From Neisseria subflava (lineage in GTDB: Bacteria; Pseudomonadota; Gammaproteobacteria; Burkholderiales; Neisseriaceae), in assembly GCF_024205745.1 (NCBI RefSeq), contig NZ_CP073117.1, positions 1,426,001 to 1,490,000 on the forward strand: 64,000 nucleotides of DNA. Reading direction: 5' to 3'. The position numbers were made by a program, and so were the translations under genes. The notes below the pieces were generated by a model. It saw only the letters and a list, made by a program, of their open reading frames with translations, ran no database searches and had not been told where the DNA came from. This document shows positions 1-64,000 of this stretch, piece by piece; the first letter of the stretch is position 1; every line of letters begins with the position of its first letter.

Positions 1-220
1 AAAACCACGGTTTAGGTATAAACCACCAAAATAAATAGGCGGGCGTGATTAAGTCGTCACATTCTTCGGCACTCTCAATGTGATCGCACAATCCAAAGTT
101 AAAATAATCATTGACATTATGAAAGGGCGAATAGGCGAACATAAGTGCTATTGGCGTCACACAAATCAATGCAATGATAGCAATCCAAAAGAATGGTTTG
201 AGATATTTGAGTACAGTCAT
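1..220 (-). CDS. Partial membrane protein, unknown function (C-terminus outside window)
   Basis: An open frame reads leftwards from ATG at 218-220 through the window edge, giving 73 residues without a stop. It begins MTVLKYLKPFFWIAIIALIC, so residues about 7-30 form a membrane segment or uncleaved signal anchor. An acidic, cysteine-containing stretch follows (CDHIESAEECDD), then a tryptophan-rich hydrophobic part. The start lies 10 bases after the rnhA stop on the same strand, so co-transcription is likely. I do not recognise the family. The frame and hydrophobic start make a real gene likely, but only the N-terminus is visible. Confidence 0.55.
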   Translation of the reverse strand, partial: MTVLKYLKPFFWIAIIALICVTPIALMFAYSPFHNVNDYFNFGLCDHIESAEECDDLITPAYLFWWFIPKPWF

Positions 221-230
221 GGGTGAAGTG

Positions 231-668
231 TTATGCAAATTTTGCCGCCCCTTGATTGGCGAGCTCGTCGGCTTTTTCGTTTTCAGGGTGTCCGGCATGG
301 CCTTTTACCCAAGTCCAGCGGACATCGTGCTGTTGAACCAAACTATCCAGCTCTTTCCATAAATCGTCGTTTTTGACCGGTTTTTTGGCGGCGGTTTTCC
401 AGCCGTTTTTTTTCCAACCGTGTATCCAGCTTTCCATGCCGTTTTTGACGTATTGCGAGTCGGTGCAGATGACGACTTGGCAGCGGCGTTTTAAGGATTT
501 CAGTCCTTCGATGACGGCGGTCAGCTCCATGCGGTTGTTGGTGGTTTCGGCTTCGCCGCCGAACAATTCTTTTTCGTGTGTGCCGTAGCGCATAAATACA
601 CCCCAGCCGCCTGCGCCGGGGTTGCCTTTGCATGCGCCGTCTGTGTAGAGGTAAACGGGTTTATCCAT
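231..668 (-). CDS. rnhA: Ribonuclease HI
   Basis: Endonuclease that cuts the RNA strand of RNA-DNA hybrids, removing R-loops and primers in the cytoplasm. The 145-residue protein has the usual RNase HI length. It carries the acidic catalytic set: Asp10 in [12 protein letters not shown], the Glu of [10 protein letters not shown], the Asp of CTDSQYV and the Asp of [11 protein letters not shown] chose the start at MDKPVYLY (668) because homologues begin just before the first beta strand; an in-frame Met lies two codons upstream, and the longer frame has no family support. A single AG-type DUS sits just upstream at 707-718. Confidence 0.95.
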
Positions 669-786
669 GGGCATGTCTTTGTCGAATAAGGCGGTATCAT
701 AACATAAGGCCGTCTGAAATATCGGCAAATACGGTTTGCGCGTGTAAAATACCCTGACTTATCACTCGTATAGAAAGCAGGCAGAT

Positions 787-1176
787 ATGGGATTGTTCAG
801 CGGCCTTTTGGGCAATGCTTCGCAAAAAGACGCCGATGCGGTGGAACGCGATTTGGCGAATATCCTGATTGATGGCGAACAGGTAAAAATGGCATTCAGC
901 CTGGTGCGCGATTTGATTGTGTTTACCGAATATCGGCTGGTGTTGGTGGACAAGCAGGGGTTGACCGGTAAGAAAGTGTCTTACCGTTCGATTCCGTATC
1001 GTTCCGTGTCGCGCTTTTCGGTGGAAACCTCGGGTCATTTCGATTTGGATGCCGAGCTGAAGATTTGGGTTTCTTCCGGCGAAGCGCCGACCGAAACCTT
1101 GCAGTTTAAAAGCGACAAGAGCGTGATTGCCATTCAGAAAGCCTTGGCAGAAGCTGTGTTGAAACCGTCAAAATAG
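787..1176 (+). CDS. Bacterial PH-domain protein
   Basis: A 129-residue soluble protein matching the bacterial pleckstrin-homology fold family (PF08000-like). After a short amphipathic start (MGLFSGLLGNAS) comes a beta-rich core with the pattern LVRDLIVFTEYRLVLVDKQG and then YRSIPYRSVSRFSVE, typical of these domains. It ends in a helix (VIAIQKALAEAVLK). The biochemical role of the family is not established; membrane or protein binding is inferred from the fold. The gene ends 9 bases before the tehB-like start, so the two are probably one transcription unit. Confidence 0.8.
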   Translation: MGLFSGLLGNASQKDADAVERDLANILIDGEQVKMAFSLVRDLIVFTEYRLVLVDKQGLTGKKVSYRSIPYRSVSRFSVETSGHFDLDAELKIWVSSGEAPTETLQFKSDKSVIAIQKALAEAVLKPSK

Positions 1177-1185
1177 AAAGGAAAC

Positions 1186-2058
1186 ATGATGAGCGAACAG
1201 CAAGAATTGTTTTGTTATAAACAGATGCCGGTGTGGACGGCGGACGAGATTCCCGAAGCCTTGTTGTCCAAACACAATACCGCCGCCGGTACTTGGGGCT
1301 GCCTCAATGTCCTCCAAGGCCGTCTGAACTTCAATGAAGTGGACGAAGCAGGCAATATTACGGCCACGCACGAGCTGACGCCTGAAAGCGATGATTGGAT
1401 TATCCATCCGCAAGCATGGCACTTTATCGCGCCGCAAACGCAAGACACGGAAATTCAACTGTCGTTTTACTGCGAGGCGGCGGACTATTTCAATAAGAAA
1501 TACGGCATGAGCGCGACACATTCGGCCGTCCGCGCCGCCGAAGGCATCGTACCCGTCGGTAAGGTTTTGGATATGGGCTGCGGTCAGGGCCGCAATGCGC
1601 TGTATCTGGGTTTGAAAGGTTTTGACGTTACCGCTGTCGATAATAATCCCCATGCGGTTCAAAACGTGGAAGAGCTGGCGCGTATTGAAGAATTGAATGT
1701 CCGCGCGTTTGAATACGACCTCAACGCCGCCAATATTCAGGAAAACTTCGATTATATGGTGGCAACCGTGGTGTTTATGTTCTTGATGCCGCGTTACGTT
1801 CCTGACGTGATTGCCAACATGAAGGAACACACCAACCCCGGAGGCTACAACCTGATCGTTTCTGCGATGGATACGGAAGATTTCCCTTGTCCGATGCCGT
1901 TCCCGTTCAAGTTTGGAGAGGGTGAACTGCGCGAATACTATAAAGATTGGGAATTGGTGGAATACAAGGAAGAGCTGGGCTCGATGCACGCAAAAGACGA
2001 ATTCGGCAATCCGATTCAGTTTAAATTTGTTACCATGCTGGCGAAGAAACCGGAATAA
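1186..2058 (+). CDS. tehB: TehB-type SAM-dependent methyltransferase
   Basis: Members of this family methylate or otherwise detoxify tellurite and related chalcogen oxyanions using S-adenosylmethionine. Residues about 1-100 form the cupin-like N-terminal domain of the long (Haemophilus-type) TehB, and residues about 105-285 the Rossmann methyltransferase, with motif I VLDMGCGQGRNALYL near 128-142. The length of 290 fits the long form (about 286) rather than the short E. coli TehB. AAAGGAAAC precedes the tandem ATGs at 1186 and 1189, and either may start translation. A DUS hairpin terminator follows at 2073-2107. The physiological substrate in Neisseria is unknown. Confidence 0.88.
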   Translation: MMSEQQELFCYKQMPVWTADEIPEALLSKHNTAAGTWGCLNVLQGRLNFNEVDEAGNITATHELTPESDDWIIHPQAWHFIAPQTQDTEIQLSFYCEAADYFNKKYGMSATHSAVRAAEGIVPVGKVLDMGCGQGRNALYLGLKGFDVTAVDNNPHAVQNVEELARIEELNVRAFEYDLNAANIQENFDYMVATVVFMFLMPRYVPDVIANMKEHTNPGGYNLIVSAMDTEDFPCPMPFPFKFGEGELREYYKDWELVEYKEELGSMHAKDEFGNPIQFKFVTMLAKKPE

Positions 2059-2072
2059 AGGTTTTACCGTAA

Positions 2073-2107
2073 AAAGGCCGTCTGAATTCAGTTTTCAGAC
2101 GGCCTTT
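2073..2107. terminator. DUS inverted-pair terminator between tehB and the GNAT gene
   Basis: AAAGGCCGTCTGAA and its inverse TTCAGACGGCCTTT lie 5 bases apart, forming a hairpin between two convergent genes. A poly-A/poly-T flank lets it work in both directions. Confidence 0.85.
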
Positions 2108-2114
2108 GTCGTCA

Positions 2115-2615
2115 TCAATCCACAATTCTTTTACCCAAAATCACCACGTCTGCCAACATGGTTTCCAAATCGCAGACTTGCGGCAGCCGCCCCCATTCTT
2201 CAAATCCGAAACGGTGAAACAGGTTCAGGCTCGGATAGTTGTGGCCGAACACAGGCGCGATGACGTTGCGGATGCCTAAGGACGGCGCGCGTTCAAGCAT
2301 ATGCCGCAACAGGATTTTGCCCACGCCTGCGCCGCGCATATCGTGGCGGACATAAACACTGACTTCCGCGCTGATGTGGTAGGCGTAGCGCGGATGGTAG
2401 TCGCTGAAACTGCCCCAGGCCAATACGGTGCCGTCGGCATCGTAAAGGGCGTAGATCGGGCGTTTGTCCGTGTGTGCGGCAAACCACATTTCGCGTTCGG
2501 CAACAGTGGTCGGCGACAAATCGGCCGTGGATTGGCGCGTGGCCACGGTGCTGTTGTAAATATCGACGATGGCAGACAAGTCTTGGCGCAGGGCAGGGCG
2601 GATGGTGTATTGCAT
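2115..2615 (-). CDS. GNAT acetyltransferase, phosphinothricin-acetyltransferase-like
   Basis: A 166-residue acyl-CoA-dependent N-acetyltransferase. It has the order typical of the YncA/Pat subfamily: MQYTIRPALRQDLSAIVDIYN at the start, the central strand YHISAEVSVYVR, the CoA-binding loop RGAGVGK (94-100), then NVIAPVFGHNYPSLNLFHRFGFEEWG. Family members acetylate amino-acid analogues such as methionine sulfone or phosphinothricin; the true substrate here cannot be read from sequence. It converges with tehB and shares its terminator. Confidence 0.85.
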   Translation of the reverse strand: MQYTIRPALRQDLSAIVDIYNSTVATRQSTADLSPTTVAEREMWFAAHTDKRPIYALYDADGTVLAWGSFSDYHPRYAYHISAEVSVYVRHDMRGAGVGKILLRHMLERAPSLGIRNVIAPVFGHNYPSLNLFHRFGFEEWGRLPQVCDLETMLADVVILGKRIVD

Positions 2616-2628
2616 TTCAGACGGCCTG

Positions 2629-3165
2629 TTATTGAATCAGTTTGGAAATAGTCTTAAAGGCCGGATGTTTGGCATCGCCGAGCAGTTGGAACAAAATACT
2701 TTCGACATTGGAAATGATAATGCCCTGACGGCTCAGTTGCGCCAAACCATTGTCGCGGTTGGCTGTTGTGCGCGAGGCGGTGCATTCAAAAGGCAGGGAT
2801 ACGGCGTAACCTTGCGCTTTCAAATCCAAGGCCGTCTGAAGCATACAGATATGCGCTTCCGCACCCACCAAAATAACGTTTTTGATGTCGTTTTTGCGTA
2901 AAATTTCCTGAATTTCAGGTAAAAACGCCGAAAATCGGGTTTTCTCGACAACGGGCATACCTTCGGGCAAAAGCAACGATACAGCGGATACGGTGTTGCC
3001 CAAACCTTTCGGATATTGTTCGGTTACGGCAAAGGGTACGTCCAAAGCCGTCAAACCTTGAATCAGCAGGCGGCAGCGTTCCACCATTTCGTCCGCGCCG
3101 GAAAGGGCGGGCAGCAGGCGTTCTTGAATATCGACAATCAGACAAAGCGTATTTTTGGGGTTCAT
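2629..3165 (-). CDS. Isochorismatase-family cysteine hydrolase
   Basis: A 178-residue cytoplasmic hydrolase of the isochorismatase/nicotinamidase superfamily (YcaC-like). The catalytic triad is visible: Asp12 in IVDIQERLLP, Lys75 in VEKTRFSAF and Cys107 in GAEAHICMLQTA. Substrates vary widely in this family, so I assign none. The start MNPKNTLCLI (3165) is chosen because AAAGGAAAAG precedes it; a longer frame upstream passes through a DUS and has no family support. It lies 13 bases before the GNAT gene and is probably co-transcribed with it. Confidence 0.85.
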   Translation of the reverse strand: MNPKNTLCLIVDIQERLLPALSGADEMVERCRLLIQGLTALDVPFAVTEQYPKGLGNTVSAVSLLLPEGMPVVEKTRFSAFLPEIQEILRKNDIKNVILVGAEAHICMLQTALDLKAQGYAVSLPFECTASRTTANRDNGLAQLSRQGIIISNVESILFQLLGDAKHPAFKTISKLIQ

Positions 3166-3294
3166 GGCTTTTCCTTTCAGACGGCCTTTACAGCAAAATC
3201 GTTGAATCAGAATGCAATCATATAACAAGCCGCTGGAAAAGTATTGCAGCTTGCCCTGTTTTAAAGCCCGAAATTCTTTTAAAATACCGCCTGA

Positions 3295-5037
<1,743 letters not shown>

Positions 5038-5057
5038 GTTTTTGAATAAAAACGATG

Positions 5058-5107
5058 AAAGGCCGTCTAAAACTTTGCGGGTCGCAAGGTTTCAGACGGC
5101 CTTTTTT
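5058..5107. terminator. DUS-based terminator after argS
   Basis: A long stem with left arm AAGGCCGTCTAAAA (one base off the DUS) and right arm TTTCAGACGGCCTTTTTT, with an inner GCGGGTCGC loop. A T-run ends it on the plus strand. Confidence 0.8.
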
Positions 5108-5194
5108 ATGCTTTGAAAAATATTGTGATGCCGTTGATTTTGAGCCTAAGCGGTTTTGAATTTGCTCAGGTAATGCGTTCAGACGGCCTTGTCT

Positions 5195-5551
5195 TTATTT
5201 CAAATTGCTTGCCAACAACCAAGCCTGTGCTTCGGTGGCATCGCTGAAGTATTTTGGGTGTTGGTTGGTCAGGAGGCTGGAAAGGCGCGCGCCGAGTTTG
5301 ATCCAGATGTCGTCGGTAATAACGGCAACGCGGCCGAAGTCGGTTTCATGTTGGTTGAGGAATTTGATTTGCTCGACCGCCATATCGATGGTGAAGTCTT
5401 TCAGCATGGACAAGTCCAACAGGATGTCGGGCAGATGAACTTTTTGCTTTGCGGCCAACAAGGCTTCTTCCAATTGGCGGAAATCGTCCAAAGTGAACTC
5501 ATTGTACAGCGCTACGTTCAAGCCGTAAGATTGTTCGCGGATGGAAATCAT
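5195..5551 (-). CDS. STAS/SpoIIAA-like domain protein
   Basis: A 118-residue soluble alpha/beta protein resembling the SpoIIAA-like/SEC14-STAS family. It starts MISIREQSYGLNVALYNEFT, has the strand LPDILLDLSMLKDFT, a helix carrying IKFLNQHE, and ends with FSDATEAQAWLLASNLK. Such proteins are thought to bind small ligands or partner proteins; no enzyme motif is visible. A good Shine-Dalgarno (AAGGAGAA) precedes the ATG at 5551. It lies 18 bases downstream of the EamA transporter gene on the same strand, probably in one operon. Confidence 0.75.
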   Translation of the reverse strand: MISIREQSYGLNVALYNEFTLDDFRQLEEALLAAKQKVHLPDILLDLSMLKDFTIDMAVEQIKFLNQHETDFGRVAVITDDIWIKLGARLSSLLTNQHPKYFSDATEAQAWLLASNLK

Positions 5552-5569
5552 GGTGTTCTCCTTGTTAAA

Positions 5570-6460
5570 TTATTGCTTCATCAGAAATTTTTTGATTGAG
5601 GCCGGAGTAAAACTGCTGAACACGCCGCCTGCAACAATGATAACCATGCCGGCGGCTTCCTGCCAAGTGATTTTATCTCCGAAAAGCAGTACGCCGGACA
5701 GGGCGGAGAAAACGACGGTCAGGTAAGAAAGCGAGGCAACGGTAAATTTCTTGCCAACCTTATAGGCGCGGGTCATGGCCAGTTGGGCAATCATGGCGGA
5801 GATGCCGATGCCGGCCAGATAGGGCAGGGAAGACGCGGTCAGCGGATGCCAGCCGGTAAAGCAGCTCCAAATGGCGGACATAATCAGGCCGGTAAGCGAG
5901 AGGTAAAACACCACGCGCCAGCCCGGTTCGCCTAAAAGCGAGAGTTCGCGCACCTGTAAATATGCCCAGCCCGACATGGCGCCACCTGCCAAACTGACCA
6001 GCGCGGCAAATTCCTGTCCGCCTTGAAAAGATGGATTGAGCAACAGGATAACGCCGATAAAGCCCATAACCAGAATGGCTTGGGTATAAAGCGTAATTCG
6101 TTCTTTTAAAATGAAAAATGAAAAGATGGCAAGCCAGATGGAGGAGGTGTAGTTGAGCGTGACGCCTGTTGCCAGCGGCAGATGTATGACGGAATAAAGC
6201 GTGCACATCATGGCAAGCGTGCCGATGACGCTGCGGTTGAGATGGGTTTTCCAATGCGGCGTGGAAAATGTGTTGCCTTGCGCTTTGGCCATGATGCCTA
6301 AGAACAGGGTGGAGACCAGCATGCGCCAAAAGACCAGCTCGCCGCTGGAAAAGCCGAAATGTGTAGAGGCGGCTTTGACGGAGAGGTTCATGACGGTAAA
6401 GCCGAGCGCGGCAATAACCACCCATGCTGAGCCGAGCGGATCTTTTCTGATGGTTTCCAT
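5570..6460 (-). CDS. EamA/DMT-superfamily transporter (RhaT/YdcZ-like)
   Basis: A 296-residue inner-membrane protein with about ten hydrophobic helices arranged as two repeats of the EamA domain (about 10-140 and 155-285), as in drug/metabolite transporters. The second repeat holds the typical pattern MIAQLAMTRAYKVG...SLSYLTVVFSALSGVLLFGD. Export of amino acids or metabolites is the usual role; the substrate is unknown. A DUS hairpin lies upstream in the divergent region. Confidence 0.85.
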   Translation of the reverse strand: METIRKDPLGSAWVVIAALGFTVMNLSVKAASTHFGFSSGELVFWRMLVSTLFLGIMAKAQGNTFSTPHWKTHLNRSVIGTLAMMCTLYSVIHLPLATGVTLNYTSSIWLAIFSFFILKERITLYTQAILVMGFIGVILLLNPSFQGGQEFAALVSLAGGAMSGWAYLQVRELSLLGEPGWRVVFYLSLTGLIMSAIWSCFTGWHPLTASSLPYLAGIGISAMIAQLAMTRAYKVGKKFTVASLSYLTVVFSALSGVLLFGDKITWQEAAGMVIIVAGGVFSSFTPASIKKFLMKQ

Positions 6461-6514
6461 TTGATGGGTATGTAAAGCGATTTTATTAATAAGAAAATAT
6501 TATACAGGTCAATC

Positions 6515-6556
6515 AGGCCGTCTGAAAAATATCGTTGGGTTTCAGACGGCCTTTTT
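6515..6556. repeat. DUS inverted pair between divergent genes
   Basis: AGGCCGTCTGAA and TTTCAGACGGCCT are paired over a 17-base loop and followed by T5. It sits between the divergent EamA and cupin genes, so it terminates neither of them; it may shield each promoter from read-through or serve only in DNA uptake. Confidence 0.7.
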
Positions 6557-6634
6557 ATTAGGAAATGAGAATTGTTATTGAATAATAAAGTGGGTTTTTA
6601 TAGAATGGAAGCCCTGTTTTAAGAAAGGCTTGTC

Positions 6635-6982
6635 ATGAAAGTATCTAATATTCCTGCTGTATTGCTGTCTGCTTTGTTTTCCATTGCCGTTTCTGCCGCG
6701 CCTTTGGGAGAGGTTTCTTCCGAAAACGGTAAAATTTTCAGCGGCGAAAATTACATGGTTGTTAAGAAAGACATGAAGAAAGGGGAGCAAATTAAGCCGC
6801 ACGATCATCCGGGTTTTAAAACGCTGATTTTTGCTGTTGGAAAAGGAAGCTTTGACGTGACGTTAAATCAGACTGAAAAACATACTGTCGGCGCAGGATC
6901 GGTGTTGAGGTTTGGCGGCGATGCAGTGATTGAGGCAGTTGCAACCGAAGATGCGGATGTGGCAATTACTTTGATTAAGTAA
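6635..6982 (+). CDS. Small exported cupin-domain protein
   Basis: A 115-residue protein with a cleavable signal peptide (cleavage near SVSAAP, residue 21-22) followed by a single cupin barrel. The metal-ligand motif is partly visible as IKPHDHPGFKTLIFAVGKGSF (two His), and the second motif is GAGSVLRFGGDAVIEAV. The periplasmic location is inferred from the signal. Function unknown; similar single-cupin proteins bind a metal or small ligand. AAGAAAGG precedes the ATG. A DUS terminator follows. Confidence 0.75.
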   Translation: MKVSNIPAVLLSALFSIAVSAAPLGEVSSENGKIFSGENYMVVKKDMKKGEQIKPHDHPGFKTLIFAVGKGSFDVTLNQTEKHTVGAGSVLRFGGDAVIEAVATEDADVAITLIK

Positions 6983-6995
6983 ACCGATAGATGAT

Positions 6996-7033
6996 AAAAG
7001 GCCGTCTGAAAAATGATGTTTCAGACGGCCTTG
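6996..7033. terminator. DUS terminator between cupin and CPBP genes
   Basis: AAAAGGCCGTCTGAA pairs with TTCAGACGGCCTT across an 8-base loop, between convergent genes. Confidence 0.85.
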
Positions 7034-7055
7034 TTTATTCAGTCAACTATTGCCA

Positions 7056-7808
7056 TTAAGCGCAAATCAAATAGATGAAGCCGGAGCCGAAGATATCTGC
7101 CAAGGCGTGAATCAGGAAAAACGGCAGCAGGTTTTTGACTTTGTATTTGTAGAAGAAGTAGTACATCAAGCCGAAAACAACGCCGATAACGGTCGCCCAA
7201 AGCATACCTTGATAAGTATGGAAGGAGACGCGCACCAAGGTCGAATAGGCCAATGCCTGCCATTTGTATTTGTCTTCCACGCAGGTTAAAAGGCCGAGGA
7301 AACAGAATTCTTCGTAAAAGCCGTTTAAAAGGCCGTAGAGGATGGCCATCGGCGCAAGGGCGGCGAATTTGTCGAAGATGGATAATGGTTTGATGTATTG
7401 AAAGATTTCAGTGGTGAAGTAATTGTAGCCGCCGCTTAACGAAGTTACCGCATCGGCGGTCAGACCCATCAGGATAAAAATCACAGGCGTCCAAAACAAT
7501 ACGCCTAAATTAAAGCGAATCGGCAACTGTTTAAAGTCGAAACGGCGGATAACGAGGTAAATCAGAGCAATAGCAAGCAGCGTCAACTGCAGGCTCATGT
7601 TTTCAGAATAAGCCACGCCGGTTACCGCAGTATCGCGCACTTCTTCGGTAGCAGAGGCTGTTTCTACTTGCGGCATCAGGCTGGCGATATAAAGTTGGGT
7701 AGAACGGTAGGCAAATTGACCGAACAGGATGGCGGTCACAATCAACATGTCAAACCAGCGCAGATAGCGCAAAGGCTCTTTAGGGCGGATGGCTGCGAGT
7801 ATGCTCAT
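7056..7808 (-). CDS. CPBP-family intramembrane protein (Abi/CAAX protease-like)
   Basis: A 250-residue polytopic inner-membrane protein. After two N-terminal helices and a periplasmic loop come the CPBP signature elements: a glutamate pair in GFYEEFCFLGLL (about residue 165) and the later SFHTYQG histidine motif. Members are glutamic-type intramembrane proteases or bacteriocin-immunity relatives. The usual EExxxR motif reads EEFCFL here, with Leu where Arg is expected, so activity is uncertain. It is convergent with the cupin gene and divergent from the DUF350 gene. Confidence 0.8.
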   Translation of the reverse strand: MSILAAIRPKEPLRYLRWFDMLIVTAILFGQFAYRSTQLYIASLMPQVETASATEEVRDTAVTGVAYSENMSLQLTLLAIALIYLVIRRFDFKQLPIRFNLGVLFWTPVIFILMGLTADAVTSLSGGYNYFTTEIFQYIKPLSIFDKFAALAPMAILYGLLNGFYEEFCFLGLLTCVEDKYKWQALAYSTLVRVSFHTYQGMLWATVIGVVFGLMYYFFYKYKVKNLLPFFLIHALADIFGSGFIYLICA

Positions 7809-8013
7809 ATTCTTCTCTTTGCTCTAATAAATAGCGGTGCGCAATAGTTACATAAATATACAAAAATCGTCAACAATTATCACAATAAAACATAAATTAA
7901 AAATCAGACCGTTTCAGACGGCCTGAAGCGCTTCTAAAAATACCATATTTTCCGAAGGGTTTATCTTCAAAAATATGGCATAATCACTTTATTGCAAACC
8001 AAGGAATCTTATC

Positions 8014-8412
8014 GTGAGTCTTTCTCTGTCCCAATATCTGCTTTACCTGCAATATATGTTGGCAGGTATCGCAATGACTGTAGTTTTCGGTGCCGTATAT
8101 TTGCGGATTACCCCCGTCGAAGAATTGCGCCTGATTAAAAACGGCAACCTTGCCTGCGCCTTATCGTTTGGTGGCGCGTTAGTCGGTTTCTGTCTGACGC
8201 TTGCCTCAAGTATTGCCCACAGTGTCAGCTTCATCGATTTTATCCTATGGGGATTTGCCGCAGCAGTGATTCAGATTTTTGTCTATTTCGCTGCAACAAT
8301 GATGATTAAAGGCGCTACCGCAGAACTCATTGGTAATAATGTCGCCGTCGGTGCGTTGTTTGGCGCAGTGTCTATCTCGATTGGCATTTTGAACGCTGCT
8401 TGCTTAACTTGA
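8014..8412 (+). CDS. DUF350-family membrane protein
   Basis: A 132-residue protein of about four transmembrane helices with the repeated half-pattern of DUF350: IAMTVVFGAVYLRITPVEELRLIKNGN followed by SFGGALVGFCLTLASSIAHS, then a second copy with ATMMIKGATAELIGNNVAVG...GILNA. Translation starts at GTG 8014; AAGGAATC provides the Shine-Dalgarno. DUF350 proteins are known as neighbours of DUF4178, SPFH/PspA and polyamine-related genes, and such a cluster lies 1.5 kb downstream on the same strand, separated by an outer-membrane protein gene. Molecular function is unknown. Confidence 0.8.
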   Translation: MSLSLSQYLLYLQYMLAGIAMTVVFGAVYLRITPVEELRLIKNGNLACALSFGGALVGFCLTLASSIAHSVSFIDFILWGFAAAVIQIFVYFAATMMIKGATAELIGNNVAVGALFGAVSISIGILNAACLT

Positions 8413-8550
8413 TTTTGATGGTCGGTTGGATAGCAAAAGATGTGCTTATCCTAATTCTTACCTGGAAAAATTATCGGTAGATTTTTTTGACTGATAAGGT
8501 CTTATGTCTGACGTTATTAGCGTAATGGTGAGATTTGGTAAGTATCAAAA

Positions 8551-8589
8551 AATTCAGACGGCCTGTTATATACAAGGCCGTCTGAAATG
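8551..8589. terminator. DUS inverted pair between DUF350 and outer-membrane protein genes
   Basis: ATTCAGACGGCCT and AGGCCGTCTGAAAT are inverted over a short AT-rich loop, between convergent genes; likely a bidirectional terminator. Confidence 0.75.
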
Positions 8590-8613
8590 TTTTAACTGCG
8601 TAAGTTCGCTAAA

Positions 8614-9444
8614 TTAGAACGAGTATTGCAATCTTATGCCTGTTTCACGAGTGCGGTTTTTAGGTTCGATCGCGCCCAATTGAATGAAGCCATAGTCTTC
8701 TGTAACGGTGAAGTTTGAATCTTTAACTTTCCAGCCACGATAGAACGGGGTCAGGGTGATTTTAGAACCGTTAGCGAATTTTTTAGATACAGGTACTTCC
8801 ACCTCGATACCTTGTCCACCACCTTGTTTCATTCTGGTTTCTTCTCGATTTGGTTCGTAAGAATACTGGCGGCCTTTCACGGCACGATTGTAAGCAATAC
8901 GAGGAGCAATCTCAAAGTTTGCAGGAAGGGCAACATTTACACCGGCATTGATTTGCGCATATGTGGTTCGGTTTTTGCGGTCATAATCATCAGGATCGAC
9001 GCGTCGGCTCAAATCTCTCAGAACACGGTGTCCCAAGCCTGCACCGGCAGTCAGGCTAAAGCGATCGTTAATCGGATGTGTATATTCATATAAGGCACGG
9101 ATATCGTATGCACGGCGTGGGGCATCTTTGAGTGTGGCAGAACCATAACCTGTGGATTCACCAAATCCATTTTGGAAACTTCCTGTGTAATCTGATTTAC
9201 CGCGGGAATAACGGCCTTCCAATTTCGCTGCATGGCGATCGTTGAAACGGTATTTAACCCCCGCATTAATAGACCACAGGTTGCCTTTTTGTTGCATTAT
9301 TCGGCTACCATCTTGTTCATATTCGCGATAGGTTTCGTTGTAATATTCGCTGCCAACGGTAAATTCAACAGGGCGGGCAGCCTGTGCGCCTACTGCAGCA
9401 GACAGTGCCAATACAGCAAGACAGAAATGAGCAGAATTTTTCAT
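8614..9444 (-). CDS. Outer-membrane beta-barrel protein
   Basis: A 276-residue exported protein. The signal peptide runs MKNSAHFCLAVLALSAAVGAQA, with cleavage about residue 22. The rest alternates short amphipathic strands (INAGVKYRF, AAKLEGRYSRG, DIRALYEYTHP, FSLTAGAGLGHRV, YAQINAGVNVAL) and ends in RLQYSF, an aromatic C-terminal residue as required for BAM assembly. About 12 strands are plausible. No known adhesin or porin motif is visible. The start at 9444 is chosen for the AAAAGGAATTT Shine-Dalgarno and the signal peptide. It separates the DUF350 gene from the SPFH cluster and is on the opposite strand. Confidence 0.75.
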   Translation of the reverse strand: MKNSAHFCLAVLALSAAVGAQAARPVEFTVGSEYYNETYREYEQDGSRIMQQKGNLWSINAGVKYRFNDRHAAKLEGRYSRGKSDYTGSFQNGFGESTGYGSATLKDAPRRAYDIRALYEYTHPINDRFSLTAGAGLGHRVLRDLSRRVDPDDYDRKNRTTYAQINAGVNVALPANFEIAPRIAYNRAVKGRQYSYEPNREETRMKQGGGQGIEVEVPVSKKFANGSKITLTPFYRGWKVKDSNFTVTEDYGFIQLGAIEPKNRTRETGIRLQYSF

Positions 9445-9878
9445 GTAAATTCCTTTTACTTTGTGAAAATCAGTGTGATAATTTAGTGATATAGCATGGT
9501 GGATTTTATAGTATTTAATGAATATTAACAATGCCGTTGGGGTAATATGTTGACTGTTTGGTGTGTTATTTAATGATTTACCGCAAGTATTTGTCTTTTT
9601 TATGAGACAGTGCAGATAAAAAGTCTGGAAATAGTGTAAAACTAAGGCAATATAAAGTCTAATTTTGAAGCCTGTTGGTATGTTAATGTTTCTAGGTAGG
9701 CTAGTTGGTTTAACAGTAAAAGCACATACGGCTGCTTACTCTATTTTCATACATAAAGACATTTTGAATGTTCATATTATATGACATTCTATTTATATAA
9801 AATAAGCGATATAACCGGCCAGGTAAATTGACCTGACTGCCCATAAGTCATCCCTTCTTCTTCAAATAAGGAACTGCG
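9445..9878. other. AT-rich intergenic region between outer-membrane protein and SPFH genes
   Basis: 434 bases of AT-rich DNA holding the divergent promoters of both neighbours. I find no DUS and no credible ORF. A weak sigma70-like -35 (TTGAAT near 9764) with AT-rich downstream bases could serve the SPFH gene, but I cannot define a -10 with confidence. Confidence 0.4.
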
Positions 9879-10892
9879 ATGTTCAACTTTATCAAGAAAC
9901 AGTTTATCGATGTCATTCAATGGCCGAATCCTGATGACAGCCTGCTGATGTGGCGTTTTCCGATTGCCGATGAGGAAATTCAAAACGGCGCGAGTCTGAC
10001 TGTGCGCGAGGCGCAGATGGCGATGTTTGTCGATGAAGGCGTAACTGCCGACGTGTTCGGGCCGGGGCGTTACACGCTCAATACGCAAACGTTGCCTGTG
10101 TTGACCAACTTGAAAAACTGGGACAAACTCTTTGAATCTCCATTTAAATCGGATGTTTACTTTTTCAATACCAAACAACAGCTCGCACGGAAATGGGGTA
10201 CATCCCAACCTGTTACCGTGCGCGATGCCGAGTTTGGCGCGGTGCAACTGCGTTCGTTCGGTATGTATTCTTACCGCATCAGCGATCCGGCAAAATTCTT
10301 CAAAGAAGTCAGCGGTGTGGCGGCGCAATACAGCGGTGTAGACTTGGAAAACCAACTGCGCAATATTGCAGTCACCCAGTTAGCGGCCGCGTTTGGCAGC
10401 TCCGGTATCCCATTCTTGGATATGGCGGCGAACCAAGTTTTGCTGTCGCAAAAAATCGGCGAATTGCTTGGCGCGGAATTTGCCAAGCTGGGTTTGGCGC
10501 TGGAAAACTTCACTGTTGAAAGCATTACCTTGCCCGCGTCTATTCAGGCTGCGTTGGATAAGAAAATTTCGATGGGCGTTATCGGCGATTTGGGACGTTA
10601 CACCCAATATCAAACCGCCGAATCCATTCCGCTTGCGGCACAAAATGAAGGCGGACTTGCCGGAATCGGTGCAGGTTTGGGCGTAGGTGCCGGTATTGGT
10701 CAGGCAATGGCGGGTGCCATGTCTGGCATGATGCAGCCGAATGCGCAACAGGCTCAGCAAAATGTTCAGCCGGCTGCCGAAGATCCGCAGGCAAAATTGG
10801 TGAAACTCAAGTCTTTGCTGGATGGCGGTTTGATTTCGCAAGAAGATTTTGATAAAGCTAAGGCTGAAGTGTTGAAACAGTTGATTGGTTAA
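9879..10892 (+). CDS. SPFH-domain protein with C-terminal SHOCT (YdjI/virion-core-like)
   Basis: A 337-residue protein of the SPFH/band-7 group often annotated as virion core protein or YdjI-like. Residues about 25-245 form the SPFH and helical region (AQMAMFVDEGVTADVFGPGRYTL is diagnostic in shape). A Gly/Ala/Met-rich hydrophobic linker (270-300) and a Gln-rich stretch follow, then a SHOCT motif at the end (KLVKLKSLLDGGLISQEDFDKAK). SPFH proteins scaffold membrane microdomains and membrane-stress complexes; SHOCT often mediates oligomerisation. It heads the DUF4178-SpeD cluster but is followed by a DUS hairpin, so read-through may be partial. Confidence 0.85.
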   Translation: MFNFIKKQFIDVIQWPNPDDSLLMWRFPIADEEIQNGASLTVREAQMAMFVDEGVTADVFGPGRYTLNTQTLPVLTNLKNWDKLFESPFKSDVYFFNTKQQLARKWGTSQPVTVRDAEFGAVQLRSFGMYSYRISDPAKFFKEVSGVAAQYSGVDLENQLRNIAVTQLAAAFGSSGIPFLDMAANQVLLSQKIGELLGAEFAKLGLALENFTVESITLPASIQAALDKKISMGVIGDLGRYTQYQTAESIPLAAQNEGGLAGIGAGLGVGAGIGQAMAGAMSGMMQPNAQQAQQNVQPAAEDPQAKLVKLKSLLDGGLISQEDFDKAKAEVLKQLIG

Positions 10893-10898
10893 TCAATT

Positions 10899-10969
10899 GA
10901 AGGCCGTCTGAAAAATATCATTCAAAGAAGCGTTGAGCTGCTTCTGTGAAAAGGTTTCAGACGGCCTTT
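10899..10969 (+). terminator. Long DUS hairpin after the SPFH gene
   Basis: GAAGGCCGTCTGAAAA pairs with TTTCAGACGGCCTTTC over about 40 bases. It would attenuate transcription between the SPFH gene and the first DUF4178 gene. Confidence 0.65.
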
Positions 10970-11095
10970 CGAATCATTTGATTGAGTCCGTTCGGCGATT
11001 TGGTGTGTTTCTAATCTGAAATCATTGATAAAACCAGTTGATATAAACGTTAAGACCGTCTGAAACATTCCAACCCATTCTGAAAAAGCAAATCC

Positions 11096-12616
11096 ATGTC
11101 TCAAACTCCTTTCTTCAAAACCGACTGCCCAAGCTGCGGCGCACCTGTCGAAGCGCATTCTGCTTCTGCCGTGACGCTGGTGTGCGGTTATTGCAACAGC
11201 ATGCTGGTGCGGCAAGATAACGGCGTTGTCGACTCCGGCCGCGATTCCGCATTGCTGGAAGATTTTAGTCCGCTGCAAATCGGAACCAGCGGCACATTTG
11301 TCGCGCAACGCTTTACCTTGGTCGGACGGCTTCAGGTGCAATACGACGATGGTGCGTGGAATGAATGGTATGCGCTGTTTGACGACGGCAGGGTAGGTTG
11401 GCTTTCTGAGGCGGGCGATTTGTATGTGATGACCATGCCGGTCGAAATCGATAATCCGCCGAAATTTGAAGACACGCGAGCCGGATTTAGCGAGCTGACT
11501 TTTCAAGATAAGCACTATATTGCCTCCGATGTCCGCAAAATCAGCTTGAAACGCGTCGCCGCGCAGGGTGAATTGCCGTTTGTTTTGAAAGAGGATACAG
11601 AAAATCGGGTTTCCGACTGGCGTTGCGAAAACCTTTTCATTACGCTCGATTACAACAATAAAACACCCGAAGCCTTCTTCGGACGGATGGTAAACCTAGA
11701 TGATTTGAAGCTGGAAAACACGCGCCATGAAGATGAAATTAAAGAAAGCGCAGGCCGTCTGAAAGGCAGTATTACTTCAGAAAACTGTCCTAACTGCGGC
11801 TCATCCATTCATTGGGTAAACGGTCTGACTTCCCATCTGAACTGTCAAAGTTGCGGCAGCGAATTGGCAGTCGGCAAAGATAAAGCGGAGCTTATTACCG
11901 CCAATAATCTGCGTTTGTCGCAGAATACGCTGTTTACTCTGCCTATCGGCTCGACAGGCCGTCTGAAAAATAAAGAGTTTCATGTTATCGGCGCAATCCG
12001 ATATTTAGAAACAGATGCGCAGGAAACATTCGACAACCTGTTCAACGGCGCCAACCGCGTGCTCACACCCGAAGGCCAATGGTCGGAATATCTGCTTTAC
12101 AACCCAACTCAGGGTTTCTTATGGCTGGTTGAAGCTGATGAAGGTTGGAATATTTCCGAAACCTTGAACGATTGGCCGCGCCTCGACCGCAACCGCCAAC
12201 CGCAAGGCTATGGCAAACTTTATGACTATGGAGGCAGGGTAGAAGTCGCTGCCGGCGCCTTCTATTGGCGTGTCCGAAGCGGTGATTTGAACTATTACAG
12301 TGATTACCGAGACGGACAAAGCCGTAAGCTTGGCGCAGAACTAAACAGTCACGAAATGGCATGGAGTAGAAGTACCCCCATTGCTTATCGGGAAATTGCA
12401 GATGCGTTTAATTTGACCAGCCGCGCTCCGCATTACACTGCAAACATGGCGGCAGACGGTATTGATAAATCATTAAGAATCATAATGACCGCCATCTTGG
12501 TTGTCGTTAACCTCCCTGCGCTTCTGACCGGTGACAGCTCTGCCGCACTTACCGTTATCTTTATAGGATGCTGGTTGTTGTGGACCATGGGTAAAAAAGA
12601 CGAGGACGAGGATTAA
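11096..12616 (+). CDS. DUF4178 protein with two zinc ribbons (first copy)
   Basis: A 506-residue protein of unknown function with a repeated plan. Zinc ribbon 1 (CPSCG...CGYCN, about 14-38) precedes DUF4178 domain 1 (about 50-190, with LLEDFSPLQIGTSG and WNEWYALFDDGRVGWLSE). Zinc ribbon 2 (CPNCG...CQSCG, about 235-260) precedes DUF4178 domain 2 (about 280-430, with LFTLPIGSTG and WSEYLLYNPTQGFLWLVE). The C-terminus has two hydrophobic segments (MTAILVVVNLPALL; ALTVIFIGCWLLW) and stops after an acidic tail. It is a paralogue of the gene at 13232-14929. One base separates its stop from the next small ORF, so they are translationally coupled. Confidence 0.85.
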   Translation: MSQTPFFKTDCPSCGAPVEAHSASAVTLVCGYCNSMLVRQDNGVVDSGRDSALLEDFSPLQIGTSGTFVAQRFTLVGRLQVQYDDGAWNEWYALFDDGRVGWLSEAGDLYVMTMPVEIDNPPKFEDTRAGFSELTFQDKHYIASDVRKISLKRVAAQGELPFVLKEDTENRVSDWRCENLFITLDYNNKTPEAFFGRMVNLDDLKLENTRHEDEIKESAGRLKGSITSENCPNCGSSIHWVNGLTSHLNCQSCGSELAVGKDKAELITANNLRLSQNTLFTLPIGSTGRLKNKEFHVIGAIRYLETDAQETFDNLFNGANRVLTPEGQWSEYLLYNPTQGFLWLVEADEGWNISETLNDWPRLDRNRQPQGYGKLYDYGGRVEVAAGAFYWRVRSGDLNYYSDYRDGQSRKLGAELNSHEMAWSRSTPIAYREIADAFNLTSRAPHYTANMAADGIDKSLRIIMTAILVVVNLPALLTGDSSAALTVIFIGCWLLWTMGKKDEDED

Positions 12617-12617
12617 C

Positions 12618-12764
12618 ATGTCGAGAATCACTTACATCATTTTCAGCACCATCATCATCGTCATCTCCATGATCATCAGCTACGGCTCTTCCGACTCCGA
12701 TAGCTCGCGTATGCACTCCGGCGGCTATTATGGCGGCAGTGGTTATTCCGGAGGTCATAAATGA
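12618..12764 (+). CDS. 48-residue membrane peptide, detached tail of the DUF4178 protein
   Basis: ATG at 12618 opens a 48-codon frame ending in TGA at 12762-12764. It begins MSRITYIIFSTIIIVISMII, one transmembrane helix, and continues with SSDSDSSRMHSGGYYGGSGY and a final GGHK. The same layout ends the second DUF4178 protein (hydrophobic helix, DSDSSHSGSGG, then GHK), where it is fused in frame. The peptide therefore corresponds to the C-terminal tail of its upstream neighbour, encoded as a separate gene. The stop overlaps the speD start (ATGA), so translation is probably coupled on both sides. Function unknown. Confidence 0.8.
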   Translation: MSRITYIIFSTIIIVISMIISYGSSDSDSSRMHSGGYYGGSGYSGGHK

Positions 12765-13141
12765 CCCATGCCCCCGGTAATCATGGTCTATTGGACTTAT
12801 ACGGCTGCGATGAAGCCATCTTAAAAGATGAAGGCCGTCTGAAAACCGCTTTGGCAGCTGCCGCACAGGCTGCAGAAGCCACCATATTGACCGAACACTT
12901 CCACACCTTCGGCGGAGCAGGCGGCGTAACCGGTGTTTTACTGCTCACCGAGTCCCATATCAGTATCCACACTTGGCCGGAACACCGCTTCGCCGCCATT
13001 GACGCATTTATTTGCGGTGATATGAAATTGGAAAAAGTGAAGGAAATCTTGTGCAGGGAGTTGGGGGCTGAAAGGGCTGTTTGGACGGTTGTGCAACGTG
13101 GCGAAGGTATACTGGACGATATACAGCTCTTGGTTGAATAA
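12761..13141 (+). CDS. speD: S-adenosylmethionine decarboxylase proenzyme
   Basis: Pyruvoyl enzyme that makes decarboxylated AdoMet, the aminopropyl donor for spermidine-type polyamines. The 126 residues fit the short bacterial class 1B. The self-cleavage site Glu-Ser and following motif are intact (LLLTESHISIHTWPE, about 62-76), as is the downstream cysteine region (AAIDAFICGDM). It overlaps the upstream 48-codon gene by 4 bases. A DUS lies inside the coding sequence and is translated as EGRLK. No aminopropyltransferase gene occurs in the window, so decarboxylated AdoMet must be used by an enzyme encoded elsewhere or by an unusual acceptor reaction. Confidence 0.93.
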   Translation: MTHAPGNHGLLDLYGCDEAILKDEGRLKTALAAAAQAAEATILTEHFHTFGGAGGVTGVLLLTESHISIHTWPEHRFAAIDAFICGDMKLEKVKEILCRELGAERAVWTVVQRGEGILDDIQLLVE

Positions 13142-13152
13142 TAAAATCTGTC

Positions 13153-13194
13153 AGGCCGTCTGAACGCATATTTAATCCGTTTTCAGACGGCCTT
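13153..13194 (+). terminator. DUS hairpin after speD
   Basis: AGGCCGTCTGAA and TTTCAGACGGCCT are paired across about 17 bases. The lack of a long T-run suggests a weak terminator or attenuator ahead of the second DUF4178 gene. Confidence 0.65.
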
Positions 13195-13231
13195 AAACCT
13201 TGTGCTGATTAAACTGAAATATTGACGCTAT

Positions 13232-14929
13232 ATGGAAAAAACGCCTTTTTTTAAAACCGATTGCCCAAGCTGTGGTGCGCCTGTGGAGGCGTATTCCGCT
13301 ACTGCCGTGACATTGGTGTGTGGCCATTGCCGCAGTATGCTGGTTGCTAGAAGCGGTAAGGGGAGGAGTGGATATTTTGTTGCCAATTCAGGGCGTGATT
13401 CAGTGTTGCTGGAAGATTTCAGTCCGTTGCAGATTGGAACGCGAGGCGTTTTTGATGATCGAAAATTTACGCTGATTGGCCGATTGCAGGTGCATTACGA
13501 TGTCGGCGTATGGAATGAATGGTATGTCTTGTTTGATGACGGGCAGACCGGCTGGCTTTCCGAGGTTGGCGATTTATATGCGATGACATGTTTGCTTACT
13601 CAGAAGAGGAGACGGGGGCCGAAAAATTTTAAGTCGGTGAAAGCAGGTTCCAGTTCGTTGATCTTTAATGGCCAAACCTTTATTGCGTCAGACGTTCGCA
13701 CCATACATTACCGTAATACCGATGCGCAAGGCGAGTTGCCGTTCAACCTATCTGGGAATCAAGCGACAGGCGAGGTTTGCGACTGGCGACGGGGCAATTT
13801 GTTTTTGACCTTGGATTATTCGACTTTTCCAATGAACTCCTACTTCGGACGCATAGTCAGTTTGGACAGTTTGAAGCTGGAAAATAAGCGCAGTGATGAT
13901 GAAATCCGTGAAAGTGCAGGCCGTCTGAAAGGAGAGATTCTTTCTGAAAACTGCCCACATTGCGGCACTCCTGTCCATTGGCCAAGTGGTGTTACTTCTT
14001 TCCTTTTGTGTCAGTCTTGCGGCAGTAGTTTGAACACGACAAAAGATACTGTTGCGTTGATGGAGGCAAATGCCCAAAGGAAAGAACAAGAAAACCTGTT
14101 TACGCTTTCCATTGGTACGAAAGGCCGTCTGAACGATACAGAATATCTGATTATCGGAGCTGTAAGATTTGCCGAAATACCGTCTTATAACCAAAATCAG
14201 TCTGAATACTGGACGGAATATCTGCTTTATAACACGCAGCAAGGGTTTGCCTGGCTGATTGAGTCTGGAAAACGCTGGCGGTTGTCAGAAACCTTACACA
14301 CATGGCCGGACTTTGATTCAAGTGGCAATCCTGCCGGTGAAATGTTGATTGATCATTACCGTGGGCAGGTCGAGGCAGCTGCTGGTGCTTTTTATTGGAA
14401 AGTCAAACAAGGCGATTTGCTTCATTACAAGGAATATAGCGGCAAGAAAAGTTATGGCCGGAATGTCATTCTGTGTTCTGAGCAAAGCAAGGATGAAATA
14501 GTCTGGAGTAAAAGCAGTCCTGTGTCTTACCGTCAAATGAGAAAGGCATTCGGCCTGTCTTTTGATACTAAGGAGATGCTCTCTTATTGGCTGAAGGGCG
14601 ACAATAGAAATGTCGGGAGTCGAGATAATGTAGCCCGTATCATTGCCATGCTGATTCTTATCATCGTCAACCTTCCGGCCTGGCTGTCACCGCACCTACG
14701 TAGCCCTGTCGGCATAGTGGTCAGTCTGTGTGCGTTGGTATGGATATGGGTTTCCGACAGATATAAAAACGATCGTGATTACGAAGAAGAACGGGTAGGG
14801 ACGATAATTTTCTTTGCTTTCATCATTTTCCTTACCGTTTTGTTCAACTATGTCCAAGCGGAAGACAGTGATTCATCGCATTCCGGTTCCGGCGGCTCCT
14901 ATCATGGTTATTCGGCAGGGCATAAATAA
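13232..14929 (+). CDS. DUF4178 protein with two zinc ribbons (second copy, fused tail)
   Basis: A 565-residue paralogue of the protein at 11096-12616, with the same order: zinc ribbon (CPSCG...CGHCR), DUF4178, zinc ribbon (CPHCG...CQSCG), DUF4178, hydrophobic C-terminus. It differs by carrying the tail in frame: after VSDRYKNDRDYEEE it continues with a helix (GTIIFFAFIIFLTVLFNYV), then DSDSSHSGSGG and a final GHK. Its first zinc ribbon is followed by a basic insert (ARSGKGRSG). No good Shine-Dalgarno is seen before the ATG. Membrane attachment is inferred from the three C-terminal hydrophobic segments. Function unknown. Confidence 0.85.
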   Translation: MEKTPFFKTDCPSCGAPVEAYSATAVTLVCGHCRSMLVARSGKGRSGYFVANSGRDSVLLEDFSPLQIGTRGVFDDRKFTLIGRLQVHYDVGVWNEWYVLFDDGQTGWLSEVGDLYAMTCLLTQKRRRGPKNFKSVKAGSSSLIFNGQTFIASDVRTIHYRNTDAQGELPFNLSGNQATGEVCDWRRGNLFLTLDYSTFPMNSYFGRIVSLDSLKLENKRSDDEIRESAGRLKGEILSENCPHCGTPVHWPSGVTSFLLCQSCGSSLNTTKDTVALMEANAQRKEQENLFTLSIGTKGRLNDTEYLIIGAVRFAEIPSYNQNQSEYWTEYLLYNTQQGFAWLIESGKRWRLSETLHTWPDFDSSGNPAGEMLIDHYRGQVEAAAGAFYWKVKQGDLLHYKEYSGKKSYGRNVILCSEQSKDEIVWSKSSPVSYRQMRKAFGLSFDTKEMLSYWLKGDNRNVGSRDNVARIIAMLILIIVNLPAWLSPHLRSPVGIVVSLCALVWIWVSDRYKNDRDYEEERVGTIIFFAFIIFLTVLFNYVQAEDSDSSHSGSGGSYHGYSAGHK

Positions 14930-14996
14930 CGTGAGACCTGCTTAACCTCGTTGTACCGTTTTACTTTTATTTTTTCAGACGACCCTTTTATAAAAC

Positions 14997-16607
14997 ATGC
15001 TAACCCGCCGTCAATTTCTCAGCTATACCGCCGCGCTTAGTGCTGCCTCTGCTTTTTCTTGGCAGACTTATAAATACCTCAACCGCAAACCGCCGGTTTC
15101 TATTAACCGTGTTGGCTTGCCGTTGGGGCATTTGTTGCGCGACGGGGAATTGCTCAGCCCGCCGAGCCACCGTTATGAATGCAATACGTTGATACTCGGC
15201 GGCGGTGCGGCGGGTTTGGGAGCGTTGTGGTATTTGGCGAAGCATCATCACTGCGATGTATTATTGGCAGAAGGGTTTGAACGCAATGGCAACAATGCCG
15301 CCTATACGTCTTCAGACGGCCTGAAAGCGCCGAGCGGTGCGCATTATTTGGCTTTGCCGTCGAAAGAAAGCGTGTATGTGCGCGAGATGTTGGCGGATTT
15401 CGGTATTTTGCAGTCGGACGGCAGCTTCAGGGAAACCGATTTGGTCTATGCGCCCGAATCTCGCCTCTTGTATCAGGATAAATGGGTGGAACATTTATTG
15501 CCGAAAGAAGATGCGGATTCCAAACGGTTTTTTGATTTGATAGGCCGTCTGAAACAGGCTTACGGCAATGACGGTAAGAAAATTTTTGCCATTCCGATTG
15601 CGCTGTCATCGGCAGATGAGACATGGCGCAAACTCGATAATCTGACGTTCAAACAATGGCTTGAGCAAGAGGGCTACACCTCGCCCGAGCTTTTATGGTA
15701 TCTCGATTATTGTTGCCGCGACGATTACGGGCAAGGTATTGGGCAAGTGTCTGCCTTTGCCGGATTGCATTATTTTGCCGCCCGCAATAATGCAGAAACC
15801 GTCCTCACTTGGCCCGAAGGTTTGGCGCATCTTTCTGAAAACCTGCGCCGTCATGTCGGTTTGCAGGAAGGCTGGCAATGGCCGTCTAAAAACCATATCC
15901 GTTTGGAGAAACCTGCTTCGGTTAATGTTTCCGCCGTTAAAATCAAACCGCTTTCAGACGGCCGGATTGAAGTGTGGCTGCGTGATAATGCAAAAGGGGA
16001 AACCGTTGCCGTCACCGCGCAACACGTTATCTCCGCCATGCCGCTGATGGTTGCCGCCCGCATTATTGAATCTCCCGAACAATTTGGTCTGGACATTCCC
16101 GAATACGCGCCATGGCTGGTTTCTAATTTTGAACTGCACAGTTTCCCGAAAGAAAAAAACAACAGCGAACTTGCGTGGGACAATGTGGTTTATGGCAGCC
16201 AAAGGCTGGGCTATGTTGTTGCGACCAACCAGCTTATCCGGGTTGCCCGTCCCGAACGCACGATTTTTACCGCCTATGCCGCGCTCAACTACGATACGCC
16301 ACAAGCTGTCCGCCGCCAGCTGCTTGAATCAAGCGATGAAGAACTGCTCCAGCTTGCCGCCCAAGATCTGCTTACCGCTTACGGCGAAGGCTTTTGGCGG
16401 CACGTTTCCCATGTTGACATTACCGTTCGCGGGCATGGCATGAGCGTGCCGAAACCCGGCTATTTAAGCGATGAGGCTTTATTAAAAATCAGAAACCGAA
16501 ATTCTGGATTATTATTTGCACACAGTGATTTAAGCAGCTATTCGGTATTTGAAGAGGCTTTGTATTGGGGTGTGGAAGCGGCACGGAAAGTGTTGGGGCA
16601 GGGATAA
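14997..16607 (+). CDS. Tat-exported FAD/NAD(P)-binding oxidoreductase (amine-oxidase-like)
   Basis: A 536-residue flavoprotein. The N-terminus is a twin-arginine signal (MLTRRQFLSYTAALSAASAF), so it is exported folded with cofactor. The dinucleotide-binding motif follows at about residue 65-75 (LILGGGAAGLGAL). The C-terminal part (GLLFAHSDLSSYSVFEEALYWG) resembles the FAD-contacting end of flavin amine oxidases. Its place beside speD suggests a polyamine or amine substrate; this is inference only. A muc-type DUS variant (TTCAGACGACCC) lies just upstream. No strong Shine-Dalgarno precedes the ATG. Confidence 0.8.
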   Translation: MLTRRQFLSYTAALSAASAFSWQTYKYLNRKPPVSINRVGLPLGHLLRDGELLSPPSHRYECNTLILGGGAAGLGALWYLAKHHHCDVLLAEGFERNGNNAAYTSSDGLKAPSGAHYLALPSKESVYVREMLADFGILQSDGSFRETDLVYAPESRLLYQDKWVEHLLPKEDADSKRFFDLIGRLKQAYGNDGKKIFAIPIALSSADETWRKLDNLTFKQWLEQEGYTSPELLWYLDYCCRDDYGQGIGQVSAFAGLHYFAARNNAETVLTWPEGLAHLSENLRRHVGLQEGWQWPSKNHIRLEKPASVNVSAVKIKPLSDGRIEVWLRDNAKGETVAVTAQHVISAMPLMVAARIIESPEQFGLDIPEYAPWLVSNFELHSFPKEKNNSELAWDNVVYGSQRLGYVVATNQLIRVARPERTIFTAYAALNYDTPQAVRRQLLESSDEELLQLAAQDLLTAYGEGFWRHVSHVDITVRGHGMSVPKPGYLSDEALLKIRNRNSGLLFAHSDLSSYSVFEEALYWGVEAARKVLGQG

Positions 16608-16674
16608 TTGAATGGAGCAGATACTGGGCTAAATATCTGTTTGTATTCAAATTTCAATTCTAAAAGGAAACTAT

Positions 16675-17043
16675 ATGAAATATTTGAGCTTTTCTCTGAT
16701 TGTTGCCTTAGGGTTAGGGAGCGCGGCATTTGCCTCAGCTGAAAAAATGCTGCCTCTGAATGAAACAGGCTGCATTGACCAACCTTTACAGGTTAAACGT
16801 GGCCAAGTGTTTGGTTTTAATAGTTCGGCAGATGCCGGTTTAGTGCTTTCATTCTCGCCTGTCAGTCCTGGTGTCGTTGTGAAAGACCCGAAAGGCAAAC
16901 GGATTGCTTTGGAAGTAGGGGCTGATGGTGATGCACCTGAAAACCGCTTCAGTTTTGCCGAAATCAATCAAAAAGGACGTTACACCATTCGCTTCCCGCA
17001 CGCGGGTAAGATTGAATCTTTGTGTGTTAATGCTGCCGGTTAG
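16675..17043 (+). CDS. Small secreted protein, unknown function
   Basis: A 122-residue protein with signal peptide MKYLSFSLIVALGLGSAAFA, cleaved about residue 20-23. The mature part has a beta-rich look and two cysteines (one in NETGCIDQP, one in ESLCVNAAG), which could form a disulfide in the periplasm. I recognise no family. It follows the Tat oxidoreductase by 67 bases on the same strand and precedes a strong DUS terminator, so it is probably the last gene of the cluster. AAAAGGAAAC precedes its ATG. Confidence 0.7.
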   Translation: MKYLSFSLIVALGLGSAAFASAEKMLPLNETGCIDQPLQVKRGQVFGFNSSADAGLVLSFSPVSPGVVVKDPKGKRIALEVGADGDAPENRFSFAEINQKGRYTIRFPHAGKIESLCVNAAG

Positions 17044-17091
17044 GATAAATATTAAGCCGAATAATGCTTGATTCGGTATGCCTGCAGTAAA

Positions 17092-17129
17092 GAAAGGCCG
17101 TCTGAAATCATATTCAGACGGCCTTTCTT
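17092..17129. terminator. DUS bidirectional terminator
   Basis: AGAAAGGCCGTCTGAA pairs with TTCAGACGGCCTTTCTTT over a short loop, between convergent genes. Confidence 0.88.
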
Positions 17130-17145
17130 TAACCTTATAACCTGA

Positions 17146-17784
17146 TTAGGCTTTTGGTTTCAAAGCGGCAGCTTCGCGAGCCAGACGGGTGATGGTATCC
17201 CAGTCTTTGTTTTTGATGGCTTCTTTCGGAGTCAGCCATGAGCCGCCGACGCACAAGACATTAGGCAGTGCCAAGTACTCGGGGGCAGTTGCCAGGCTGA
17301 TGCCGCCGGTCGGGCAGAAGCGAACATCGGCATAAGGGCCGTACAGGGCTTTGAGCATGGCTTTGCCGCCAACGACTTCGGCAGGGAAGAGCTTGAGGGT
17401 GTCGATGCCGTGTTCCAAAGCCAGTTGGACTTCGCCCGGAGTAGCAACGCCGGGAATCAGGGGGATGCCGCTGTTGTGGCTGGCTTTGGCGAGGGATTCA
17501 TGCAAACCCGGGCTGATAGCGAAAACTGCGCCTGCGTTTTCGACGGCTTTGAGCTGTTCGGGATTGGTTACCGTACCCGCACCGACGATGGCGTTGGGTA
17601 CTTCTTTAGCAATCAGGCGGATGGCGTCGAGGCCGACAGGGGTGCGCAGGGTGATTTCGAGGGTGGGAATGCCGCCTTCGACAAGGGCATGGGATAAATC
17701 GACGGCAGTGCTCAAGTCGTCAATCGCCATTACCGGCACAACTGCGCCGGCGGTCAGGATTTCGCGTGGGGTCAGTTTAGACAT
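17146..17784 (-). CDS. eda: KDPG aldolase
   Basis: 2-keto-3-deoxy-6-phosphogluconate aldolase, last step of the Entner-Doudoroff pathway, giving pyruvate and glyceraldehyde 3-phosphate. The 212-residue TIM barrel shows the catalytic Glu43 in TLEITLRTP and Schiff-base Lys131 in DTLKLFPAEVVGG. The start MSKLTPREIL (17784) is chosen over a 15-codon longer frame because it matches family length. It follows edd, separated by a DUS pair at 17832-17870, so it is probably transcribed with edd. Confidence 0.95.
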   Translation of the reverse strand: MSKLTPREILTAGAVVPVMAIDDLSTAVDLSHALVEGGIPTLEITLRTPVGLDAIRLIAKEVPNAIVGAGTVTNPEQLKAVENAGAVFAISPGLHESLAKASHNSGIPLIPGVATPGEVQLALEHGIDTLKLFPAEVVGGKAMLKALYGPYADVRFCPTGGISLATAPEYLALPNVLCVGGSWLTPKEAIKNKDWDTITRLAREAAALKPKA

Positions 17785-17831
17785 TTTAGGTCTCCGTTGG
17801 GGACTGTATCGTGATAGGGTCGTTAACATGG

Positions 17832-17870
17832 TTTCAGACGGCCTGTTTGTTTTAAAAGGCCGTCTGAAAA
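17832..17870. repeat. DUS inverted pair between edd and eda
   Basis: TTTCAGACGGCCT and AGGCCGTCTGAAAA are inverted within the edd-eda spacer. It may lower eda expression relative to edd. Confidence 0.7.
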
Positions 17871-17874
17871 GGGT

Positions 17875-19710
17875 TTAGGCAAATTCGCCGCCGAAGCTCA
17901 TGGCACCGGTTTCTGCGCTGCTGGTCATGCTGCGGAAGTTGGCGAAAAGTTCGCGGCCGCAACCTTGTTGGTTCGCGCTCAAATCGATACGTTCAACTTC
18001 GCGGGCGTTCCATTCGGCTTCGTTAATCAGGACGTTGAGTTCGCCGGTAACGGAGTCGAAGCGGATCAGGTCGCCGGTACGGATTTTGGCGATGTTGCCG
18101 CCCATCAGGGCTTCAGGCGTCATGTGGATGGAGGCCGGAACTTTGCCGGACGCACCAGACATACGGCCGTCGGTCAGCAGCGCCACTTTAAAGCCGCGGT
18201 CTTGCAGGATGCCCAAAGGCGGGGTCAGTTTGTGCAACTCGGGCATACCGTTGGCGCGCGGGCCTTGGTAGCGGACGACGCAGACAAAATCGCGTTCCAG
18301 CTCGCCGCGTTCAAATGCCGCCAACACTTCGCGTTGGTCGTTGAACACGATGGCAGGCGCTTCGATGATGCGACAGCCTTCGCGCACGGCAGATACTTTA
18401 ATCACTCCGCGACCGATGTTGCCTTTCATTAGGCGCAGACCGCCGTCTGGGGAGAACGGGTTGTCGGCTTTGCGCAGGATGTCGTCGTTGCCGCTGGTTT
18501 CAGGGGCTTCGCGCCATTCGAGTTTGCCGTCGATGAGGAAAGGCTCTTTGGTGTAGTGGCGCATACCGTGTCCGACAACGGTATCGACATCGTCGTGCAA
18601 CAGGCCTGCGTCCAACAATTCGCGGATGACGAAAGGCAGGCCGCCGGCTGCGGTAAAGTGGTTCACGTCGGCTTTGCCGTTTGGATACACACGAATCAGC
18701 AATGGGATGATGGAGGAAATTTTGTCGAAGTCGTCCCAGTTCAAAATTACGCCTGCGGCACGCGCCATGGCGACGAGGTGCATGGTGTGGTTGGTCGAAC
18801 CGCCGGTCGCCATCAGGCCGATCAGGGCGTTGATAAAGGATTTTTCGGTCAACATTTCGCCCAATGGTTTAATGGTGCCGTTTTTAATGCCGCGTGCGAG
18901 GTGTCCGGCAGCGTAGCGGGTCAGGGCTTCGCGCAGGTCGGTATAAGGGTGGACAAAGGCGGCGGCGGGCAGGTGCACGCCCATCATTTCCATCATCATT
19001 TGGTTGGAGTTGGCTGTACCGTAGAAGGTACAAGTACCCGGGCTGTGGTAAGAACCCATTTCGCTTTCAAGCAAGGCATCACGGCCAACTTTGCCTTCGG
19101 CGAAAAGTTGGCGGGTACGGGCTTTTTCTTTATTGCCGATACCGCTGGACATCGGGCCTGCCGGAACGAAGATGCCTGGAATATGGCCGAAAGACAACGC
19201 ACCGATCATCAGGCCGGGAACAATTTTGTCGCACACGCCCATAAACAGGCTGCCGTCAAACATTTGATGAGACAGACCGATAGCGGTGCTCATGGCAATC
19301 ACGTCGCGGGAGAACAGCGACAATTCCATGCCGGCATAGCCTTGCGTGATGCCGTCGCACATGGCAGGCGTACCGCCGGCGACTTGTGCAGTCGCGCCGT
19401 TTTTCTGCGCTTCGTCTTTAATTTGGTCGGGGAAGTCTTTAAACGGCTGGTGTGCGGAAACCATGTCGTTGTAGGCAGTGATGATGCCTAAGTTGGGAAC
19501 GGTATCCTGAAGCATTTCGATTTTGATGCTTTTAGGCATGGAGGCGTAGCCGTGCGCCAAATTGCTGCAGCCGAGTTGGTTGCGCTCTAAGCGTCCCATC
19601 TGTTTGGCACTGCGGATTTTCGCCAGATATTTTTCACGCGTCGGGCGGCTGCGCTCGATGATGCACTCGGTAATCTCGGCGAGTTTAGGGTGAATAGGAG
19701 TGGGGTTCAT
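17875..19710 (-). CDS. edd: Phosphogluconate dehydratase
   Basis: Fe-S dehydratase converting 6-phosphogluconate to KDPG in the Entner-Doudoroff pathway. The 611 residues fit the Edd branch of the IlvD/Edd family (E. coli 603). Cluster-ligand regions are visible as CDGITQGY, GVCDKIVPG and PGTCTFYGTANSN, and the C-terminal LLTDGRMSGASGKVP motif is intact. The ATG at 19710 lies behind AGGAGAC. It is divergent from zwf; HexR-like palindromes lie between. Confidence 0.96.
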   Translation of the reverse strand: MNPTPIHPKLAEITECIIERSRPTREKYLAKIRSAKQMGRLERNQLGCSNLAHGYASMPKSIKIEMLQDTVPNLGIITAYNDMVSAHQPFKDFPDQIKDEAQKNGATAQVAGGTPAMCDGITQGYAGMELSLFSRDVIAMSTAIGLSHQMFDGSLFMGVCDKIVPGLMIGALSFGHIPGIFVPAGPMSSGIGNKEKARTRQLFAEGKVGRDALLESEMGSYHSPGTCTFYGTANSNQMMMEMMGVHLPAAAFVHPYTDLREALTRYAAGHLARGIKNGTIKPLGEMLTEKSFINALIGLMATGGSTNHTMHLVAMARAAGVILNWDDFDKISSIIPLLIRVYPNGKADVNHFTAAGGLPFVIRELLDAGLLHDDVDTVVGHGMRHYTKEPFLIDGKLEWREAPETSGNDDILRKADNPFSPDGGLRLMKGNIGRGVIKVSAVREGCRIIEAPAIVFNDQREVLAAFERGELERDFVCVVRYQGPRANGMPELHKLTPPLGILQDRGFKVALLTDGRMSGASGKVPASIHMTPEALMGGNIAKIRTGDLIRFDSVTGELNVLINEAEWNAREVERIDLSANQQGCGRELFANFRSMTSSAETGAMSFGGEFA

Positions 19711-19877
19711 GTGCTGTCTCCTGGCAAAACGATGTGATAGGGATTTTGTTTGCGCGTTTCTGATTTTTGTATTGGGTGTTTTTTCAGACGACCTGGAGCT
19801 GTGGGAATAAATAATGAGTGCCGTCTGAAATGTTGAAGATTTCTCTTCGAAGCGTCTGCGTATTATAGTACAAATTC

Positions 19878-19892
19878 TGTAATTTTGTTACA
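19878..19892. promoter_or_regulatory. Putative HexR operator 1
   Basis: TGTAATTTTGTTACA, an inverted repeat with arms TGTAA/TTACA. It matches the TGTAATTAAATTACA-type consensus known for HexR in gammaproteobacteria at all but the central bases. It lies 168 bases upstream of edd. A hexR gene sits in the adjacent operon. Confidence 0.6.
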
Positions 19893-20033
19893 AAATAATT
19901 CGCTAAGTGGAAGAAATTTGATTTAAATCGAGGTATGGTCAATTCGTAAAATGTTGGGCTGCAAAACTCATCAAACTTTTATGTTAAATCAAACAATTTG
20001 TAAAAATGAGAATGGACAAAATCTGTAGCCATG

Positions 20034-20048
20034 TGTAGTATTACTACT
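20034..20048. promoter_or_regulatory. Putative HexR operator 2
   Basis: TGTAGTATTACTACT, a palindrome with arms GTAGTA/TACTAC around one base. It is a weaker match to the HexR consensus, 145 bases upstream of the zwf start. Confidence 0.4.
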
Positions 20049-20192
20049 CATTAGCCCGCTTGTTTGAAATTTTGGTGCAGGCGATTGGTTTTTTATTGCT
20101 TATTGCTTAAAGGCTTTTGATTTTAATTGATTTTTATGGATGACGACAGTCCAAAAGTTTTGAAGCAAGCTTCCTCAACGAGAGATGAAACG

Positions 20193-21638
20193 ATGAGTAC
20201 ACAGACAAATTTTGATTTGGTGTTGTTTGGCGCGACCGGCGATTTGGCAATGCGTAAACTTTTGCCTTGCCTGTATCAGGCGCATGTAGCCGGTTTGCTT
20301 CATCCCGAAGGTCGTATTTTGGGCGTAAGCCGCAGCGAATTGGATACCGCCGGCTTTTTGGCCAAAGTGGAAACGAATTCTAAAATCCATGTCAAACAAA
20401 ACTTCTCAGATGAAGCGTGGGCGTCGTTTATCCAACGTATCGAGTATTTAAAAGTCGATGTTACAGAGAAAGGCGATTTCATTGCCTTGGGCGACTTGGT
20501 AAAAGCGCGCAAGAATACTGAAAATGTCGTGATCTATCTCTCAACTGCGCCGAAATTCTTTGCACAAGCCTGTGAAAACCTTGCCGAAATTGGTTTGAAT
20601 GCCGATAACGTGCGCGTGGTTTTGGAAAAACCGTTGGGTACGGACTTGGCCTCTTCCCAGCAAATCAATACAGATGTGGCCCGTTATTTCAAAGAAGAAC
20701 AAATCTACCGTATCGACCATTATTTAGGTAAAGAAAGCCTGCAAAACTTGCTGGCCTTGCGTTTTGCCAATGTGATGTTCGAGCCTTTGTGGAACAACAA
20801 ATATATTGAAAGCGTACAGCTGACCATCGCCGAACAGTTGGGCGTGGAAGAGCGCGGCGAGTTTTACGACATTACTGGCGCATTACGCGATATGGTGCAA
20901 AACCACTTGATGCAAATGCTTTGTATGACTGCGATGGAAGCTCCGGCGAGCTTGGATGCCGATGCCGTGCGCGACGAGAAAGTGAAAGTCATCAAATCTC
21001 TGAAACCGCTGACCATCGAATCCGTTAACGAAAATGTTATTCGCGGCCAATATGTTGCAGCAAACGGCATGAACGGCTATCTGGAAGAAGTCAACGTTCC
21101 GCAAGACAGCTTTACTGAAACCTATGTCGCCATCAAAGCCGAAATCGAAAACGAGCGTTGGAAAGGCGTACCTTTCTATCTGCGTACCGGCAAACGCATG
21201 GCAGGCAAAGTGGCGGAAATCGTGTTGAACTTCCGTCCGCTGCAAAACCATATTTTTGACAACAGCCAACCTGCGCCGAATCGTTTGGTTATTGAACTAC
21301 AACCGACCGAATCCGTCCGCCTTTACACTCAAGTGAAAACCCCGGGTGCAGGCAACAAAGTTGAAGTTACGCCGATTGGCGTGGACTTGGGTACAGCCGT
21401 AGAGGGCAGCCGCGCCGAGGCTTATGAGCGCCTGCTGCTGGACGTGATTAACGGCAAACTTGCTTTGTTCAACCGTCGTGACGAACTCGAAGCCGCTTGG
21501 GAATATGTGATGCCTATCCTGGAAAACTGGGCGAACAATACAACGCCTCCACATGCTTACGAAGCCCATTCTTGGGGTCCTGAAGCTGCACGCGCGCTGT
21601 TGGCCCGTGACGGCAACAAGTGGCACGAAGAGCAATAA
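20193..21638 (+). CDS. zwf: Glucose-6-phosphate 1-dehydrogenase
   Basis: Oxidises glucose 6-phosphate to 6-phosphogluconolactone with reduction of NADP; feeds both the pentose phosphate and Entner-Doudoroff pathways. The 481 residues are typical. The nucleotide-binding motif LVLFGATGDLAMRK is at the N-terminus and the substrate-binding RIDHYLGKE near residue 175. The start MSTQTNFDLV (20193) is chosen because homologues begin just before LVLFGATGDL. First gene of the zwf-pgl-glk-hexR-pgi operon. Confidence 0.96.
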   Translation: MSTQTNFDLVLFGATGDLAMRKLLPCLYQAHVAGLLHPEGRILGVSRSELDTAGFLAKVETNSKIHVKQNFSDEAWASFIQRIEYLKVDVTEKGDFIALGDLVKARKNTENVVIYLSTAPKFFAQACENLAEIGLNADNVRVVLEKPLGTDLASSQQINTDVARYFKEEQIYRIDHYLGKESLQNLLALRFANVMFEPLWNNKYIESVQLTIAEQLGVEERGEFYDITGALRDMVQNHLMQMLCMTAMEAPASLDADAVRDEKVKVIKSLKPLTIESVNENVIRGQYVAANGMNGYLEEVNVPQDSFTETYVAIKAEIENERWKGVPFYLRTGKRMAGKVAEIVLNFRPLQNHIFDNSQPAPNRLVIELQPTESVRLYTQVKTPGAGNKVEVTPIGVDLGTAVEGSRAEAYERLLLDVINGKLALFNRRDELEAAWEYVMPILENWANNTTPPHAYEAHSWGPEAARALLARDGNKWHEEQ

Positions 21639-21646
21639 TTTTTCTT

Positions 21647-21684
21647 TCAGACGGCCTTGTTTTCCAACAAAAGGCCGTCTGAAA
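21647..21684. repeat. DUS inverted pair between zwf and pgl
   Basis: TTTCAGACGGCCTTG and AAAAGGCCGTCTGAAA are inverted in the 63-base zwf-pgl spacer. It may partly attenuate the operon. Confidence 0.7.
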
Positions 21685-21701
21685 CCATGAAAGGACGAAA
21701 C

Positions 21702-22397
21702 ATGTTTGTTTGGCACGAACAAGAAAACGCTGCAACTGCCGCGCAAGCTCTCGCCGATGCCGTTGCCGCTGCATTGCAAGCCGCGTTGAATGAGAAAGGC
21801 CATGCGGTTTTGGCCGTTTCCGGCGGTCGTTCGCCGATTGCGTTTTTCGAAGCTTTGTCGCAAAAAGATTTAAATTGGCAAAATGTCGGCATCACTTTGG
21901 TGGACGAGCGTATCGTTCCGACCACGCATGCCGACAGCAATACAGGCTTGGTACGCGAATATCTGCTCAAAAATAACGCGGCCGTTGCCACATGGATTCC
22001 CGTTGTTGAAGACGGAAAGTCTGAAACTGAATTACAACCTGAAGTTGTCGTTGCTTACGCATTGAAACATTACAAGCAACCTGACGTGCTGGTGTTGGGC
22101 ATGGGCGGAGACGGGCATACGGCGTCGTTGTTCCCTCAAGCGCCTCAATTACAGGCCGCAATCAATGAAGATGATGACCCGACATTGATTCATACTACGC
22201 CGGTTACCGCGCCACATGAGCGTGTGAGCATGACTTTGGGTGCGATTGCCAAAACGCCGAATGTATTTTTGGCCATTCAAGGCGCAGAGAAAAAAGCGGT
22301 ATTCGATAAGGCTGCTGCAAAGGCCGATACCGAATATCCGACCAGTCTGATTCTCAATCACCAAGGAATTAACTGCCATGTCTACTATGCACACTGA
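21702..22397 (+). CDS. pgl: 6-phosphogluconolactonase
   Basis: Hydrolyses 6-phosphogluconolactone to 6-phosphogluconate. The 231-residue protein belongs to the DevB/SOL type. Visible motifs are [25 protein letters not shown] and [27 protein letters not shown] precedes the ATG at 21702; upstream in-frame Met codons fall within or just after the DUS hairpin and are rejected. Its last 20 bases overlap the start of glk, so translation is coupled. Confidence 0.95.
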
Positions 22398-23358
22398 AGC
22401 TTATCCTCGTTTGGTCGCCGATATCGGCGGTACGAATGCCCGTTTTGCACTTGAAACTGCACCACAGGTTATTGAAAAAGCTGAAGTCTTGCCTTGCAAG
22501 GATTACGACACCATCGTCGATGCCGCCAAAACTTATTTGGAACGTGCAGGCAGCCCGAAAGTTTTGCATGCCGCCTTTGCGATTGCCAATCCGATTTTGG
22601 GCGACTGGGTGCAGATGACCAACCACCACTGGGCATTCTCCATCGAAACCACCCGCCAGGCTTTGGGTTTGGAAACGTTGATTCTGTTGAACGACTTTAC
22701 CGCCCAAGCTTTGGCGGTAACACAAACCGATAAGAAAGACTTGATACAAATCGGCGGTCAAAAACCAATCGAGTTTGCACCTAAAGCCGTTATCGGCCCG
22801 GGTACCGGTTTGGGTGTCAGCGGTTTGGTGCACAGCGCTGCCGGCTGGGTGGCGTTGGCAGGCGAGGGCGGCCATACCAGCTTCCCTCCGTTTGACGATA
22901 TGGAAGTGTTGATTTGGCAATACGCTAAAAACAAATACGGTCATGTTTCTGCCGAGCGTTTTTTGAGCGGCGCAGGTTTGAGCCTGATTTACGAAGCATT
23001 GGCCAAACGCGACAACATCAAACAATACCGTCTGAAGCCTTCTGAAATCACCGATAAGGCATTGAGCGGAACATCGCCGATTTGCCGTCAGACTTTAGAT
23101 ATTTTCTGCGCCATGTTGGGTACGGTCGCTTCCAATTTGGCTTTGACTTTGGGCGCGCGCGGTGGCGTATATTTGTGCGGCGGGATTATCCCGCGCGTGT
23201 TGGATTACTTTAAAACGTCTCCATTCCGCAGCCGCTTTGAAAACAAAGGCCGCTTTGAAGCTTATCTTGCCGCCATTCCCGTGTATGTCGTATTGAGCGA
23301 ATTTCCGGGCATCGTCGGCGCGGCGGTGGCATTAGACAATCATTTAAATAACGTTTAA
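22378..23358 (+). CDS. glk: Glucokinase
   Basis: ATP-dependent phosphorylation of glucose in the cytoplasm. The 326-residue protein is of the E. coli Glk type: phosphate-binding [14 protein letters not shown] near residue 12, active-site [11 protein letters not shown], and the second ATP-binding motif [12 protein letters not shown]. The start overlaps pgl; a second Met three codons on is equally possible. In the zwf operon. Confidence 0.95.
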
Positions 23359-23435
23359 ACACACAAACGGCGGTGCAGGGCAAGGTACGAAAATGTGCCT
23401 TGTCCTGAACGTCAAAGAATCAAAGGGTAGAGCAT

Positions 23436-24284
23436 ATGTTAAGCAAAATCAGCGAATCATTGTCCAATCTCTCCGGCGCAGAACGCAAAGTTGCCGAATC
23501 TGCGCTGGCCGAGCCGAAATGGTTCGTTCATGCCGCTGTGGCGGAAATCGCCGAGCGTGCATCCGTCAGTCAGCCGACTGTAATCCGTTTCTGCCGCAGT
23601 TTGGGTTACAAAGGCTTGCCTGAGTTCAAACTCGCTTTGTCTGCCAGCATCGGTCATGAAGGTATGCCTTACGTTCATGAAGAATTGAACGCCGATGACA
23701 ACATGAGCAGCGTGGTTGAAAAAGTATTGGGCAATGCCGCAGCCTCCCTCTTGGGCGAGCGCCGCTTCTTGAAAGAATCCGAGCTGGAAAACGCGATTGC
23801 CATTTTGATGCACGCGCGACGCGTTGAGTTTTATGGTGTCGGCAACTCAGGCATCGTTGCCCAAGATGCGCAGCACAAATTCTTCCGTTTCGGTATGTCC
23901 ACCGTCGCCTATGTCGATACGCATACCCAGTTGATGGCGGCTTCCGTATTGACCGAGCAGGATGTGTTGGTGGCGATTTCCAATACCGGCTCATCTATCG
24001 AATTGTTGGACGCGGCCAGTATCGCCAAAGAAAACGGCGCAGCCGTTATTGCGTTGACCCGCAATGATTCGCCGTTGGCTCAAATGGCCGACTGCGTATT
24101 GAGCATTGCCACTCAGGAAAATGCAGAGCTTTATACGCCTATGGTGTCCCGTCTTCTTCAGTTGGCCGTTATCGACATTCTTGCAATCGGCTTGGCCTTG
24201 CGCTTGGGCGACACTGCCAGCACACAACTGCAAAAAAGTAAAAAAAGCATACATAACAAACACATCGAATACGATAAAGATTGA
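23436..24284 (+). CDS. hexR: HexR, RpiR-family transcriptional regulator
   Basis: Regulator of glucose catabolism that in other bacteria senses KDPG. The 282 residues comprise an N-terminal helix-turn-helix (RASVSQPTVIRFCRSLGYKG, about 45-64) and a C-terminal sugar-isomerase (SIS) domain (about 125-265, with FYGVGNSGIVAQDAQHKFFR and AISNTGSSIELL). Its position between glk and pgi and the palindromes in the edd/zwf region support local control of this locus. AAAGGGTAG precedes the start. Whether it represses or activates here cannot be told. Confidence 0.92.
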   Translation: MLSKISESLSNLSGAERKVAESALAEPKWFVHAAVAEIAERASVSQPTVIRFCRSLGYKGLPEFKLALSASIGHEGMPYVHEELNADDNMSSVVEKVLGNAAASLLGERRFLKESELENAIAILMHARRVEFYGVGNSGIVAQDAQHKFFRFGMSTVAYVDTHTQLMAASVLTEQDVLVAISNTGSSIELLDAASIAKENGAAVIALTRNDSPLAQMADCVLSIATQENAELYTPMVSRLLQLAVIDILAIGLALRLGDTASTQLQKSKKSIHNKHIEYDKD

Positions 24285-24299
24285 TTCTTCACTGATATA

Positions 24300-24340
24300 T
24301 TCAGACGGCCCCAACCCACATCAAGGCCGTCTGAAACCTC
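24300..24340. repeat. DUS inverted pair between hexR and pgi
   Basis: TTCAGACGGCC and AAGGCCGTCTGAAAC are inverted; a muc-type DUS (TTCAGACGACCT, 24368-24379) follows. Possible attenuator before pgi. Confidence 0.65.
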
Positions 24341-24427
24341 AAAAAACGGAAACCACCCCGTTCCCGTTTCAGACGACCTCACGGCCGTTTTCTCAACAAA
24401 ACTGTCCACTATCCAGGAGAGCATCCG

Positions 24428-26071
24428 ATGAAACACCTTCACGATTTACCAGCTTGGTCAAAATTATGGATACATTTTGACGAAACCAAAGAACAACATA
24501 TGCGCGAAATGTTCGAGCAAGATTCCGAACGTGCCGAGCGTTACTGGCTGCAAGTCGGCGGCCTGACTTTGGATTATTCCAAAAACCGCATCAACGACGA
24601 AACCATGGCACTGTTGTTCGAGCTGGCGCGTGAAGCAGGCGTACCGGAACGGATGCAGCAAATGTTCCACGGTGAAAAAATCAATACGACAGAAAACCGC
24701 GCCGTTCTCCATGTCGCCCTGCGTAACCGCACCAACGCCCCCATCGTCGTAGACGGCGAAGATGTGATGCCTAAAGTCAACCATGTCCTGCAACGCATGG
24801 GCGAATTTGCACACGAAGTCCGCAGCGGCAGCTGGTTGGGCTATACCAACCAAGTCATCACCGACGTCGTCAACATCGGTATCGGCGGCTCCGACCTCGG
24901 TCCGCTGATGATGTGTACCGCGCTCAAACAATTCGGCCATCCGCGTTTGAACATGCACTTCGTCTCCAACGTGGACGGCTCCCAACTGAGCGACGTATTG
25001 TCTAAAGTCCACCCCGAAACCACGCTGTTCATCATTGCTTCCAAAACCTTTACCACCCAAGAAACCCTGACCAACGCCCTGACCGCGCGTAAATGGTTCT
25101 TGGATCATGCAGGCGATGAAAGCGCCGTGGCCAAACACTTCGTTGCCGTATCGACCAACCAAAAAGCCGTTGCCGAATTCGGTATCGATACCGCCAATAT
25201 GTTTGAATTTTGGGACTGGGTCGGCGGACGATACAGCCTGTGGTCGGCCATCGGCCTGCCGATTATGTTGTACCTCGGCGAAGAAAACTTCATCGAAATG
25301 CTCAACGGCGCACACCTGATGGACCAACACTTCATCAATACGCCGCTGGAGCGCAACATGCCCGTCATCCTCGCTCTCATCGGCATCTGGTACATCAACT
25401 ACTACGGCGGCGGCAGCCACGTTATCGCGCCTTACGACCAACATCTCCACCGCCTGCCCAAATTCATCCAGCAGCTCGACATGGAGAGTAACGGCAAACA
25501 AGTTACCCTTGACGGTAAACCGGTCGGTTACGAAACTTCCCCGATTATTTGGGGCGAAACCGGTATCAACGGCCAGCACGCATTCTTCCAACTGCTGCAC
25601 CAAGGTACGCACATCACGCCGATTGACCTGATTGCCTCCCTTGAAAAACGCAGCAACCTGCGCGGCCACCACGAAATCCTGTTGGCGAACGTCTTTGCCC
25701 AAGCCGAAGCCTTTATGCGCGGCAAAACGCCTGACGAAGTACGCGCCGAGCTTCAAGCCCAAGGCATGGAAGAAGCACGTATCGAAGAGCTGGTTCCGCA
25801 CAAAACCTTCTCCGGCAACCGTCCGACCAACCTCATCCTCATGGACAAAATCAACCCGCGCAATATGGGTAGCCTGATTGCCATGTACGAACACAAAACC
25901 TTCGTTCAAGGCATTATTTGGGGCATCAACAGCTTTGACCAATGGGGCGTAGAGCTCGGCAAACAGTTGGCCAAAACCATTCTTGCCGAATTGACCGGCG
26001 AGACCGAAGTGCAAAAACACGACAGCTCCACTACACGTCTGATTAATCTTTATTTGAATGCCAACAAATAA
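24428..26071 (+). CDS. pgi: Glucose-6-phosphate isomerase
   Basis: Interconverts glucose and fructose 6-phosphates. The 547 residues match the bacterial enzyme. Signatures include [25 protein letters not shown], the substrate region [17 protein letters not shown] and the C-terminal [23 protein letters not shown] precedes the ATG. Last gene of the operon; the terminator at 26089-26118 separates it from the convergent nnrS-like gene. Confidence 0.96.
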
Positions 26072-26088
26072 AGCGTTTATTTAAAGCC

Positions 26089-26118
26089 AAGGCCGTCTGA
26101 AAGTTTCAGACGGCCTTT
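26089..26118. terminator. Tight DUS terminator after pgi
   Basis: AAGGCCGTCTGAAA and TTTCAGACGGCCTTTT are nearly abutting, between convergent genes. Confidence 0.88.
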
Positions 26119-26122
26119 TGTT

Positions 26123-27220
26123 TTATTCCGGATCATCCGTAAACGAATTTTCCCGAAATATCGGTACAAACGTGAAAAGATACAGTACAAACACGGCGAT
26201 GGTCAGAAGCGCAGGAACGGTAATGAAAAATATCGGGTTCACGTTCATCAAGAAAGCGCGCGAGACGGCAGCCATAAAGAGTAGGGGGACGGCAATGTGG
26301 CAGAGTTTGGGATAATCGAGTTTGGTAAAGCCGCTGTGCCACAGTCCGGCAGTCAGCCATACCATCATCACGCCGCCCATCATGCCGCCGAGGGTAATCA
26401 GGTGCAGGGGAGCGGAGGCGGGCAGATTTTGCAGTTTCGCCGCGCCTGTCCACAGATAGCCTGTGGCGGCAAAGAGCTGGAGCAGGTAATAAGTGCGGAC
26501 GTAGTGTTTGCGCAGGAGTTCGTGATGGTGAAGCTCACGCAGCTTGGCGAGCAGGATGAAGCCGACGGCGAGCGCGGTAAAACCGGCGGTTTGCGCGGGC
26601 AGCCAAAGTTCGGCGGCGGCGTGCAGGAGCAGGAAGGTAATGGCGATATTTTTATAGACGACGTTGGGGATGAATACGGGGTCTTTCAGACGGCATTCTT
26701 TGAGGGCTTCCGCGCCTAGAAGGACGCTGACGCGCACGGATACGAACATGACCGCCGCCATGTTCAAATGCACTTGCGCGCGCAACAGGTTCAAATCGCC
26801 GCTAACGGCATAGGCCGTCTGAAAAACGGTAAACGCGGTAAGCAACATTAGCAGGGCGAAATTGTCGGTATTGCGGTCGAGCCAAATCAGCCAGGCGCAG
26901 AACAGCAGCAACACCAGCCAATAGGCGGCAACGAAAAACGAGGCAGTTTGCGGCGAAAAGGGCAGTAGGGCGGATGCGGCGAGCAATAATGCCGCCATCA
27001 AAGTAGCGACAGGTTTCAGACGGCCTTGATAGCCCGTCCATTCAAGCATGGCGGCAGTCAGGAAGCCGCCATATGCCGTAGGCAGCATGAGTTCTAAGAA
27101 GATTTGGCGGTGCAAAATGACGGCACTAGGGCTGATGAAAAACACCAACGCGCCGAGTATGGCAAGCACCGCCGCGCCGACGAAAAACGGCCGCATGGGG
27201 TGGGTGAAAAATTTATTCAT
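26123..27220 (-). CDS. nnrS: NnrS-family membrane protein
   Basis: A 365-residue inner-membrane protein with about twelve helices. NnrS proteins are haem- and copper-binding membrane proteins linked to nitric-oxide tolerance and denitrification. Matching features are FFVGAAVLAILGALVFF at the start, the His-containing MLEWTGYQG and HLNMAAVMFVSVRVSVLLGAEAL, and the late GGMMGGVMMVWLTAGL. It is the last minus-strand gene of the receptor/ABC-transporter block, though repeats and cadD now separate it from the ATPase gene. Confidence 0.85.
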   Translation of the reverse strand: MNKFFTHPMRPFFVGAAVLAILGALVFFISPSAVILHRQIFLELMLPTAYGGFLTAAMLEWTGYQGRLKPVATLMAALLLAASALLPFSPQTASFFVAAYWLVLLLFCAWLIWLDRNTDNFALLMLLTAFTVFQTAYAVSGDLNLLRAQVHLNMAAVMFVSVRVSVLLGAEALKECRLKDPVFIPNVVYKNIAITFLLLHAAAELWLPAQTAGFTALAVGFILLAKLRELHHHELLRKHYVRTYYLLQLFAATGYLWTGAAKLQNLPASAPLHLITLGGMMGGVMMVWLTAGLWHSGFTKLDYPKLCHIAVPLLFMAAVSRAFLMNVNPIFFITVPALLTIAVFVLYLFTFVPIFRENSFTDDPE

Positions 27221-27280
27221 GGCTTGGCTTGATTCTGCATGAAGATGCTTTCGGATATGGATTTATTGGGTGGACAGGGT

Positions 27281-27519
27281 CGTATCTTTTGCCAAAGAGG
27301 CAAGCCTGCGGCTTGCTTGCCCTCTCCCTAGCTCTCTCCCACGGGGAGAGGGGATTAAGCTGCCAAACCCGAACATTTTCAGGTTTACCTGCCATCTAAT
27401 TCCCAATCCTGCGCCCTCTAATTTTCAGCAACCTGATTCCCTCTCCCCGTGGGAGAGGGTTAGGGAGAGGGCAACGAACCGCAAGGTTCGTCAGATACTC
27501 AAATGCCCGTATCATTCAT
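27281..27519 (+). repeat. About 239-bp direct repeat, copy 1 (MITE-like)
   Basis: It begins CGTATCTTTTGCCAAAGAGG and ends at ATCATTCAT. Inside, GCAAGCCTGCGGCTTGC forms a hairpin, and CCCTCTCCCTAGCTCTCTCC is the near inverse of the later GGGAGAGGGTTAGGGAGAGG, so the element is largely palindromic. A second hairpin is CGAACCGCAAGGTTCG. Copy 2 lies at 28210-28449 in the same orientation. No transposase is present. This accounts for the gap between nnrS and cadD. Confidence 0.8.
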
Positions 27520-28130
27520 ATCATTGATATTATTGTTTGAATTGTATTATTTTCAATAATAATAAATAACCCTAAACCAATATAAATAGCAGCCATTATC
27601 CAACGACTAAACTTCTCTACAATTTCACCAACACCTGAAATATTAGCCAATCTTTGTGCTGTATATACTAAAACAAAAATCAATATTAAAAATACAAGAA
27701 GAGTAACTAATAAGTCGATAAGATCTAAAGTCACAAAGTAAGGAACAAAAAGTCCAATATTATCTGCACCACAACTAGCAACTGTAACCAAAGCAACAAT
27801 ACCGACTAATTTTGACAACCCTTTTTCATCCAATTCTTTTTTAGCTCTTTTTTCGCCCTCACAATCGTCGTAAATAGCAACTTTAATACCTAAGTAAATC
27901 GGTATTAAACCTAATAAACCCAACACCCATTTTTCCGGAACATAATGCAAAACAAAAGCTAGAAATAAACTAACTAATATTAAAATTACAGAACCTAAAT
28001 ATTGTCCGATATAAATATCTCGATATTCTTTTCTAGTATTTGCTCTAGCAAAAAATATTAATAGTATTACCAACAAATCTACTGCTGTAGCAATATATAA
28101 AACAGCAGCAGTAATCACAGTCGAAAACAT
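27516..28130 (-). CDS. cadD: CadD-type cadmium resistance transporter
   Basis: A 204-residue membrane protein of the CadD family, which exports or sequesters cadmium. It has about six helices: TVITAAVLYIATAVDLLVIL at the start, a cytoplasmic acidic/basic loop (YDDCEGEKRAKKELDEKG), and TVASCGADNIGLFVPYF. I start it at 28130 because GAGGTG lies 4 bases upstream and family members start MxxTVIT; longer frames run into duplicated DNA. The gene is far more AT-rich than its neighbours and lies exactly between two copies of a 240-bp direct repeat, strong signs of acquisition. Confidence 0.85.
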   Translation of the reverse strand: MFSTVITAAVLYIATAVDLLVILLIFFARANTRKEYRDIYIGQYLGSVILILVSLFLAFVLHYVPEKWVLGLLGLIPIYLGIKVAIYDDCEGEKRAKKELDEKGLSKLVGIVALVTVASCGADNIGLFVPYFVTLDLIDLLVTLLVFLILIFVLVYTAQRLANISGVGEIVEKFSRWIMAAIYIGLGLFIIIENNTIQTIISMI

Positions 28131-28140
28131 AAAGCACCTC

Positions 28141-28205
28141 ATAATGAATCCCCTGCCCCCTTGGCACCACGGCTTTTTCAAAAACCGAATCGCGTTCGGA
28201 TAACA
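28141..28205. repeat. Duplicated fragment of the ABC ATPase 3' end
   Basis: These bases (ATAATGAATCCCCTG ... CCGAATCGCGTTCGGA) closely repeat 28450-28515, the last codons and stop region of the ABC ATPase gene, with scattered substitutions and small gaps. It carries no function of its own except that its edge supplies the DNA upstream of cadD. Confidence 0.75.
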
Positions 28206-28209
28206 GATT

Positions 28210-28449
28210 CGTATCTTTCGCTAAAGAGGCAAGCCTGCGGCTTGCTTACCCTCTCCCTAGCCATCTCCCACGGGGAGAGGGAATTGGGCTGTCGAGCCTG
28301 AACATTTTCAGGTTTACCTGACATCTGATTCCCAATTCTACGGCTCTCTGATTTTGAGAAACCTGATCCCCTTTCTCCGTGGGAGAGGGTTAGGGAGAGG
28401 GCAACGAACCGCAAGGTTCGTCAGATAATCAAATCCCCTCATCACTCAT
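28210..28449 (+). repeat. About 240-bp direct repeat, copy 2 (MITE-like)
   Basis: It begins CGTATCTTTCGCTAAAGAGG and carries the same internal palindromes as copy 1, with more drift in the centre (ATTTTCAGGTTTACCTGACA against ATTTTCAGGTTTACCTGCCA). Its right end runs into the stop codon of the ABC ATPase gene at 28442. Confidence 0.8.
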
Positions 28450-29137
28450 AATAATGAATCCCCTGAAACTCCCTTGCCACCACGGCCTCCTCAAAAGCCG
28501 AATCGCGTTCGGACAGCGGCGTGGGCAGGGTCATCACGTTTTGTACGTTCATGCCCTTAGTGGAAAGCAGCATGATTTCATGGCTCAGGCGCGCGGCTTC
28601 GAAGCGGTCGTGCGTTACCAGCATACACGCCATGCCCTGCCGCTCGATTTTTTCCACCAGCATGGCGACCAAAATATCGCGCAAATCGCGGTCCAAACCG
28701 ACGAACGGCTCGTCCAGCAAGGCAAGGTCGCAGCCGCACAGCAGCAGGCGCAAAAATGCTACCCGTTTCGCCATGCCGCCGGACAATTCGGTCGGATATT
28801 TGTTCAAATCGCCCGCAGTCAGTCCGACTTTCGCCGCCAGCGCGATGATTTCGCCTTCATCGGGTTTGTCCATAAAAATAGCGATATTCTGCATCGCGGT
28901 CAAGTTTCCCGGCAGGCGGTTTTCCTGAAACAGAAAACCCGTTTTGCGGAAAGTATTGCGTATCGTGCCCGATTTTGGCGTTTCCAAGCCCGCAATCAGC
29001 CGCAAAACCGTCGTCTTGCCGCAGCCGCTCGGCCCGAACAAGGCTTTCACTTCACCATGTTGCAAGTTCAAACTGAAATCGCGCACGATGGGGTCGCGGA
29101 GAATTTCAAAACGCACGTTTTCAAGACAGAGCATCAT
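28442..29137 (-). CDS. ABC transporter ATP-binding protein (NitT/TauT type)
   Basis: A 231-residue nucleotide-binding subunit. Walker A is GPSGCGKTT, the signature is LSGGMAKRVAFLR and Walker B is LALLDEPFVGLD, with the H-loop in VTHDRFEA. Start codons overlap the permease stop (tandem ATG at 29137 and 29134 within ATGATG), so it is translationally coupled to the permease. Similar to the SsuB/TauB group. Substrate unknown; the upstream TonB-type receptor suggests an outer-membrane-transported ligand. Its 3' end is partly duplicated near cadD. Confidence 0.9.
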   Translation of the reverse strand: MMLCLENVRFEILRDPIVRDFSLNLQHGEVKALFGPSGCGKTTVLRLIAGLETPKSGTIRNTFRKTGFLFQENRLPGNLTAMQNIAIFMDKPDEGEIIALAAKVGLTAGDLNKYPTELSGGMAKRVAFLRLLLCGCDLALLDEPFVGLDRDLRDILVAMLVEKIERQGMACMLVTHDRFEAARLSHEIMLLSTKGMNVQNVMTLPTPLSERDSAFEEAVVAREFQGIHYYE

Positions 29138-29931
29138 CTTCTCCACGGCATAAACAAAATTTCCAAAGGTTTGGTAATCAGGTATTCAAACAGCGACACA
29201 AACACGATAACCAGCACCACATAAGCCATCACCGTCGAAGTCTCCAGCATCGCCCTTGCGTCCGCAATCCGCGCGCCCACGCCTTCGCTCGCGCCCAAGA
29301 GTTCCGCCATAATCACCACCTTCACCCCCATCGCCACCGCCACGCCGATGCTGGAAATCACATAACCCGTCAGATGCGGGATATACAGATAACGGATTTT
29401 TTTCAGACGGCCTAATTTATAAGCGTCAAACAATTCCTCATGCTGCTTGTTCACGCTCGCCATCCCGACCGCCGCACTCGCAAATGTCAGCGGCGCAACC
29501 AACACAATGATGGTAAACAACACGCTCGGATTGTCGAAACCAAACCAAAACAGAGCCATCACCACCCAAATAATCGGCGGCATCGCCAACAAAATCGTAA
29601 TCACAGGCTTGAGCAACGCCATCGCCGTCTTAAAACTGCCCGCCACCAGCCCTGCCGCCAATCCCGCTACCAAAGCAACCGAAATCCCCACCACCGACCG
29701 CCACAGCGAAATCCCGATTTCGTTGTCCTGAAAATGTTTCAATAAATCAAATGACTTTTGAAACACCTCCACCGGCGCAGGCAGCATAAACTCACCGAAC
29801 ACGGCGCTGCCCCACGCCCACAACGCCACCACCACCATTGCCACGCTCAAACCGGCAAAGCCGCTCCAAAGGTAGTCGATGATGTAAAACACCGCAGGCT
29901 GCGGTTTACGGATTTTGTCGGTTTTAATCAT
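29134..29931 (-). CDS. ABC transporter permease (NitT/TauT type)
   Basis: A 265-residue BPD-type inner-membrane permease with about six helices. The cytoplasmic EAA-like loop is visible as ELFDAYKLGRLKKIRYLYIP, followed by GYVISSIGVAVAMGVKVVIMAEL. It resembles SsuC/TauC proteins. It overlaps the ATPase gene by 4 bases. The cognate binding protein is probably the frameshifted gene at 33170-34146, from which it is separated by three unrelated genes. Confidence 0.9.
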   Translation of the reverse strand: MIKTDKIRKPQPAVFYIIDYLWSGFAGLSVAMVVVALWAWGSAVFGEFMLPAPVEVFQKSFDLLKHFQDNEIGISLWRSVVGISVALVAGLAAGLVAGSFKTAMALLKPVITILLAMPPIIWVVMALFWFGFDNPSVLFTIIVLVAPLTFASAAVGMASVNKQHEELFDAYKLGRLKKIRYLYIPHLTGYVISSIGVAVAMGVKVVIMAELLGASEGVGARIADARAMLETSTVMAYVVLVIVFVSLFEYLITKPLEILFMPWRR

Positions 29932-29970
29932 GGTTTGGGTGTTGGTTGATGGGGATGGTTTGGAGATGAT

Positions 29971-30010
29971 GGGTCGTCTGAAAAATATTTGCCTATTTCT
30001 CAGACGACCT
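29971..30010. terminator. Muc-type DUS hairpin
   Basis: GGTCGTCTGA and TCAGACGACC are inverted across 18 bases. This is the AGGTCGTCTGAA dialect (one prefix base off), between the 354-aa gene and the permease gene. Confidence 0.65.
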
Positions 30011-30021
30011 ATCCGATATTT

Positions 30022-31086
30022 CTAAGACAAACTGATTCCGCGAGAGCGTTCTTGCTGTGCCTGTTGCACCAATTCCTGTTGAAATTCAGAAGATTTCTCT
30101 GATTGTCGGACTACTTCAAGTCTTTCATCTAGCTCCTTTTTAAATGCTTCAATTACGTCTTTGTTCTCTTCCCTCATCTGTAAGGCAAACGAACTGTCTG
30201 TATCATTCTTAAGTCCGTCAATCAGGTGCTTAAGCCTATCCTCCGCTGTTTGGGCTCGGCTTGCCGAAGCAGACATTGCGATATTGTCTGCTTCTGTCTG
30301 AATTCCTTGAAATGTAGGGCTTCCCATTGCCAAACCGATTTTTTGATCTGTAATATCTTGGGCATCATTGGCAACTATTTTAGAGAGCGAACGCCATTGT
30401 GCCGCATGTTTCAGCCAGTCCAATGCTTGCTTTTGGTCGTCTGCGTCAACGCGACGGACGCTGTGCTCATATCCGTAAATCGGCAGGGAATAAGGCGTAA
30501 CTGCCTGCGGTCTGGGGGAGTACTTGCCGTTTTTATCGACATCAATCGCACCGTTGGCAAAATCAGCAACGGTCAGGTATAGCGTGACGCTTGCCGCCAC
30601 CGCATCCGGTCCGTCTCCCTGAGTCTTGGCAAGATCCCGCCATATTCTTTCCTGCGTCGCTTTACCGTGTCCGTATTTACCCAGCAGGCGCATAGGCTCT
30701 TCAAGTGTCCAGTTCTTCAAGCTCAATTTGTGCTTAATGAACGCTTTCTCATGGAAATCGCGGATTTTTTCAAATTTAACATCGGTATCGGTTTGACCCG
30801 TTTTGCTCATTTGAACTGTTAATGCATCAAGATACCCCTTAGCCATATCGACACGGATTTCATTCAGCTTACTTTCACTGAATTTCCGTCCCGAGGTTTC
30901 CTCCATAAACAGAATGGCGGCTTCGCCCGTTACAGTATCGCCTTTGGCAACGCCTTTTGCCCAACCCGCATAGTCGTAACCCTTGGACAAAAGTTCTTCG
31001 TAAACACGGATAGCACCTTGTACGCCTTGCGTTTTAATCATATTCTGATAGCGCTCAATATCGTTTAATCTAATGGTTGCAGGCAT
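30022..31086 (-). CDS. Unrecognised 354-residue soluble protein
   Basis: A full-length frame with a good Shine-Dalgarno (AAAGGAATTG) before ATG 31086; a TTG two codons upstream is less likely. The protein starts MPATIRLNDIERYQN and has no signal peptide or membrane helix. It is mostly helical, with a long charged helical C-terminus (about 260-345, rich in Glu, Lys and Gln). I recognise no domain. It is the third gene of an islet after two paralogous lipoproteins and may be an effector, an inhibitor or a structural partner; the duplicated lipoproteins make an effector-immunity pair one possibility. Confidence 0.65.
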   Translation of the reverse strand: MPATIRLNDIERYQNMIKTQGVQGAIRVYEELLSKGYDYAGWAKGVAKGDTVTGEAAILFMEETSGRKFSESKLNEIRVDMAKGYLDALTVQMSKTGQTDTDVKFEKIRDFHEKAFIKHKLSLKNWTLEEPMRLLGKYGHGKATQERIWRDLAKTQGDGPDAVAASVTLYLTVADFANGAIDVDKNGKYSPRPQAVTPYSLPIYGYEHSVRRVDADDQKQALDWLKHAAQWRSLSKIVANDAQDITDQKIGLAMGSPTFQGIQTEADNIAMSASASRAQTAEDRLKHLIDGLKNDTDSSFALQMREENKDVIEAFKKELDERLEVVRQSEKSSEFQQELVQQAQQERSRGISLS

Positions 31087-31116
31087 TTTCAATTCCTTTC
31101 TTTTCTATTGTAAAAG

Positions 31117-31947
31117 TTAAAGTTTACGTTCTGGATGCTTGGCATTATCCTTAAATTCTTCCAATATTTTTTTGGACTGACTTTCGATTTTCCTCCAGTC
31201 TTTCAAATAAAACCTGCTGTATGAGGCATCAAATGTGATATACGGATTATTGCCTGACAGAAAATTGTGGCTGCATGGAGGATTAATTGACTCATTTTTG
31301 TTGTTATCGAAACAGGAAATATAAGTTGTTACGTTCCCATTCTTATCCCTGCCTATAAAAAGCGTATCAGTTGTTTTTGTATTGGTGTCGGGTTCAAGTT
31401 GTTTATATACCTCCAATCCGTATAGTTTTTCACCCGTAGACTTAAAACTATATTCTGGAAGAGTAGGTTTATACCTTAAATCCCTCTCCAGTTTCTTGGT
31501 CAAAAAGTCCAATGACCAAGGCGTTTTATCCGCATGATAGCTGAACTCCACCCAAGGGTTTTCCGGATAATCCATGGCATCATAATAATCAAATCCCGTC
31601 TGATTTCGCAAATCGAAAATCTCGTCCGTTTTCAGGTTCCATATAACTAAAAATCCGGTTAGAGGGGATTCTAAGGTTCGAGGTGGAGGATTATAGGTTT
31701 CCCATTCCTTCGACAAACCACTCGGCGTGTCTTCGTAACTGACAACAGGGCCGGGAGTAATATATGAAGAAAAACGGATGGGGATACCGCCGAAATTGCC
31801 GACCGTATCATGATGCGGATAGGGATAACGACTCTCTTTTTGATCAAATACAGCCTGTGCATCGTTTTTTTGCGGCGGATTGCAAGCGATTAAAAACGGC
31901 AACAGGCAGAAGGCGGCATATAATTTTTTTACGGTAAAATATTTCAT
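31117..31947 (-). CDS. Lipoprotein, paralogue 2 of a tandem pair
   Basis: A 276-residue predicted lipoprotein: signal MKYFTVKKLYAAFCLLPFLI and lipobox FLIAC with lipidated Cys22. The C-terminal two thirds is nearly identical to the neighbouring paralogue (YGLEVYKQLEPDTNTKTTDT, FIGRDKNGNVTTYISCFDNN and the closing AKHPERKL), while the region about 25-140 has diverged. This pattern suggests a recent tandem duplication with variation in the N-terminal half. I know no function; tandem lipoprotein copies beside an unknown protein are common among toxin-immunity genes. Confidence 0.75.
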   Translation of the reverse strand: MKYFTVKKLYAAFCLLPFLIACNPPQKNDAQAVFDQKESRYPYPHHDTVGNFGGIPIRFSSYITPGPVVSYEDTPSGLSKEWETYNPPPRTLESPLTGFLVIWNLKTDEIFDLRNQTGFDYYDAMDYPENPWVEFSYHADKTPWSLDFLTKKLERDLRYKPTLPEYSFKSTGEKLYGLEVYKQLEPDTNTKTTDTLFIGRDKNGNVTTYISCFDNNKNESINPPCSHNFLSGNNPYITFDASYSRFYLKDWRKIESQSKKILEEFKDNAKHPERKL

Positions 31948-31976
31948 CAACTATTCCTTATTATCTGCTGTAAAAG

Positions 31977-32789
31977 TTAAAGTTTACGTTCTGAGTGCTT
32001 GGCATTATCCTTAAATTCCTCCAATATTTCTTTAGATTTATGTTCGATTTTTCTCCAGTCTTTCAAATAGAACCTGCTGTATGAGGCAGTAAACTTGATA
32101 TACGGATTACTGCCTGATAGAAAATCATGACTACAGGGCGGATTAATCGCCTCATTTTTATTATTATCGAAGCAGGAAATATAAGTTGTTACGTTCCCGT
32201 CCTTATCCCTGCCGATAAAAAGCGTATCAGTCGTTTTCGTATTGGTGTCAGGTTCAAGCTGTTTGTACACCTCCAATCCATACAGTTCTTCTCCTGTTGA
32301 CTTAAAGCTATGCTCGGGAAGATTGGGTTTATACTGCAACTTTATTTTCAGCATCTCATCCAAAAAATCTGACGAAGGTATTTTACCTGCCCTAAATGCG
32401 AAATCTATCCAAGGGTTTTCCGGCTTCGCTGCACTGTCGGAGTAGTCGTACATCGTCTGATTACGTAAATCGTAAAGTTCGTTCGTTTTTATATTCCATC
32501 CGATCGAAAATACACGAAGAGGAGATTTCAATGTACGGGTGGGAGGATTATAAGTTTCCCATTCTTTTGAAAGACCATGTGGAGTATCTTCATATTCAGG
32601 AAACGATAAGAAAATATAGCTAGACATACGCAACGGTATCCCGGCCAAACTGCCTACTGCATCATCCGCCGTAAACCGCTCTTTCGGCAGTTTCTCTTGG
32701 GCATTAGCCTGCAACTGCGGATTACAGGCTGCAAGGAAGGGTAACAAGCATAAGGTTGCATATGCTTTTTTTGCGGTAAAATATTTCAT
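31977..32789 (-). CDS. Lipoprotein, paralogue 1 of a tandem pair
   Basis: A 270-residue predicted lipoprotein with lipobox FLAAC and Cys22. It shares with the downstream copy the segments LSKEWETYNPP, LRNQT, EYSFKSTGE-like (EHSFKSTGE) and the C-terminal FYLKDWRKIE. Both genes have the same AAGGAATAGTTG leader before ATG. The 29 bases between the paralogues suggest one transcript with the 354-aa gene. Confidence 0.75.
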   Translation of the reverse strand: MKYFTAKKAYATLCLLPFLAACNPQLQANAQEKLPKERFTADDAVGSLAGIPLRMSSYIFLSFPEYEDTPHGLSKEWETYNPPTRTLKSPLRVFSIGWNIKTNELYDLRNQTMYDYSDSAAKPENPWIDFAFRAGKIPSSDFLDEMLKIKLQYKPNLPEHSFKSTGEELYGLEVYKQLEPDTNTKTTDTLFIGRDKDGNVTTYISCFDNNKNEAINPPCSHDFLSGSNPYIKFTASYSRFYLKDWRKIEHKSKEILEEFKDNAKHSERKL

Positions 32790-32968
32790 CAACTATTCCT
32801 TATCATCTGCTGTAAAAGTCGAAGTTTTATAGCCTAAATTATAATCAGAAAATTTGGGGTTTATTTACAAAAATTGTAGTAAACGTAAGTTGGGTTATGT
32901 CCTGACATTTCAGGTAATTCAACGGTTTCTAGTTTTGGCAACCCAATCCGCTGTTACCACCTATCGTC

Positions 32969-32988
32969 ATTCCCGCGTAGGCGGGAAT
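32969..32988. repeat. dRS3 repeat
   Basis: ATTCCCGCGTAGGCGGGAAT fits the Neisseria dRS3 form ATTCCC-N8-GGGAAT, a 20-base inverted repeat and common component of neisserial intergenic mosaic elements and a phage integration target. Confidence 0.9.
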
Positions 32989-33043
32989 CCAGAGTTTTGA
33001 CGTTGCTACAATTTTAAAACATTCCTGCAATATCAAGGACTGG

Positions 33044-33063
33044 ATTCCCGCCTATGCGGGAAT
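33044..33063. repeat. dRS3 repeat
   Basis: ATTCCCGCCTATGCGGGAAT, second dRS3 copy, 55 bases from the first; the pair brackets a short repeat-sequence spacer as in a NIME. Confidence 0.9.
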
Positions 33064-33169
33064 GACGGCTTTTTGTGTACTGTTCTAATTATTATCTGAC
33101 AAGCCATCTGAAAATGACAAATCAGATATTTATGGCTATTCCACTATTTTCAGACGACCTCTTCTCCTT

Positions 33170-34146
33170 TTAAGCCAAGAAGAACCCGTTATCCGGCAGC
33201 TTGCCTCCTAAGAGTTTCGGGTTGAACTGCATCAGGATTTCGTAAAACTTCAAAATCTCGTTCTTCACTTCGCTGCCTTTGGTTACCGTCAGCCGTGCGC
33301 CGTCCAAGCCCATGACTAGGGCGGGTTCGGGGCGGGGAGGTAGTTTTTGCCGATTTTCGCCGCGCTTTGGCGGTTGGCAAGTATCCAGTTGAGCGCGTTT
33401 TTCAAATCCTGATGGAAGATGTCGAACTGCGCCTTGTGTGTGTGGAAATATTCTTCGTTGGCGATGATGCCTGCCATCGGAATCAGCGGTTTGGTATCAA
33501 ACGCCTGTCCCCATGCTTTTACCAAGTCAAAACCGCGCACGACGTTTACGCCCATGGTTTTGCCTTTGAGCATGCTGGCGGTTGCCATCGGTTCGGGCAG
33601 GATGGCGGCGTGGTAGTCTTTGCTTAAAAACAGTCCGACTGCTTCGGGTGGCGTGGCGGTGTAGGTGATGCCGACTTTGTGTGTGTCGATTTTCAGTTTT
33701 TTCAACAAGGCTTGCAGCACGATGTCGGGCATGTCGTTTTTAAACGGCACGAGGATTTTTTTGCCGACCAAATCCTGCGGCGAGGCAATCGTGCTGTCTT
33801 TGCACATCAGCTGCGTGATGCCGTTGGTCAAAATATTGACCATGCCGACTTTCTGACCTTGGTTGCGCAGGTTTACGCCGACATTGCTCGGACTCATCAT
33901 CACTTTAAATTGTCCGCTCGCTACGCCCGCGCGCAGTTGGTCGGGCGAGCGCCAGATTTTCAGCGACACATCCGCCTGCTTCGCCAGCTTGCCTTGCAAC
34001 GCCGCTACGGCAATGGTAACGCTGGGCATTGCCGGTGCGCCGTACACGGTAAATTGTTCTTTACCGGCAGCCAACAGCGAAGGCGAAACGCCTGCTGCTG
34101 CCAGCGCGGCGGTCATTTTTAAGAAATCACGTCTTTTCATATCCAT
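33170..34146 (-). pseudogene. ABC transporter substrate-binding protein (NitT/TauT-like), frameshifted near the C-terminus
   Basis: A periplasmic binding protein with a Tat-type signal (MKRRDFLKMTAALAAAG). Residues about 30-270 form the SsuA/TauA-like fold (SVTIAVAALQGKLAKQADV, LVGKKILVPFKNDMPDI). The continuous frame stops at TAG near 33316 after YLPAPNPP. Adding one base in the G-run around 33329-33332 (plus strand) restores the frame: EPALVMGLDGARLT, KNEILKFYEILMQFNP and GFFLA, then TAA at 33170-33172, for about 325 residues. AGGAG precedes the start. It belongs with the permease and ATPase at 28442-29931 and follows the TonB-type receptor by 57 bases. Confidence 0.85.
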
Positions 34147-34203
34147 TTTTTATCTCCTAATTCTTAATAAGCCAGTGTAGGCATTCTTTCAGACGGCCTG
34201 GTT

Positions 34204-36123
34204 TTAAAAAGCCGCATGCAAACTCAACCAATATGTCCTGCCCGGTGCATACACTACACTGGGCGACAAGGCGAGGACGTGGTCGCCGCTGATGTGTTCG
34301 GCGTATTTTTTGTTGAACACGTTGTTCACACCCAGGCGCAAGCCGTATTTGTCTTTGATGTTTACGCCGGCGTACACGTCGGCAACGGTAAAGCCTTTGG
34401 CAGCTTCACGTTTGTCTATGCCCAGACCGCTTGCCGCGTCAAAATCGCCGCGCGTTTGTTTGGCGACAAAGCGTGCTGCCGCGCCGATGTTGTAGCTGCC
34501 GTGGGCAAAGTAGTTTTTGTAGTCGGCTTGGACGGCGGCTTCAAACGGACGGATTTGATAGAGCGGTCTGCCGTCGGTTTCGTTGTGTCCGTAGTTGTAG
34601 GTGGCTTTGATGCCTGCCGCCCAATGCGGATTGAAGTTGTAACGCGCGTAGGCCTGCGCGGTAAACAATCGTGCGTCCACGTTGCGTGTGATGATGCCGC
34701 CGCCTTTGGAAGCCGTGCCGCTTTGTCCGTGTGCGCGGTCAAAAATAATCAGGTCTTTGACTTTGTCCGCCACAAGTGTGCCGCCCACGTTCCAGCCTGC
34801 GCCTGCCAACGAGTTCATGTAGCCGTTGTAGTAGTCGTTGCGGCTGTCGGCGGTGAGCTTGATGCGGTTGTGTTTTTCGGTTTTCAGCAGGGGGTTGCCT
34901 GCGATGGCGGCGGCTGGATTTTGGTTCATCAACGCGCCGTTCATGCGGTTTTGCACGATGGCGGCAAGCGAGTTGAAGCGTTCGGTGTTGTCGCCGATTC
35001 GTTCTAAGTGAGCAAGGAAGACGCTGTATTTTTGCGTTTCAGACGGCGTGAAATCGTATTTGAGTTCGCCTGAAAAGGCATGGCGGCGCACTTTGCCGTC
35101 GAAGTCGTAGCCGTAATGGGTTTTCCAGATTTGTTGTGATGAGGCGAAGGCGAGATTACGGTTCATCGGGTGGGCGGGTTGCGCTGTATTTTTGCGAACG
35201 TCCGCTTCGTTGATTTCGTAGCTTAAGCCCAAGCTCAGTTTGTGTTGGTCGTCAAACTTGTAAGACAGGGTATCGGCAATGCGCCAGCGGTCGATGTGCA
35301 CATCGGCGAAACGGTAGCCGTTGAGGAAATCGCGCATGGGAGTGTGGGCGTTACGCTCGCCGTTTTGGCTGTCATTGCGGTAGCTGACGGCGGCCGTGTT
35401 GTGGAATTTGCCGAAGTCCGCATCGTGTTTGAGCGAGAAGTCGTACACTTTGCGGTCAAGCTCTACGAACACTTGCTGCGGTGTGTTGTTTTGGCGCAGG
35501 GAGTAATTGTCGGCATGGCGTTTGAGTTTGATGACGCCTGCTTCCGCGCTGACCGTATTGCTCAAATCGGCATTGCCCCAACGAGCGTTGAGTTTGGCGA
35601 TGTGGCGTTCGGTATCCAATGCGTCGTTGACGAACTGCGGCTGGCGGTCGTTATTGATGTCGTCGTGTAGGTAGGTGAGGCGGTATTCCTGATTTTCAGA
35701 CGGCACGAAACCGAGTACCAAAGCTTGATTAAAACGGCTGTATTTCCAATCGGTCTGATTACCGTCGCCGTCTTTATAGCCGTTGGCCTTGGTGTGATTG
35801 AGGTTGGCCACGCCGTACACCTTTGCCCCGCGCGCTTGCGCGGTAATAGAATTGTAAAAGCTTTTGCCGTAAAAGCCACTGTTTGCCTTCAGCGGACGGA
35901 AGGCTTGGTCTATGTTTTCGGTAACAAAGTAATGATCGCTGCGGTCGGTGCGGTCGAACTGGTTTTCGGGGAAATAGCCTTGCGCGGCGGTCGGTGCAAT
36001 CGGTTTGGGCGGGGAGAAGGTTTTGACAGGCTGGATTTCATCCGGGTCTGCCAAGGTTTCGGCAAAGCCGTTTGCAGCGGCAAAGCTGCTCATTAACAAG
36101 CAAATCAAATGGTTTTGTTTCAT
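34204..36123 (-). CDS. TonB-dependent-receptor-type outer-membrane barrel lacking an evident plug
   Basis: A 639-residue protein with signal peptide MKQNHLICLLMSSFAAANGFA. The segment about 20-75 is proline-rich and may hold a TonB box (EIQPVKTF). From about residue 75 it is all beta-barrel strands, with internal extracellular loops and the typical TonB-receptor end NVFNKKYAEHIS ... GRTYWLSLHAAF (terminal Phe). It resembles TonB-dependent copper receptors in the barrel part. The usual plug motifs (IRG, EVLKGPSSxLYG) are not seen, and the N-terminus is too short to hold a plug. A Fur-like box lies upstream. Ligand unknown. Confidence 0.75.
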   Translation of the reverse strand: MKQNHLICLLMSSFAAANGFAETLADPDEIQPVKTFSPPKPIAPTAAQGYFPENQFDRTDRSDHYFVTENIDQAFRPLKANSGFYGKSFYNSITAQARGAKVYGVANLNHTKANGYKDGDGNQTDWKYSRFNQALVLGFVPSENQEYRLTYLHDDINNDRQPQFVNDALDTERHIAKLNARWGNADLSNTVSAEAGVIKLKRHADNYSLRQNNTPQQVFVELDRKVYDFSLKHDADFGKFHNTAAVSYRNDSQNGERNAHTPMRDFLNGYRFADVHIDRWRIADTLSYKFDDQHKLSLGLSYEINEADVRKNTAQPAHPMNRNLAFASSQQIWKTHYGYDFDGKVRRHAFSGELKYDFTPSETQKYSVFLAHLERIGDNTERFNSLAAIVQNRMNGALMNQNPAAAIAGNPLLKTEKHNRIKLTADSRNDYYNGYMNSLAGAGWNVGGTLVADKVKDLIIFDRAHGQSGTASKGGGIITRNVDARLFTAQAYARYNFNPHWAAGIKATYNYGHNETDGRPLYQIRPFEAAVQADYKNYFAHGSYNIGAAARFVAKQTRGDFDAASGLGIDKREAAKGFTVADVYAGVNIKDKYGLRLGVNNVFNKKYAEHISGDHVLALSPSVVYAPGRTYWLSLHAAF

Positions 36124-36135
36124 GGCTTATATCCT

Positions 36136-36154
36136 GATAATCATTTTTATTTAT
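36136..36154. promoter_or_regulatory. Candidate Fur box upstream of the TonB-type receptor
   Basis: GATAATCATTTTTATTTAT; read on the minus strand it matches the GATAATGATAATCATTATC consensus at 13 of 19 positions by my count. It lies 13-31 bases before the receptor start. Confidence 0.45.
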
Positions 36155-36347
36155 TATGCTCTTAGAGAGAGGCAAAGTAAAGAAATGATAAAGTGTCTGA
36201 AGCCGACAAAACTTTATTGTCGGTAAGGAAAGCTTTAGCCTTGAACACAAGCCGATACGGGCTAAAAACTTTTAGAAGAGAAGAGTGTTAGCGAGGTTTG
36301 TATCTGGGTTTTATTTTGCGTTTGTGTTTTCCGTTTATAGAGCAGCA

Positions 36348-36387
36348 TAGGCCGTCTGAAAAAATATCTCTCTTTTCAGACGGCCTA
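36348..36387. terminator. Perfect DUS hairpin upstream of fumC
   Basis: TAGGCCGTCTGAAAA and TTTTCAGACGGCCTA form an uninterrupted 15-base stem over a 10-base loop. Confidence 0.75.
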
Positions 36388-36401
36388 TTGCTGGTTATAA
36401 T

Positions 36402-36420
36402 AATTTTACGAATCATTATT
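36402..36420. promoter_or_regulatory. Candidate Fur half-site upstream of fumC
   Basis: The half AATCATTAT matches the Fur consensus, and the full 19 bases match at 12 of 19 positions. It lies 28 bases before the start of fumC, an iron-independent fumarase often under Fur control in other bacteria. Confidence 0.35.
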
Positions 36421-36447
36421 ATTTATATTTAAATATAGGAGAAACGC

Positions 36448-37836
36448 ATGAGTACCCGTACCGAACACGACACCATGGGCAATGTCGAAGTCCCATCCGA
36501 AGCCTATTGGGGCGCGCAGACCCAGCGCAGCCGCAACAATTTCAAAATCGGCGGCGAAACCCTGCCGCAGCCGTTGATTTACGCTTTGGCTCTGGTGAAA
36601 AAAGCCGCAGCCGCCACCAATGTTTCCCTTGGCAGGATTAAGCCTGAACAGGCGGATTTGATTACGCAGGCGGCGGATGATGTGTTGAACGGCAAGCTTG
36701 ATGGGCAGTTCCCATTGGTAGTGTGGCAGACCGGTTCCGGCACGCAGTCCAATATGAACATGAACGAAGTGCTGGCAAACCGCGCCAACGAAATCGCCGG
36801 TACGGGTTTGGCGGCATATCAGCCCGTCCATCCCAACGACCATGTGAACCACGCGCAATCGACCAACGACGCGTTCCCGACCGCCATCCACGTCGCCGCC
36901 GCGATTGAAATCAACCGCCACCTTATTCCGGCAGTAAAAGCCTTGCGCGATACATTGGACAAAAAAGCCCAAGCTTTCTCCCCCATCGTCAAAATCGGCC
37001 GCACCCACTTACAGGACGCGACGCCGCTGACTTTGGGACAAGAGTTTTCCGGCTACGTTTCCCAGCTCGATCACGGTTTAGGCCGTCTGAACGATGCGCT
37101 TAAAGATTTGTATGAACTCGCTTTGGGCGGCACGGCGGTCGGCACGGGTTTGAACAGTCATCCCGAATACGCCGAAAAAGCCGCCGCCAAACTCGCCGAA
37201 TTGTCCGGCCTGCCGTTTGTCAGCGCGCCGAACAAGTTTGAAGCTTTGGGCGGGCGAGATGCCGCCGTTGCTGCTTCGGGTGCATTGAAAACGCTGGCGG
37301 CAAGCCTGAACAAAATCGCCAACGACATCCGCTGGCTGGCAAGTGGCCCGCGCTGCGGTTTGGGCGAAATCAAAATCCCCGAAAACGAGCCGGGTTCGTC
37401 CATCATGCCGGGCAAAGTCAACCCGACCCAATGCGAAGCGATGACGATGGTGTGCTGCCAAGTGTTCGGCAACGACGTTACCATCGGCATGGCGGGCGCG
37501 TCGGGCAATTTCGAGCTGAACGTCTATATGCCCGTTATCGCCTACAACCTCTTGCAATCTATCCGCCTCTTGGGCGACGCGTGCAACAGCTTCAACGAAA
37601 ACTGCGCCGTCGGCATCGAACCCGTGCCGGAAAAAATCGACTATTTCCTGCACCATTCCCTGATGTTGGTTACTGCGTTAAACCGTAAAATCGGCTATGA
37701 AAACGCCGCCAAAGTCGCCAAAACCGCCTATAAAAACGACAAATCGTTGCGCGAAACCGCCATCGAATTGGGCTTGCTGACAGGCGAAGAGTTTGACGAA
37801 TTGGTTGTTCCTGCCGATATGGTTCATCCGCGTTAA
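36448..37836 (+). CDS. fumC: Fumarate hydratase class II
   Basis: Iron-independent fumarase of the TCA cycle, interconverting fumarate and malate. The 462 residues match FumC. Signatures: [40 protein letters not shown] and the family signature [25 protein letters not shown] precedes ATG. Ends with an AT-type DUS terminator, the dialect rarer in this window. Confidence 0.97.
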
Positions 37837-37851
37837 GCTTTAATAATGAAA

Positions 37852-37888
37852 CATGCCGTCTGAAAATGTTTTTAGACGGCATGTTTTT
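37852..37888 (+). terminator. AT-type DUS terminator after fumC
   Basis: CATGCCGTCTGAAAA pairs with TTTAGACGGCATG followed by T5. The prefix AT matches the dialect of N. meningitidis, unlike most DUS here. Confidence 0.85.
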
Positions 37889-38091
37889 ATGCTGCGGTTG
37901 TCTTTTTTCGAATAGGGTAAAGGTCTCTAGTTTTATTTGTAAGACCTCCAAAAAAACTATTGGAAATTTTGAGTAAAATTAATAGAGAACTTAAAAGTGG
38001 TACTATTCAAAATAGTTGATTTTTTTATTTTATTAATTTAGAATAAAAATTTAGTTTATTAAGTTTTAACAGCATATTGGAGTGTTATATC

Positions 38092-38490
38092 ATGAGTATA
38101 GAGTATAAAACAGGAATTCTGAGTGGAGTAGGAACTGTGGGGGGAATCGGGGCTGTCGCTTCTACAATGAGTGCAGCAGAAATAACTGGGACATTAGCAA
38201 CAATAGGTGGAATAGTTGGAGGAGGGATGGGCGCTGGTATTGGAGTGGTCGCTGCAGTCCCTGTAACCATCACTGCTGCTACAGCATACGGCACTAAAAA
38301 ATACACAGAACATTTAGCAGCCAAAGCAGCTACTCGTTCAGCTGGCAATATTAAAGCATTAGCTGTGATATCAACTATTTCCCTTTTAGGATTTTTGGCC
38401 TATAAGGCATTGAATAAGAATAAGAACAATGAAACCCAACCCTCAAGTGAAGTAGACTCCACTGAGAATATTCCATTGTTAACTAAATAG
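38092..38490 (+). CDS. Glycine-rich membrane protein in an AT-rich islet
   Basis: A 132-residue protein, start MSIEYKTGILSG at 38092 (a longer frame from 38077 lacks support). It has glycine-zipper-like hydrophobic stretches (GVGTVGGIGAVAS; TIGGIVGGGMGAGIGVVAAV), then ALAVISTISLLGFLAYKAL and a polar Asn/Lys-rich tail. Such proteins insert into membranes, form pores or serve as holin-like partners; none can be assigned. The surrounding DNA is strongly AT-rich. A NYN nuclease gene follows 191 bases downstream on the same strand. Confidence 0.6.
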   Translation: MSIEYKTGILSGVGTVGGIGAVASTMSAAEITGTLATIGGIVGGGMGAGIGVVAAVPVTITAATAYGTKKYTEHLAAKAATRSAGNIKALAVISTISLLGFLAYKALNKNKNNETQPSSEVDSTENIPLLTK

Positions 38491-38681
38491 ACATAAAAGA
38501 TGGCCTAGAAGAGAAAAATACCTTCTTCAATGTTTATCAGGTCTTAAAATATATACAAATAAAACTCATACAGCCGAACACCTAAGATACAGAATATGTA
38601 TCAGTTCAAACTCGTTCTGTATGAGTTTTCTTATATTAAATTGAGAACCAATTTTTAACCAATTATTGGAACAAAGCATCG

Positions 38682-39341
38682 ATGGACTTACTACTTATTG
38701 ATAACTCAAATATATTCATTGGTTTAAAAAACCGATATGATTATGAAGCACGATTTAATTATCCTAACTTTGCAAATAAACTGATTTGTAGCAAAAAAAT
38801 TAAAAAAATCATCGTCGGTTCAACTCAGCAACAAAAGGAAAATGCAACACAACAAGATTCTTTTTGGAATTACATGAAAAATAAAGGATTTGAAGTACAT
38901 ACTTACGAGCGAACTTCAAATGGTGAAAAGGGAGTAGATGGAAAAATTGTTGCTCTTGGTGTCAAAGCCATACTCAAATACAGAACAGAAGCAGGAGTAA
39001 TGCATCTGATGAGTGGAGATCTGGATATGAAACCTTTAATTGAAGAAGCTTTATTTAACAAATGGAAAGTTGTCTTATGGACATGGAAAGAAAATCTCAA
39101 TAGCGAATTTAAAAATGGCCCATTAAGTTCTTCTATCCAAATAAACTACTTAGATGATATTGAGAGTGAATTTGTATTTTTCTATAACAAAGAAGATAGC
39201 AAAAAAGAAAATATTGATGAAAGAAAAAAACGAAAAAGTAGAGAGCAAACAGAAAATAATATTGCAATAGCCATAATAGGAGGAGGATTAGCCGGACTAG
39301 CGGCGCTTGCTACTTTTGTTTTGAAAAAAATCTCAAAATAA
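38682..39341 (+). CDS. NYN-domain (PIN-like) nuclease with C-terminal membrane anchor
   Basis: A 219-residue protein. The NYN fold spans about 1-160: first acidic motif LLLIDNSNIF (Asp7), a middle GVDGKIV (Asp86) and the third motif SGDLDMKPL (Asp113/Asp115), matching the acidic sites of NYN/PIN metal-dependent RNases. A charged Lys/Glu linker (165-195) leads to a C-terminal transmembrane helix (IAIAIIGGGLAGLAALATFV) with positive residues after it. Membrane anchoring of a NYN nuclease is unusual. RNA is the usual target of the family, but the substrate here is unknown. AT content is much higher than in fumC and argH around it. Confidence 0.85.
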   Translation: MDLLLIDNSNIFIGLKNRYDYEARFNYPNFANKLICSKKIKKIIVGSTQQQKENATQQDSFWNYMKNKGFEVHTYERTSNGEKGVDGKIVALGVKAILKYRTEAGVMHLMSGDLDMKPLIEEALFNKWKVVLWTWKENLNSEFKNGPLSSSIQINYLDDIESEFVFFYNKEDSKKENIDERKKRKSREQTENNIAIAIIGGGLAGLAALATFVLKKISK

Positions 39342-39392
39342 ATTCAATCCTTAATTACCTTTTAAAAATCTTTGTAATATTTTAAAAACCAT

Positions 39393-39438
39393 AAAAAAGC
39401 CGTCTGAAATCCTGTTTCCAGTTTTCAGACGGCCTTTT
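39393..39438. terminator. DUS terminator between NYN gene and argH
   Basis: AAAAAAGCCGTCTGAAA pairs with TTTTCAGACGGCCTTTT over a 15-base loop, between convergent genes. Confidence 0.8.
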
Positions 39439-39457
39439 ATTGTGTGTTTAGATGGGT

Positions 39458-40837
39458 TTAAGCCAACAATTCACGCCAGCGTTTGACTTGGAAACGGACT
39501 TGTTCAGGCGCAGTACCGCCCAAGTGGTTGCGCGCGTTTAAGCTGCCTTCGGGTGTCAGCACGCTGTAAACATCGTCGGCGATCAAACCGCTGAAGCCTT
39601 GCAGGACTTCAAGCGGCAATTCGCTCAAATCGACGCCAGCTTCATCAGCATGGCGCACGGCTTGGGCAACAACTTCGTGGCTGTCGCGGAAAGGCATGCC
39701 TTTTTTCACCAAGTAATCCGCCAAGTCGGTAGCCGTTGCAAAACCCTGCATTACGGCGGCGCGCATATTGTCAGGTTTGACGGTCACGCCGCGCATCATG
39801 TCTGCGTAAATGCGCAGGGTGTCGATAAGTGTATCGGCAGTGTCAAACAAAGGCTCTTTGTCTTCCTGATTGTCTTTGTTGTATGCCAAAGGTTGCGATT
39901 TCATCAGGGTAACCAGGCCGATCAGGTGGCCAATCACGCGACCGGATTTGCCGCGCACAAGTTCGGGTACGTCGGGGTTTTTCTTTTGCGGCATGATGGA
40001 AGAGCCGGTGCAGAAACGGTCGGCAATATCGATAAAGCCGAAACGCGGGCTCATCCACAAAATCAATTCTTCGGAAAGACGGCTCAGGTGAACCATAATC
40101 AGAGAAGCGGCAGCCGTGAACTCAATGGCAAAATCGCGGTCAGATACGGCATCGAGCGAGTTTTGGCAGATTTGCTCAAAGCCCAACAGTTCGGCGGTAA
40201 TTTCGCGTTGAATCGGGTAGGTGGTACCGGCAAGGGCTGCAGCGCCGAGCGGCATACGGTTGACGCGTTTGCGGCAGTCGGCCATGCGCTCGAAATCGCG
40301 GCCGAGCATTTCAACATAGGCGAGCATGTGATGCCCGAAGCTGACCGGTTGGGCAACTTGCAGGTGGGTAAAGCCTGGCATAACGGTTTCGGCGTTTTGT
40401 TCCGCCAAATCAACCAAGGCCGTCTGAAGGTTTTGAATCAGGCTTTGAATAACGGTAATTTGATCGCGGAGCCACAGGCGGATGTCGGTAGCAACTTGGT
40501 CGTTGCGGCTGCGGCCGGTGTGCAGGCGTTTGCCGGCATCGCCGATTTTGTCGGTGAGGCGGCGTTCGATGTTCATGTGGACATCTTCCAAATCCAGCGA
40601 CCAGGAAATCGTTCCTTCTTTGATTTCTGCTATAATCTCGGCCATGCCCTGACGGATGGCGGAGAGGTCGTCTTCGCTCAAAACGCCCGACTGTGTCAGC
40701 ATTTGCGCGTGTGCCAGCGAGCCTTGGATGTCCCATTCTGCCAGTCGTTTGTCAAAATCAATCGAGCCGGTATATTTTTTGACCAGCTCGGAAACAGGTT
40801 CGTTAAAACGGCCTGACCAGGTTTTGTCCTTGCTCAT
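39458..40837 (-). CDS. argH: Argininosuccinate lyase
   Basis: Last step of arginine biosynthesis, splitting argininosuccinate to arginine and fumarate. The 459 residues are typical. Motifs: [16 protein letters not shown], the Ser-His region [11 protein letters not shown] and the signature [12 protein letters not shown]. Divergent from the LytS-type kinase gene. Confidence 0.97.
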
Positions 40838-40930
40838 ATCAGCATCCTTAAAATATAAATAAAAAAACAGGGTCTACGTCTTCAATATAGCAGACCCGTC
40901 TATACATTATGAAAGAAAACGGTTGAAATC

Positions 40931-41968
40931 ATGTCTATTATACGTCAAATAAACCAGAATTTCGCAGTGCCGGATTTGCGCAATTCCGCAACTCTGGTGC
41001 GCCTGCTCATTGTTTTGTTAATCAGTTTGTTTATCTTTCCGTTGATGACGGTATCGGGTGTGCCTTATCCGGAACAGATTTTCCAACATTTTTCATGGGC
41101 TTGCCCCGTCATCCTCTTAATTTTACTCAAGGTCTATTTCTTACAGGCATTTGCGCCGTCCCTGCTTCGCTCACAGTATAGCGTCGTGGTTTCCTACGTC
41201 TCCAACCTGCTGATTTTCTTGTTTGTCGATTTAGTGATTTTGAAGACGGAGATTTGGCCGTTGATCCAACACTTCTTCTTGCTGACCTTTTTTTGTTTCA
41301 GTTTCATGTACATCGAAGCGGCACGCCGAAACAGCCTTGCACCTTCCATTTCCGAAGCCAGATTGAGCGCGTTGACAGCGCGTATCCGTCCGCATTTCTT
41401 GTTTAACAGCCTGAATGCCGCCATCAGCTTAATCCGTCTGCGTCCGTATGATGCGGAAACTTTGCTGGAAAATCTGGCCAATTTGTTCCGCGCACAACTG
41501 CGCGACGGTAGTCAAAACAGCACCTTGGGGCAGGAAATCGAGTGGGCGCAGGAGTATATTGCCATCGAACAAATCCGCATGGGACATATGCGTGTACAGG
41601 TTATGTGGCAACACCATGCGCCCGATGATGCGGAAACGCCGCATCTGCTGCTGCAACCGCTTTTGGAAAATGCCGTATTCCATGGTGTCGAATCTATCCA
41701 CCGTCCAGGGATAATTACGGTATTAACAAAATTGGAAAAATCATCTATTTTCATCAGTATCGAAAATCCGTGCGGAACGGAACCTAATGAAAATACCAAG
41801 CCGCATAAAGGCAATTCTATGGCCTTGCGCAATCTGAAAGAGCGCTTGACTTTGATGTATGACACCGACGCGAAAATCAGAAACATCCAATCAGACGGCC
41901 TGTTCCGCGTTGAAATCATATTGCCGTACCGTAAAAAATCAGCGGAAGTTTCCCGTCTGTTTGGCTAA
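40931..41968 (+). CDS. LytS/AlgZ-type sensor histidine kinase, orphan
   Basis: A 345-residue inner-membrane kinase. Four hydrophobic helices (about 20-130) precede the His_kinase region with phosphoacceptor His in RIRPHFLFNSLNAAISL (about residue 157). The ATP-binding domain follows with N-box LLQPLLENAVFHG and a late region GNSMALRNLKERL. The LytTR-type response regulator that usually sits next to such kinases is not in the window; the next gene is acnB. Input signal unknown. Confidence 0.85.
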   Translation: MSIIRQINQNFAVPDLRNSATLVRLLIVLLISLFIFPLMTVSGVPYPEQIFQHFSWACPVILLILLKVYFLQAFAPSLLRSQYSVVVSYVSNLLIFLFVDLVILKTEIWPLIQHFFLLTFFCFSFMYIEAARRNSLAPSISEARLSALTARIRPHFLFNSLNAAISLIRLRPYDAETLLENLANLFRAQLRDGSQNSTLGQEIEWAQEYIAIEQIRMGHMRVQVMWQHHAPDDAETPHLLLQPLLENAVFHGVESIHRPGIITVLTKLEKSSIFISIENPCGTEPNENTKPHKGNSMALRNLKERLTLMYDTDAKIRNIQSDGLFRVEIILPYRKKSAEVSRLFG

Positions 41969-42095
41969 AACGCCTAGAATAGGGTAGCTTTAGATAATTA
42001 GACTATTAACACATTAAATAAAATAGTTTAAATTTATTACATTCAGTAACATAACTGTTCCCATTTTTTGAAAACTGGTCTATGATGCTTAAAAG

Positions 42096-42109
42096 GATTG
42101 TTTACAATC
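42096..42109. promoter_or_regulatory. Palindrome upstream of acnB, proximal to promoter
   Basis: GATTGTTTACAATC, arms GATTGT/ACAATC with a 2-base centre. It may be an operator, about 60 bases before the acnB start. The regulator is unknown. Confidence 0.4.
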
Positions 42110-42112
42110 TTT

Positions 42113-42133
42113 AATTGCAAATCATTTGCAATT
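42113..42133. promoter_or_regulatory. 21-base perfect palindrome in the acnB leader
   Basis: Arms AATTGCAAAT and ATTTGCAATT around a single C. It is 34 bases before the acnB ATG, so it could be an operator or, if transcribed, a leader hairpin. Confidence 0.45.
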
Positions 42134-42167
42134 GCCCAGAAGAAAAAACAGAAAAAGGAACAAAGAG

Positions 42168-44752
42168 ATGTTAGAAGCCTATCGTAAAGCCGCCGCCGAG
42201 CGCGCCGCCCTTGGTATTCCCCCCTTCCTCTGACTGCTCAGCAGACTGCTGATTTGGTTGAGCTGCTGAAAAATCCACCTGCCGGTGAAGATGAATTCTT
42301 GGTTGAGCTGTTGGCTCACCGCGTACCGCCCGGTGTGGACGATGCCGCCAAAGTTAAAGCCTCATTTTTGGCTGCCGTTGCCGAAGGCAGCGCATCCAGT
42401 CCGCTGATTTCCCCTGAGTATGCTACCGAGCTGTTGGGTACCATGCTTGGCGGTTACAACATTCATGCACTCATCGAACTCTTGGACAACGACAAACTTG
42501 CGCCTATCGCTGCAAATGGTCTGAAACACACTCTGTTGATGTTTGACTCTTTCCACGATGTTCAAGAAAAAGCCGAAAAAGGCAACAAATACGCGCAAGA
42601 AGTATTGCAATCTTGGGCAGATGCCGAATGGTTCACCTCTCGTGCCAAAGTTCCAGAAAAAATCACTGTTACCGTCTTCAAAGTCGACGGCGAAACCAAT
42701 ACAGACGACCTCTCTCCTGCACCTGATGCATGGAGCCGTCCTGATATTCCTCTGCATGCGCTGGCGATGTTGAAAAACCCGCGCGACGGCATCAATCCTG
42801 ACAAACCTGGCGAAGTTGGTCCGATTAAATTGCTGGAAGAACTCAAAGCCAAAGGCCATCCAGTTGCTTACGTTGGTGACGTGGTCGGTACCGGTTCTTC
42901 ACGTAAATCTGCTACCAACTCCGTAATTTGGCATACCGGCGAAGATATTCCGTTCGTACCGAACAAACGTTTCGGCGGCGTATGCCTGGGTGGCAAAATT
43001 GCTCCTATTTTCTTCAATACTCAAGAAGACTCCGGCGCACTGCCGATTGAAGTCGATGTTTCCGCGCTGAAAATGGGTGATGTCGTCGATATCCTGCCTT
43101 ATGAAGGCAAGATCGTGAAAAACGGCGAAACTGTTGCCGATTTTGAATTGAAATCACAAGTATTGCTGGATGAAGTACAAGCCGGTGGCCGTATCAACCT
43201 AATTATCGGTCGTGGCCTGACTGCCAAAGCGCGCGAAGCACTGAAATTGCCTGCTTCTACCGAGTTCCGTCTGCCTCAAGCGCCTGCCGAAAGCAAAGCC
43301 GGTTTCACATTAGCTCAAAAAATGGTTGGTCGTGCCTGCGGTTTGCCGGAAGGTAAAGGCGTGCGTCCGGGTACTTACTGCGAACCACGCATGACTACTG
43401 TCGGCTCGCAAGATACTACCGGTCCGATGACTCGCGACGAATTGAAAGACTTGGCTTGCTTGGGCTTCTCAGCAGATATGGTGATGCAGTCTTTCTGTCA
43501 CACCGCGGCTTATCCAAAACCTGTCGATGTGAGAACCCATAAAGAATTGCCAGCCTTTATTTCCACCCGTGGCGGCGTATCCCTGCGTCCGGGCGACGGC
43601 GTGATTCACTCATGGCTCAACCGTCTGTTGTTGCCTGATACAGTTGGTACCGGTGGCGACAGCCACACCCGTTTCCCTATCGGTATTTCTTTCCCTGCCG
43701 GCTCCGGCTTGGTTGCTTTCGCAGCAGCTACTGGTGTAATGCCGCTCGATATGCCTGAGTCTGTATTGGTACGCTTCAGCGGCAAACTGCAACCGGGCGT
43801 AACCCTGCGTGATTTGGTGAACGCCATTCCGCTGTACGCGATTAAACAAGGCCTGCTTACTGTTGCCAAAGCCGGTAAGAAAAACATCTTCTCCGGCCGC
43901 ATCCTCGAAATCGAAGGCCTGCCTGATTTGAAAGTGGAACAAGCCTTTGAATTGACTGACGCATCTGCCGAACGCTCCGCCGCAGGCTGTACTGTGAAGC
44001 TCAACAAAGAGCCGATTATCGAGTACATGAAATCCAATATTGTGTTGATGAAAAACATGATTGCCGACGGCTATCAAGATTCACGCACTTTGGAACGCCG
44101 TATCAAAGCCATGGAAGCATGGTTGGCAAATCCTGAATTGCTCGAAGCGGATAAAGATGCCGAATACGCCGCCGTGATTGAAATCAACATGGACGACATT
44201 AAAGAGCCAATTATTGCTTGCCCGAACGACCCTGACGACGTGTGCTTCATGTCTGAACGCTCCGGCACCAAAATCGACGAAGTGTTCATCGGTTCTTGTA
44301 TGACCAATATCGGTCACTTCCGTGCCGCCTCCAAACTCTTGGAAGGCAAGAGCGACATCCCAGTACGTCTGTGGATGGCACCGCCGACCAAAATGGATGC
44401 GAAAGAGTTGTCTGACGAAGGTCACTACGGTGTACTCGGCCGTGCAGGCGCGCGTATGGAAATGCCGGGTTGCTCATTGTGTATGGGTAACCAAGCACAA
44501 GTACACGAAGGCGCGACTGTAATGTCCACTTCTACCCGTAACTTCCCGAACCGCTTGGGTAAAAACACCTTTGTTTACCTCGGCTCGGCTGAGTTGGCGG
44601 CAATCTGCTCCAAACTGGGTAAAATCCCGACTGTTGAAGAATACCAAGCCAATATCGGTATCATCAACGAGCAGGGCGACCAAATCTACCGCTACATGAA
44701 CTTCAACGAAATCGACAGCTACAACGAAGTAGCCGAGAAAGTGAATGTTTAA
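42168..44752 (+). pseudogene. acnB: Aconitate hydratase B, one-base frameshift near the N-terminus
   Basis: Fe-S enzyme of the TCA cycle, converting citrate to isocitrate; full length would be 861 residues, near E. coli AcnB (865). ATG 42168, behind AAAAGGAACAAAG, reads [20 protein letters not shown] and stops at TGA 42231. Adding one C to the C6 run at 42219-42224 restores [15 protein letters not shown] and joins the remaining long frame. The rest is intact: HEAT-like domain, [19 protein letters not shown], swivel and Fe-S cysteine region CLGFSADMV and the C-terminal [13 protein letters not shown] truncated protein from an internal start (from 42254) would lack about 28 residues. Confidence 0.9.
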
Positions 44753-44772
44753 TATATAGCAAGGTAAACCGA

Positions 44773-44809
44773 TTTTCAGACGGCCTTAAGTAACAAAGGC
44801 CGTCTGAAA
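44773..44809 (+). repeat. DUS inverted pair after acnB, first of two
   Basis: TTTTCAGACGGCCTT and AAGGCCGTCTGAAA are inverted over a 9-base loop. A second pair follows at 44861-44897. Confidence 0.75.
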
Positions 44810-44860
44810 CGGAAAAATAAAGGATGTGTTCATCATGTCCTTTTTATTTTTAGTTTAATA

Positions 44861-44897
44861 AAAGGCCGTCTGAAAGATAAGTTTCAGACGGCCTTTG
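44861..44897. terminator. DUS terminator after acnB, second of two
   Basis: AAAGGCCGTCTGAAA and TTTCAGACGGCCTTT, between convergent acnB and rhlE. Confidence 0.85.
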
Positions 44898-44937
44898 TTT
44901 AGGATAAATAATCAGAAAACCGATTAATCAGCGTTGT

Positions 44938-46329
44938 TTACTTTACGCCAAAGCTAGGTTGGAGTAGGGCACAAGGTTGACGCTCGTGACGGCTGCGGCG
45001 TGTTCTGCCGGCAATTTTACCGCAGACAATACCCGGATCGTTTTTCTCTTCTGCTTTTTTCGAGTTTTTGTCTGATTTATTCGCGTATTCGCTGCGTTTG
45101 TTTCTATCATCGCGGCGAGAGCGGCTGTCGTTGTGCTGAACTGGTTGCGCTTCGGCTTCATCTTGATTGTCGTTACCCCACCAATGCGGCTCAAAACCTT
45201 CGATGCGTTCCACATTCAAATCGCTGCCGGTCAGCTCTTTAATGGCTTCAAACATTTTCTGTTCGGTTTTATCCATCAAGGAAATGGCAACGCCGTCGGC
45301 ACCGGCCCGGCCGGTACGTCCGATGCGGTGGACGTAGTCTTCAGGTTGGGTTGGCAGCTCGTAGTTGATGACGAAAGGCAACTCGGCAATATCCAGGCCG
45401 CGTGCGGCAACGTCAGTGGCAACCAAAACGCGTAATGTACCTTCTTTAAAGGCGTTGAGGGTTTCTAGTCGGCTTTGTTGGGATTTGTCGCCGTGGATGG
45501 ATTGCGCGGCAATATTGCGACGGACGAGGTCGCGGGTAACTTGATCGACGCTTTGTTTGGTTTTGCAGAATACAATGACTTGATTCATATGCAAATCAAC
45601 AATCAGACGTTCGAGCAGGTTGCGTTTTTTGAGTGCATCAACGGCAATGATGTGTTGCTCGACATTGGCGTTGGTGGTGTTTTGCGCAGCTACTTCAACC
45701 ATTTCAGGCGTGTGCATAAAATCTTGCGCGAGCTTTCGGATAGGCGGTGAGAAAGTGGCGGAGAAAAGCAGGGTTTGTCGCTGTTTGGGCAGCATCTGCA
45801 TGATTTTGCGGATATCGTCGATGAAACCCATATCAAGCATACGGTCGGCTTCGTCGAGTACGACGATTTCAACTTTGTTTAAATTGATGTTTTTTTGCTT
45901 GATGTGGTCGAGCAGTCGGCCAACCGTGGCAACAACGATTTCACAACCAGCGCGCAAGTCGGCAGTTTGTTTGTCCATATTGACGCCTCCGAAGAGGACG
46001 GTGTGGCGCAAAGGAAGATTTTTAATGTATGCCTGCACGTTTTGATCGATTTGATCGGCCAGTTCGCGGGTCGGGGTTAATACCAACATGCGGACAGGGT
46101 GCATGGCAGGGGAGGTGCTGGATGTGGCGTAGCGTTTCAGGCGTTCGAGGCTGGGCAGCATAAAGGCGGCGGTTTTACCTGTACCGGTTTGTGCCGCGGC
46201 CAAAAGGTCGTGTCCTGCCAAGGCTTTGGGAATTGCTGCTGCTTGGATAGGCGTCGGGTTTTCATAACCCTGATCGGTCAGGGCAGAGACTAATTCGCTG
46301 CCTAAACCGAGTGAAGAGAAAGGATTCAT
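44938..46329 (-). CDS. rhlE: DEAD-box RNA helicase RhlE
   Basis: ATP-dependent RNA helicase in RNA decay or ribosome assembly. The 463-residue protein has the Q-motif NPTPIQAAAIP, motif I AAQTGTGKT, motif II DEAD, motif III SAT, and motif VI HRIGRTGRAG. A basic, polar C-terminal extension (about 380-463) is usual for RhlE. I start at MNPFSSLG (46329); the upstream in-frame extension crosses a DUS and lacks family support. Confidence 0.95.
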   Translation of the reverse strand: MNPFSSLGLGSELVSALTDQGYENPTPIQAAAIPKALAGHDLLAAAQTGTGKTAAFMLPSLERLKRYATSSTSPAMHPVRMLVLTPTRELADQIDQNVQAYIKNLPLRHTVLFGGVNMDKQTADLRAGCEIVVATVGRLLDHIKQKNINLNKVEIVVLDEADRMLDMGFIDDIRKIMQMLPKQRQTLLFSATFSPPIRKLAQDFMHTPEMVEVAAQNTTNANVEQHIIAVDALKKRNLLERLIVDLHMNQVIVFCKTKQSVDQVTRDLVRRNIAAQSIHGDKSQQSRLETLNAFKEGTLRVLVATDVAARGLDIAELPFVINYELPTQPEDYVHRIGRTGRAGADGVAISLMDKTEQKMFEAIKELTGSDLNVERIEGFEPHWWGNDNQDEAEAQPVQHNDSRSRRDDRNKRSEYANKSDKNSKKAEEKNDPGIVCGKIAGRTRRSRHERQPCALLQPSFGVK

Positions 46330-46762
46330 GATGGTGGCTTTCTGTTCAGACGGCCTTTTGAATGATAGGCCGTCTGAAAAATCTGATTCTGAAATGGACA
46401 AACCGCAGTATGATGTTGATTCTGCGGTTTGAAAAAAATGGGGAGCGGAATAATCCGTCAAGTAGTCCATTATGCCATAAAAAGAGGGACTCCCCAAATG
46501 ATGGTTGCGGCTAGGATTGACCAAGTTTTGATATTTTTACAGTGAAAAAAACAGAAAAAATTACTGGCCTGCAAGATTTTGAGTTTATTGGGAATTAAGC
46601 ATTTGTCTTAACGTCAATAGAATTAATTTATCAAAAACTTACAGGCTGAAATGAAACTAAATTGTACTCATGTACTCAATATTGGGGTACAGAGCTTGTT
46701 TTGTAGCCTGTATCTCCCGTTTAACGGTAAACCATAAAATCAAAATTTAGGAATATACAATT
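46330..46762. other. Intergenic region between rhlE and lipoprotein gene
   Basis: 433 bases holding a DUS inverted pair (46345-46380) just upstream of rhlE and AT-rich DNA with the lipoprotein promoter. I see no convincing ORF or RNA gene. Confidence 0.5.
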
Positions 46763-47095
46763 ATGAAAACTTTATTAATCGCTCTTGCAACCGGTAGCCT
46801 GATGTTGGCAGCTTGTTCTTCTTCCAAACCTGAAGAAGCGGCAGCGCCACGCATCACTGTTGAAGAAGCAATGACTCAATGTCAACAAGCATCTGGTGAA
46901 AATGCTGATCGCGCTATATTTGATGCCTGCATGAAAGACAAAGGCTATCAACGTACCGCTGAATCCGCTGCCTCCGAACCTGCTGCATCTGAGCCTGTAG
47001 CTGCTCCTGAAACTGCTGCTCCTGAAGCTGCGGCTTCTGAGCCTGCCGCCAAAGCTGCTCCTGCTAAAAAAGCTGCTAAGAAAGCAAAAAAATAA
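46763..47095 (+). CDS. Ala/Glu/Pro-rich repeat lipoprotein
   Basis: A 110-residue predicted lipoprotein with lipobox LAAC and lipidated Cys18. A short folded part (about 30-65) with two further cysteines (in MTQCQQA and DACMKD) is followed by an Ala/Pro/Glu/Ser repeat tail (SEPAASEPVAAPETAAPEAA) and a Lys/Ala end (APAKKAAKKAKK). The tail recalls the AAEAP repeats of neisserial H.8 lipoproteins, but it is short and irregular. The surface or periplasmic side cannot be told. Function unknown. Confidence 0.7.
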   Translation: MKTLLIALATGSLMLAACSSSKPEEAAAPRITVEEAMTQCQQASGENADRAIFDACMKDKGYQRTAESAASEPAASEPVAAPETAAPEAAASEPAAKAAPAKKAAKKAKK

Positions 47096-47167
47096 GTGTC
47101 ATAAAATTCAAGGAAGTCACTCTCATCAATACTCCGGATGAAGGTAGACTTAGAGCAACTTGAAAAT

Positions 47168-47200
47168 AAAGGCCGTCTGAATATGTTTCAGATGGCTTTT
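47168..47200 (+). terminator. DUS terminator, one mismatch
   Basis: AAAGGCCGTCTGAA pairs with TTTCAGATGGCTTTT; one arm has a C-to-T change relative to the DUS. Confidence 0.7.
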
Positions 47201-47301
47201 GTTTTTTTATGTATAAGACCATTATTAAAAGATATGCTTTTGGTTTTATTAAAAAATAAAAAAGACGTATAACGGGTACACGTCTTTTTTAGGGAATGGC
47301 C

Positions 47302-48567
47302 TTATTGCTTATATTCGCTGCCGTCTTCGCGGAAAAGTTTTGGCTGTTCGCCTTTTTCCACGACCTCTTTATTGATGACGACTTTTGCTACGTCTTTCAA
47401 ATCTGGTAGGGTGTACATGGTGTCCAAGAGGCAACGTTCGACGATAGAGCGCAGGCCACGCGCACCGGTTTTACGTTCCATCGCCAGTTTGGCGATGCTG
47501 CGCAAAGCATCTTCTTCAAACTCAAGGCCGACATCTTCCATTGCAAACAAGGTTTGATATTGTTTGACCAAGGCGTTTTTCGGTTCGGTCAAAATGTTGA
47601 CCAAAGCATCTTCGTCCAATTCTGCCAATGTGGCAATCACGGGTAGACGGCCGATAAGCTCGGGAATCAGACCGAATTTAATCAAGTCTTCAGGCTCGAC
47701 TGTTTCAAACAGGGCTGAAATATCGGCGTTTTCATCTTTGCTGTGTACCGCTGCACCAAAGCCGATACCGCCTCTTTCAGTACGTTGTCGGATGACTTTT
47801 TCCAAGCCGGCAAATGCGCCGCCGCAGATAAAGAGGATGTTGGTGGTATCAACGTTGATGAATTCTTGGTTTGGATGTTTGCGTCCGCCTTGAGGGGGAA
47901 CGCTGGCTACCGTGCCTTCAATCAGTTTCAGTAAGGCTTGTTGCACGCCTTCGCCGGATACGTCGCGTGTGATGGACGGATTGTCGCTTTTGCGTGAAAT
48001 TTTATCGATTTCATCGATATAAACGATGCCGCGCTGGGCTTTTTCAACGTCAAAATCACATTTGCCCAAAAGTTTGGTGATGATTTGTTCGACGTCTTCA
48101 CCGACATAACCGGCTTCGGTCAAAGTTGTGGCATCCGCCATGACAAAAGGTACATCCAGTTTGCGCGCCAAAGATTGCGCCAACAGGGTTTTACCTGAGC
48201 CGGTAGGGCCGATGAGCAGGATATTGGATTTGGACAACTCGACTTTGCCCTCCGCTTTCGGGTGGCGCAGGCGTTTGTAGTGGTTGTAAACCGATACTGC
48301 CAACGCTTTTTTTGCGTGTTCCTGACCGATAACGTGGTCGTTGAGGTTGGCAACGATTTCGGCCGGGGTAGGCAGTTTTTTCTCGGCGTTTTCTTCTTTC
48401 GCTTTGACAAGCTCGTTTTCAATTTCGCCGAACTCGTTGTCTTGCAGCATTATGCCGCAAGTTTCTACACATTCGTTGCAGATGAAGGCGTGTTCGCCTT
48501 CGATCAGGTTTTTAACGTCGTTTTCGGACTTCCCGCAGAATGAACAGGTGCGTTTTTCTTCAGACAT
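47302..48567 (-). CDS. clpX: ClpX, ATPase subunit of ClpXP protease
   Basis: AAA+ unfoldase that feeds substrates to ClpP. The 421-residue protein has the N-terminal zinc-binding domain with CSFCGKS and CNECVETC, Walker A GPTGSGKT, Walker [10 protein letters not shown], and the arginine-finger region [15 protein letters not shown]. The start [11 protein letters not shown] (48567) is chosen over a longer frame that has no homologues. clpP is not adjacent. Confidence 0.96.
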
Positions 48568-48856
48568 AATAATTTCTTCGTATGGTTGTATGGAGGCTGT
48601 GTTGTAAAGGGGGAACAGATATTTCGGGCGTATTGCCGGATTGAGGGAATGCCTCTGACAAAGGAGCCTAAGTATAATGACTATCTTGTGTTTTTTCAAA
48701 TCAGAGCAGGCATTGCGCCGTATCGTCTAAGAAACAGATACGGACGTTGGATTTGAATATCTCGCAAACAAACGCAAAGTTTTCTCAACTCGCTTTACAA
48801 TTGTTGAAAAATTTAACAGAATGTTGAATTAAATGTATTTTTTTGAATTGGCAGAT

Positions 48857-49789
48857 ATGAAAATCTATAAAACTTTAGGAATGGTATGGACAGGTGTGGC
48901 ATTGGCCTTTGCTTCTGCGCCTGCCGTTGCCGATGATATGGATGTATTGGGACAATTTTTGGAGCAAAATTTCCCAGTGCAAAATGACCCGCTGGAAGCT
49001 TTTGCATTGAGTCATGCCGACCAAGTCGAAGCTCAAGCCGCTTTGGCAGGTCCTCTGCTGTCTTCGCAATCTGCTCTGATTTTCAATAATAAAACCGGTG
49101 AAGTGCTGTATCAGAAAAACCCTGATCGTGTCATGCCGATTGCCTCTATTTCCAAATTGATGAGCGCGATGGTGGTGTTGGATGCACATCTGGATATGAA
49201 CGAGCCGATTACGATTACCGAGGCTGAAATCGACCGTTTGAAAGGTACGGGCAGCCGTTTGAGCATCGGCACAACGCTGACACGCGGCGAACTGTTGCAC
49301 CTGAGCCTGATGAGCAGTGAAAACCGTGCTACTCATGCATTGGGCCGTACGTATCCGGGCGGTATGAGCGCATTTGTTGCGGCTATGAATGCCAAAGCGC
49401 AAAGCCTGGGTATGACCAGCAGTCGTTTCTATGAGCCTACCGGTTTGAATTTCCAAAACGTTTCCACTGCACGCGATTTGAACCGCATGGTTGCGGCAGC
49501 CAGTAAGTATCCGCTGATTCGCAAAAATTCGACTTCAAATTACGGCTCGGTTTGGACGGCAAATGGTCGTCAAAACTACAAAAACTCCAATGCCTTGGTG
49601 CGTGAGGGCAGCTGGAATATCGAATTGCAGAAAACCGGCTATATTCGTGAAGCAGGACGTTCTATGGTGGTTAAGGCCAATGTACAGAATCAGCCGATTA
49701 CCATTGTATTGCTCAACTCTCCGTCTTCCACAACCCGCGTGAACGATGCGCGTAAGATTGAGTCTTGGATGCTGCAGCGCCGTTCTTAA
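48857..49789 (+). CDS. pbpG: D-alanyl-D-alanine endopeptidase (PBP7 type)
   Basis: Periplasmic low-molecular-mass penicillin-binding protein that cleaves peptidoglycan cross-links. The 310 residues include a signal peptide (cleavage about 25), the SxxK motif SISK (97-100), SEN in MSSENRATHALG and the KTG motif in LQKTGYIREAGR. Start at 48857 (MKIYKTLGMVW) gives a standard signal; the longer frame from 48833 is rejected. Confidence 0.93.
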   Translation: MKIYKTLGMVWTGVALAFASAPAVADDMDVLGQFLEQNFPVQNDPLEAFALSHADQVEAQAALAGPLLSSQSALIFNNKTGEVLYQKNPDRVMPIASISKLMSAMVVLDAHLDMNEPITITEAEIDRLKGTGSRLSIGTTLTRGELLHLSLMSSENRATHALGRTYPGGMSAFVAAMNAKAQSLGMTSSRFYEPTGLNFQNVSTARDLNRMVAAASKYPLIRKNSTSNYGSVWTANGRQNYKNSNALVREGSWNIELQKTGYIREAGRSMVVKANVQNQPITIVLLNSPSSTTRVNDARKIESWMLQRRS

Positions 49790-49799
49790 ATATTACGCT

Positions 49800-49833
49800 T
49801 AAAGGCCGTCTGAAACCGTTCAGACGGCCTTTT
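49800..49833 (+). terminator. DUS terminator after pbpG
   Basis: AAAGGCCGTCTGAAAC and GTTCAGACGGCCTTTT, abutting arms. Confidence 0.85.
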
Positions 49834-49897
49834 GTGTAAAGGGTATTAAATTTGGGTACAATGTCGTTACATTAATTTTAAAACACAGAGAGAAAAC

Positions 49898-50671
49898 ATG
49901 TTGAAAAAATGGAATAAAAAATATTGGGCCGGCATGGGTGTGATTTTGGCGTTGACCGGCTGTACTTCTGTAGCGGATATGGTTGGCTACGATACTGCGA
50001 CTTTGAATGAAGATGCTGCCAAAAGTTACTCACAAGTCATTCAAAACGCGCGTGGTCAAAAAGCTTTGGATGTTTCATCTCCAACTGCTCAACGCGTTCA
50101 ACGCGTGTTTGCACGTCTGCGTCCTCATGCTGAGCGCGCCAACAAAACCGGCGTGCCTTTCAACTGGCAGATGAACGTTATCCGCAGTGATGAAATGAAC
50201 GCATGGGCAATGCCAGGCGGTAAAATGGCCGTGTACACCGGCATAGTAGAGAAATTGAAGCTGACTGATGATGAAATTGCCGCCGTTGTCGGCCATGAAA
50301 TGACCCATGCTCTGTTGGAACACAGCAAAAAAGCTTTGGGCGGACAAGTATTGACCGGCTTGGGCGGTTCGATTTTGGCCAGCTCAACCGGTGTGGATGG
50401 CGATTTGGTCGGCTTGGGTGCAGATTTGTTGGCGACCAAACCGTTCTCACGTCATCAGGAAAGCGAAGCGGACGCCGGCGGTGTACGTTTGATGGCTGAA
50501 GCAGGCTACAACCCTGAGGCTGCGGTAAGCGTGTGGGAAAAAATGAACAAAGTACAGGGCGGCAGCTCATTGTCTATTTTGTCGACCCATCCGACCAATC
50601 AAGCGCGTATCAATGCAATCCGCAAGATGTTGCCTGAAGTGATGCCGATTTATCAGAAAAACAAACGTTAA
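49898..50671 (+). CDS. M48 metallopeptidase lipoprotein (LoiP-like)
   Basis: A 257-residue zinc protease of the M48 family, lipoprotein by its lipobox LTGC (Cys22). The HExxH motif is HEMTH (133-137) and the third ligand is the Glu in HQESEADAGG. Similar E. coli proteins (LoiP, BepA) act in envelope quality control. It lacks the long TPR tail of BepA, so LoiP is the closer model. Confidence 0.9.
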   Translation: MLKKWNKKYWAGMGVILALTGCTSVADMVGYDTATLNEDAAKSYSQVIQNARGQKALDVSSPTAQRVQRVFARLRPHAERANKTGVPFNWQMNVIRSDEMNAWAMPGGKMAVYTGIVEKLKLTDDEIAAVVGHEMTHALLEHSKKALGGQVLTGLGGSILASSTGVDGDLVGLGADLLATKPFSRHQESEADAGGVRLMAEAGYNPEAAVSVWEKMNKVQGGSSLSILSTHPTNQARINAIRKMLPEVMPIYQKNKR

Positions 50672-50734
50672 TTTGATGTACTTATAATTTTGCCGGTTTG
50701 AACAGATGATTCAAACCGGCAAAGTTTTATGGTT

Positions 50735-51235
50735 TCAGTCTGACAGTTTGGCAAATTTATCCCAATTTGCCTGAACATACGCTGCCGCAGTTTCCAAGTC
50801 TTCGTCGGCAACGTCATAATAATCGCCGTCAAGCTCTTCAAAATCGGGAAAAGCTTTGCGGATTTCGTCGAAATCCCTTTGCTCGTCTGCCATTTTTTCA
50901 ATGGCTTCGCCGTGTTTTTCGTACAGGGCTTTGGCTTTGTCTAAGATTTTCGGTATCGGCTTGATGCGCCAGCGGCGCAGGCTGTCGGCAACCGGATTGC
51001 CGAAGATGTATTCTCCGTATCCTGAAGCGATAAGCTGTACAAAGCCGCCTTCTTGAACTTGGCTGTCGAGATAGCAAAGGGCGGTCAATGTATGCTGTTC
51101 GTCGTTGAGGCCGGACATTTCCTCGTCGCCTGCCTGTTCGGTGTGGTCCAAATAGGCTGCGCTGAGTGTATAAAGAAATGAAGCGGAATCGGAAGTATCG
51201 AAATCTTGAAGGCGGAGCAGGGTGGTCATAATCAT
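50735..51235 (-). CDS. dmp19: DMP19-like DNA-mimic protein (DUF4375)
   Basis: A 166-residue, strongly acidic protein matching DMP19 of N. meningitidis, a dimeric DNA mimic reported to bind the transcription factor NHTF. The DUF4375 region includes TLSAAYLDHTEQAGDE, LDSQVQEGGFVQLIASGYGE and PVADSLRRW, and the C-terminus is rich in Asp and Glu (ELDGDYYDVADEDLE). ATG 51235 or 51229 may start translation; no clear Shine-Dalgarno, and a DUS lies right upstream. It is a single gene, convergent with the M48 gene. Confidence 0.8.
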   Translation of the reverse strand: MIMTTLLRLQDFDTSDSASFLYTLSAAYLDHTEQAGDEEMSGLNDEQHTLTALCYLDSQVQEGGFVQLIASGYGEYIFGNPVADSLRRWRIKPIPKILDKAKALYEKHGEAIEKMADEQRDFDEIRKAFPDFEELDGDYYDVADEDLETAAAYVQANWDKFAKLSD

Positions 51236-51342
51236 CAAAGGCCGTCTGAAAAAAGTGATTATATAATGTTTTCAGTCTGAACCTAGCGGCCATTTTGCTT
51301 TACAATATCGGAAGATAAGAAAACATAGTGAGGAACCAAACC

Positions 51343-51540
51343 ATGAGTACACAGTCTGAAAAAAACGTTGTAGTCATCAAGCCGCAGGATTTGCCGCTAC
51401 ATTGCTCCGGCCCTAATCATGAAACATGGAACGGCCATCCGCGTGTGTTCTTGCCGATTCAGTCCAACAGTGAGATTGAATGCCCGTATTGCGGCACTTA
51501 TTACCGTCTTGATGGCGAGATTCCGCATCACCATTACTAA
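51343..51540 (+). CDS. Zinc-finger (CHCC/NDUFS6-like) small protein
   Basis: A 65-residue protein of the CHCC zinc-finger family. Putative ligands are the Cys and His in LHCSGPNHETWNGHPRVFL and the two Cys in ECPYCGTYYRL, ending HHHY. Relatives include the mitochondrial complex I subunit NDUFS6; the bacterial role is unproven. The start MSTQSEK (51343) is preferred over the upstream GTG-type frame because GTGAGGAACC precedes it. Confidence 0.85.
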   Translation: MSTQSEKNVVVIKPQDLPLHCSGPNHETWNGHPRVFLPIQSNSEIECPYCGTYYRLDGEIPHHHY

Positions 51541-51543
51541 TCT

Positions 51544-51900
51544 ATGCCTATGTTGAACAAAATCATCTGCGCTTTGTGCGTGAGTTTGTGCGCTGCGTGC
51601 GGCTCGTATAAGGCCGTGCGCCCTGATGCACCGTTACCGGTCATTGCACAGGCGCAGACGTATTCTGTCCGTTATCAATCCGCACAAGGTCGGACGATTA
51701 CTGCAATTTATATCAACAGCCACAGTCCGATGATGGTTGAGCTGCGTGAAGGCAATACGGTTGAGAAACTGGTGCAAGTCCGCTTGCGCAGTCAGGGTGT
51801 CGAGTACACCAATCCAAGCTCGCGTTGGCAAATTGGCGACGGGTTTGCCGTGCTGATTCGCGGCGGAAAAGAAGTTGTATTTAAAGAGATTGTGGAATAG
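51544..51900 (+). CDS. Small lipoprotein, unknown function
   Basis: A 118-residue predicted lipoprotein with lipobox LCAAC (Cys19). The mature part is beta-rich (RTITAIYINSHSPMMVELRE, WQIGDGFAVLIRG). I cannot place it in a family with confidence; it is loosely like MliC lysozyme inhibitors. It starts 3 bases after the zinc-finger gene stop and is likely in the same operon. Confidence 0.65.
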   Translation: MPMLNKIICALCVSLCAACGSYKAVRPDAPLPVIAQAQTYSVRYQSAQGRTITAIYINSHSPMMVELREGNTVEKLVQVRLRSQGVEYTNPSSRWQIGDGFAVLIRGGKEVVFKEIVE

Positions 51901-51906
51901 GGCGGT

Positions 51907-52941
51907 TTAGCCTTTAGCCAAATATTTGATTAAAGGTTTGGGCAAACCATAATCTGTCAAATGTTCCGATGATACCCAAAGGCCGTCTGAAAGATGTTCA
52001 GACGGCCTTTGTTGCGTCTGAAAAGGGGTAATCATCAATAAGCGGTGGGTCAGGCGGTGGGTAAACGTGGTTTGTTCTTCAAGGCCGTCTGAAACAATGC
52101 CGAAGCGTTTGGCGTAAGCATACAAATCGTCTAATTTTTCAAAACAGGGTACGCAATACAGACCGCCCCAAATGCCTTTGGCAGGGCGTTTCTCAAGCAA
52201 TAATGCGCCGTCAGCGTTATGAATAATCAGCCAATAAAGCGGTAGGGTTTGCACTTCGGGAGCAGCTTTTTTACGGGGCAGCTCGTCAATGCGATTTTGT
52301 TTTTTTGCTTCGCAGATGTCTGCCATCGGGCATTGATGGCACAAAGGTTTTGTCCGTTTACAGACGGTTGCGCCCAAATCCATCAGTCCTTGTGTATAGG
52401 CAGGCATATCAGTGTTTTCAGACGGCATCAGGCTTTCGGCAAGCGTCCAAAGCGAGTTTTCAAATTTTTTGTCTTGCGGATTGCCATCTTGGGCAAAGAC
52501 ACGGCAGAGAACGCGTTTGACGTTGCCGTCCAAGATGGTTTCGCGTCGGTTGAAAGCAAAGGCGGAAATGGCGGCGGCGGTACTTCTGCCTACGCCGCAG
52601 AGCGTTTCCAAGTCTTTGCGATCGGATGGAAAGATACCGCCGAATTGTCCGACGACTTGTTGCGCTGCTTTGTGCAGGTTGCGTGCTCGGCTGTAATAGC
52701 CCAAGCCTGCCCACAAGGATAAAACCTCGTCTTGCGGCGCGGCGGCAAGCGATTGCACGGTTGGGAATGTGGCTAAGAAACGCGGATAGTAGTCCAATAC
52801 GGTAGCTACTTGCGTTTGTTGGAGCATGATTTCTGAAAGCCAGACGGAATACGGGTCTTTGACCTGCCAAGGCAGGTTGTGGCGGCCGTGTTGGCGCTGC
52901 CAATCGATGAGTCGTCGAGCGAAGGATGTGGGTGTGTTCAT
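51907..52941 (-). CDS. mutY: A/G-specific adenine glycosylase
   Basis: Removes adenine mispaired with 8-oxoguanine. The 344 residues comprise the helix-hairpin-helix glycosylase (CGVGRSTAAAI, catalytic Asp after the HhH in TILDGNVKRVL), the Fe-S cluster cysteines (C-x6-C-x2-C-x5-C, in CKRTKPLCHQCPMADIC) and a C-terminal NUDT1-like domain. The start MNTPTSF (52941) matches homologues; 52947 is an alternative. A DUS inverted pair lies within the 3' part of the gene (51978-52010). Confidence 0.95.
   Translation of the reverse strand: MNTPTSFARRLIDWQRQHGRHNLPWQVKDPYSVWLSEIMLQQTQVATVLDYYPRFLATFPTVQSLAAAPQDEVLSLWAGLGYYSRARNLHKAAQQVVGQFGGIFPSDRKDLETLCGVGRSTAAAISAFAFNRRETILDGNVKRVLCRVFAQDGNPQDKKFENSLWTLAESLMPSENTDMPAYTQGLMDLGATVCKRTKPLCHQCPMADICEAKKQNRIDELPRKKAAPEVQTLPLYWLIIHNADGALLLEKRPAKGIWGGLYCVPCFEKLDDLYAYAKRFGIVSDGLEEQTTFTHRLTHRLLMITPFQTQQRPSEHLSDGLWVSSEHLTDYGLPKPLIKYLAKG
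51978..52010. repeat. DUS inverted pair inside mutY
   Basis: AAAGGCCGTCTGAAA and TTCAGACGGCCTTT lie 70-100 bases before the mutY stop and are translated (QRPSEHLSDGLW). Normally such pairs lie between genes. Confidence 0.85.
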
Positions 52942-52976
52942 TAACATTTGCTTTTTAATTATTTATTTTTAAAACA

Positions 52977-52997
52977 ATATGTTACAATATAACATAT
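52977..52997. promoter_or_regulatory. Palindromic operator candidate between mutY and adhA
   Basis: Arms ATATGTTA and TAACATAT around CAATA, perfectly complementary. It lies in the divergent promoter region, 107 bases before adhA. Its binding factor is unknown. Confidence 0.5.
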
Positions 52998-53103
52998 GAA
53001 ATAATAATCAGAATTGACTTATCTGGTGGAGGGGTATATAAATACAGTTAACGTGGATTTACGCTGTATTGTTAAAGTTTATTAACTGCTCAAGGAGATT
53101 CAC

Positions 53104-54144
53104 ATGAAAGCAATGGTTTATCATGGCGCAAACGACATCCGTTTCGAAGAAAAACCCCGCCCTCAAATTATCGATCCGACCGATGCAGTCGTCAAAATCG
53201 TTAAAACCACGATTTGCGGTACTGACCTGGGTATTTGGAAGGGTAAAAACCCTGAAGTTGCCGACGGTCGTATTCTCGGTCATGAGGGCATCGGTATTGT
53301 AGAAGAAGTCGGCAATGCTGTAAAAAACATCAAAGTCGGTGATAAAGTCATTATTTCATGTGTCAGCAAATGCTGTACTTGCGACAACTGTAAAATCCAA
53401 CTTTATTCACACTGCCGCAACGGCGGTTGGATCTTGGGCTACATGATTGACGGTACTCAGGCCGAATACGTCCGTACGCCTTATGCCGACAACAGCTTGG
53501 TTCCGCTGCCTGACAACGTCAACGAAGAAGTTGCCCTGCTGTTGAGCGATGCTTTGCCGACCGCCCACGAAATCGGCGTGCAATATGGCGATGTGAAACC
53601 TGGCGATACCGTGTTCATTGCAGGTGCCGGCCCTGTCGGTATGTCTGCGTTGCTGACCGCGCAACTGTATAGTCCTGCCGCCATCATCGTTTGCGATATG
53701 GACGAAAACCGCTTGAAACTAGCGAAAGAATTGGGTGCGACCCATACTATTAACCCTGCTTCCGGCGATGTGAGCAAGCAAGTTGCCGATATCGTTGGCG
53801 AAGATGGCGTAGATTGCGCCATCGAAGCGGTCGGTATCCCTGCAACTTGGAATATGTGCCAAGACATCGTGAAACCCGGCGGTCATATTGCTGTGGTCGG
53901 CGTACATGGTCAATCCGTTGATTTCAAACTGGAAAAACTGTGGATTAAAAACCTTGCCATTACTACCGGCCTGGTTAACGCCAATACCACCGAAATGCTG
54001 ATGAAAGCCATTTCCAGCAGCTCAGTGGATTACACTAAAATGATGACCCACCATTTCAAATTCAGCGAATTGGAAAAAGCTTACGATGTATTCAAGCATG
54101 CTGCTGAAAACCAAGCCATGAAAGTGGTTTTGGAAGCGGATTGA
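53104..54144 (+). CDS. adhA: Zinc-dependent alcohol dehydrogenase
   Basis: A 346-residue medium-chain dehydrogenase. Catalytic zinc ligands lie in TTICGTDLGIW and LGHEGIGIVEEVG; the structural zinc site is CVSKCCTCDNC; the NAD-binding loop is IAGAGPVGMSALL. It oxidises short alcohols or reduces aldehydes with NAD(P). AAGGAGATTCAC precedes ATG. A perfect palindrome upstream suggests specific control. Neisseria have several Zn-ADHs; this fits the 346-residue adhA type. Confidence 0.9.
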   Translation: MKAMVYHGANDIRFEEKPRPQIIDPTDAVVKIVKTTICGTDLGIWKGKNPEVADGRILGHEGIGIVEEVGNAVKNIKVGDKVIISCVSKCCTCDNCKIQLYSHCRNGGWILGYMIDGTQAEYVRTPYADNSLVPLPDNVNEEVALLLSDALPTAHEIGVQYGDVKPGDTVFIAGAGPVGMSALLTAQLYSPAAIIVCDMDENRLKLAKELGATHTINPASGDVSKQVADIVGEDGVDCAIEAVGIPATWNMCQDIVKPGGHIAVVGVHGQSVDFKLEKLWIKNLAITTGLVNANTTEMLMKAISSSSVDYTKMMTHHFKFSELEKAYDVFKHAAENQAMKVVLEAD

Positions 54145-54173
54145 TTTGAAAATCGTTTAATATGCCGTTAATT

Positions 54174-54206
54174 AAAGGCCGTCTGAACATTCAGACGGCC
54201 TTTTTG
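54174..54206. terminator. DUS terminator between adhA and trmA
   Basis: AAAGGCCGTCTGAAC and TTCAGACGGCCTTTTT, between convergent genes. Confidence 0.88.
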
Positions 54207-54213
54207 TATGGTT

Positions 54214-55296
54214 TTATTTTTTCTTCAACCAAACGCCGCTTTCGATATGGTGGGTAAATGGGAATTGGTCGAACAGGGCGGCGCGTTCAATGGTATGGGT
54301 TTGGCAGAGCGTATCGAGGTTGGCACGCAGGGTCTCAGGATTGCAGGAAATATAGAGGACGTTGTCGAATCGGGCAACCAATTTGAGCGTCTCATCATCA
54401 ACACCGGCGCGTGGAGGATCAACGAAAATGGTTGAAAAATCATAGTTTTTCAAGTCGATGCCTTGTTCTTGCAGGCGGCGGAACTCACGGTTTTGCGTGT
54501 AGGCCTCGGTAAATTCTTCCGCAGACAGGCGGGCGATTTTGAGATTGGTAATTTGGTTGGCTTCAATATTCCATTGGGCGGCGTTGACGGAAGTTTTGGA
54601 GACTTCGGTCGCCAACACTTGATTGAAATGTTGCGAAAGCGGCAGGGTGAAATTGCCGTTGCCGCAGTACAGCTCAAGCATGTCTTTGCCTAAGTTTTGT
54701 GCTGCATTACACGCCCACGTCAGCATTTTTTGGCAAACTTGGGCATTGGGTTGGGTAAAGCTACCCTCGATTTGACGATAGCGGAAGGTCTTGCCGTTGA
54801 CTTCCAACGCTTCGGTTACAAAATCTTTGCTCAATACGATTTTTTGTCCGCGGCTGCGGCCGATGATGTGGATGCCCAAAGTGTGCGCCATCTCTTGCGC
54901 GACTTGTTGCCATGCTTCATTCAGCTTTTTGTGGTAAATCATGGTAACCAGCATTTCGCCGCTTAAAGTGGACAAAAATTCGACGGCGTACCAGCGGTTT
55001 TTCAGCTCGGGATGATTGGATGCGGCTTCAATCAATTTCGGCATCAAGGCATTGATGGATTCGGACGCGGCAGGAAATTGGTCGCAACGGATCAGGCTTG
55101 CCCCGCTTGCCTTTTGCCCGCGCTCAAACATGGCGTAAAACATTTCGCCGCCCTCATGCCAGATACGGAACTCGGCGCGCATTCTGTAATGCTGTTCCGG
55201 AGATTCAAAGACTTCGATTTCGGGGAAATCCAGTCCTTGGAAAAGTTGCTGAAGATATTGCTTTTTGTCGGCTAGTTGTTGCTGGTAGGCAGTCAT
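54214..55296 (-). CDS. trmA: tRNA (uracil-5-)-methyltransferase
   Basis: Makes m5U54 (ribothymidine) in tRNA from AdoMet. The 360 residues match TrmA. SAM site [18 protein letters not shown]-like [12 protein letters not shown], and the catalytic cysteine in YISCNPETL near residue 315. No Fe-S cysteine motif, which separates it from RlmC/RlmD. Confidence 0.95.
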
Positions 55297-55353
55297 TGGG
55301 GCAATCTTTCGGAAAATAATGGCGAATTATAATATAGTTGGCGCAAAGATACG

Positions 55354-55389
55354 AAAGGCCGTCTGAAACATCGGTTTCAGACGGCCTTT
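55354..55389. repeat. DUS inverted pair between pta and trmA
   Basis: AAAGGCCGTCTGAAAC and GGTTTCAGACGGCCTTT, downstream of pta; terminates it before trmA. Confidence 0.8.
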
Positions 55390-55413
55390 GATTTTAACGC
55401 ATCAGCTTGTCAA

Positions 55414-56916
55414 TCAGCCTTGCATTTGTTTGGCTTGAACGGCAGTCAGGGCGATGGTGAAGACGATGTCTTCAATCAATGCGCCGCGGGACAAATCGTT
55501 AACCGGTTTACGCAAACCTTGCAACAACGGACCTACGCTCAGGACGTTGGCGCTGCGTTGTACGGCTTTGTAAGTACAGTTGCCGGTGTTGAGGTCTGGG
55601 AAAACCAAAACGGTTGCTTGACCGGCAACAGCGCTGCCCGGAGCTTTGGATTGGCCGATAGATGGAACGGTAGCCGCATCGTATTGCAACGGACCTTCGA
55701 TGGCCAAATCAGGGCGTTTTTCATTAGCCAGTTTGGTAGCTTCGATCACTGCATCGACATCAGGGCCGCTGCCTGAGTTGATGGTAGAGTAGGAAATCAT
55801 GGCCACTTTTGGATCGATACCGAAGGCTTTGGCGCTGTCGGCAGATTGGATAGCGATGTCGGCCAGTTGTTCAGGCGTTGGATTCGGGTTAACCGCGCAG
55901 TCGCCGAACGCCAAAACTTGGTTAGGCAGCAACATGAAGAATACGCTGGATACAAGGCTTGCACCCGGAGCGGTTTTAATCAGTTGCAGGGCAGGGCGGA
56001 TGGTGTTGGCAGTGGTGTGGACTGCACCGGAAACCAAACCGTCTACGTCGTTTTGAGCCATCATCATGGTACCCAGTACGACAGTGTCTTGCAGCTGTTT
56101 GCGTGCGTCTTCAGGAGTCAGGCCTTTGGATTTGCGCAATTCGCACATCGGCTCGACGTATTGCTCAACCAAAGAAGCAGGATCGATGATTTCCAAAGAA
56201 TCAGGCAGGTTGATGCCGCGTTCTTTAGCTACGGCCTCAACTTCTTCGCGGGTAGCCAACAGTACGCAACGGGCGATGCCTTTTTCGTGACAGATAGCGG
56301 CAGCGGCGACGGTGCGCGGTTCTGCGCCTTCAGGCAGAACGATGCGCATATCGGCTTTGCGGGCAAAATCGATCAGGTTGTAACGGAATTGGGCTGGAGA
56401 CAGGCGTTTGGCTTCGCGTTTGGCCAAAGCGGATACGTCTTGCAGTTTGTCGCTGGAGCCGAAGAAAGTCAGGCCGGTTTGCTCGGCAACTTGTGCGCCT
56501 AAAGCTGCGGCTGCGCCGTCAATGATGAAACCTTCCAATAAGCCTGGAGAGTTGGTGTAGAGCTGTTTAGCAAGGTTTAATTGTTGGGCGACGGCGGCTG
56601 CATCGGTGTTGTCGGATTTCAGCGCCAATACAACGCCAGCGTCTAAAGACAGCGCCAATTCGACGTTTTTGCCTGCCAAGAACAATTTGTCTGCATCAGG
56701 AGTGATGCCTTCGATAACAAGGTTATCTGCATTCAATGCTGCAACTTTACCGACAAGCGCGTCAAACCAGTCGTCGCTCTTGCCTTGAGCCAACAGGGCT
56801 TCTGTAGTGGAGTCAACGGCTTGGAAAACTTGCGCATTCAATGTCGCTGCAAATGCTTTTGCCGCTGCATCGGCGCTCAGGCCGGTAGATACCGGTGCGA
56901 TCAGGATTTTTGCCAT
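55414..56916 (-). CDS. pta: Phosphate acetyltransferase
   Basis: Interconverts acetyl-CoA and acetyl phosphate. The 500-residue form is shorter than E. coli Pta (714). An N-terminal segment (about 1-160, with ADNLVIEGI and [13 protein letters not shown]) resembles the P-loop-like region; the PTA catalytic domain (about 170-495) contains [27 protein letters not shown] and [20 protein letters not shown]. ackA is not adjacent. Confidence 0.93.
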
Positions 56917-57077
56917 TTTGTGTCCTCTCTTTCGTTAATTGTAGAAGGGTGTTGCTGTGGCGCAGCTGGTGCTGCATTTTAATACTTCAGGATTGAAGTT
57001 TCTTTAATGTATTCACGGTCATATTGACATATGTCATCAGGCCGTCTGAAAAGTATAAACGCAATGGACCAAATTCA

Positions 57078-58154
57078 TCAATCCCCCATTGCTGCCAAAA
57101 GCTCGGCTTGATGCTCGGCAATCAGGGCATTGGTGATTTCTTCTAAATCGCCGTCCATCACAAAATCCAGTTTGTGCAGGGTAAGGTTGATGCGATGGTC
57201 GGTCACGCGGCCTTGTGGGTAGTTGTAGGTGCGGATGCGCTCGCTGCGGTCGCCGCTGCCAATTAGGGATTTGCGTTCGGCGGCTTCTTTGGCTTGGGCT
57301 TCACGTTTTTGCGCGTCGTTCAGGCGGGCTGCGAGGACTTTCATTGCCTGCGCCTTGTTGGCGTGTTGGCTGCGGCCATCTTGGCATTCAACCACCATGC
57401 CTGTGGGCAGGTGGGTGATGCGGACGGCGGAGTCGGTTTTGTTGATGTGCTGACCGCCCGCGCCGGATGCGCGGAAGGTGTCGATGCGCAGGTCGGCGGG
57501 GTTCAACTCGATGTCTTCGAGTTCGTCCGCTTCAGGCATGACGGCGACGGTGCAGGCGGAGGTATGGATTCGGCCTTGGCTTTCGGTGGCGGGGACGCGT
57601 TGCACACGATGGCCGCCCGATTCAAATTTCAGACGGCTGTATGCGCCCAAGCCGATAATGCGAGCGATGACTTCTTTATAGCCGCCCAATTCGCTTTCAT
57701 TGGCAGAAACGATTTCGACCTGCCAACGGTTGCGCTCGGCGTAGCGGCTGTACATACGCAGCAAATCGCCTGCAAACAGCGCGGCTTCGTCGCCGCCCGT
57801 TCCGGCGCGTACCTCGATAAAGATATTTTTATCGTCGTCGGCATCTTTGGGCAGCAGTAGTTTTTGCAGTTCGGTATCGAGTTCGTCGATTTTGGCTTTT
57901 GCCGCTTCGATTTCTTCGGCGGCAAAGTCTTTCATTTCAGGGTCGGACAGCATTTCTTCGGCATCTGCCAAGTCGCTTTGAGCCAGCTGATAGTTTTTGA
58001 ACACTTCGACGACGGGGGTCAGTTCGGCGTGTTCGCGTGTGAGTTTGCGGTAATTGTCCATGTCGGACGTGGCTTCAGGCTGACCGAGTAGGTGCGTGAC
58101 TTCTTCCAGTCGGTCGCTGAGTTGTTGTAGTTTTTCTAAGATAGACGGCTTCAT
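57078..58154 (-). CDS. prfA: Peptide chain release factor 1
   Basis: Terminates translation at UAA and UAG. The 358 residues include the codon-recognition PAT motif in [14 protein letters not shown] and the peptidyl-release GGQ in [13 protein letters not shown]. The start [13 protein letters not shown] (58154) fits family length. A methyltransferase (prmC) is not adjacent in the window. Confidence 0.97.
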
Positions 58155-58256
58155 AAATTTTCCAAAATACGGATGCCGTCGAGTGGTCTGCAACGGCGAA
58201 ATAAGGAGTCATTATAATGGGTTTGAATGAAAATTCAAAAAGATATGATTGATTGG

Positions 58257-58301
58257 AAAGGCCGTCTGAAACCTATTTTTGAGTTTCAGACGGCCTTTTT
58301 T
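58257..58301. terminator. DUS terminator between prfA and the Nramp-like gene
   Basis: AAAGGCCGTCTGAAAC and GTTTCAGACGGCCTTTTTT, with a T-run on the plus strand. Confidence 0.8.
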
Positions 58302-58310
58302 AGTGTGGGC

Positions 58311-59579
58311 TTATTTAGGCGCAGCCAAGATGCCTGTTTGGTTCAGTAGGAACAAAACGGTAAACCCGGTCAGGTAAATCAAGCCGAGGATAGCGAGGAA
58401 GTTCATGCCCATGGTCAGTTTGTGGCGTTTGTCGCCTTTGACGAGGCGGTAGTTCAGCCAAGCGAACACAGGGGCTGAAACGAAGGCGGTGATCATGGCG
58501 AATTTGAGCAGCTCGGCCATCGCGCTGTTGAACCAGAAAATCACAACCAAGCCTGAGCCTGCTACCCAGACGTTCCAGGCAAACAATTCGACATTGCCGG
58601 TTTTGTCTTTGCCGCGCAGCAGGCGTACCGGTTCGGCAATCGCGCGGGCGTAGCCGTCCACTACGGTAATGGTGGTGCCGTACATACAGGCAAAGGCGAT
58701 AAATGCCACCAGCGGACGCGACCAGTCGCCGATAGTAACGGCGTACATATTAATTAGTTGGCCGACATATTTGCCACCGGCCATTTGTACGGCTTCGCCG
58801 TTGCCATATTGGACATATGCACCCAAGGCCAAGAAGACGACGGCCAACACTGCGCTGGTGATGTAGCCGACGTTGAAGTCGAAAATACCGTCGCGGTAGT
58901 TGGAAGGGTTGATGCGTTGTTTTTCCGTTACCCACAAAGAGTTGATGGCGGAAATTTCAATCGGCGCAGGCATCCAGCCCATCAGTGCGATTAAGAAACC
59001 CAAGCCGGCCAGCGTCCATGGGGTGGGCTCGATAAAGTCAGGTTTCATCTGCATACCGCGAGACATGGCCACGGCTGCCGCGGCGACGGTGGCAATGGTC
59101 AGGCTGACGATGATGATTTTGGAAACGTTGTCCAACGCTTTATAGCGGCCGCTTGCCAAAATCAGCAGGCAGGAAGCCATGATCAGGGTGGACACTATAC
59201 CGGTATCGAGAGTCAGTGATGGGATTGCCATTTTGACGATGGCGGCGGTAACGATGGCGACCGCGCCGGCATTAATCGTTGCCGATGCAATACACAAAAT
59301 CAAAAATACCCACAAATAAACGCGGCTTTTTTCGGCATAGCCTTCAATCAGGCTTTTGCCCGTATCCAATGTGTAATGTGCGCTGAAGCGGAAAAACGGG
59401 TATTTGAACAGGTTGGTCAAAATAATAATCAGCGCAAGCTGCCAGCCGTAAAGCGCACCTGCCTGCGTGGAGGCAATCAGGTGCGAGCCGCCGACTGCTG
59501 CCGAAGCCATCATGATGCCAGGGCCGAGGGCATTAATTTTGCTCTGCCAGGTAGAGGAGTGTGTATGTTGTTCTGCCAT
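58311..59579 (-). CDS. Nramp-superfamily transporter, divergent metal site
   Basis: A 422-residue inner-membrane protein with about eleven helices resembling Nramp/MntH. Helix 1 should carry DPGN, but it reads GPGI (residues 19-22, in NALGPGIMMASAAVGGSHL), so the metal-coordinating Asp and Asn are missing. Helix 6, usually MPH, reads MPAPIE, with the His also lost. The overall helix order and segments such as FRFSAHYTLDTGKSLIEGYA are retained. Divalent metal transport is therefore doubtful; substrate unknown. Confidence 0.82.
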   Translation of the reverse strand: MAEQHTHSSTWQSKINALGPGIMMASAAVGGSHLIASTQAGALYGWQLALIIILTNLFKYPFFRFSAHYTLDTGKSLIEGYAEKSRVYLWVFLILCIASATINAGAVAIVTAAIVKMAIPSLTLDTGIVSTLIMASCLLILASGRYKALDNVSKIIIVSLTIATVAAAAVAMSRGMQMKPDFIEPTPWTLAGLGFLIALMGWMPAPIEISAINSLWVTEKQRINPSNYRDGIFDFNVGYITSAVLAVVFLALGAYVQYGNGEAVQMAGGKYVGQLINMYAVTIGDWSRPLVAFIAFACMYGTTITVVDGYARAIAEPVRLLRGKDKTGNVELFAWNVWVAGSGLVVIFWFNSAMAELLKFAMITAFVSAPVFAWLNYRLVKGDKRHKLTMGMNFLAILGLIYLTGFTVLFLLNQTGILAAPK

Positions 59580-59866
59580 AAGTATTTTCCGCCTGTTTCA
59601 GACGGCCTTATTATCAAAAAGAAGCATATTTTAACGTAAATAAAAAGTTTGCCCAATAATATGCGTAATACTTTTTATCAATCAACGGGAAAATACGGTT
59701 TTAAAAAGCTGAAATGGTGTAATGAACGATATTTTGTGCCAAAAACATTTTTTCAGACGGCCTTGTATCGCTTTTTATTCATGAATATGGGGTAGGGGAG
59801 GCAGAGTGTGTCGGTTTGGAAACGAAATGGCAGGGCAAGGCTTTTTGATGCCTTGAGGTCGGCATA
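59580..59866. other. Intergenic region with single DUS copies
   Basis: It holds two single AG-type DUS copies (near 59596 and 59752) and no ORF or hairpin I can support. Confidence 0.5.
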
Positions 59867-60634
59867 TTAAGGGGAAGTATGGAGCAGGGAATCCACGTTT
59901 TGCTCGGTGATTTCAGCCAGTTGTGCCAGCGGTATGCCGCGCAGTTCGGCGGCAATTTCGGCGATACGGCGGATATTGGCTGGTGTATTGGTTTCATGGC
60001 CGAGCATAAAAGGGCTGTCGGTTTCGAGAACGAAATCCGTGTCGTTTAAAGCTTGTAAGGCGGCACGGACTTTTTTTGCATTCGGATTGAGCAACAGCGA
60101 GCCTATGCCGATTTTGAAGCCGAGTTTCACCAAAATCCGTGCTTCTTCTACGCTGCCGGAGAAGGCATGAACGATACCGCCTCGTGTGAAACCGGCGGTT
60201 TTAACGGCGGCAGCAATGGCGGCGGTAGCTTTCAGATTATGGATAATGACGCGGCGATTGAGGTTTTGGGCGAGGATGAGTTGGCGGATAAAGACGTCGG
60301 TCTGCGTGCCGCGTTGGGCTTGGGTTTGCTCTTTGCCATAAAAATCCAAGCCGATTTCGCCAATCCATGCTTGTGGATGTTGGATCAGTTCGGACTCTAA
60401 CTCTTGGAATGCCGCTTCGTTGAGGCCGTCTGAAAACCACGGATGAATACCCAAAGCGATATGGATGTTTTCAGACGGCCTTTCCAACTGCGCAACGGAA
60501 TGCCAATCCTTGGGGGATGTAGCCGGTACGATAAAACGAGCTACGCCGGCGGCTTGCGCTTCGGCAAGCACTGCAGGCAGCGTATCGGCAAGTTTGGGGT
60601 CGGCAAGATGGCAGTGGGTGTCGGTGAAAGTCAT
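59867..60634 (-). CDS. tatD: TatD-family metal-dependent DNase
   Basis: A 255-residue TIM-barrel hydrolase. Metal ligands: HCH in TDTHCHLAD, Glu in GEIGLDFYG, His in RRVIIHNL and VHAFSG, Asp in LETDSPF. Members are exonucleases involved in DNA repair. A DUS inverted pair lies inside the coding region (60423-60481). It is followed at 14 bases by ansA on the same strand. Confidence 0.9.
   Translation of the reverse strand: MTFTDTHCHLADPKLADTLPAVLAEAQAAGVARFIVPATSPKDWHSVAQLERPSENIHIALGIHPWFSDGLNEAAFQELESELIQHPQAWIGEIGLDFYGKEQTQAQRGTQTDVFIRQLILAQNLNRRVIIHNLKATAAIAAAVKTAGFTRGGIVHAFSGSVEEARILVKLGFKIGIGSLLLNPNAKKVRAALQALNDTDFVLETDSPFMLGHETNTPANIRRIAEIAAELRGIPLAQLAEITEQNVDSLLHTSP
60423..60481. repeat. 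DUS inverted pair inside the TatD gene
   Basis: AGGCCGTCTGAAAA and TTTTCAGACGGCCT, 31 bases apart, lie within the TatD-family gene and are translated as PWFSDGLNEA and LERPSENIH. Confidence 0.8.
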
Positions 60635-60647
60635 GTTTAATGGCGGT

Positions 60648-61631
60648 TTACAGCAGATTTAATTGTCGTAATTCTTGTTGCACCTTATCTGCATTCCAGT
60701 CATGAGATACGGCGAGGGTCATCAGCGCAGTGGCGGTTTCGAGATTGCATTTGCCGCCGTTGATGATACCTGCCTGACGCAAAGCATCGCCTTGGGCATA
60801 GACGGCGGCGGCACAACCTTGCGGCACTTGGCTGATGTTGAGCAGCAACTTACCTTGTTGCGTAAAGGCTTGGACGGCTCGGACAAACGCATCGTTGCTC
60901 GGCGCATTGCCGTGGCCGTAGCTTTGTAGGATTAGGGCTTGAGTGGAAAGATGGGGCAGGACGTCTGAAAGTTCTTGCGCGGCATAACCGGGAATCAGCG
61001 TGCGGACGGAAACTTTTGCTTCAGGATTTGGAAGATGCGGTTTGAGACCGTCTGAATGTTCGGTCGGGGCGGTACGGATATTGTGCCAACCTTTGTTTTC
61101 CTCCCATTCGGCGAGCGTGCCAAAATGCAGGTTGTCAAAACCTGCGGCGGTCTCGGTGCTGACCTTGCTGCTGCCGACGGATGGGAAGAGCTTGCCGTCA
61201 AAGGCAATCACCACTTGTTTGAGTTTGAGCGAGAAAGCGGAAACGGCGGTGGCAAGGTTGCGCGGCGCATCGCTGTTGGCGGCATCGTAAGGCCATTGCG
61301 AGCCGGTCAGGATAACGGGTTTGTCCAAGCCTTGCAGCGAAAGGGCGAAGAGGTTGGCAGTGTATGCCATGGTATCCGTGCCGTGCAGCACCAAAATGCC
61401 TTCATAGTCAGGCAGCTTGGCGATAATAAGCTCCAACCAGTCGCGTTGGTTTTGCAGCGTTACTGCGGAAGAATCGATGAGCGGCTGGCAAACGTGCCAT
61501 TCGAAATCAAGGCCGTCTGAAAAGGGGGTAAGGGCTTTATCGACGAGAGCGGTGTCAGGACGCAGGCCGGCGCTGCTTTGGGTCATGCCGATGGTGCCGC
61601 CGGTGTAGAGGACGAAGATTTTTTGTTTCAT
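60648..61631 (-). CDS. ansA: L-asparaginase (type I-like)
   Basis: Hydrolyses asparagine to aspartate and ammonia. The 327 residues lack a signal peptide, indicating a cytoplasmic type. The two Thr active-site motifs are LYTGGTIGMTQ and LVLHGTDTMAYTA, with the C-terminal QVPQGCAAAVYAQG. It lies upstream of tatD on the same strand, probably in one operon. Confidence 0.9.
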   Translation of the reverse strand: MKQKIFVLYTGGTIGMTQSSAGLRPDTALVDKALTPFSDGLDFEWHVCQPLIDSSAVTLQNQRDWLELIIAKLPDYEGILVLHGTDTMAYTANLFALSLQGLDKPVILTGSQWPYDAANSDAPRNLATAVSAFSLKLKQVVIAFDGKLFPSVGSSKVSTETAAGFDNLHFGTLAEWEENKGWHNIRTAPTEHSDGLKPHLPNPEAKVSVRTLIPGYAAQELSDVLPHLSTQALILQSYGHGNAPSNDAFVRAVQAFTQQGKLLLNISQVPQGCAAAVYAQGDALRQAGIINGGKCNLETATALMTLAVSHDWNADKVQQELRQLNLL

Positions 61632-61651
61632 GGTGTTTCTGATGAATGATA

Positions 61652-61689
61652 GAGGCCGTCTGAAAGTGGAGAAGTGTTTCAGACGGCCT
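61652..61689. terminator. DUS inverted pair after dedA
   Basis: GAGGCCGTCTGAAAG and GTTTCAGACGGCCT are inverted over a 13-base loop, between dedA and ansA. Confidence 0.75.
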
Positions 61690-61697
61690 GGAATGGT

Positions 61698-62360
61698 TTA
61701 TTGATTGGCTTGTTTTTTGGCTTTTGCGGCGCGTTTTTCGTGTAATTTTTCACGGAAGAAGGTATAGCGGCGGTGTTTTTTCCACCAAATCCAGCCGACA
61801 ATGACTGCGCCGATGCCCAGTACCGCAAAGATACCGGATTGCAGGCTGTGCATTTTTTCCATCAGCCAGTCGGTATTGCGTGCGCCGTATTCGCCCAGAT
61901 AAATCCAAACAGGAACGGAAATCAGCGCGGCCAAGCCGTCCATCAGGATAAAGCGCAGGTAGGAAACCTTGCGACTGATGCCTGCGGTCACGAAAACAGC
62001 GGTACGCAGGCCGGGCAGGAATCGGGCGACGAATAAAACCCAGTTGCCGTATTTGTCGAATTTTTCCTGTACTTGGGCGTAGCGTTTGGGCGTCATCACG
62101 CGCGCAATGGGTTTGAATTTAAGGATTTTCTGCCCCCACACGCGTCCGGCAACAAACATAAATCCATCACCCGCCAATACGCCGAGCATACCGACGACAA
62201 CCATCCAATGCGAATTGGTATAACCCAATCCGGAAATCACGCCGCCTGTAACCAGTGTCAAATCTTCAGGAATCGGCACGCCGAAGCCGCAAATAACCAA
62301 AACGAAAAACACGGCCGCATAGCCGTATTCAACGAAAAAAGATTCTAAAAATGCAAACAT
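61698..62360 (-). CDS. DedA-family membrane protein
   Basis: A 220-residue inner-membrane protein of the DedA/SNARE-associated family. Typical segments: FGVPIPEDLTLVTGGVI, then GRVWGQKILKFKPIAR and VARFLPGLRTAVFVTAGIS. The family affects membrane potential and lipid flipping; the exact role here is unknown. The C-terminus is basic. Confidence 0.9.
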   Translation of the reverse strand: MFAFLESFFVEYGYAAVFFVLVICGFGVPIPEDLTLVTGGVISGLGYTNSHWMVVVGMLGVLAGDGFMFVAGRVWGQKILKFKPIARVMTPKRYAQVQEKFDKYGNWVLFVARFLPGLRTAVFVTAGISRKVSYLRFILMDGLAALISVPVWIYLGEYGARNTDWLMEKMHSLQSGIFAVLGIGAVIVGWIWWKKHRRYTFFREKLHEKRAAKAKKQANQ

Positions 62361-62609
62361 GGCCGCTGTCCCACGATAGATATTGATTGATGACTGGATT
62401 AAGTTGGAATTTTACCAAAGATAAGGCCGTCTGAAAGCAATCACAAGCAGATATTGTTTAAATTTGACGGTAGTTTGCAAAAAATCTCGAAATTCGGACG
62501 TGGAAAGTTGGGATTTGAACAGATTTGGCAGGTACAATAGCCGCTGGTTTATCTTTCAAACCCGAAATGGCAGTCTGTTTTCAGACGGCCTGTTCAGGAA
62601 AATGAAATC

Positions 62610-64000
62610 ATGAAATACAGAGATTTGCGAGAATTTATCGCCGGATTGGAAGCTGATGGCAAACTCAAGCGCATCCAGCATCCGGTGTCGCCGCATTTGG
62701 AAATAACCGAAATCGCCGACCGCGTGCTGCGTGCTGAGGGGCCTGCGTTGTTGTTTGAAAACCCGATTAAGCCTGACGGTACGCGTTATGATTATCCTGT
62801 CTTGGCGAATCTGTTTGGCACGCCCGAACGCGTGGCGTTGGGCATGGGTGCGGACAGTGTGTCCAAGTTGCGCGAAATCGGGCAGACGCTGGCGTATCTG
62901 AAAGAACCCGAACCGCCCAAAGGTATCAAAGACGCATTGTCCAAACTGCCGTTGCTGAAAGATATTTGGAGCATGGCGCCGAACGTGGTGAAAAACGCGC
63001 CATGTCAGGAAATTGTGTGGGAAGGCGAAGACGTAGATTTGTATAAACTTCCGATTCAGCATTGCTGGCCGGAAGACGTTGCGCCGCTGGTAACATGGGG
63101 CTTGACTGTAACGCGTGGTCCGCACAAAAAACGCCAAAATCTCGGCATTTACCGCCAACAATTAATTGGCAAAAATAAGCTGATTATGCGCTGGCTGTCG
63201 CATCGCGGTGGCGCGTTGGATTATCAGGAGTTCCGCAAACTTAATCCCGATACGCCGTATCCCGTCGCCGTCGTGCTCGGCTGCGACCCCGCCACCATTT
63301 TGGGCGCGGTAACGCCTGTTCCCGATACTTTGAGCGAATACCAATTTGCCGGATTGCTGCGCGGTTCGCGGACGGAGCTGGTGAAATGTATCGGCAATGA
63401 TTTGCAAGTGCCTGCTCGCGCAGAAATCGTGTTGGAAGGTGTGATTCATCCAAACGAAACCGCGTTGGAAGGCCCATACGGCGACCATACCGGCTATTAC
63501 AACGAGCAGGATCATTTCCCTGTGTTTACGGTCGAGCGCATCACCATGCGTGAAAACCCGATTTACCATTCCACCTACACAGGCAAACCACCCGATGAGC
63601 CTGCCGTTTTGGGCGTGGCGTTGAACGAAGTGTTCGTACCGCTTTTGCAAAAGCAGTTCCCCGAAATCACCGATTTCTACCTGCCGCCCGAAGGCTGCTC
63701 CTACCGCATGGCGGTGGTCAGCATGAAAAACAGTACGCCGGACATGCCAAGCGCGTGATGATGGGTTGCTGGTCGTTCCTGCGCCAGTTTATGTACACCA
63801 AATTCATCATCGTGGTCGATGACGATGTGAACGTGCGCGACTGGAAAGAAGTCATCTGGGCAGTCACCACGCGCATGGACCCCGTACGCGACACCGTGTT
63901 AGTGGAAAATACACCCATCGACTACCTCGACTTCGCCAGCCCCGTCAGCGGACTCGGCGGCAAAATGGGGCTGGACGCAACCAACAAATGGCCGGGAGAA
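62610..64000 (+). pseudogene. ubiD: UbiD prenylated-FMN decarboxylase, frameshifted and running off the window
   Basis: 4-hydroxy-3-polyprenylbenzoate decarboxylase of ubiquinone synthesis. The frame from ATG 62610 is clean to about 63730 (residues 1-373, e.g. [16 protein letters not shown] and [20 protein letters not shown]), then reads STPDMPSA and stops at 63756. Adding one A to the A5 run at 63726-63730 restores [18 protein letters not shown] and continues through [15 protein letters not shown] and [20 protein letters not shown] to the window edge. The 3' end is outside. Confidence 0.88.

Follow-up and report, generated by a model that had tools for sequence, protein, structure and literature searches.

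Li et al. reportedly described, in Biochem J in 2019, gene clusters that combine SpeD with a fusion of an MFS/7TM protein to a spermidine-synthase-like domain and with DUF350. Such a fusion is said to have failed to complement a spermidine synthase mutant and not to make spermidine, and an acceptor other than putrescine was reportedly proposed. The SpeD/fusion/DUF350 neighbourhood is also in print in mSystems (Ravi et al., 2024; PMC11237479), where the text available names the aminopropylation of other substrates. As far as that text goes, the published clusters share with the window (i.e., the whole 64,000-nucleotide stretch of Neisseria subflava DNA analysed here) the DUF4178, band-7/SHOCT, AdoMet decarboxylase and polyamine oxidase families, and share with the model proposed below the idea that something besides putrescine may be aminopropylated. 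They differ in that the fusion is unlinked in this genome; further, the accessible part of the published account does not include a periplasmic transferase domain, and the phrase "C-terminal lysine" occurs 0 times in Ravi et al. (2024).

Polyamine attachment to peptides has been reported for YgiC and YjfC, which the literature, in the portion available, presents as peptide-spermidine ligases. The E. coli loci ygiB-ygiC and yjfIJKLMC place the ligase beside a DUF1190 protein ending in GG (YjfM ...GHWGG, YgiB ...SSRSMGG), and yjfIJKLMC also encodes the DUF350 protein YjfL. Like the window locus, these loci pair a polyamine-handling enzyme with a membrane- or lipid-anchored protein whose low-complexity tail has a fixed end, and by analogy they may offer a precedent for our model, although their chemistry is ATP-grasp ligation. 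PF03738 (GSP_synth) had no match in our genome at E ≤ 1, while control matches were obtained in E. coli and Caulobacter vibrioides. Deoxyhypusine on eIF5A is likewise a polyamine-derived aminoalkyl group on a protein lysine, but there an unrelated, cytosolic enzyme places an aminobutyl group from spermidine on an internal lysine.

Based on ORFs and Pfam/NCBIfam profiles, every gene listed in an earlier, sequence-only reading of the window is present, all on the + strand. A DUF350 (YjfL-family) membrane protein (8014..8412; Pfam PF03994, E 5.6e-32) is separated by an oppositely oriented OMP/OpcA-like gene (8614-9444), absent from that reading, from an SPFH/band-7 protein with SHOCT at its C-terminus (9879..10892; Pfam Band_7_1, E 1.2e-72; SHOCT, 27.4 bits against a cut-off of 27); in most genus neighbourhoods fetched, DUF350 adjoins SPFH. 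These are followed by DUF4178 protein a (11096..12616; Pfam DUF4178, E 6.1e-20), a 48-aa peptide (12618..12764, from translation), SpeD (12761..13141), DUF4178 protein b (13232..14929; Pfam DUF4178, E 2e-17), and an FAD-dependent amine-oxidase-superfamily protein with a Tat-like signal, MLTRRQFLS (14997..16607; Pfam NAD_binding_8). The last ORF encodes a small secreted protein of 122 aa (16675..17043) that matches no Pfam or NCBIfam family at E ≤ 0.01; an accessory component, it was found in 3/18 genus neighbourhoods fetched. A search of 2 kb of the locus against plasmids gave no match.

DUF4178 proteins a and b each contain two DUF4178 domains and two CxxC...CxxC pairs. A fold search of DUF4178 against PDB gave no match at E ≤ 0.001, and sequence searches gave weak zinc-ribbon-type matches only. 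In protein a, the hydrophobic C-terminal region has an acidic end (KKDEDED) and the tail is split off as the 48-aa peptide, which consists of one TM segment followed by a Gly/Ser/Tyr-rich tail ending in ...SGGHK; it contains no Cys, and hence no N-terminal lipobox. The last 4 bases of its ORF are shared with the start of speD. Protein b has the same architecture, but it is unsplit, with the tail (predicted to be periplasmic; residues 546-565, 14867..14926, +, from translation and an AlphaFold2 model) fused to it and ending in ...SAGHK. The model predicts three TM helices (463-485, 492-511, and 517-545) and a disordered tail, with pLDDT <50 at 551-555 and 557-565. Equivalents of the 48-aa peptide occur in 23/23 tails of the genus. 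The sequence-only reading had treated this peptide as incidental, but it is the key and most telling part of the locus; the lysine tail accompanies DUF4178 far beyond Neisseria (see below). By contrast, the "twin DUF4178" that it highlighted, while real, is not a defining feature, being a local duplication found in 5/46 genomes of the genus.

That reading had also stated in advance that it would fail if the genes were not conserved together. It withstands this check: these gene families neighbour one another again in both related and distant genomes, and therefore the cluster is not a product of chance. DUF4178, SpeD, a full-length TM-SpdSyn (a fusion of a 7-TM protein with an aminopropyltransferase domain), and the FAD enzyme are found in the same 19/46 genus genomes, often unlinked. 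Among 398 genomes of the phylum, 25 have DUF4178, 29 have TM-SpdSyn (E<1e-150), and 25 have both (hypergeometric 8e-36, uncorrected for relatedness). FAD genes, counting only ORFs ≥400 aa with E<1e-20, are present in 61/80 named neighbourhoods and 9/24 phylum neighbourhoods; small "FAD" ORFs inside SpdSyn resulted from profile drift and were left out of the counts. With SpeD, the TM-SpdSyn fusion, DUF350 and DUF4178 neighbours, a band-7/SHOCT protein (the definition of the system accepts either this or a PspA dyad), and a polyamine-oxidase-like flavoprotein all present, it is nearly certain that the window locus represents the SpeD/TM-SpdSyn/DUF350/DUF4178 system in its Neisseria version.

SpeD is a class 1b AdoMet decarboxylase (Pfam AdoMet_dc, E 1.6e-34; NCBIfam equivalog TIGR03330, 117.4 bits against a cut-off of 75.65) with the motifs ESH...IHTWP...FICGD, and is the only PF02675 match in the genome at E ≤ 1; by motif regex, 52 of 67 SpeD sequences are canonical and 15 are other. 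The likely partner of SpeD, i.e., the enzyme using decarboxylated AdoMet (dcAdoMet), is the TM-SpdSyn of this genome, a 504-aa protein encoded about 147 kb from the window locus (C1:1589863-1591374; PF01564, E 1.3e-34), whose fold matches aminopropyltransferases. SpeE enzymes are recognized by the motifs GGGDG, YHE and DxxDP, and D365, D368, Y268-H269-E270, and GGGDG are kept in 103/103 fusions. A soluble spermidine synthase was rejected as the partner, since the second, 264-aa SpeE-like protein of the genus is present in 46/46 genomes, compared with 19/46 for SpeD, and lacks GGGDG and YHE.

The database names suggest an ordinary cluster for spermidine or other polyamine synthesis with a membrane-tethered synthase, and the fusion indeed retains the aminopropyltransferase residues and matches the NCBIfam equivalog PRK03612, "polyamine aminopropyltransferase", at 680.8 bits against a cut-off of 472. 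However, the soluble SpeE-like protein does not track SpeD, and a PF02784 search, which covers the alanine-racemase fold only, found no ornithine or arginine decarboxylase of that fold in the genome, its only match over cut-off being a 406-aa protein that we label LysA-like. Since such a role would also leave DUF4178, SPFH and the tail with nothing to do, and the fusion reportedly failed in complementation, we regard this explanation as improbable. The FAD protein has profile matches to the amine oxidases MAO-B and spermidine dehydrogenase SpdH. Its own TAT_signal match is sub-threshold (17.5 bits, cut-off 22.7), and the Tat motif regex was matched in 45/67 FAD proteins, a count undermined by over-long ORF starts.

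A near-universal membrane-anchored tail with a C-terminal lysine is well supported. A TM segment, either fused or separate, that carries a lysine-terminated tail was found in 89/90 DUF4178 loci, which span eight or nine phyla as judged by record titles. Using a tail rule that ignores the last residue, yet was written after tails had been looked at, a K-ended candidate was found in 86/87 DUF4178 loci, and the 87th (L182) has a K-ended candidate just below the hydropathy threshold. The 87 loci include L113-L115, whose proteins were taken in by the iterated DUF4178 profile and resemble only the last part of long DUF4178 proteins. The same profile missed three Pfam-DUF4178 loci, in which a search for K ends identified one K-ended TM protein each in L116 and L118 and no tail candidate in L119; the total is 89/90 because these two loci add to the 87, while L119 is without a tail. 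The rule passed 137 candidates, 87 of them K-ended. A recount gave 15 K and 39 non-K ends for fused candidates (one of the 15 is where the DUF4178 core of L191 ends), and 72 K and 11 non-K ends for split ones; we read the 39 as ends of DUF4178 cores with a separate tail, and the 11 as spurious ORFs. A hydropathy count gave no consistent number of TM helices for fused tails (1, 2 or 3).

The residue preceding the terminal lysine varies (H in 61, G in 21, V in 3, and I in 2 of 87 tails), while K is fixed; the 87/87 for K in this codon set is not itself a test, as split tails were picked there from K-ended segments. The lysine codons are AAA in 50 and AAG in 37 tails, with stops of three kinds. 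A C-terminal K was found in 8/364 other operon proteins, and the tail rule applied downstream of those other operon genes gave 2 K in 47 candidates, based on which chance was rejected as the source of the terminal lysine. It was also rejected as a by-product of AAA-TGA gene overlap, since AAA and TGA co-occur in only 23/87 tails and all three kinds of stop are used. A copper-binding GHK tripeptide was dismissed as well, because only K is fixed and that motif requires a free N-terminus. In a further set of TM-SpdSyn fusion loci, 17/20 have a TM protein or lipoprotein with GK as its last two residues, and 12 of the 17 carriers have a lipobox-like pattern. No tail was judged plausible in the other 3/20, or in any of the 14 named fusion loci without DUF4178.

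A C-terminal lysine on an anchored periplasmic protein is also the plan of Braun lipoprotein, an outer-membrane lipoprotein cross-linked to peptidoglycan through that residue. The tail might similarly be an anchor that an L,D-transpeptidase cross-links to peptidoglycan, with dcAdoMet chemistry directed at another component of the complex; the genome has two YkuD matches over cut-off, and the tail is modelled as disordered. However, dcAdoMet enzymes have no part in the Braun system, and anchoring would not account for a lysine tail that accompanies an aminopropyltransferase and SpeD, and thus we consider it unlikely. Still less probable, and the least favoured of the alternatives, is that another component reads the lysine as a signal for recognition or sorting, with no covalent change. 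A fixed K behind a variable penultimate residue is possible for a short C-terminal signal, but apart from the transferase and the oxidase, each of an amine-handling family, the operon offers no obvious reader.

Positive-inside counts indirectly suggest that the tail and the transferase domain are on the periplasmic side. In 103 TM-SpdSyn homologues, the N-terminus and loops 2, 4 and 6 have 9.8 K/R, compared with 1.8 for loops 1, 3 and 5; the corresponding values for a divergent set of 16 are 10.1 and 2.2. The low Cys content of the catalytic domain (0.17%) agrees with a periplasmic location, but is a weak marker, because the Tat-type FAD protein has 1.06% and the cytosolic SPFH protein only 0.45%. 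Alternatively, TM-SpdSyn, as a membrane-fused transferase, could act like the membrane-charge modifier MprF and aminopropylate the head group of a lipid or some other small amine of the membrane or periplasm, with the tail as a scaffold or recruiting signal. The non-putrescine acceptor reportedly proposed by Li et al. speaks for this option, as do, in the text available, the other substrates named by Ravi et al. (2024; PMC11237479). Nevertheless, it leaves unexplained why the C-terminal lysine occurs in carriers as different as a TM peptide and a lipoprotein, and we give it only a small chance, similar to that of peptidoglycan anchoring.

Taken together, we propose tail-lysine aminopropylation, in which cytoplasmic SpeD would produce dcAdoMet, and the periplasmic-side aminopropyltransferase domain of TM-SpdSyn would attach an aminopropyl group to the tail's C-terminal lysine at its side-chain amine. 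The acceptors in the window would be the 48-aa peptide (12618-12764) and the end of DUF4178 protein b. The Tat-exported flavoprotein may then oxidize or remove the added amine, while DUF4178 and SPFH would keep the tail within a membrane complex. The model requires dcAdoMet in the periplasm, and DUF350 and/or the 7-TM domain may carry it across the membrane. We rate the aminopropyl-lysine chemistry at about an even chance, and hold the complete scheme, including the exported amine oxidase acting on the product, to be equally balanced between right and wrong; the system probably serves envelope homeostasis. The sequence-only reading, partly supported overall, had dcAdoMet feeding the modification of a membrane component, with the oxidoreductase acting outside; this general idea fits the evidence and resembles that of Ravi et al. 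(2024; PMC11237479), as far as the accessible text goes, but the probable dcAdoMet-using enzyme, TM-SpdSyn, was missing from it.

For a system whose target is open in the literature, as far as the available text shows, the lysine tail provides a concrete acceptor that can be tested by mass spectrometry. It is possible, with somewhat less than an even chance, that the system represents an extracytoplasmic modification used in many phyla, in which a membrane-fused aminopropyltransferase modifies a tail lysine with dcAdoMet and a Tat amine oxidase acts as finisher or eraser. If true, this would mean that lysine can be modified outside the cytoplasm in a dcAdoMet-dependent manner, and would account for the retention of SpeD in bacteria that may not make spermidine.

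Every gene that the sequence-only reading had listed on this stretch was found there. The window is Neisseria-like in its content of the uptake sequence GCCGTCTGAA (43 copies and 42 of its complement), which we take to be a Neisseria trait, and it occupies positions 1426001–1490000 of a single-contig genome of 2,213,981 bases. Each of its two DUF4178 genes, a (11096–12616, +) and b (13232–14929, +), encodes two DUF4178 domains and two Cys4 pairs. The predicted structure of the b protein has three transmembrane (TM) helices and a low-confidence C-terminal end; its DUF4178 part is beta-rich and modeled with good confidence, and a PDB fold search with this part gave no match at E ≤ 0.001. Both genes contain uptake sequences spaced 204 bases apart (at 11754 and 11958, and at 13920 and 14124), a matching arrangement that would fit a gene duplication. 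Between DUF350 (8014–8412) and the SPFH/SHOCT gene (9879–10892) lies an outer-membrane beta-barrel gene (8614–9444, −; Pfam OMP_b-brl, OpcA), which is present in 3 of 18 fetched genus neighborhoods (L041, L043, and L050).

The 48-aa ORF downstream of DUF4178 a (12618–12764, +) ends in ...GYSGGHK, and DUF4178 b itself ends in ...GYSAGHK. In a close relative (genome G036, locus L049), a fused single ORF of 564 aa replaces the 506 + 48 aa of the window. The 48-aa peptide is therefore the final TM helix plus tail of a DUF4178 protein, produced as a separate chain. The peptide ORF overlaps the start of speD (12761–13141, +) by 4 bases, consistent with translational coupling of the two. The second DUF4178 gene of the same relative (L049 9806–11323) is in several pieces, the first being unsplit.

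All 23 intact tails in the genus end in GHK (21 from relatives and the two of the window, with one broken L049 copy omitted). Beyond the genus, we identified tails by a rule blind to the last residue, requiring one hydrophobic segment and a hydrophilic remainder of at least 15 residues, either fused to DUF4178 or starting near its stop. A K-ended candidate was recovered in 86 of 87 loci with a profile-detected DUF4178 (L102–L205), and locus L182 has a K-ended protein (...YYSRYVGGK) slightly below the hydropathy threshold of the rule. Among three Pfam-DUF4178 loci missed by our own profile, L116 and L118 encode a K-ended TM protein and a search of L119 found none; the L119 source genome is given as 71% complete and carries its fusion on another contig. 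Overall, the K-ended tail is present in 89 of 90 DUF4178 loci. Record titles place these loci in Pseudomonadota, Acidobacteria, Gemmatimonadota, Bacteroidota, Leptospiraceae, Verrucomicrobiota, Elusimicrobia, Fibrobacteres, and Oligoflexia, several being metagenome bins, which we take to represent eight phyla, or nine with Oligoflexia counted separately. The residue preceding the terminal lysine is H in 61, G in 21, V in 3, and I in 2 of 87 tails; this lysine is encoded by AAA in 50 tails and by AAG in 37 (n = 87), and all three stops (TGA, TAA, and TAG) are used. As controls, the other proteins of the system rarely end in lysine themselves (SPFH 0/64, SpeD 3/67, fusion 0/102, FAD protein 5/76, DUF350 0/55), and the same rule applied downstream of their genes yielded K in 2 of 47 candidates, versus 72 of 83 split tail candidates (Fisher 6e-22). 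In eight loci, mostly Acidobacteria by title (L163, L167, L168, L184, L185, L192, L194, and L205), a VPKSVRDNPGxYR-like motif stands ahead of a final GGK. Small proteins of about 70 aa adjoin the tail gene in L120 (7894–8118), L163 (7261–7473), and L185 (9773–9985), the latter two being DUF350-like by profile, in half-size forms.

SpeD only makes decarboxylated AdoMet, and therefore some enzyme using this product is required. The genome has one SpeD match and three PF01564 matches: a 504-aa fusion of a TM domain with a spermidine-synthase-like domain (C1:1589863–1591374), a 264-aa SpeE-like protein (NCBIfam PRK04457), and a third under the cut-off. The 264-aa protein occurs in 46/46 genus genomes and thus does not track SpeD, which also indicates that the search was able to detect a gene in every genome. 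It lies at L002 1345–2139 (G000:C1:70916–71707) and lacks GGGDG and YHE despite its model name, polyamine aminopropyltransferase. DUF4178, SpeD, the full-length fusion, and the Tat-type FAD protein (14997–16607, + in the window) are each found in 19 of the 46 genomes, the identical 19, as raw counts uncorrected for kinship of species. In one genome (G042, L052 5572–7175) the FAD gene match is split into two overlapping pieces. A twentieth genome (G022) retains only a 112-residue remnant of the fusion with an internal TGA (G022:C28:145590–145922), and searches of it gave no SpeD, DUF4178, or FAD-gene match; this is possibly the trace of a joint loss. By our reading of the tables for 17 genomes with long enough contigs (two with short contigs omitted), DUF4178 has the fusion nearby in 7 and the FAD gene nearby in 11; in the other 10 and 6 genomes, respectively, the gene is unlinked.

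Across the phylum, DUF4178 was detected in 25 of 398 genomes (E ≤ 1e-6). The fusion profile matched 99 of 398 at E ≤ 1e-30, ordinary soluble synthases being among them judging by length, and 29 of 398 at E < 1e-150, a cut we set within the empty interval from 1.2e-161 to 2.3e-106. All 25 DUF4178 genomes fall within these 29, and the fusion is present in 22 of 24 phylum DUF4178 loci. When the best 80 of at least 575 fusion-relative loci were searched with self-built profiles, DUF4178 was found in 66, the FAD gene in 61, SpeD in 55, SPFH in 53, and DUF350 in 45, and 35 had all five with the fusion; these are lower bounds, as some contigs are short. In the 14 named fusion loci lacking DUF4178, no tail was judged plausible, which fits, and does not show, an unlinked fusion.

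The fusions (n = 103) have seven alternating TM segments, with a K/R sum of 9.8 in the N-terminus and loops 2, 4, and 6 versus 1.8 in loops 1, 3, and 5 (10.1 versus 2.2 in a divergent set, n = 16), so that the catalytic domain is predicted to be outside. Cysteine makes up 0.17% of this domain (0.06% of it in the divergent set); the figures for SPFH, the FAD protein, and SpeD are 0.45%, 1.06%, and 2.3%, respectively. The comparison lends weak support to this placement, because the FAD protein is itself Tat-type. Of 14 chosen tail peptides, 12 carry more positive charge on the N-terminal than on the C-terminal flank of the TM segment and none carries less, and therefore the tails should point outward as well.

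A second type of carrier points the same way. In 17 of 20 further fusion loci (the 16 with E from 2.3e-106 to 5.6e-91 and the four among the 29 that lacked a DUF4178 match), we found a protein with a hydrophobic segment, a Ser/Arg/Gly-rich end, and a final GK (e.g., ...SRGIRRGK, ...SRSRFGGK, and ...GGGPGSGK), the last pattern search being descriptive, since it was fitted to endings already observed. No such carrier was found in L239, L244, or L251, the last a short contig. Several neighbors look like PspA-type operon genes. A lipobox-like pattern occurs in 12 of the 17, and a lipoprotein tail would be periplasmic or on the surface, supporting the same placement for the TM-peptide tails. Ravi 2024 (PMC11237479) mentions a novel lipoprotein, possibly a carrier of this type, for such operons.

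Fusion residues Y268-H269-E270, GGGDG, D365, and D368 are retained in 103/103, and E22, E117, and D143 of the TM domain are invariant. An AlphaFold2 model of the N. elongata fusion (mean pLDDT 89.1) shows the anticipated helices together with an aminopropyltransferase domain, with 1uir as best PDB match (E 6.7e-18). By our reading, Ser, His, and Cys occupy the positions of the window SpeD that match those named for T. maritima in PMC10407285. The FAD protein is a member of the amine-oxidase superfamily; MAO-B and spermidine dehydrogenase SpdH are among its profile matches, and a weaker one is LSD1, which acts on peptidyl lysine. For PF02784, the genome has one match over the cut-off, LysA-like.

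The gene neighborhood itself is ordinary and already in print. Among the papers searched, DUF4178 appears in one, PMC11237479, whose reference 89 is Li et al. 2019. The operon described there combines DUF4178 and DUF350 with a novel lipoprotein and a spermidine synthase fused to a 7TM domain, and a variant of it features band-7/SHOCT, AdoMet decarboxylase, and polyamine oxidase; the authors suggest "aminopropylation of other substrates." YgiC and YjfC are named peptidyl-polyamine synthetases in PMC12568646, which also cites Pederick 2023. Their E. coli neighbors YjfM (L258 9388–10026) and YgiB (L259 2745–3416) terminate in Gly-Gly following a low-complexity tail, possibly the ligation ends, and so parallel the lysine-tail system in pairing an enzyme with a fixed tail end. 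Literature searches on C-terminal lysine, aminopropylation, or the fusion, with subscription papers and preprints mostly outside coverage, gave nothing on the tail described here among the matches listed. As far as these searches go, the lysine tail, its membrane side, and the strict co-occurrence with the unlinked fusion and oxidase are new.

Taken together, a periplasmic aminopropyl-lysine tail is the simplest account in which every part has a use. The weakest step is the passage of the donor across the membrane; we conjecture that E22, E117, and D143 of the fusion could bind a cation. SpeD would supply the donor, the fusion would move its aminopropyl group onto the C-terminal lysine of the tail, the exported oxidase would alter the modified lysine further, and DUF4178 and SPFH would hold the complex.
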